28,267 nt of DNA, taken from a virus. The notes under the pieces are model-generated. The model had not been told where the DNA came from and made no database searches. It worked only from the letters and a program-made list of their open reading frames with translations. The translations under genes were made by a program, and so were the position numbers. The DNA is taken from the IMG/VR virus record IMGVR_UViG_3300044970_002154, positions 1 through 28,267 of that record. One strand, 5' to 3'. Shown here piece by piece: positions 1-28,267 of this stretch. The first letter of the stretch is position 1. Every line of letters begins with the position of its first letter.

Positions 1-413
1 TTTAGCGACTCAACCTCAACAGCATGTCTTGCTTTTAATGATGAAACTTCTGTAGAATGATTTACTTTTAGTGCTTCGATTTCTGCAGCATGACTTGCAA
101 TTGTATTTTTTAATTGTGTTCTTGATTCAACAACTTCTTTTTTAAATGTTTCAACGTGTCCGTTTTTCGTATTTAAATTTGCGTTTGCCTGATCAAGTTG
201 CGCCTTCAGTGAATTGAGTTGTGATAAGAGTGCATTATTATCTGATGAGACATTGGTGAGTTCTTTAATCTTGGCTTCAAGTTCCGCAGTTTTTGTTCCA
301 TTTTGTTTAGAAACTTCTAACTGCGCTTGAAGCACAAGATTTTTATTGAAAGCCTCGCCCAACGACTCATTTAATAATCGAATATATGCATTAACAAATT
401 GTTGATCATTCAT
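1..413 (-). CDS. Coiled-coil protein of unknown function, C-terminus outside window
   Basis: The reading frame opens with ATG at 413-411 and stays open for 137 codons to the window edge, so the C-terminus is missing. The start is well supported by an AGGAG at 424-420, six bases upstream. The protein begins MNDQQFVNAYIRLLNESL and then becomes almost wholly helical, rich in Ala, Glu, Lys, Leu, Gln and Asn, with heptad-like spacing (for example AELEAKIKELTN, then LLSQLNSLKAQLDQAN, then HAAEIEALKVNH). No signal peptide or membrane segment is visible. It follows the second fibre gene by 12 bases and looks like part of the same transcript. A fibre-assembly chaperone or a minor virion component are both possible, but no motif decides between them. 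The coding call is firm; the function is unknown. Confidence 0.85.
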   Translation of the reverse strand, partial: MNDQQFVNAYIRLLNESLGEAFNKNLVLQAQLEVSKQNGTKTAELEAKIKELTNVSSDNNALLSQLNSLKAQLDQANANLNTKNGHVETFKKEVVESRTQLKNTIASHAAEIEALKVNHSTEVSSLKARHAVEVESL

Positions 414-419
414 AATCTA

Positions 420-424
420 CTCCT
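420..424 (-). promoter_or_regulatory. Ribosome binding site for the coiled-coil gene
   Basis: The minus strand reads AGGAG six bases before the ATG at 413, just after the TAA of the preceding fibre gene. It fixes the start of the partial gene at the left edge of the window. Confidence 0.75.
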
Positions 425-425
425 A

Positions 426-2345
426 TTAGAAGGAGCCACCATCTAGCATTGCAAATGTTGGAACTCCAGCAGAAATTTGAAGCACTTGTCCATTAGTACC
501 AGTTGCGAATCCAACTGAACTTGTTGTGTTACCAAAGAACACGCCATTTGCAGTTAGAGAACCCAATCCAAGACCACCAGAACTTACAGCAAGTGGCGTT
601 CCGAGAGTCAATGATCCAGTTACATCAAGATCATTCGTGACATAGATGTCTGGAACAATAATTGTATTAGCAACTTCAAGGACACCATTACCGCTCAAGC
701 GCATTGCTTGAGAAGTGTTGCCGTACCACTTAAATCCTACGCTGTTTGCACTGCTATCAACGCCTGTCCAAATATGATTTCCTTCAACGCCGATCGCATA
801 ATTTGGGCGACCTGCTTGATCAAAGTCATAAAGACGTAGACGTTCACCATCAAAGTTAGAGAGGCTTGGTCCTTGCGTGGTAGTTCTGTTGCTGACGAAT
901 ACGTTTGCTTCAGAATTTTCACCGACAACGAGATTTACACCAACTGTTGCATACTTGGATGCTACAAGATTGCTCTTAACATTTACTGTGCCACCATCTA
1001 GAGCGTGACCAATGTTAATTGTATTTGCAACACCACCGAAGTTAATAACATCAGTTGTGATATTTAAGAGATTAAACGTTGCTGGACCAGTTAGGTCACC
1101 ACCTTCAACATCGAGATCATTAGCAATTGTCGTCGTACCTGCAGCAGCACCAATCTTGAGCGTTGTTGCTGCACCAGCAAAGTTGACTGTTGTTGCAGTC
1201 GTGTTTACGACATTTGTCGTTGCTGTCGTGGTGATGATGTCACCACCAGAGACTGTCAAGTCTCCTGTTACAGTTGCTGTACCAGTTACGAGTAATGATG
1301 TATCAACTGTGAGTGCATCGATATTTGCTGACTGCGCATCAACATTTGCACGAAGTAATGCATACGTCGTGTTTGCAAAGTCTACAACATTTCCTTCATG
1401 ACCTTCATCTGCAAGACCATCGAAGAGATGCCAAACTCCTGTTGAAGCGTCGCGAACAAGACCTGTGTGAGAATAAACACCAGCAGTGTTTTTCCCACCC
1501 ATGAAGCCAATGTCAACAATATCACTTGTATCGTTATTTGCAGCAAGATAGATTAATGGGTCGCTAACATTCAACGTTGAAACATTGATATATGTCGTGT
1601 TACCGTTTAGATTAATGTTACCAGTTACATTGATACCTTCATTAAATGTAATGGTGTTGGCAAATGTCTTATTGCCATTAATCGTTTGAGTTCCGCTGGT
1701 GCGGACAACTGTTGAGTCGACTGCAATCGCATCACCAGTGTTGCTGATACCGTCTCCAGCAATAACATCAAGAGTGATTGATCCGCCAAGAGCAACTGTA
1801 CCACCACCAGCAAGACCATCGCCTGCAGTAACTGTGAGGTCATCATTGACAAGCATTGCATTGGTGACTTGATCCGAACCGATCGTAAAGACACCAGTGT
1901 TTGAAAGAGAAACGTTACCTGTTACATCAACACCGACATAGTATCCTGCGGTGTTACCAACAAGAATTTTATTATTCTGATCGGAGAATGCAGCGCCAAT
2001 GCTGACATCGTTTAGATCTGCAAGAGTTACGTTTCCAGTAACTGCTAAATCAACATATTCTTTTGTTGCAATATGAGAATTTGCTGTTGGGGCGACGAGA
2101 ACATCTGCTTGAGCGAGTTGAATGCTGCCATTTGCATAGCGACGAACTAAAGTGCTCGCGCCATTGGCTGCAGAAGCATTGTCAACCAGATCAGTATAAT
2201 ACTTACCACCGATGTTCATTACACCATTGGCAGTATCACCAATAAAGATTACGTTACTAACATAGGAATACGCTAGTTCACCTTCTAAAAGTGTTCCTGG
2301 GGCTACGTTTGAAGTAGATCTTTTAATCTGAACTAATGTTGACAT
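426..2345 (-). CDS. Tail fibre-like structural protein (639 aa)
   Basis: This is a second, smaller fibre-type protein. The N-terminus (VQIKRSTSNVAPGTLLEGELAY, with FIGD near residue 35) is the fold start often seen in marine T4-like phage fibre proteins. Residues about 95-200 contain LNDV and GDGL-type turns, and about 225-310 contain 'GNKTFANTITFN' and 'LIYLAANND' shaft elements. Residues about 360-450 are a tandem module (GGDI, then GGDLTGPATFN) also found in the 1470-aa fibre. The C-terminal part has TPLAVSSGGLGLGSLTANGV and ends in LDGGSF. No S74 chaperone domain is present, so trimerisation would need another mechanism. The ATG overlaps the preceding TAA, and GGAGG lies nine bases upstream. 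Role inferred from composition and position: a tail-associated fibre or adhesin shaft. The exact target is unknown. Confidence 0.85.
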   Translation of the reverse strand: MSTLVQIKRSTSNVAPGTLLEGELAYSYVSNVIFIGDTANGVMNIGGKYYTDLVDNASAANGASTLVRRYANGSIQLAQADVLVAPTANSHIATKEYVDLAVTGNVTLADLNDVSIGAAFSDQNNKILVGNTAGYYVGVDVTGNVSLSNTGVFTIGSDQVTNAMLVNDDLTVTAGDGLAGGGTVALGGSITLDVIAGDGISNTGDAIAVDSTVVRTSGTQTINGNKTFANTITFNEGINVTGNINLNGNTTYINVSTLNVSDPLIYLAANNDTSDIVDIGFMGGKNTAGVYSHTGLVRDASTGVWHLFDGLADEGHEGNVVDFANTTYALLRANVDAQSANIDALTVDTSLLVTGTATVTGDLTVSGGDIITTTATTNVVNTTATTVNFAGAATTLKIGAAAGTTTIANDLDVEGGDLTGPATFNLLNITTDVINFGGVANTINIGHALDGGTVNVKSNLVASKYATVGVNLVVGENSEANVFVSNRTTTQGPSLSNFDGERLRLYDFDQAGRPNYAIGVEGNHIWTGVDSSANSVGFKWYGNTSQAMRLSGNGVLEVANTIIVPDIYVTNDLDVTGSLTLGTPLAVSSGGLGLGSLTANGVFFGNTTSSVGFATGTNGQVLQISAGVPTFAMLDGGSF

Positions 2346-2545
2346 TAATATGTTCCTCCGTCAACCTTCGGTAACGCCTGTACAACGTAGGTTGAAGTAT
2401 TTGCTTGGTATACCAGAATATCTCCGTCTTGCTGCCCAGAGACGTTAATATCATTAATTTGAGAAAATGATACTGCGCCAACTTTAGCAACCTTACCGAA
2501 AGTAACGCGCCCAACTTTGTTTTTGTTAGAAACGGTAATCTTCAT
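2345..2545 (-). CDS. Small fibre-region protein ending in DGGTY (66 aa)
   Basis: This short gene sits between two fibre-region genes and overlaps each by one base (ATG shares the A of the preceding TAA; its own TAA overlaps the next ATG). The N-terminal half is basic and rich in Val/Phe repeats (VGRVTFGKVAKVGAVSF). The C-terminal half, INDINVSGQQDGDILVYQ, followed by VDGGTY, resembles the LNDV...NKILV segment and the LDGGSF end of the neighbouring 639-aa fibre. That likeness suggests a detached fibre module or a small structural piece that joins the same complex. No clear Shine-Dalgarno precedes it, so translational coupling to the upstream gene is likely. Function is not recognised beyond that. 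Confidence 0.75.
   Translation of the reverse strand: MKITVSNKNKVGRVTFGKVAKVGAVSFSQINDINVSGQQDGDILVYQANTSTYVVQALPKVDGGTY
2355..2359 (-). promoter_or_regulatory. Ribosome binding site of the 639-aa fibre, inside the upstream gene
   Basis: GGAGG on the minus strand lies nine bases before the ATG at 2345. It is embedded in the GAC GGA GGA ACA TAT codons that encode the C-terminal DGGTY of the 66-aa protein, so the same bases serve as coding sequence and as a strong ribosome binding site. Confidence 0.7.
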
Positions 2546-2877
2546 TATTTAGTAACCTGTGGAGTTACAGTAATAATTCCCTCTACAATTCTCGTAACTG
2601 TATTGGATGTGTCGGTCATTTTAACGTCGTACACATATCTTCCAGCCTTAATATTAGCAGTTGTCGCCGCAGAAAGATAGATGTTTACGTTCCCATTTGC
2701 CGAATCGACAATATTTAGGGTTAAATTTGCCGTTGGGGTGAGTGAATAATAAGATTTACGAATCTGACCAGAAAAAATATAACCAGCAACGTTAATCACC
2801 GATCCGTCGTCGTCGACGAGGTCGATATTAGATTCGAACGTTGCCCCTTGATCAATCGTTAATTCTGCGTATGGCAT
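2545..2877 (-). CDS. Small beta-sandwich fibre-region protein (110 aa)
   Basis: The protein reads as an all-beta domain: LTIDQGATFESNIDLVDDDG, then GYIFSGQIRKSYYS, LTLNIVDSANGNVNIYLS, a T/A-rich turn, AGRYVYDVKMTD, and VTRIVEGIITVTPQVT at the end. This order (gap-filling 'ID.G.TF', 'I..D.DG..', 'G....GQIR', 'G.Y.YD', 'EG..TV.P.VT') is the layout of small immunoglobulin-like phage proteins of the BppU-N type found next to fibres. That family link is from memory of the pattern, not a search. It overlaps the next gene by one base. No cysteine, signal peptide or membrane segment. Probable role: a small connector or decoration domain in the fibre assembly. Confidence 0.75.
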   Translation of the reverse strand: MPYAELTIDQGATFESNIDLVDDDGSVINVAGYIFSGQIRKSYYSLTPTANLTLNIVDSANGNVNIYLSAATTANIKAGRYVYDVKMTDTSNTVTRIVEGIITVTPQVTK

Positions 2878-2898
2878 TTAGATTTCCGAATATAAAAA

Positions 2899-3555
2899 TT
2901 AAGGTGGAATTGGTCCAAGATAAGCCTGTGCATAAAGAGAAACTGGTCGTGTTATCAAAGTTCCGCCGCTTTTAATAATAAGATTTCCAGATGCTTGTCT
3001 AGTATCACTTTGATCACCACCCGAACCTTGTAATATGTTTGTTGACACAATCCATGTTCTGTCAGCCGTTAGTACATGGTCGGTATTTGCTCCACTTCCT
3101 CCAGTCAATGCGCCGCTGGTAACATTAAATTGAGCAGTGTATTCAGAATTTGCTCCAGATGTTAACCAAGTAAAATGTTGGCTGTATCCTGGGTCACCTG
3201 TATCGTTGGCTTCAATTTTCATGACACCATTACTAAACAACGTAAGTGCTGCTACAGACTGAGCCACTGTAAAAGAATCATAAGTTTCTACACCATCAAA
3301 TGAACTTATTGTGAGTGAATTATTAAGATTATATGTTTTTACATAATCTTGATTACCACCTCTATAATTTAACATCTCACCACCAGGGAAATTGATTCCC
3401 CAACGACAATCTCCCATTCTAATGTTTGAATTGCTAGTTGAGAATGTCGACGCAAGATTTTTCACCCAATTATTGCTCAATTGTAATTGAGCAGTTGAAC
3501 TCACGCCCAATTCAGTATTAATATTCTGCGCTGAAACTTGACTCGGATTTGGCAT
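2899..3555 (-). CDS. Putative tail fibre tip or adhesin protein (218 aa)
   Basis: The N-terminus (MPNPSQVSAQNINTELGVSS) followed by TAQLQLSN and, near residues 45-60, 'IRMGDCRWGINFPGG' is a pattern I associate with phage tail adhesins, in which a short N-terminal docking segment (INTELG) is followed by a variable beta domain. The rest is beta-rich, with a Gly/Ser/Thr-rich stretch at about 145-160 and an end in YAQAYLGPIPP. The gene starts one base after the stop of the large fibre and precedes two small fibre-region genes. I infer a host-contact or fibre-tip role from place and composition. No catalytic motif is seen. A weak AAGAAGAG stretch lies upstream of the ATG. Confidence 0.75.
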   Translation of the reverse strand: MPNPSQVSAQNINTELGVSSTAQLQLSNNWVKNLASTFSTSNSNIRMGDCRWGINFPGGEMLNYRGGNQDYVKTYNLNNSLTISSFDGVETYDSFTVAQSVAALTLFSNGVMKIEANDTGDPGYSQHFTWLTSGANSEYTAQFNVTSGALTGGSGANTDHVLTADRTWIVSTNILQGSGGDQSDTRQASGNLIIKSGGTLITRPVSLYAQAYLGPIPP

Positions 3556-3556
3556 T

Positions 3557-6500
3557 TCAGACTCTTCTTAGATGCGTAATCAAATCATCGTGTTTCTTAT
3601 CAAGTTCCTTGATTGCTGCGAGCAACAATGCTACAATTTTTTCGTAGCGAACAGCCAATGTTCCGTCTGGTCTTTCTGCAACAACTTCAGGGAGAACTTT
3701 CTGAAGATCCTGAGCAATCACACCAACGTCTTCTTTGCGAAGAAAGAATCCATCTACATCACCATTCTTTTCAAGATAATCTCTATTCCAATCATATCGA
3801 ACACCCTCGATTTGTTTGATTAATTCAAGCGCGTTCTCAATTGTACGAATATTTTCTTTCAATCGACGATCTGAAGATGCGTAAGCAATAATATCACCTG
3901 TTGCACGAATTGCTCCAGAAGAAAGAGAGGCTTGAGTTCCTACGCCAAGACCTCCAACAAATAAATGTGCCGTGCTGCTATTTGCAGTGCCAACTGTTCC
4001 TTGAGCACCTTGTGGACCAGTTGCACCTTGCGCTCCAGTGGCACCAGCGACACCTTGAGCACCTGTTAAACCAGTTGGACCCTGTGCACCCGCTAGACCA
4101 GTGAGACCTTGTGCACCTTGGCGACCTTGAGCACCTTGTGCGCCAGCAAGACCTTGAGCGCCAGGAGCACCAGAAGGACCTTGTGCGCCTGGAGCACCAG
4201 ACGGACCTTGAGCACCTGCTAGACCAGTGAGTCCCTGTGCACCAGTAGCACCTTGAGCGCCAGGAGCACCAGAAGGACCTTGTGCGCCTGGAGCACCAGA
4301 CGGACCTTGAGCACCTGCTAGACCAGTGAGTCCCTGTGCACCAGTAGCACCTTGAGCGCCAGGAGCACCAGAAGGACCTTGTGCGCCTGGAGCACCAGAC
4401 GGACCTTGAGCACCTGCTAGACCAGTGAGTCCCTGTGCACCAGTAGCACCTTGAGCGCCAGGAGCACCAGAAGGACCTTGCGCACCTGGAGCACCAGAAG
4501 GACCTTGTGATCCTGCTAGACCAGCAGCACCTTGAGCACCTGGAGCGCCAGAAGGACCTTGTGCACCTGGAGCACCTGGATTACCAGAAGGACCTTGAGC
4601 ACCTGGTGCACCAGAAGGACCTTGTGATCCTGCTAGACCAGTTGGACCTTGTGATCCTGCTAAACCAGTGAGACCTTGTGCACCAGTGGCACCTTGAGCA
4701 CCTGGTGCACCAGAAGGACCTTGTGATCCTGCTAGACCAGCGACACCTTGCGCGCCTTGGAACCCTGACGGACCTTGAGCACCTGCTAGACCTTGTGGAC
4801 CAACAGCACCTTGAGCACCTTGAGTGCCAGAAGATGCAGAAGTGATACGACCAAAGGCATCAACCGTGATTGTTGAGAAGTTATAAGTTCCAGGAGAAAC
4901 TCCTGTTGATCTCAAATCAACTGTTATGTTAGCATTTCCAGAAGTTCCTGCGGCAACTGCCACTGCAACATTTGGTGAATTATTAAAGTTCAATCCAACG
5001 TTGCGCTGCGTTGATCCAGTGTTAGCAGAAACAGAGGTTGTATTTCCTGAAGTATTTGCTGCAGCAAATGCACTTAAAGCAGTATCAAAATTGTAGAATG
5101 TTGCGCCATCATCTGACCAACCCCACTTGTCAGTGCCTTCGTTCCAACGAACGAATGTATCAGTTGAAGAGCCACGCTCTGCAGTGATTGATGCATTTAG
5201 AGAAGGGATACCAGTTTGATTTGAGTTTAGAATAATCTCGTTATCTTCAACTGCAAGACTTGCAACGTTGAATACTGTTGAGTCACCTTCAACTCGTAGA
5301 TTTCCACTGATTGTTACGTCTTTGCTTACAACAAGATTTCCAGAAATTGTCTGCTCACCTTGTGTCGTAAGGAGATCATACCAGATACCTGCATTCACAT
5401 CATTGGCACTGGCTTGCCATTTACCACCAGACTCAAACCAACGTAGAGTTGCATTTCCAGTTGCAGCAGCGCCGCGATCAACACTAAAGTGACCGTCGCC
5501 AGCAGCAACACCAACTCGGAGAGTTGTTCTGTCTGATGAAGAAATTGAAGGAGCAGTTGTTGTCAATGTTCCGTTAATCGTAACATCGCCGAAGTTTGCA
5601 TCGCCATTTCGGATCCAACGAGTTACAGAATTGCTCAAATTAATGTTTGCAGCAGTCAATTCACCAGCAACATTTGCAACGCCACCAACATACATTCCTT
5701 GAGAAACAACCGTGTTTCTGCTTACTGCAAGATTGCTTGAAAGTGTTGTGTTTCCAGTGACACCTAGAGTGCTTGAAAGCGTCGCGCCGCCAGTAACTCC
5801 GAGCGTTGTTCCAACGGTTGCAGCACCAGTTACACCAAGTGAAGCCAAAGTTGCAGCGCCAGAATTCAATGTTCCAGTCACAGTTGCATTTTGAGTCACG
5901 GCAAGGTTTCTGCTTACAGAAGCGTTTGAAGACAGTACTGTATTTCCAGTAACACCTAGAGTTCCCGAGAGCGTCGTATCACCAGTGACTCCAAGAGTTG
6001 TCCCAACAGTGGCTGCACCAGTAACACCAAGAGAAGCGAGCGTGGCTGCTCCAGAATTCAACGTTCCAGTTACAGTTGCATTCTGAGCAACAGTAACATT
6101 TCTGCTTACTGAAAGATTACTTGAAAGTGTTGTGTTTCCAGTAACTCCGAGCGTTGTCCCTACTGTAGCAGCACCAGTTACACCTAATGAAGCCAAAGTT
6201 GCGGCACCAGAATTTAACGTTCCAGTGATTGTCGCATTTTGACCGATCGTTGTATTATTTGTGACGGATAAATTAGATGACAATGTAGTGTTGCCAGTCA
6301 CGCCCAATGTTGTACCTACAGCCGCAGGTCCAGTGATTGAAGCAGAGGCTAATGTTGCTGCACCAGAGTTCAATGTTCCAGTGATTGTTGCGTTTTGACC
6401 AATTGTTGTATTATTGGTTACAGCAAGATTAGATGATAGAGTTGTGTTTCCAGTAACGCCGAGCGTTGTTCCTACTGTTGCTCCACCAGTTACTGCTGCT

Positions 6501-7969
6501 GATGCTAATGTTGCTGCACCAGAATTTAGTGTTCCAGTGATTGTTGCATTTTGAGTTACAGCAACATTTCTTGTAACTGATAAGTTTGATGATAATGATG
6601 TATTACCAGTTACGGCAAGAGTTCCGCCAACTGCAGCATTGTTAGTAACATCTACAGAAGATAGCGTAGCAGCCCCAGAATTTAGTGTTCCAGTTATAAC
6701 AGCGTTCTGACTTACTGCAATATTTCTGCTTACAGATAGATTTGAAGAAAGTGTTGCATTAGCAGTAACACCTAACTCATTTCGAACTTGCGTTGTTCCA
6801 GAAGTTGATCCAACTCTAACTGTGGCAGCAGCACCACCAAGATTAACTGCAGATGTAGAAGTATTAGCAACATTAAATGTTGATGGACCAGTAATGTCTC
6901 CACCAGATACTTCAAGATCATTTGTTACAGTTAGATCGTTGCGAGCAACAGTGGTTCCAGAAGTTGATCCAAGACGAACTGTCGTAGCAACACCACCAAG
7001 GTTTACTGCAGTCGCAGAAGTGTTTGCGATATTTGCAGTTGCCGTTGATACAATATCACCACCGTTAACAGTTAAATCGCCAGTGACAGTTGCATCACCA
7101 CTCACAAGTAGATTTTGACCAACCGTTGCATTTGATGTTATCGCAAGGTTGCTTGCAAGCGAAGTGTTTCCAGTTACATCAAGCGTTCCACTCAATGCCG
7201 TATTTTGAGTCACAGCAAGATTACTTGATAGTGCTGTGTTGCCAGTTACACCAAGCGTTCCTGCGACAGAAGTGTCGCCACTTGAAGCAGTGACGTTAAA
7301 CTTATCAGCACCAACTTTAAAGTTAGATGTGACGTTGGCTGTTCCTGTAACATTAACATTTTGAGTTACGGCAACATTTGCTCCAACAGAAAGATTACTT
7401 GAGAGAACTGTATTAGCAGTTACTCCCAGCGTTCCTGTTATGTCTGCATTTTGTGTGATAGCAACATTCTTGCTAACTGCAAGATTGCTTGATAATGCAG
7501 TATTACCTGAAACTGCGAGAGTTCCACCCAATACGCTATTCTGAGAAACTGCAAGATTTGATTGTAAGGCACTGTTACCGCTAACCTTTAGATCACTTCC
7601 AACATTAACTGTTCCAGTTGTGGTTGTATTTTGAGTAATTGTTACGTTCTTTGAGACTGCAAGATTACTTGATAGTGCTGTATTGCCACCAACTGACAAT
7701 TGATCTGTGATGATCGCATCGTCACCGACTGTTAGGTCGCTAGTCGTCAATTCACCGCCAACTTGAGCGTCGTATTGAACAGAAAGCAAAACGCCAGAGG
7801 TAGAACGGCTAATCGTAACCGTACCATTTGCGACTTCGAAGTTAGAATTATCCTTAACATAAGGATGATTTCGAAGAATATTTCGATCTTTGATCAGGTC
7901 GTTTGTAGAAACACGCCACTCATCGAACGTGTTCGTGACTGAAACCTGACTTATATTTGCATTAGCCAT
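3557..7969 (-). CDS. Large tail fibre with collagen-like repeats and S74 chaperone
   Basis: This 1470-residue protein is the main fibre candidate. Residues 1-60 ([20 protein letters not shown]) form a docking-type N-terminus. Residues about 60-800 are a shaft of short beta repeats ([14 protein letters not shown]-like), including six copies of a longer unit with LNSGAATL. Residues about 860-1040 form mixed beta domains, including '[11 protein letters not shown]' and '[14 protein letters not shown]'. Residues about 1048-1328 are collagen-like Gly-X-Y ([13 protein letters not shown]). The C-terminus is an S74 intramolecular chaperone: [18 protein letters not shown], then [15 protein letters not shown] and a final helix. 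By analogy with endosialidase-type chaperones the catalytic pair is Ser1366 and Lys1371 and cleavage falls before Ser1366, releasing about 105 residues. AGAGGA precedes the ATG. Expected product: a trimeric fibre attached to the baseplate. Confidence 0.92.
3990..4830 (-). repeat. Collagen-like Gly-X-Y coding region of the large fibre
   Basis: Roughly 280 codons follow a Gly-X-Y pattern built from a few triplets ([24 protein letters not shown]). Gln, Ala, Ser, Pro and Leu dominate the X and Y positions. Known collagen-like phage regions form triple helices that act as rigid rods in trimeric fibres. Here it sits directly before the S74 chaperone, which fits trimer formation from the C-terminal end. 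Confidence 0.88.
4154..4450 (-). repeat. Three identical 99-bp tandem repeats in the collagen-like region
   Basis: Units begin at 4154, 4253 and 4352 with a period of exactly 99 bp (33 codons, 11 Gly-X-Y triplets) and match base for base by eye. A fourth copy starts at 4451 but diverges after about 30 bases. Each encodes Gly-X-Y repeats of the type [13 protein letters not shown] and GLTGLAG. Because the unit is a multiple of three, gain or loss of copies changes fibre length without breaking the frame. Confidence 0.9.
5700..6720 (-). repeat. Six degenerate shaft repeats (52 or 64 codons)
   Basis: Six successive units each carry [11 protein letters not shown], then VGTTLGVTG (VGGTLAVTG in the first), then a SSN element. 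The four upstream units are 52 residues; the last two gain an extra 12-residue LGVTG element and are 64. The protein sequence is strongly conserved between units, but the DNA differs at many third codon positions, so the repeats are old and kept at protein level, unlike the near-identical collagen repeats of the same gene. Confidence 0.8.
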
Positions 7970-7970
7970 A

Positions 7971-8177
7971 TTATCCTCTGCTCAAGATCTGCTGAAGCAT
8001 CTGCTTTATCTCAGAAAGTTCTGATTTTAGATTATTTATTTCCGCGTCTCTGGCTTTCTCAGCGTTTGCGCGTTCCATTTCAGTTTCGTATTTGCGTTTC
8101 ATCGAAATATCACTACAAAATACCCCATTATTTCTAGAGTCCCTAATATAACCAGTATCTCCAATCTTATTTCTCAT
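7971..8177 (-). CDS. Small coiled-coil protein between baseplate and fibre genes (68 aa)
   Basis: The N-terminal 25 residues ([20 protein letters not shown]) are polar with a single Cys at residue 21. From about residue 30 the chain is a highly charged helix ending in a leucine/isoleucine heptad stretch ([19 protein letters not shown]), a short coiled coil. It begins six bases after the 990-aa gene stops and ends one base before the fibre gene. Similar short proteins occur at this place in marine T4-like phages as far as I recall, but I cannot name a function. A fibre-attachment collar or a trimerising adaptor would fit the coiled coil. The coding call rests on tight packing, sensible composition and a normal ATG. 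Confidence 0.75.
8033..8040 (-). promoter_or_regulatory. Possible T4-type late promoter box, imperfect (AATAAATA)
   Basis: The minus strand reads AATAAATA, seven of eight bases of the T4 late promoter box TATAAATA, about 63 bases upstream of the large fibre ATG at 7969. It lies inside the 68-aa gene. In an AT-rich genome this can occur by chance, so the call is tentative. Confidence 0.25.
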
Positions 8178-8183
8178 CGTTTA

Positions 8184-11156
8184 TCAACCGCCTGGAACTG
8201 CAAGAACCTTGAGCGAATCAACGAATGGAGGGACTGTAGGATCTTCTGCCATTAGACGAATCTTAATTGCATATTTCTTAAACTTACCGCCTAGTGGGTA
8301 AATCTTAGAGCCTTCGCGGTATTCAATCTTACCAGCAGTTAATGAATGACGATATTCAAGCGAAACAAGAGAATTTACAGTTTGGTCTGCAGAAATCTTG
8401 TCTCGAACAACCGTCATTTGCTGCCAGTTCTTATCTGCAATTGTCTCGTTGTCCAAGTCAGATAGAACCTTAAAGTATACTGCGATACTTGTTCCTTGAG
8501 GTTTGATTGCTTTTAGGCGAACAATTAAGTCACCAGATTCAAATCCATCTTCAAGTTCAAAGATCTTTGTCTGATACTTCGCAAAAATATTACCACCAGA
8601 CTTACCAGTTTCACCGTATACCACTGCTGTTGCAGTCGTGTTACCGCTGGAAACTGTAGGAGCATCAATAACAATTGTTGGAGTTGATGTGTAACCGCTA
8701 CCTGGATTTGTAATGATAACATGGCTAATTGTATTTCCACCTGCAGGAGATACGTTGCCAACTGCATAACCAGCCGCGCCTGATCCACCACCGCCAGAAA
8801 TTGCGATCGCGATATTTGCAAAGGTGCATGCGCTGGTATTAGTATACCCAGTACCTGCATTTGTGATTTTAATCAAGTTATTTTGTAATCCACCGTTGTT
8901 GATCAAGTTTTGATAAGTGATAATACCAAAACGTTCATGATTCAACATTGGTGCAACAGAATCATCTGTTGTTCTCATCGTAACTGCAACGTTAACAGAT
9001 CTCACATTACCTGTTTCAATCCAACGACGACGTTTTTCAGACTTACTTGAGATATTTGTGTCCTTACCAAAATTATACTTTTCGTTTGGAACAACATTGA
9101 CTCCAGTTTGGACTGTGCCATCTGTTGTCTTTGTGACAACTTCATATGTTATAGAAGTTGGAGCAAGTAATTGTTCTGTACCTGTCAATTGCAATGCGTC
9201 AAAGACAGAGTTGGCGGTGATCGTTTCTGTTTGTTTAGAATTATATGCATCTAGATGCCAGTACATTGTTGATGGACTGGTGCTGAACGATGCTCTGTTT
9301 AATCTAAACATTAAGTCTTCGTTCAGAATTGGATTCCAGTTTGATGCATTTTGAGCATTAAATAGATTTCCAATATAAGGATTATCGTCAACTCTTCTTT
9401 CCTTATCATTTTCGTCGACGATAATATCACCTTGTCTTGCAGTCCAAACCTGATATTCCGCAGCGTCTGTTCTTAAAGAAACTGCATATTCAGTTTCTGG
9501 TAACAGATAAACTGGATCAACAAACTCAAAGCGAGTATTCGTTGATGCATTACTTGTGCTTGGCGTATTTGCCACAATAATTTGTGCTGCATCAAGTGTT
9601 TTTGTTGCTAGTGCCTTCTTTGAAAGATCTGGCAATCCATTTGTCACTGGAACAATTTCTACAGTAAATGGCAACAACTCAACATTATCTGGATTTGTTG
9701 GATCATAGACTGGTTTTTGTTTAAAATAAAGATCAACAGAAGTTAGATATACACCGTAAGCATTCTTAACTTGATTATTCTCAATTACTTTACCTGCTGG
9801 TGTAAAGAATGTCTGAGACATTAATTTACGATCATTTAATTTTGGTGTTTGTTGAGTAACGCTTGTTGATGGTGCTTGTTTACTTGCAGGAGTTTGTTCT
9901 CTGACAACAGTGTTTCTTGCGTTAAGAGCAGGATTTACTTTACCAAGGGCAGTATATTGAGCAATCGCACGCATCTTATAATCATTATCATTGTGCGTAG
10001 CAGTATCCGTGATTGTTAGTAAACGCTCACCTGTTGTCCAACGAAGTTTTGGATCTTCAGAAACATGGAAGATACCATACAATCCACCAACATCATCGCA
10101 CTTTAATGGTCCGATTGAATAGATTGAATTTGATGTGCAAACTTTTGGAAGATCTGCATCAATGATTGCTTCGTTCCAACCTTTCGCAGTATTTGCAACA
10201 ACAGCAACAACATTAGCAGAGAAGCCCATGTTGGTGCCAGAAACGATATTGATCGTGTTTCCTACGATGTAGGTGTCGTTTGAATTAGATCCAATTCCGT
10301 CTCTCGTGATGTTATTTGATGAGAGAACAATTGATCTTGTGTTGACTGTATTTGCGAACACAACTGGTGATGAAAGTGCAACATATGGGTTTGTTGCGCT
10401 GATCGTCAAGGTTTTTGCTGAAATTGTACTTGTTACAACCTCACCAGCCTGGAAACGATTATTTGCATAAACATCGCTAACAGTTCTTAATGCCGTCAAA
10501 TTAAACTTTGTTCTATTGAAAATGCGACTTACAGTAGAATCTGTTACATCTGATTGCAAAGAACCAGAAAGAGGTTCGACAACAAGAACGCCTTCTGTTG
10601 AATTTGTGACTGTCCAACGTTTTACACGCCCAATAAATGAATATTGTGGATATGCAAATGGTGCAAATATGGTTAAATCGTATGGAAGATTAAAATCTGT
10701 TTGATAAACAAAATGATCTAAACCGTAATCGTCTGCAGTCAGATCTGCTCCGCTTGATTTTGTGATTTTTAAAGTGATGAAGTTATCGTTGACGTAAACA
10801 AGATTTGCTGTTGCAGTGATAGAAGTTCCAAGAACTTCACCATATGCCTTTGATGTTGCGCAGAATAACCCTTCGTTGAGTTTCAATGAAGAAAATGCAG
10901 AAGTTGATGTGACGTTGATATATGAGGCGCGTTGTGAGAACCCATTCACTTTAATTTCATCGAAGAAAATGTTTGCATTTGCTCCAGGTTTTAATCCCTT
11001 TGCAGCAAAATTGATATCATTCTCGCGAATAAATGGAGTCGGACCAGCAGCAGTCTGGTTAACATCATCAGATCCAGGATCGCGAGGTAAACGTCTTCTT
11101 GTAGGTTCTCTTTCTGCTTTGTTTCGATCTGTGAATTTTTTGTTGGGATTACCCAT
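8184..11156 (-). CDS. Baseplate/fibre-attachment protein, partner of the DUF4815 protein (990 aa)
   Basis: The N-terminal 40 residues are basic and disordered-looking (NKAEREPTRRRLPRDPG). Residues about 60-430 are beta repeats starting with FFDEIKVNGFSQRASYI. At about 443-622 there is a domain with SQTFFTPAG, VDLYFKQKP, FTVEIVPVTNG, 'ETEYAVSLRTDAAEYQVW' and EDLMFRLNRASF, a layout I associate with the C-terminal parts of DUF4815-type phage proteins. Residues about 764-844 hold a GxGY/GGG beta module shared with wedge proteins here. The end (YAIKIRLMAEDPTVPPFVDS, LKVLAVPGG) matches the usual end of such proteins. Together with the preceding 1327-aa gene it may correspond to one longer protein of other phages. 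Probable place: the baseplate periphery where fibres attach (gp9/gp10 position). AGAGGA precedes the ATG. Confidence 0.8.
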   Translation of the reverse strand: MGNPNKKFTDRNKAEREPTRRRLPRDPGSDDVNQTAAGPTPFIRENDINFAAKGLKPGANANIFFDEIKVNGFSQRASYINVTSTSAFSSLKLNEGLFCATSKAYGEVLGTSITATANLVYVNDNFITLKITKSSGADLTADDYGLDHFVYQTDFNLPYDLTIFAPFAYPQYSFIGRVKRWTVTNSTEGVLVVEPLSGSLQSDVTDSTVSRIFNRTKFNLTALRTVSDVYANNRFQAGEVVTSTISAKTLTISATNPYVALSSPVVFANTVNTRSIVLSSNNITRDGIGSNSNDTYIVGNTINIVSGTNMGFSANVVAVVANTAKGWNEAIIDADLPKVCTSNSIYSIGPLKCDDVGGLYGIFHVSEDPKLRWTTGERLLTITDTATHNDNDYKMRAIAQYTALGKVNPALNARNTVVREQTPASKQAPSTSVTQQTPKLNDRKLMSQTFFTPAGKVIENNQVKNAYGVYLTSVDLYFKQKPVYDPTNPDNVELLPFTVEIVPVTNGLPDLSKKALATKTLDAAQIIVANTPSTSNASTNTRFEFVDPVYLLPETEYAVSLRTDAAEYQVWTARQGDIIVDENDKERRVDDNPYIGNLFNAQNASNWNPILNEDLMFRLNRASFSTSPSTMYWHLDAYNSKQTETITANSVFDALQLTGTEQLLAPTSITYEVVTKTTDGTVQTGVNVVPNEKYNFGKDTNISSKSEKRRRWIETGNVRSVNVAVTMRTTDDSVAPMLNHERFGIITYQNLINNGGLQNNLIKITNAGTGYTNTSACTFANIAIAISGGGGSGAAGYAVGNVSPAGGNTISHVIITNPGSGYTSTPTIVIDAPTVSSGNTTATAVVYGETGKSGGNIFAKYQTKIFELEDGFESGDLIVRLKAIKPQGTSIAVYFKVLSDLDNETIADKNWQQMTVVRDKISADQTVNSLVSLEYRHSLTAGKIEYREGSKIYPLGGKFKKYAIKIRLMAEDPTVPPFVDSLKVLAVPGG

Positions 11157-11183
11157 GCTAAATTTCCTCTTTAAAAACCTTTA

Positions 11184-14100
11184 TCAACGTGTACCCGATT
11201 CTCTTTCAGAAGTCGCGCCACCTGGTTTGACAGAAATCTTATTCTGATACAAGTAACCTGGATCGTAATCTGGTTGGATATCGCCACCAACAATATATGG
11301 AGATCCAGTCCAGTAATCTTGAACAAAGGTTGTCGGTGCAACGCCAGTAAACTTGATCGGTGAGTCAATCGTTGTTGTAGGTTCACCAATATTTTCTGGA
11401 CTATTTGAAAAGTGTGGAGTAGTTATTGTTGACGTTCCTGTTGCCAAAATTCCATCGCCGACAATTGGTGGGTTTTTATAAACATCATCGGTGTATTTAT
11501 TGCCGCCAATTCCAGAAGATGCTGTATCAACAGTTGATTCTCCAGTTGGATTTTCTTGTTTAATTTCATTGTCTCTCGCGCTCGTGTCGCTACTATATGG
11601 CGAGAATTCTTGAGAGAAGAAGTAGTCACTTTCTGGAGTCAATGTCAATGTTCCTTCAAATTTAACTGGACCTGTCTGAACTGTTTTTGCACCAGCGACA
11701 GAAGCAAGTGGTTGCTCAGCAAAAGAAGTTTCACTATATGGTACAGTCACAAGTTTATCACGAACTCTAACGTCTGCCAGATTTACAGGTTGCAATCCAA
11801 ATTCCTTAACGATTTGATATGGTCCAAGATAACCATTTTCAATAGAGCATTGGAAATCAGTAATAATATCAGCAACACTATTATCTGTAAATTCATCACC
11901 TGATAATCCATAAATTGGTTTATCTACGTTTGGATTTGTTGTTGACTTTGGTGGGTCTGCAAGTGCTTCTTTTTCTTTCTCGTTTAAAGAAATAATTTCA
12001 GCAAGATTATTGATTCTTTCTTCAAGTTTACCAATATCTTCCATTGTAAATCGCTTCTGTTCGATCTTCTTAATGTCGATGGAACTTAATGATGCAGTAA
12101 ATGGAGGAATGTAGAAACTGTAAATTGGCATTGAATTTACATCTTCAACTGGTTCAACTGGATCGACGCTTGGAATACCAGTTAATAATTTAAATTCTTT
12201 ATCCTTCGTTACAACAAGTTTATCTCTGCGTGCCAAGTAATATTCATAGTCAATTTCCATATTTGGAGAAACTGGATTATGAATTACAGCACCACCAGAG
12301 GCTTCTTGTTTAAATTGGAAATTTGGCGTAACGATTTCAATTGAAGTATTTGTTGCGCTAGTCGTAAATGCACTGGTGACAACTACTGCACTTGTGTTAA
12401 CAACATTCGCAACTTCTCTGACTTCGCCGTTAACACGAATTAGCGCACCAGTGTATAGTGGTGGGGAAATTGTATTTTGCGTTAGTGAAAGGTTTGCGTT
12501 AACAGTCGTACTACCTGATGCAATAAAGACTTTTGCGTTTAATGTTGCACCAGTATATGGAGCAACAACAATTCCGCTTTCTCTGATTGGACGCATGTCA
12601 ATCGTATCGCGGAGTGGATATAGATCACCTGTTGAACTCAAGTAAATTGGAATCTGCTCTGTATCATACAATGTTGCCTCATCATATGAAGAACCTAGGA
12701 AATACCCCTTACCAGAATATGAACTGAAATAATCAAATAGAATTGCAGTTTGTCCAGTTGGAGGAGTTGCGCCTGGTTTTAATGAGATAGAAGCATGATC
12801 ATAATAATTGTCTGTCTGTCCGCTATTAAACAAATAACGATCAGTGATGTCTGTCATATTTGATGTTGATGGGCATGCAGACAATGTTCCAGAGTCATAA
12901 ACTTTATTAATCTTAATAACGTCTGAGACAAATAGAGATTGTTTTACACCAGCAGTCTTTGAGATTGTATTGGCGAATTGATTCCAAACAATACCGTTTG
13001 CTGCATCGATGCGCACTCCAGGAGCACCTGTTCCAAGAACAGCAGTGCCATTCGTGAACGTGTCAGTAGATCTCAACGCAGTAGGTGATGCCGTCTTTGT
13101 TTTAGATCTCTTAAATCCACCCTCTGCGCCTGTAATTTTAACAGTCAAATATACATCAGCAGTAAACGAAGTTCCAGAAGCACTTTCAGTGCTAATTGTG
13201 ATTGATTTCTCTCCAGATTTAAGAACAGAGCGAGATCCTTCTGTCATATCAATAATTTGACCAGCGTTTGCGCCAGTTCTTGCTACAACAATAACATTAT
13301 CAAGAACTTCAGCATTAGAAACAACATTAGGAAATGTAGTTGGTCCCCAAGATATGGTTTCTTCTGTATCAAATGTGCTGATGGTTGCGCGACCATTTGC
13401 TGATCCGAATGGAACATCTTTATAGATCTTTCTTCTAAAGAATTCAATTCCGTTTTCACTATCATACTTTACATATTTGCTAGGTAATAGGAACAGATTC
13501 TTATTTGAATTGGTGTCTTGTAGGAATGTTAATCCGAGTTCTTTACTTCCGTTTGCAATATTTGCTTGAAGGTTTGCGGAAGAGAATGAAGAAGCAGCAT
13601 TTACCGCAATAACAGATTTAACTGTTCCGAGTGGCATAGACAATGTAAACAAGTCGCCGCTTTGTGGAACTGCAGCAAATTCAGTGCTAAAATACAACAA
13701 TTTGTTTGTTGCATCATATCTGCTTACAACTGCAGAGTTACCTTGAGCGCCTGCGGTATTAGTTAAAGTGACTACGCCATTTTGATATGCATTATCTGTT
13801 GCAGAGAAGAATTGATTTACTTTCAACGTACTTGCATTAGCAGATAATCCATTAGCCTGACTCGTGATTGGAGTGAAGTTAATGTCTGTCAAATACGCAA
13901 AGTATTCATTTGTTGCACTTGTTCTATCGAAATTCTTTAATCTTGCAGTACCGACTCTCGTTGCAAAGTATTTGTGAGTATTTGCATCAAGAATTACACC
14001 GTTATTTGCAACACAGTGCAGATCGATTTGATCAAGTTGATCAGAGAAAACGATACCATTTGCAGAACCAACAACGTTTGCTAGTTGTAATCTGTTTCCG

Positions 14101-15167
14101 TAATAAACATTAACTTCTTGATCGATATTATTTTTAGTTGTTCTGGCTCTCAGAGCATCGATCTTTGTTGTTCCGATAGTTTCAAATTCAAACCCCTTAA
14201 CGTAAACTTTACCTGGTTTGATTTCAACAAAGAAACGATCGTCACTGCCAGACAAACCGCTTGTGTTTGCGGTAACTTCTGCGACGAAAGATTTTACAGA
14301 GTAATTTCCAGACTCGTCATATGTTCTACGAGCAAGAGTTTTCTCAAGTTCTGAATAAACTGGATAACTTACTTGTTTGGTAATAACACCATTTTCAACA
14401 CGAAGAAGTTCAAAGAATCTTGAGTCGTCAACAGAGTTTAATGCTCTCTTTGTTAAGACTAGGTTAAATTGGTAACGATGTGCACCAGGAGCCTGATAGT
14501 TGAACGATTCTTGAGCAGGATCAAGAAGAGCATTATCTTCTGATTCTGTTACTGTGCTTTCGTCGATTTCTAAACCAATTCTGTATGTTGGAGTCTTTGA
14601 ATATGGCTCAAGAACGATTGTTTGTGGAGCAACTGTTACAAAGAACCCATCAACGTAAAACACACCTTCATTGATTGAGACGACTGAACCTGTACCAGAA
14701 AAGTCAGTTTCATCGCTTACAATGGCTTGTTTACCGCCACCTGTAATTGTCTGATTTTGACTGAATGCAGATCCGCGAAGATATTCGACGATCAATGTTC
14801 TGTCGTTTGTTGATGAGAAGGTCTGCTTAACTCTTGCGCGTGTTTTTGGGGAGCCGCTATTGTAGATTACAGTTCCCAAGAAATCTTCAAGGTCAATATC
14901 CTGACCGTTTGCGTCCTGCTTCTTTAGTTTAAGGTATGAGACGCCAGTATTGAGGGTAAGATGCCCACCGACTACAGGAGACCCATCCTTGAAAATATGA
15001 TCGCCGAATTGCTTAATCTGATTCTGTAGAATTGACTGAATTTGAGTTAATTCACGAGCCTGTACTGCATATCCAGGGCGAAACAAAATTCGCATATAAT
15101 TGTTTTCGAGAGCGCCATTAGTCGCCTCAAAATCGTCCCAGTATGGTTCTGCATTAAATTCTGCCAT
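11184..15167 (-). CDS. DUF4815-type baseplate structural protein (1327 aa)
   Basis: The N-terminus is diagnostic for DUF4815: YWDDFEAT at residues 9-16, 'ILFRPGYAVQARELTQIQ' at 27-44, then ILQNQIKQFGDHIFKDGSPV. Later signatures include YYDHASISLKPG near 785-800, DTIDMRPI near 855, and a conserved C-terminal block: 'EIDYEYYLARRDKLV' near 965-980, YSFYIPPFTAS near 1015, and a helix KRFTMEDIGKLEERINNLAE at about 1038-1057. A small beta module also seen in gp7, gp8 and the 653-aa protein lies at about 890-945. The last 150 residues are low-complexity and Ser/Thr/Pro-rich. It follows gene 8 by 16 bases with AGGT upstream. In marine T4-like phages proteins in this position are labelled gp9 or gp10; I infer an outer wedge or fibre-connector role and do not choose a number. 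Confidence 0.85.
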   Translation of the reverse strand: MAEFNAEPYWDDFEATNGALENNYMRILFRPGYAVQARELTQIQSILQNQIKQFGDHIFKDGSPVVGGHLTLNTGVSYLKLKKQDANGQDIDLEDFLGTVIYNSGSPKTRARVKQTFSSTNDRTLIVEYLRGSAFSQNQTITGGGKQAIVSDETDFSGTGSVVSINEGVFYVDGFFVTVAPQTIVLEPYSKTPTYRIGLEIDESTVTESEDNALLDPAQESFNYQAPGAHRYQFNLVLTKRALNSVDDSRFFELLRVENGVITKQVSYPVYSELEKTLARRTYDESGNYSVKSFVAEVTANTSGLSGSDDRFFVEIKPGKVYVKGFEFETIGTTKIDALRARTTKNNIDQEVNVYYGNRLQLANVVGSANGIVFSDQLDQIDLHCVANNGVILDANTHKYFATRVGTARLKNFDRTSATNEYFAYLTDINFTPITSQANGLSANASTLKVNQFFSATDNAYQNGVVTLTNTAGAQGNSAVVSRYDATNKLLYFSTEFAAVPQSGDLFTLSMPLGTVKSVIAVNAASSFSSANLQANIANGSKELGLTFLQDTNSNKNLFLLPSKYVKYDSENGIEFFRRKIYKDVPFGSANGRATISTFDTEETISWGPTTFPNVVSNAEVLDNVIVVARTGANAGQIIDMTEGSRSVLKSGEKSITISTESASGTSFTADVYLTVKITGAEGGFKRSKTKTASPTALRSTDTFTNGTAVLGTGAPGVRIDAANGIVWNQFANTISKTAGVKQSLFVSDVIKINKVYDSGTLSACPSTSNMTDITDRYLFNSGQTDNYYDHASISLKPGATPPTGQTAILFDYFSSYSGKGYFLGSSYDEATLYDTEQIPIYLSSTGDLYPLRDTIDMRPIRESGIVVAPYTGATLNAKVFIASGSTTVNANLSLTQNTISPPLYTGALIRVNGEVREVANVVNTSAVVVTSAFTTSATNTSIEIVTPNFQFKQEASGGAVIHNPVSPNMEIDYEYYLARRDKLVVTKDKEFKLLTGIPSVDPVEPVEDVNSMPIYSFYIPPFTASLSSIDIKKIEQKRFTMEDIGKLEERINNLAEIISLNEKEKEALADPPKSTTNPNVDKPIYGLSGDEFTDNSVADIITDFQCSIENGYLGPYQIVKEFGLQPVNLADVRVRDKLVTVPYSETSFAEQPLASVAGAKTVQTGPVKFEGTLTLTPESDYFFSQEFSPYSSDTSARDNEIKQENPTGESTVDTASSGIGGNKYTDDVYKNPPIVGDGILATGTSTITTPHFSNSPENIGEPTTTIDSPIKFTGVAPTTFVQDYWTGSPYIVGGDIQPDYDPGYLYQNKISVKPGGATSERESGTR

Positions 15168-15183
15168 TGATATTACCTATTAA

Positions 15184-16836
15184 TTAGAATTCTACAACAA
15201 GTTTAACAGATTCGGTTTGATTCGTTGATCTTGTTATTTTGCTACGGTTTTCGATGTACAATATCTCGCCGCTGAATATATTTATATCTGGTGTATCGAC
15301 TGTAATTACTTTAGCAAATCGACTCAAATCGTCTTTTTGATAGATTGATTTTGCTACAATATCCGCGCCAGCACCAATGATGTTATTCAAAACTAGGATG
15401 TTTGATCCGCTGTCGAAGTGAACTACTCTACCAGAGAAGATCGATCCCTCGTAACTGCTTGACCCTTCTGCTGGAACAAACACGATTTCATCATGTTGGA
15501 AGTCGCTTGCAGGATTATTCGTATAAACGAGAGTATACATCGGAATGACACTAGTTTGCATAAACGTTGAATTTGTAGCAAATTTAGGGTCTTTAACCAA
15601 GCAAATCTGACGAATATCATCTGTTCCATCATTTTGAACTTTAAACAATCCATTCATATCGCCATCAAAATCAAGGCTAATCATCTGAGAAGATGCGCCG
15701 ATTTCACGAACTGGATCGTAACCATGTCCATTTTGTGGGCTGATTATTACCTGAAGATTAGCATCTAATCCAAGATTATTCTGTAATGGATCATTTAATG
15801 TTAATGTGGCAGTCGTATAATTATTTCCACCATTTAAAATGGTAATATCTGTTATAACGCCGTCAGTAATGGTGTAGCGAAGACTTGCACCTGTGCCGTC
15901 GCCAGTTACTGTTGTATTTGCGTCATATAGATTTTCGCTACTATTTCTAAAATATCCACTACCGCCATTTAGAATCTTGACGATATCAATTCTACCATCT
16001 TTCGAATTTTCAAATACGGTGGTATCGCGAATTACTGGCATATATTTGTCAGTAAAGAATTTGTTCTTTAATCCTGTTGGAATTGTGTACAAATATTTCC
16101 ATTTATAACCATCATCGGTTTCGATAAATGGGTTTTCTGGTAATTGACCACCAATGGTGATTTCTGGCATGTTTACAGATTGTGCGCCACCATTATTGAA
16201 TAGACATTTGAACACTTGATCTTTTGTATTACGAACGTAGAATTTATTTGAATACTGTGTGGTTGAAGTTGTTGTAGCAAATAGGTTTGCGTTTGTGTAC
16301 GCAGATGCAAATGCTGTATTCACCACAATCGCACTAGCATTAAAAGAAACAACTTCTTTTTGTTCTTCGCCAAGTTTTACAATAAGCCCAACAGACAATG
16401 CAGGTGTTGCACCAGTTGAAAAATTAATTGTAGAAGAATTAATTGTGTTTAGTGCGCCTGAACCTACTGTCACGACTCCGTTGCTTGTTAGATTCACAAT
16501 GCGAGTATCTGTTGATTTTACAAACAAATTTGCTGATTGCTCATAAGCAACATAAACTGTGCCAGTTGCCCAATCTACTCTCGGTGCAACTAGTTGCATA
16601 TCACTCGCGGTGACTTTCTTTAGAAGAACACCGTCACGCATGACTTGATATTTGTATTCTGTTGTGTCGTATGGTGTTGAAATTACATCGTCGTCTAGAA
16701 CAGAAGGATTAATAGTATTTGCCCACTTAATTGAACGACCAACCATTACATAGAGATTCGCAGTTTCGTTTGAAACCATGCTCTCAAAGTTTTTAGCGTT
16801 TGTGATTCCAAAATCTTTTGTAATTAGTGATTTCAT
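15184..16836 (-). CDS. 8: Baseplate wedge protein gp8
   Basis: This is a T4 gp8 homologue, a structural wedge component. Shared landmarks are 'LVAPRVDWATGTVY' at about 82-95 (T4 has IPRRDW), an 'FKCLFNNGG' stretch near 209, DDGYKWKYLYTIP at about 241-253 (T4: GDGYVWEYLFEIP), and the C-terminus 'GEILYIENRSKITRSTNQ' followed by LVVEF (T4: GEMIYMENR...DQTEEI...FTF). At 550 residues it is longer than T4 gp8 (334). The excess is largely two beta insertions: residues about 137-190 (VNTAFASAYTN) and about 283-348 (GGSGYF...GGNNYTTATL), both shared with other proteins of this window. It follows the gp7-like gene by three bases with no strong Shine-Dalgarno, suggesting coupled translation. Confidence 0.9.
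   Translation of the reverse strand: MKSLITKDFGITNAKNFESMVSNETANLYVMVGRSIKWANTINPSVLDDDVISTPYDTTEYKYQVMRDGVLLKKVTASDMQLVAPRVDWATGTVYVAYEQSANLFVKSTDTRIVNLTSNGVVTVGSGALNTINSSTINFSTGATPALSVGLIVKLGEEQKEVVSFNASAIVVNTAFASAYTNANLFATTTSTTQYSNKFYVRNTKDQVFKCLFNNGGAQSVNMPEITIGGQLPENPFIETDDGYKWKYLYTIPTGLKNKFFTDKYMPVIRDTTVFENSKDGRIDIVKILNGGSGYFRNSSENLYDANTTVTGDGTGASLRYTITDGVITDITILNGGNNYTTATLTLNDPLQNNLGLDANLQVIISPQNGHGYDPVREIGASSQMISLDFDGDMNGLFKVQNDGTDDIRQICLVKDPKFATNSTFMQTSVIPMYTLVYTNNPASDFQHDEIVFVPAEGSSSYEGSIFSGRVVHFDSGSNILVLNNIIGAGADIVAKSIYQKDDLSRFAKVITVDTPDINIFSGEILYIENRSKITRSTNQTESVKLVVEF
15279..15286 (-). promoter_or_regulatory. Candidate T4-type late promoter (TATAAATA)
   Basis: The minus strand carries an exact TATAAATA, the T4 late promoter box read by the gp55-type sigma factor. 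It lies within the last part of gene 8, about 111 bases before the ATG of the DUF4815 gene at 15167. No -35 element is expected for this promoter class. It would start transcription of the fibre-side genes separately from the wedge genes. Confidence 0.45.
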
Positions 16837-16839
16837 TTT

Positions 16840-19800
16840 TTATCCGTTTGTCCTAATGATGTCATAAGATTTAACATTATATACTGGAGTTTTCGCATAG
16901 ATCACGTTGGCATTTGTTGATACTGACGTTGCATTTAATCTTACGACATTCGCGGAAGTAAATGCAAGAATTTCTCTACGATATTCTGTTCCAGAAATAT
17001 TGAAACTAATATTATCTCCAACCACAATACTCTCAGATAGAGAAGAAACATTGCCAGAAATAAAGACATTAGCATTTCCAGAAACAGTTCTGATTCTTCC
17101 GTCTCCAAGTTCTCCAATAGGAGATTCAATGGTAAGAGTTGTATCATCACTTACTGCGGTTACAACTCTCGTGTATTTTCTGAGTTCTGCAGTCTCGCCT
17201 GTTGTATTTATCAATAGAAGATCACCTGCTGCAACATTTCCAACAAACTTTGTTCCATTGCCTTTTACTGTTGTGCTAGTGTAAGATGCATTAATTGTAC
17301 CCTGCGTTGCAGAGTTTTGTATGTGAGCATTCGAAGAAACTGTAACGACTTCTTGCAAGATATCTTTTGCATTGTACTTTGACAACAACTGCATACCAGT
17401 TGGATGTGCAACTCTGAATACAGTTTCCTTATAATCATCCAATGAACTTTCTGATTGAATTTCATATGAGAAATTATGGTAATAATCTTTATCTTGAAGT
17501 TTCTTATCTGCAGACAAGAATCCATCAGTATTCAAATAGAATCCACTGTACTTAATCAATCCACGCAAGAACTCTGCGTTTGCTTTCGCCAGACCGTCGC
17601 CATAGTAGAACGGATATCTTCTTTCCTCAAGAGTGTTAACGTCATTGAAGGAAATATTCGCATTCTGACTCAATGGTGTGATTGTTACATTACCAGTAGC
17701 AGTATTGATCTTGATCGTTTCTGCAGTATTAATCGTTCCGCTGAAGTTAAACACGCGGATAACAGAGTATGCGCTATTTGGCTTATAGACTTCATCAATT
17801 GTACCCTGGAAGGTTGCGCCAGCGTTTGTTGCGCCGCCTTGCCATAGACTATCGCCACCCAAGACTACAGTTGCGCTTGGTAGGTCATTTGTTAGAACGT
17901 CAACAACTTTGAGAGAAACTGTTGGAGTGCTTTCGTAGTCAAATCCGCGATTTACTAGATTAAAGTCTTGAATCTTACCAATTTCGTCTGGTGTACCAAC
18001 AATTTCTTCTCCATCGCTCAATCCAATGACTCTGAACTGAGCATTTGCTCCAGTAGTTGGTCCGCCGCTGCTATTCAAGATGCGAACAGAAGGCATTTCT
18101 GTATAACCTTCTCCACGATCAGTTAATGTGACATCAGTGATAATTCCACCAGAAACAGTTACAGTTGCTGCAGCACCATATCCAGTTCCGATAAACTCAA
18201 TCTGATCACCTGCTGAATATCCATCGCCACCATTTAAAACAAGAACAGTTCCGATCTTACCGATGTTGCGAACACTTGGACGCAAATCAAAGAACAGTTT
18301 ATAACGTTTGATTGTTATTTGATCAATATTATTTTCAAATGCACGATCAAGATACATTGTCTTGACATTTGAAGATGTAGCCGCATCAGTTACAATATAA
18401 TCAATGACCTTTGCGTAGTGTGCAGTGTCTCCAGTGTCAACGAAAACTTTGACTCCAGTATAGAATCCATTAGATAAACTCCAATGTGGGTCTCCGCTTG
18501 GAACTCTTAATGTTTTTGCGGTCTTATTATATGTGATTCCACCCATCTCATTTGGATCATTTCCTTCGATGATCCAAGGCGTCGTGAAATTTTGTTCTAT
18601 ACTGTAATCAGTATCAAAGACCGAGTCTGTATCAAACGTTGGGTTTTCCTCGAAGAACCCACCACCATCTTCAAGTTCTAGAGTTCTGATTTTACCAAGA
18701 GTAACTGTCTCGTATGAGAATGCTCTTCCGAGTTGAGTATCAAATCCAACTTGGAGTCGAACGTTACTTGTTGCATCTGGTGCAGTGGTCAACGTTGAAT
18801 TTGCATTTAATTTAACGTTTGATGCGGAAGTTGTGAACGCCGAAGTAACTGTCAAATGATGATTGTTTGTTACTGTTGCAATTGTTCTTGTTTCACCAGC
18901 AATTTCAATATCTTTACCAGCGGTTAAGTACGTGTAGAATCCAGGAACAGCGCTATCAACAAATTGAGTTTCTTGTGAAGGTGTAGTGTTACCAACAACA
19001 TCAACGCTTCCGCTAGAAATATTAACAGTTCCAGTCAATGGTGTTTTTGCGTTTAGGGATGCGATTTTAGTTGCTCCCGTATAATCTGCAATCACAACCG
19101 TATTGATGTTTGAGCCACTTCCGTCTGATCCTGTGCCGTTAGTAATTCTCAAGATGTAAGAATTATAATAATCATTTGTTGCATTTGGTGTATATGTCGC
19201 AGTAGCAATATTGATCGCTAATTGACTGTTTCCTGCGCCACTAGTTAAACCAACAATCGTAGAAACATTATCAAAATCAAATCCATCCTCATCATTTAGA
19301 TAAACATCGTATTTGTATCCTAATGCGTCGGTGTTAAATGTAAACACATCAGAATTCGCACCACCATCATCGTAGATACTATTAATCAATACATTTGCGC
19401 CAATACCAGTTGTTGTTAGAACTCTGATATAAGAATTTGGATGATCTCTAAAGAAATATCCTGCGCTGACTGCTTCAACTGTTTCCAATGCACCCGTTGA
19501 TACGTTTCTTACTGTTGCAACTGCTTTTGTTGCGTCTGGTGTATCTGCTAGACCACCGAAAATAACAACAGGGTCGCCTGTTCTGTATCGACGACCAGTT
19601 TGAACAACACCAAAACGGTTTCTGAATAAAGACAGGTTAGAAATAAGAGAAATGATCTTTGATTTAAATGTTTGCGTAAGACCATTATCATCGACATATT
19701 CGACAACTAGATTTTCACCTGCATCAAAAAGTCTTTTAACATTTGATACATAAACTTCTACAATTTCACGACCTGTATTCTTATCAACAGAGCGAACGGC

Positions 19801-20604
19801 TTTTTCAATCGTACAAGTTGTACGAGAGATTTCACCGATACCTTGTCTTCTGTTTAACTTCGTAACATCAAAATCAACATATTCGCTGAGATCTACTTTG
19901 TAGAGTCTTGCTGTTTCGTAGATTGTGTTTCCAGCGGTATTTCCTTGAATGTTTGCGAAATCAATATAAACATTTAATTTTGATGCGCTTACGTTTTTAA
20001 CTTGACGTTTCTCTGATCCGATTTGGATATATGAGTTAGCAGTGATTCCCTCTGCTACAAAGTCAAAGGAACCATTCGCATCAATTGTATATGCAGTTGA
20101 TACAGAAACGTTGACATTACCGTTTGCGAGCGGTGTTAGCGTATCGGAAAATGAAAGTCGTAGAGCCTGTGGAAGTTTCCACTTACCATCAGAGGCTTTT
20201 AGGATCTCTTCTTTTGGATAGAAAACATCAACTTCTTGCCCATATAACGTTCGGAACAAGAATTTAAATGAGTCTGGTGTACCCTTCTTTGCATAGAAAT
20301 CTTTTGCTGCTTTAATTACCTTTGCAGTTGAGAGTTCTGTTTGCTCTGGGAAACTTGAGATAAATTTAGATTTAAAATACTGAAGGAGATCTGCGCGTGT
20401 AGTATCTACGTCGGCATAATCATATAGGTTTCTGCTAACATTTAAAGTCTTATTATCTTGCTCAAGATATTCATAATACTTCTTAAGAAGTTTTGTAAAT
20501 GTTGGTGCAGAAGTGTTCGCTGCCGAAACAGCAGCATCATCGGCGCGAATAAAGTCTGGTAATTGATTCTCAACAAGAGTTGAGATGTAATTATTTGCAA
20601 ACAT
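16840..20604 (-). CDS. 7: Baseplate wedge protein, gp7-like (1254 aa)
   Basis: The assignment rests on order (gp25-gp6-this-gp8, as in T4) and size (T4 gp7 is 1032 residues), plus a helical N-terminus typical of the marine version: 'LVENQLPDFIRADD', FTKLLKKYYEYLEQD, 'FKSKFISSFPEQ' and 'FYAKKGTPDSFKFLFRTLYG' within residues 1-120. The middle is beta-rich and contains several copies of small modules: about 180-225, 556-598 (VTSAFTTSASN), 783-848 (GGDGYS...GEGYTEMPSVRI) and 1190-1240. Near the end is 'DGFLSADKKLQDKDYYHNFS', followed by YETVFRVAHPTGMQ-like sequence (exactly YKETVFRVAHPTGMQLLSKY), a conserved C-terminal feature of such proteins. It overlaps gene 6 by one base. The expected role is the core of the wedge, holding gp6, gp8 and gp10-type proteins. 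Confidence 0.78.
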   Translation of the reverse strand: MFANNYISTLVENQLPDFIRADDAAVSAANTSAPTFTKLLKKYYEYLEQDNKTLNVSRNLYDYADVDTTRADLLQYFKSKFISSFPEQTELSTAKVIKAAKDFYAKKGTPDSFKFLFRTLYGQEVDVFYPKEEILKASDGKWKLPQALRLSFSDTLTPLANGNVNVSVSTAYTIDANGSFDFVAEGITANSYIQIGSEKRQVKNVSASKLNVYIDFANIQGNTAGNTIYETARLYKVDLSEYVDFDVTKLNRRQGIGEISRTTCTIEKAVRSVDKNTGREIVEVYVSNVKRLFDAGENLVVEYVDDNGLTQTFKSKIISLISNLSLFRNRFGVVQTGRRYRTGDPVVIFGGLADTPDATKAVATVRNVSTGALETVEAVSAGYFFRDHPNSYIRVLTTTGIGANVLINSIYDDGGANSDVFTFNTDALGYKYDVYLNDEDGFDFDNVSTIVGLTSGAGNSQLAINIATATYTPNATNDYYNSYILRITNGTGSDGSGSNINTVVIADYTGATKIASLNAKTPLTGTVNISSGSVDVVGNTTPSQETQFVDSAVPGFYTYLTAGKDIEIAGETRTIATVTNNHHLTVTSAFTTSASNVKLNANSTLTTAPDATSNVRLQVGFDTQLGRAFSYETVTLGKIRTLELEDGGGFFEENPTFDTDSVFDTDYSIEQNFTTPWIIEGNDPNEMGGITYNKTAKTLRVPSGDPHWSLSNGFYTGVKVFVDTGDTAHYAKVIDYIVTDAATSSNVKTMYLDRAFENNIDQITIKRYKLFFDLRPSVRNIGKIGTVLVLNGGDGYSAGDQIEFIGTGYGAAATVTVSGGIITDVTLTDRGEGYTEMPSVRILNSSGGPTTGANAQFRVIGLSDGEEIVGTPDEIGKIQDFNLVNRGFDYESTPTVSLKVVDVLTNDLPSATVVLGGDSLWQGGATNAGATFQGTIDEVYKPNSAYSVIRVFNFSGTINTAETIKINTATGNVTITPLSQNANISFNDVNTLEERRYPFYYGDGLAKANAEFLRGLIKYSGFYLNTDGFLSADKKLQDKDYYHNFSYEIQSESSLDDYKETVFRVAHPTGMQLLSKYNAKDILQEVVTVSSNAHIQNSATQGTINASYTSTTVKGNGTKFVGNVAAGDLLLINTTGETAELRKYTRVVTAVSDDTTLTIESPIGELGDGRIRTVSGNANVFISGNVSSLSESIVVGDNISFNISGTEYRREILAFTSANVVRLNATSVSTNANVIYAKTPVYNVKSYDIIRTNG

Positions 20605-22682
20605 TAATCAACCGTCTTCATTGTTACAGTAATTGATCCAGCATCTTCATCGTCAATAGTTATGATTCTATTGCGGCTTGATTCAAAGTTGTTTGTTTGT
20701 GGTTTTGCAATAAGTCGGAAGATCTTTAGAGGATCCTCAATGCTCACTGGATCAAAATTGGTTAGTGTAACTTTTCCAAGCAGATAATCAATTGTCCCAG
20801 CATTTGCATTCAATGTTGTCTTAACCTTATTAGTTTCATCGATGTAGAAACTGCGAATGACGCCGTATCTGTTTTGAATATTAACAGACAATACTACAGT
20901 TGCATCAACTTCTCCAAGATATGTCACGAATGCGGTTGCAGTTGTGTAGTTTACGCCTGGATCTTCAATCTTAATTGAGGTGATCTTACCATTAACAACA
21001 ACTGCAGTTGCAATCGCACCAACACCATCGCCAGAAATGGTAACTGTTGGTGTTTCTTGATCATAGATTTTTGAGGCAGAAGTTGAAATAATTGTCACAG
21101 AATCGATTCCAGAAGATGTTCCTGGAGTTTCTTCGAAGAAACAAGAACGAAGATTAAACTCATCGTCAAATTGTTTAAATGCAGGAGCAGAATAGAATCG
21201 ATATTGAGAATCTTCGCGTGACAATGGAGTTCCAAAGTTGATTGTATAATTTCTTGCTGCGCCGACTTGTGGCGTGAAACGCTTTTCAATTACTGCAACG
21301 GCATCACTATATTCAATTGATGATTCTGAGTCGTCAATCCTACGAAGAAGACGAGAGATCTTAAATTTACTATTGAAATCGTCTAATTCTGTATTTTTAA
21401 ATGAAATGATAGAATTTCTCACTAGCGATTTAATAGAGTCCGCAGAGCGGTTAGTTTTCGTTGAGTCGAAATAAACTTCTGCAAAGATTTTGAGATAGTT
21501 GTAGTCAACATCGACGAACTCTGGTGTTACAGTTACGACCGAAACTGGTTTAATGATTTCATCAACGACCGTTAGTTTCTCGCTTTCCGTAATTTCATAT
21601 CCACCAGTTGGTTTGGCTGCAATGAAAACTTTACCATAAACTGGTGGATCGTTTTCTTCACCACCCCAAACATTTACTGATTCGAAATATGGATAGTTTT
21701 TATTGATAAGCGCAACTAAATCATTTTTTGTTACGCCGCGACCATTTGCTGCATATGATTTAGTTGATGTTGAACGAACGCTTTCAATGCTTTCTTGTGC
21801 GCCGCCACCAGAGGCTGCAGTGATTGGATAAACAATGCTATTTGTGAAGCCGCCAATTGAATCAACAACGCTGAATGCGTTTGCTTTATTTGCACTAGCG
21901 CCATCTGTGACAATGTAGGTTACAGTCACAAGATTGCCATTGGTTAAACTTCTTCCAATAACTCCATCACCGAAATAAATTTTATACTTGCCATTGCGAG
22001 ATTCATCTAGAAAATAAACAGCAGCATTTGATGTAACTGTCGTCGCGTCTGTTGAGAGAGTATATTTCTCTGTGCGCAAACTCGTTGAAGATTCCTGAAC
22101 AATAACTTCAAGACTTGCGGTATCAATTCCTGCGTCTGGCAATTCAAAATTCTGATTTGGATTATTCGTTGCATTATAAGTGAACGTATAACTCAACGGT
22201 TGACCTTGATAAATGTAAAGATCATCAAAGCAAAAACGATTACAGGTTGGGTCATAATCAACGGTTTTTGAATCTAGATTAACGAATGTGTATGAAGTTC
22301 CGTTAATTGGAAGTGACTGAAACTTTGTAAATCGAGGTAGAGTCAACGTGCTCTGAGTGCCAGTGCTTCGAATGACCTGAAGATTAACCATTGCTCTTGG
22401 AGCAACAGATGAGCGTGGAGTATATCCAAGCATCTTGGCGTGGGAAACAACCGAATCACGGAGCAATGCGGTATCTAGAAACATTTCGTTGGCAATCATA
22501 TTATTATAGAATGCCATGTAATGCGTATTATATGCTAGAATATCCAATAGAACATTAATACCAGCAGCCTCGAAATCGAAGTCGGTAAATTCTTGCTGGT
22601 CTCTAAGAAAATTCTTGAGATTATTCTTAATTTCGGTAAAGTCTAATTCCGAAACTACGAGTTTTTGGTCTGTGTTTGCCAT
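20604..22682 (-). CDS. 6: Baseplate wedge protein gp6
   Basis: A T4 gp6 homologue of 692 residues (T4: 660). The N-terminal region is the best match: 'FTEIKNNLKNFLRDQQEF', then DFDFEAAGINVLLDILAYNT at about 34-53 and 'FLDTALLRDSVVSHAKMLGY' at 68-87, equivalent to the T4 segment with FAEIKQNL, YDFEGSRLNVLCDLLAYNT and LRSSVVQAA. The middle has a baseplate-J-like pattern (YKIYFGDGVIGRSLTNGNLV near 233-252, 'AANGRGVTKNDLVALI' near 311-326). A beta insertion at about 535-597 (VTISGDGVGAIATAVVVNG, 'GVNYTTATAFV') is the same type as in gp7, gp8 and the 990-aa protein. gp6 dimers link the wedges into a ring. The ATG overlaps the gp25 stop by one base; AAAAGG lies upstream. Confidence 0.93.
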   Translation of the reverse strand: MANTDQKLVVSELDFTEIKNNLKNFLRDQQEFTDFDFEAAGINVLLDILAYNTHYMAFYNNMIANEMFLDTALLRDSVVSHAKMLGYTPRSSVAPRAMVNLQVIRSTGTQSTLTLPRFTKFQSLPINGTSYTFVNLDSKTVDYDPTCNRFCFDDLYIYQGQPLSYTFTYNATNNPNQNFELPDAGIDTASLEVIVQESSTSLRTEKYTLSTDATTVTSNAAVYFLDESRNGKYKIYFGDGVIGRSLTNGNLVTVTYIVTDGASANKANAFSVVDSIGGFTNSIVYPITAASGGGAQESIESVRSTSTKSYAANGRGVTKNDLVALINKNYPYFESVNVWGGEENDPPVYGKVFIAAKPTGGYEITESEKLTVVDEIIKPVSVVTVTPEFVDVDYNYLKIFAEVYFDSTKTNRSADSIKSLVRNSIISFKNTELDDFNSKFKISRLLRRIDDSESSIEYSDAVAVIEKRFTPQVGAARNYTINFGTPLSREDSQYRFYSAPAFKQFDDEFNLRSCFFEETPGTSSGIDSVTIISTSASKIYDQETPTVTISGDGVGAIATAVVVNGKITSIKIEDPGVNYTTATAFVTYLGEVDATVVLSVNIQNRYGVIRSFYIDETNKVKTTLNANAGTIDYLLGKVTLTNFDPVSIEDPLKIFRLIAKPQTNNFESSRNRIITIDDEDAGSITVTMKTVD

Positions 22683-23074
22683 CAGCGAACCTTTTCTAAG
22701 AACAAGTTAATTGTAACTGGAGGCTCTAGGTTATTAATAAAGAACCTAATTGTAACCGCATAACGATTTTGTTCGGGTTGCGCTTGTACACGAACGGCAT
22801 CAATACCAATACGAGGTTCAAAATTCTGAATTGTATTCTGAATTTCAGTTTGAAGAACGCTCGCCGTAATGAACGAAACGTCTTCGAATAATAGCGAACG
22901 AACGCGAGAACCAAAGGCAGGTTGGAATGGCTTTTCATATGGATTAGTGAGAATCAGGTTTCGAAGCGCACCGATAATCGCGGCATTCCCAGTACGTTTT
23001 ACAACGTCTTTTGTGACTGGATGTGCAGAGAGTCGGAGGTCGAGATCTTTATATGTTCTTACTTCAAGTGCCAT
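22682..23074 (-). CDS. 25: Baseplate wedge protein gp25
   Basis: A 130-residue member of the GPW/gp25 family, close to the T4 length of 132. The key features are a central 'ALRNLILTNPYEKPFQPAFG' at about 35-54, SLLFEDVS shortly after, and the conserved 'IQNFEPRIGIDAVRVQ' at about 86-101 containing the EPR motif found throughout the family. The last third is a beta-strand pair ending in LFLEKVR. In T4 gp25 binds gp6 and the sheath at the baseplate and helps trigger sheath assembly. It directly precedes gene 6, as in many contractile systems. It follows the 653-codon protein by 27 bases. Very confident. Confidence 0.95.
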   Translation of the reverse strand: MALEVRTYKDLDLRLSAHPVTKDVVKRTGNAAIIGALRNLILTNPYEKPFQPAFGSRVRSLLFEDVSFITASVLQTEIQNTIQNFEPRIGIDAVRVQAQPEQNRYAVTIRFFINNLEPPVTINLFLEKVR

Positions 23075-23101
23075 TCTTTTGTATTTCTACCTTTTCGTTA
23101 T

Positions 23102-25063
23102 TTAGCAAGGTTTAGCGCATGGATTCTCTGGAACTGTTACATCTGGATCCTGATCATCAAGATCGCCGCCAACAGTATCGCCACCAGCACCAGTCGTCTG
23201 ACGTGGAAATGGACCAGCAATTCCGTCCAGATCGTCGAATAGATTCGTAGAAGGAATCGTCGTATCTATAATCGGAACGTTGTTTGATGAGACGTTCGGA
23301 TCATTATATTCCTTATCAAAGTCGTCTAAGATTTCAATGAAGTCGCTTTCTGTCGCATCACACCCAAGTCTATTTGGATTTGGTGCGGTGATTAGATCCA
23401 AATAATCATCCGAATCAGTTTTACTGCCGCTGTCTTTTCTCTTTTTCTTCGAACAAGACATGGAGAACAATTTGATCATTCCTGAAACAAGACCCTTAAC
23501 TTGGTTGAATACGGCGATGTCTTGTTCGATCACATTTTTAATATCGTCTTTTATTGTTCTCAACCGAGTATCTGTTTCGCTGATTCTCTGGGCAAGCAAT
23601 GAGGAGGCTAATCCGCGAATAGCGTCGTCTCGAAGATCGTATTTCATTTGATTTAAAATTTCTTTCGTTCGACGGAGCAATTCTTCTTGGAATAGAGATT
23701 GAGCGGCATCTGTTGGTTTTGATGCACTTACCGTTTGATAAGTCCCGTTCGCTCTGCGGACACGAGTTGTAAGACCATCCAATACAGTCGTGTCTCCCAT
23801 GATCTGTCCTGGAAGCGTGAAGGCAGTGATGATACCGTCTGGATCAACAAGATCTTCCGTAAGATCAAGGAAAGGCACTTCATCGACAATCTTAAAGACT
23901 GGGAATCGCGTTGTTAATCTCAAGTAATCATCAACTACAATCGCCCCATCTGTTACAGAAACAACGTTATACTCTCGATCATCGTAATAGATCTTATCGT
24001 TTGCAGACAAGTAACTGGTGAACGTAGTTCCGTTTCCTGTAATCACATTATCAAGGCAGAGTGAGTTTGCAACAAATGAGGTTTTTAGAGCGATTGTCAA
24101 GTCGCTTGATGTTGTGGCAAATGCAGTGTTAACATTAAACGATGCTTCTTTATAGAAAGTCTGACTAGATGCTGGATTATAAAAATCGAGATGCACATTT
24201 AAGAAATCACCAAGAGAGTTGACAGTGCTAACCTGACGAACTTCGTTGTTTACGCTAATATATGTTCCATTCCCGACGATTAGAGAACCGCCTGTATCAA
24301 GAAGGCAATTAGCGAGATTTAATGTTCCTACATCAGAGGATGTGACTGTGTTACCGCTTATTGTTACCGTCCCTGCTGGAGCAGCAACAAAGTTTTTTCC
24401 GATAACAATTCTTTCTAAACTATTCACAACAACAGTATCGCCAATGTTTACGACTGGATATCGAGTTGCACTTAAATTCGGGGAAACTGTATTTGTTGAT
24501 GCGATATTAACTGTTGCATTTGAAATGCCAACGTTACCGTAAATTCTTTCAAATCTAAACTTGACAGTCGCAGTTCCACCTAATCCAGAAAGATTATCCG
24601 TGTGCTCTTCAAATGATCGTACTGCTCGAGCAAGAGAATCGGCTTCATCAGCCATAGAGGTAAGTTCACCAAGCGTAAACGGACCGATCTTATAATTGTT
24701 GTTTGTATTTAAATCTTGAACCTGACCAAGTCTATTGAGCAATTCAGTTCTTGCCGAAACGATCGATGGTTCTGTATTGCTGAATAAAAGTGGGAGCGAT
24801 GCTTGAAGATTTAAATAATTATTTGCAGTAAAATATTCAAGTTCCTGATTCAGATCGTTTAAAGGAGAGGAAATGAAATTTTCGCTATTTAATTTATTTT
24901 TTAATGGATTGATGAATTCCTGCGCGAAGAAATTCTTCACCGCATTTGCAATTCTTCCGATGTCTTTTTTAATACCCGCTAAAAATTTACCTAAAGTCGT
25001 ATCTGCAAACATGCCGCCTAATTTTGCAAATGGAATGGGCTTCCCTGTAAACATGATTGCCAA
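23102..25063 (-). CDS. Structural protein of unknown family, likely made by -1 frameshift
   Basis: The first in-frame candidate start is TTG at 25063, and ATG is at 25054, but neither has a well-placed ribosome binding site (GGAGG lies 19 bases before the TTG). The frame is open upstream and encodes a hydrophobic stretch (IIKLILCLIGGLPLLQTLAI), reached by a -1 shift from the small upstream ORF; the fusion would be about 738 residues. Residues 10-160 are helical and amphipathic. About 250-330 is a beta module shared with wedge proteins. About 455-530 is a charged helical segment. Then come SCSKKKRKDSGSK, an acidic low-complexity tail and a final CAKPC. Its place between gp5 and gp25 suggests a baseplate hub or hub-assembly protein, in the region where T4 has gp26/gp51/gp28. 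No homology to these is claimed. Alternative: independent initiation at CTG 25075, which has GGAGG seven bases upstream. Confidence 0.8.
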   Translation of the reverse strand: MAIMFTGKPIPFAKLGGMFADTTLGKFLAGIKKDIGRIANAVKNFFAQEFINPLKNKLNSENFISSPLNDLNQELEYFTANNYLNLQASLPLLFSNTEPSIVSARTELLNRLGQVQDLNTNNNYKIGPFTLGELTSMADEADSLARAVRSFEEHTDNLSGLGGTATVKFRFERIYGNVGISNATVNIASTNTVSPNLSATRYPVVNIGDTVVVNSLERIVIGKNFVAAPAGTVTISGNTVTSSDVGTLNLANCLLDTGGSLIVGNGTYISVNNEVRQVSTVNSLGDFLNVHLDFYNPASSQTFYKEASFNVNTAFATTSSDLTIALKTSFVANSLCLDNVITGNGTTFTSYLSANDKIYYDDREYNVVSVTDGAIVVDDYLRLTTRFPVFKIVDEVPFLDLTEDLVDPDGIITAFTLPGQIMGDTTVLDGLTTRVRRANGTYQTVSASKPTDAAQSLFQEELLRRTKEILNQMKYDLRDDAIRGLASSLLAQRISETDTRLRTIKDDIKNVIEQDIAVFNQVKGLVSGMIKLFSMSCSKKKRKDSGSKTDSDDYLDLITAPNPNRLGCDATESDFIEILDDFDKEYNDPNVSSNNVPIIDTTIPSTNLFDDLDGIAGPFPRQTTGAGGDTVGGDLDDQDPDVTVPENPCAKPC

Positions 25064-25119
25064 GGTCTGAAGCAGCGGTAATCCTCCAATTAAGCAGAGA
25101 ATTAATTTAATAATCTTTC

Positions 25120-25317
25120 CTATGATTTTTTTAAAGAAGACACGTTACTCCCATATAAGCGTTGCTTGAGATCTAATAGTAAATTGTAGGCATCGTATTT
25201 TTGTTTTAAATCATGTTCAACCATGAACTCTTTATCTTGTTCAGACAATTGTTCATGTTTTGACATTTTTTTCATTATCAAATTATACGCCTGAACATCT
25301 TTTTGATTAATGCACAT
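25120..25317 (-). CDS. Small helical protein, donor of a putative -1 frameshift (65 aa)
   Basis: The frame is open further upstream to 25413, but that start would lie 86 bases inside the gp5 gene. The ATG at 25317, ten bases after the gp5 stop (25328), is the likelier one, although no good Shine-Dalgarno precedes it. The 65-residue product is polar and helical (QKDVQAYNLIMKKMSKHEQL, EFMVEHDLKQKYDAYNLLLD, LKQRLYG) and ends SSLKKS. The last codons TTA AAA AAA TCA TAG contain tandem slippery heptamers. Small helical proteins joined by frameshift to a longer product recall tail assembly chaperones of other phages, but those sit before tape-measure genes, and I see no sequence match. Confidence 0.7.
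   Translation of the reverse strand: MCINQKDVQAYNLIMKKMSKHEQLSEQDKEFMVEHDLKQKYDAYNLLLDLKQRLYGSNVSSLKKS
25126..25135 (-). promoter_or_regulatory. Putative programmed -1 frameshift site (TTTAAAAAAA)
   Basis: In the zero frame the codons are TTA AAA AAA TCA TAG, preceded by T. This gives two overlapping canonical X XXY YYZ heptamers: T TTA AAA (25135-25129) and A AAA AAA (25132-25126). The -1 frame continues without a stop into the 653-codon gene. A GGGAG (25152-25148) lies 12 bases upstream of the site, the arrangement that stimulates frameshifting in E. coli dnaX. A weak AT stem (25107-25102 with 25093-25088) lies 18 bases downstream. Confidence 0.65.
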
Positions 25318-25327
25318 AATATTTAGG

Positions 25328-26923
25328 TTATGGTCCAGCAGGGAAATCTGCGCCCTTGTATCCGCTTGAATCTGGCTCTGGGTTTCTTTCTGTTGAAGTT
25401 TGTGTATAGTCAACTGAGATTGGTGTTGTGCTATCCTCGTTCAATTCATTTTCTGGAATCTTCACTTCTGTTTTGACAGCGTTTGTATTCGTATCAATAA
25501 TTGCATTAATAATTGCTCCAGTCGCTGAAGGAATAGTGACTGTGTTTCCAGGAACAACTGTCGGCGCTGCAACATTCGCTGCTGCTTGCCTTTCTTTCTC
25601 AAGTTTCGAGAAAATATCAGTTTTTGGTTTTGCAGCAGCAGGTTCAACTCTCGTCAATTCGGCTGCGGTCTTCATATCTGGTTTCTGCGCAAAGTCAGCA
25701 GTTGGACCCACTTTACCAACTGCTGGAATATTTGAGGTGAAGTCTTGGATACCAGAGGTCAAAAGCAACTGTGTGATCAATTCCATCACACCACCTTCCA
25801 AGTGAACTAGTGCTCCACCCAAAGAAGTCGCACCAGAACTCTTGACAACAGTCTGAAATCCACCGTACATCTTTGCCATGTTTGATGCAGAGATGTTTAC
25901 GTCCAAACCACTCAAGTATGCGATTAATCCTGCGAGGCTGACTGTTTTACCGCCACGAATAATGGCATCTGTGGCTGCAGCCATCTGAATCTTACTTGCG
26001 GAAATCAATTCTAGATCTGCACATTCAATTCGAAGTTTACCGTTTACGCGAAGGTACATATCAGAGTCTACAGTCTCATATTTCTCGCCGTTGACATAAC
26101 TGCGATGATCGCCCATTGTTACATCATAACGACTCTTTTGAGATTTAATCTTGGTATGACCTTCAGGAAGGAATTCTAGAGTCGAACCAGTGCGATGCGA
26201 AAGTTGAACACGCTCAAATCCTTCTGTGTCATCCATTTCAAACGCATGACCTGATTCAGTTTCGGTAACATGATTGAATGGATATTGAGCATTATAAGAA
26301 GGATATGGTTCGTCCCAAGTCACGCCTCTAGCCGTTTGAATATCTGGAATGCGAGTCTTTCTCTGAATATCAATTGTTGTATTTGCAATTGAAGAAGACT
26401 CAATTCCATCATATACACCATTCGCGTTTCCACGAGTTGGGCGAGCAAGACGAGAAACTGTTGGCTCGTTTAGATTAGATGGATTTCTCTTTGCGGTATC
26501 TTCTGTAATTCGAACGCCACGACTATCTCTTCGAACCGTGGCTTCCTTAATCTTTCTTGGGAAGTCTTGTTCTGCTTTTTCTTCATCTGTATATGGATCT
26601 GTGAAGCCGAGATTGGCTTCTCGAATTTCTTCTGGAATTCCAGGGACAGTTCCGAGAATGATAGGGAAGTGTGCGATCTTACCGTCTGCAAAGAATCCGA
26701 AAACCATCGTCCCTTCTGGTGGTGGTTGTACTGCCTTTGATCCATAAGGAACAATTGGCTGTGCCCATGGAAGATCATCAATTGAAATCTGAGTGATGTC
26801 AGACGTGTGCCATCCGAAGCAACGCACTTTACATCTTCCAAGATTGAGTGGATCAAGGCGATCTTCTACGACGCCAAACCACCAAACAAAATTGTTTAAG
26901 CCAAGAAAGTCAGGACCATTCAT
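25328..26923 (-). CDS. 5: Baseplate hub/spike protein gp5-like, without lysozyme domain
   Basis: The N-terminal 95 residues are the gp5 OB fold: 'FVWWFGVVEDRLDPLNLG' at 12-29, then RCKVRCFGWHTSD, 'LPWAQPIVP' at 51-59, 'PPPEGTMVFGFFADG' and FPIILGTVPGIPEEI at 86-100. In T4 this is followed by a lysozyme domain and a triple beta-helix. Here residues about 105-215 are polar and repeat-free with no lysozyme signature, and a T4-like beta-helix start follows (GHAFEMDDTEGFERVQLSHR at 225-244, 'GDHRSYVNGEKYETV', 'MYLRVNGKLRIECADLELIS'). Residues 340-400 are Gly/hydrophobic, and the last 110 are Ala/Pro/Thr-rich. It forms the central spike on the gp27 hub. The ATG overlaps the gp27 stop by one base. 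At 531 residues it is slightly shorter than T4 gp5 (575). Confidence 0.88.
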   Translation of the reverse strand: MNGPDFLGLNNFVWWFGVVEDRLDPLNLGRCKVRCFGWHTSDITQISIDDLPWAQPIVPYGSKAVQPPPEGTMVFGFFADGKIAHFPIILGTVPGIPEEIREANLGFTDPYTDEEKAEQDFPRKIKEATVRRDSRGVRITEDTAKRNPSNLNEPTVSRLARPTRGNANGVYDGIESSSIANTTIDIQRKTRIPDIQTARGVTWDEPYPSYNAQYPFNHVTETESGHAFEMDDTEGFERVQLSHRTGSTLEFLPEGHTKIKSQKSRYDVTMGDHRSYVNGEKYETVDSDMYLRVNGKLRIECADLELISASKIQMAAATDAIIRGGKTVSLAGLIAYLSGLDVNISASNMAKMYGGFQTVVKSSGATSLGGALVHLEGGVMELITQLLLTSGIQDFTSNIPAVGKVGPTADFAQKPDMKTAAELTRVEPAAAKPKTDIFSKLEKERQAAANVAAPTVVPGNTVTIPSATGAIINAIIDTNTNAVKTEVKIPENELNEDSTTPISVDYTQTSTERNPEPDSSGYKGADFPAGP

Positions 26924-28267
26924 TAAAAGTTTCTCGCAGTTCTATACTGTTCATTAGTTTTTGACTTATCAAACGCAGCCGCCACAGAGTTTTTAGATAA
27001 GTGCAACATTGTTTGTAAACCATCAGAAGGAGTTATCATATGACGCACTCCTGTAATTAGATATTTGCCAGAATAATATGGGTCAATCACTCGCTCATTC
27101 GGAAGATTTTTTGTGAATGCAGGAGCATCAAATTCAACCATGTATCCAGCAGAGTAGAATGGATTTCCAGGAACGATGCATTTAAGAGATGTACTGCGAA
27201 GAAGATTCATCTGCACCTTTCTCTGTAGCAATGTTCTTTCTACGTTAATGTCTGGGACTTTTTCATTCTTTGAAATAAAATATGGATTATTGGTCTGTCC
27301 AAGGTTTGTTAGCCAGTAATTGATTTCGGTATCGTATTCTTCGTAGATTGATCTTTCGTTTCTATTCTTGGCATCATTCAATGGGAAATATCCGTCCATC
27401 ATGACTTTCTTATTCCCCTGATTCACGGCAGAGTATTTGTACTCTCTGTACTTTTGCGTGACAATATCAAGAGTGTATAACTTACCACTATACGCCGATT
27501 TACGAGTATTGTCAAGCACATCAAATGTGTGATCGAAGACAAAGTCGTTAATATCATTTGAGTTTGCAAATGGCGCGACGTCTTGTTCTTTTGTAAGTTT
27601 AGCCGTGTTGTAATTCAACTTATTCAGAATTGGTCTATTGAACAACTTCTCAAGCGACATGAAGTTGTATCCGTCTTTGTTTTCAAAGAACGCAAACGTT
27701 GATTCGTTCTCGTTAAATGCGTAATGAGTAAAGTAATTGATTGCTTCAAATGGTTTGTATGTCGTAAGAACATGAAATGCATCACCGAAAGACTTTTCAA
27801 AATTTTGTGTGTTAACTCTTTTCTTATTTGATTTTAGAGTTTCAATCAAAATTCGATAGACATATTCAGTACAAGATGCACCCTTGAATGCCTTTGATAC
27901 AAGAAGTTGATTTGAGAAAACTAGTTCTTCGGAACAGAAATGAACCACATAACTTTGTGCTTGCGTTTTACCTGCTGGTTTTCTTTCAGAGATCTTGTAA
28001 ATTCTGAATGTTCTTTTGTAGCGAGTTCCTTCACCTTCTTCTCCTGGACGACTGAATGAAATATAGAGATATTCATTTCCGTGCAATCCTAAAGAAGAAG
28101 AAATGCCTACACCATCAATCAATTGAACTGATCCGCTCACAACTGGAGCAAACATATCTTCATTGATATTGATAACATTATAGATGCTGGAGATATCTTG
28201 AGTTTCTCCATTTGATCCAATAATAACCAAATCATGTAATCTTACATCTTTACTAGATGTAACTGTA
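26923..28267 (-). CDS. 27: Baseplate hub protein gp27-like, N-terminus outside window
   Basis: The frame is open from the window edge (28266) to a TAA at 26925-26923. A TTG at 28230 could serve as start, but the 12 codons before it (TVTSSKDVRLHD) read as normal protein, so the true start is most likely upstream of the window. The N-terminal part (ISSIYNVININEDMFAPVVS, then GSVQLIDGVGISSSLGLHGN and 'LYISFSRPGEE') is the beta domain of gp27-type hubs. The C-terminal part ends with 'DPYYSGKYLITGVRHMITP' and 'LQTMLHLSKNSV', the usual closing strands of the hub barrel. T4 gp27 has 391 residues; at least 447 are present here. It forms the trimeric torus that carries gp5 and is followed by gene 5, an order compatible with its partner role. 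Confidence 0.83.
   Translation of the reverse strand, partial: TVTSSKDVRLHDLVIIGSNGETQDISSIYNVININEDMFAPVVSGSVQLIDGVGISSSLGLHGNEYLYISFSRPGEEGEGTRYKRTFRIYKISERKPAGKTQAQSYVVHFCSEELVFSNQLLVSKAFKGASCTEYVYRILIETLKSNKKRVNTQNFEKSFGDAFHVLTTYKPFEAINYFTHYAFNENESTFAFFENKDGYNFMSLEKLFNRPILNKLNYNTAKLTKEQDVAPFANSNDINDFVFDHTFDVLDNTRKSAYSGKLYTLDIVTQKYREYKYSAVNQGNKKVMMDGYFPLNDAKNRNERSIYEEYDTEINYWLTNLGQTNNPYFISKNEKVPDINVERTLLQRKVQMNLLRSTSLKCIVPGNPFYSAGYMVEFDAPAFTKNLPNERVIDPYYSGKYLITGVRHMITPSDGLQTMLHLSKNSVAAAFDKSKTNEQYRTARNF

Follow-up and report, generated by a model that had tools for sequence, protein, structure and literature searches.

Unusual ribosome entry into a large baseplate-region gene of uncultured T4-like phages, most likely by a frameshift without a known slippery site

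In E. coli, frameshifting of the dnaX and IS type moves ribosomes into the -1 frame under stimulation by a Shine-Dalgarno (SD) sequence, and it shares the upstream SD, the -1 frame and the arrangement of two overlapping open reading frames (ORFs) with the phage locus described here. However, a heptamer at a suitable distance occurs only in the stretch of DNA that was analyzed, hereafter the window (28,267 nucleotides, IMG/VR virus record IMGVR_UViG_3300044970_002154), whereas the family carries neither a conserved X_XXY_YYZ nor a conserved Z_ZZN motif. The prfB (RF2) system, whose SD spacer is 3 nt, is alike in placing the SD 3-4 nt from the switch codon and in relying on a purely local element, but prfB shifts +1 at CUU_UGA, whereas the shift here would be -1 (equivalently +2), at GTG or CCG, and with no stop codon directly after it.

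Another precedent is provided by -1 doublet decoding, which is carried out by tRNA-Ser3 at GCA and by tRNA-Thr3 at CCG or CCA (PMC12202706). The likeness lies in a -1 shift without re-pairing, and the lineages of L037 and L060, as well as L064, have CCG precisely at the switch, but the window and most lineages carry GTG there rather than GCA, CCG or CCA, and the known events are low-level. We know of no doublet-decoding tRNA described for GTG. Translationally coupled overlapping genes can likewise show an SD inside the upstream ORF, a stop codon near the downstream start and a conserved -1 overlap, yet 42 of the 44 junctions considered below lack a standard start at the codon where the large frame begins (GTC in the window; an NTG only in L088 and L089).

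Phages also use recoding elsewhere, in tail genes and others, as the frameshifts of tail assembly chaperones and the bypassing in T4 gene 60 show. Frameshifting of the chaperone (G-GT) type precedes the tape measure gene and uses a slippery sequence, whereas the present locus lies between gp5 and gp25 and specifies another product; the literature searched contained no report of a frameshift between these two genes. Gene 60 bypassing joins matched take-off and landing codons across a 50-nt coding gap, whereas here the ORFs overlap. Bypassing with matched codons was rejected after inspection of all junctions revealed no shared codon pair.

The gene pair and its slot

The small ORF encodes 65 amino acids on the minus strand of the window (25317-25120) and ends in GTG TCT TCT TTA AAA AAA TCA TAG. 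In the -1 (= +2) frame, an open stretch begins at 25144, directly after a TAA (25147-25145), and runs until the stop codon at 23104-23102. The zero frame and the -1 frame meet at GTG/TC (25143-25139), where GTG 25143-25141, here called P1, is the last zero-frame codon and GTC 25141-25139, here called B1, is the first constrained codon of the -1 frame. Counted from B1, the large ORF has 679 codons (25141-23102). An SD-like GGGAG (25152-25148) stands 4 nt 5' of P1 and 6 nt 5' of B1, and the overlapping heptamers T_TTA_AAA (25135-25129) and A_AAA_AAA (25132-25126), spanning 25126-25135, are both in phase with the small ORF. The flanking genes, also on the minus strand, were identified as those for the gp5 baseplate hub (25328-26923; Gp5_OB, PHROG 430) and the gp25 baseplate wedge (22682-23074; PF04965). 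An earlier sequence-only reading had placed the pair in this slot, and the ORFs, heptamers, GGGAG and open -1 frame that it described were all verified at their coordinates. Sequencing error as the cause of the junction was ruled out, since dozens of independent contigs repeat it.

Profile scans of viral contigs recovered approximately 80 loci with 44 distinct junctions, all metagenomic, whose large proteins are 33-72% identical to that of the window. No cultured-phage relative of the large or small protein was matched by tblastn in 50,697 phage records, genome contigs gave no match to either one, and Pfam, PHROGs and PDB sequences offered no convincing match. Searching with only the large-protein body brought back nearly the same set of loci, none of them in a new arrangement. 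In other T4-like phages (L077 and L081), the slot between gp5 and gp25 is occupied differently: Sinorhizobium phage phiM12 carries a gene for an M15 peptidase there in place of the pair, and Vibrio phage D479 carries a hypothetical gene together with one for a PAAR protein.

The small protein, which starts invariantly with Met-Cys (25317-25312 in the window), keeps a helical domain followed by a variable linker. The large protein begins with an amphipathic KIIGKIIK and a hydrophobic LILCLIGGLPLLQTLA, and it ends with PCAKPC in the window (near 23105), a motif conserved as PCxxPC in relatives. Together with the Met-Cys of the small protein, this C-terminal motif is a possible disulfide or metal site. 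An AlphaFold2 model of the large protein (mean pLDDT 68.5) has an N-terminal helical hydrophobic part of low confidence, two small tandem beta-barrels (approximately residues 193-420) and, at 513-562, a long helix. Its fold matches are tail-tip barrels that are weak, mixed with unrelated barrels and not decisive; gene position and these weak folds suggest a possible tail-tip role.

A late-promoter-like motif, (C/G/A)TAAATA, overlaps or nearly touches the small-ORF ATG in the window (25315-25330) and at the equivalent sites of relatives, and a similar motif is present 5' of gp25. A transcript from the motif might be leaderless or lack the small-ORF ATG.

Frame relation and slippery heptamer

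All 44 distinct junctions show the same offset between the small and large frames, and the open -1 frame, whose conservation the sequence-only reading had considered worth checking, is retained throughout. The small ORF runs to P1 in eleven different lengths (44, 47, 48, 49, 50, 55, 57, 59, 63, 73 and 78 codons) but is always in phase. In a comparison of longer stretches that took in 57 distinct loci, it is intact and in frame through the switch codon (the 25141 position) in 55. The only clean exception is L091, whose small ORF is closed by a TAA (L091:2987-2989) directly before the switch on a contig that keeps gp5, gp25 and the large ORF undamaged. The small ORF of L040 has a 118-nt deletion, but this locus was dismissed as a counterexample because its gp5 is also split by a frameshift (L040:1100-1800), which probably reflects faulty assembly.

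The heptamer behaves differently from the frame relation. The sequence-only reading had taken it to be the shift site, but among the 44 distinct junctions only the window has one, and the homologues mostly keep both ORFs intact, an outcome that the same reading had named as speaking against its proposal. For example, both ORFs are intact at the junctions GTG TCT TCC TAG (L002), GTG TCC TAC TAA (L003) and CCG CTT TCA TAA (L037), and the heptamer of L085 and L087 lies approximately 30 nt upstream of the junction. By our estimate, chance alone would place about one AT-rich heptamer in 44 overlaps, whereas the frame relation, the SD and the open -1 frame are kept in all relatives found and are therefore beyond chance. 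Because it is missing at all other junctions while the frame relation persists, the heptamer cannot be the conserved mechanism.

There is a small chance that -1 slippage on T_TTA_AAA or A_AAA_AAA, stimulated by GGGAG, takes place in the window lineage alone, perhaps atop a mechanism that is shared by the family and to which the heptamer may add. The heptamers are in phase and, in the window only, GGGAG lies 12 nt 5' of T_TTA_AAA, which is the spacing of dnaX-type sites. Such slippage would leave the frame relation at every other junction to be maintained with no heptamer. Nor was a conserved downstream stimulator of the dnaX type seen, and synonymous constraint stops after approximately codon 10. 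In addition, Z_ZZN is the minimal -1 motif in nearly all cases reviewed (PMC5009743) and is absent from 29 of the 44 overlaps. Since neither X_XXY_YYZ nor Z_ZZN is common to the junctions, a shift here would not be slippery in the sense that is usual for -1 events.

Coding upstream of the internal starts

The window does contain candidate starts inside the large ORF, at CTG 25075, TTG 25063 and ATG 25054, and the two genes could be ordinary and separate, with the large one beginning at one of these codons and the upstream -1 segment left untranslated. This explanation is highly improbable and is already contradicted by the following observations. The segment upstream of these codons, which the sequence-only reading had judged to be coding, has the substitution pattern of translated DNA in the large frame: changes from B1 (25141-25139) to before the hydrophobic core, counted in 17 separate pairs of relatives, fall 14:2:29 by large-frame codon position. 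It is conserved as protein (KIIK.ILCLIGG.PLLQ) and its second codon positions are nearly invariant. The hydrophobic stretch that the reading had noted ahead of any standard start is indeed encoded in the -1 frame of the window. Upstream of the switch, the same 17 pairs give 50:21:83 by zero-frame codon position. In the close relatives L019, L021, L022 and L023, the codon before B1 is free to vary in the large frame, whereas in the zero frame only Ile or Val is encoded there. Constraint thus changes over at GTG/TC, since the zero frame is constrained up to the switch and the large frame only from B1. Three pairs of loci (L002/L010, L022/L023 and L092/L093) share 99-100% identity over the opening 75 nt of the large ORF but only 73-82% over the last 60 nt of the small ORF; the former value exceeds what amino-acid constraint needs.

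The candidate starts themselves are not conserved, and the group-11 relatives have no ATG at the equivalent site. In the window, ATG, GTG and TTG are all missing from the -1-frame segment FFKKIIGKIIKLILCLIGGLPLLQ until TTG 25063 and ATG 25054. In three loci, the first ATG, GTG or TTG lies 45, 85 or 98 codons into the large ORF. In a check of 42 loci, the large frame of 37 proved free of ATG, GTG, TTG and CTG ahead of the conserved ILCL core; the exceptions are GTG at B1 in L088 and L089, TTG in L013 and L017, and CTG in L060. ATG opens every other large gene of the window, mostly behind a weaker SD. Judged from these comparisons, this group of uncultured T4-like phages has diverged deeply without the large gene having a start codon that could be used. 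With starts lacking and the first ATG, GTG or TTG as many as 98 codons inside, ribosomes must get to the upstream segment by some uncommon path. The wider idea of the sequence-only reading, that the two ORFs are linked and the -1 frame is coding, therefore gains support even as its heptamer mechanism fails.

Recoding or initiation at the switch

An SD-like stretch (AAGGAG, GAGGAG, AGAGG or GGGAG) precedes the switch in all 44 junctions, with anti-SD pairing of -5.0 to -10.1 kcal/mol. Its distance is nearly fixed even though it encodes varied small-ORF residues (GS, RS, RG, EE, KE or KS). The spacing to the switch codon is 3-4 nt in nearly all lineages and longer in L088 and L089, whereas the spacing to B1 is 5-6 nt in the GTC and GCT lineages, which is also normal for initiation. 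Among 11 clusters formed at 60% identity, GTGTC is the sole form of the switch in six and the main form in the cluster of the window. The other forms are CCGCT, GTGCT, GTGCC, GTGCG, TTGTG and CTGTG, and the G at 25141 is invariant. Wherever B1 encodes Val the codon is GTC, except for GTG in L088 and L089, yet GTC accounts for only 17.5% of the Val codons in these genes.

Codons 1-10 of the large ORF (25141-25112), which are AT-rich and form no conserved stem, show excess synonymous conservation. The same-codon fraction is 0.84 (0.43 expected) over codons 1-5 and 0.62 (0.45 expected) over codons 6-10, and then falls to background. The normal ATG start of gp25, used as a control, shows no such constraint (0.45 versus 0.39 expected). 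Part of the excess may come from dual coding, because the small ORF overlaps the first few large-ORF codons. Folding of 70-nt stretches produced no structure common to all loci, and single-sequence folds differ; a hairpin that pairs GGGAG with CUUCC, sequestering the SD, forms in many but not all loci.

These observations point to an unusual ribosome entry into the large gene, most likely by a frameshift without a known slippery site. In the reading that we favor, the small and large ORFs would be one recoded gene. Ribosomes on the small ORF would reach GTG 25143-25141 (CCG in other lineages) with the strong SD-like sequence 3-4 nt upstream, and a fraction of them would carry on in the -1 (= +2) frame at or beside GTC 25141-25139. 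The shifted product would be a fusion of approximately 738 residues that joins the small helical domain to an amphipathic and hydrophobic helix and a tail-tip-like body, while the remaining ribosomes would terminate a few codons later to yield the short protein. As candidate tRNA steps, tRNA-Val might realign by +2 from GUG to GUC in the GTGTC lineages, and CCG might undergo -1 doublet decoding in the CCGCT lineages. That the fusion is produced, precisely which codon serves as the switch and what the tRNA does are all inferred from the sequence features described above, and we give roughly even chances to an SD-driven, non-slippery recoding that fuses the small and large parts. Held a little more tentatively, at somewhat below even, is a programmed frame change without codon re-pairing, in which the SD-like sequence directly behind the E site would lead ribosomes on GTG or CCG to resume in the -1/+2 frame, fusing tail-protein parts across this T4-like group.

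Recoding explains the missing starts and the conservation of phase, but several findings count against it. No single tRNA re-pairing fits all junctions, with CCG to GCT and GTG to GCT, GCC or GCG pairing poorly. Full +2 re-pairing was rejected as a general step, being possible at GTGTC only and not fully in GTGCT, GTGCC, GTGCG, CCGCT, TTGTG or CTGTG. No relative was found with an in-frame fusion of the small and large ORFs. Furthermore, the conserved element from the SD to approximately codon 10, AT-rich and unstructured, looks like a translation initiation region.

The main alternative, which we regard as less likely, is independent and probably coupled SD-driven initiation at B1 (25141) on GTC, GCT, GCC or GCG, with the small protein separate. 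Through the strong SD, either a 30S subunit or a ribosome fresh from termination on the small ORF would be placed at B1, and the abnormal start codon would hold output of the large product low. Initiation explains L091, whose small ORF is stopped before the switch with the neighbors and large ORF intact, and it explains the footprint-like extent of the constraint. It also explains the GTG precisely at B1 in L088 (L088:3660) and L089 (L089:3989), where others have GTC, GCT, GCC or GCG and where the SD lies approximately 8 nt upstream; this GTG is possibly a reversion to ordinary initiation. The 5-6 nt spacing in the GTC and GCT lineages and the often small second residues (A, S or P) fit as well. 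However, ATG is found at B1 in none of the 44 junctions and NTG in one lineage only, although GTC and GTG are a single change apart, and GCT is no near-cognate start. The absence of comparable synonymous constraint at the normal start of gp25 and the retention of small-ORF phase across the switch at 55 of 57 loci likewise count against initiation.

If the two parts are fused by recoding, the family would represent a conserved class of frameshift in which the usual re-pairing plays no part, and its dozens of natural variants (GTG/TC, CCG/CT and GTG/CY) could be dissected. If they are not fused, a large structural gene would have done without a normal start codon across deep divergence, leaning on its SD instead, which would challenge the rules by which start codons are understood. 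Whichever reading holds, gene callers are likely to mis-start or split the large gene in environmental T4-like genomes.
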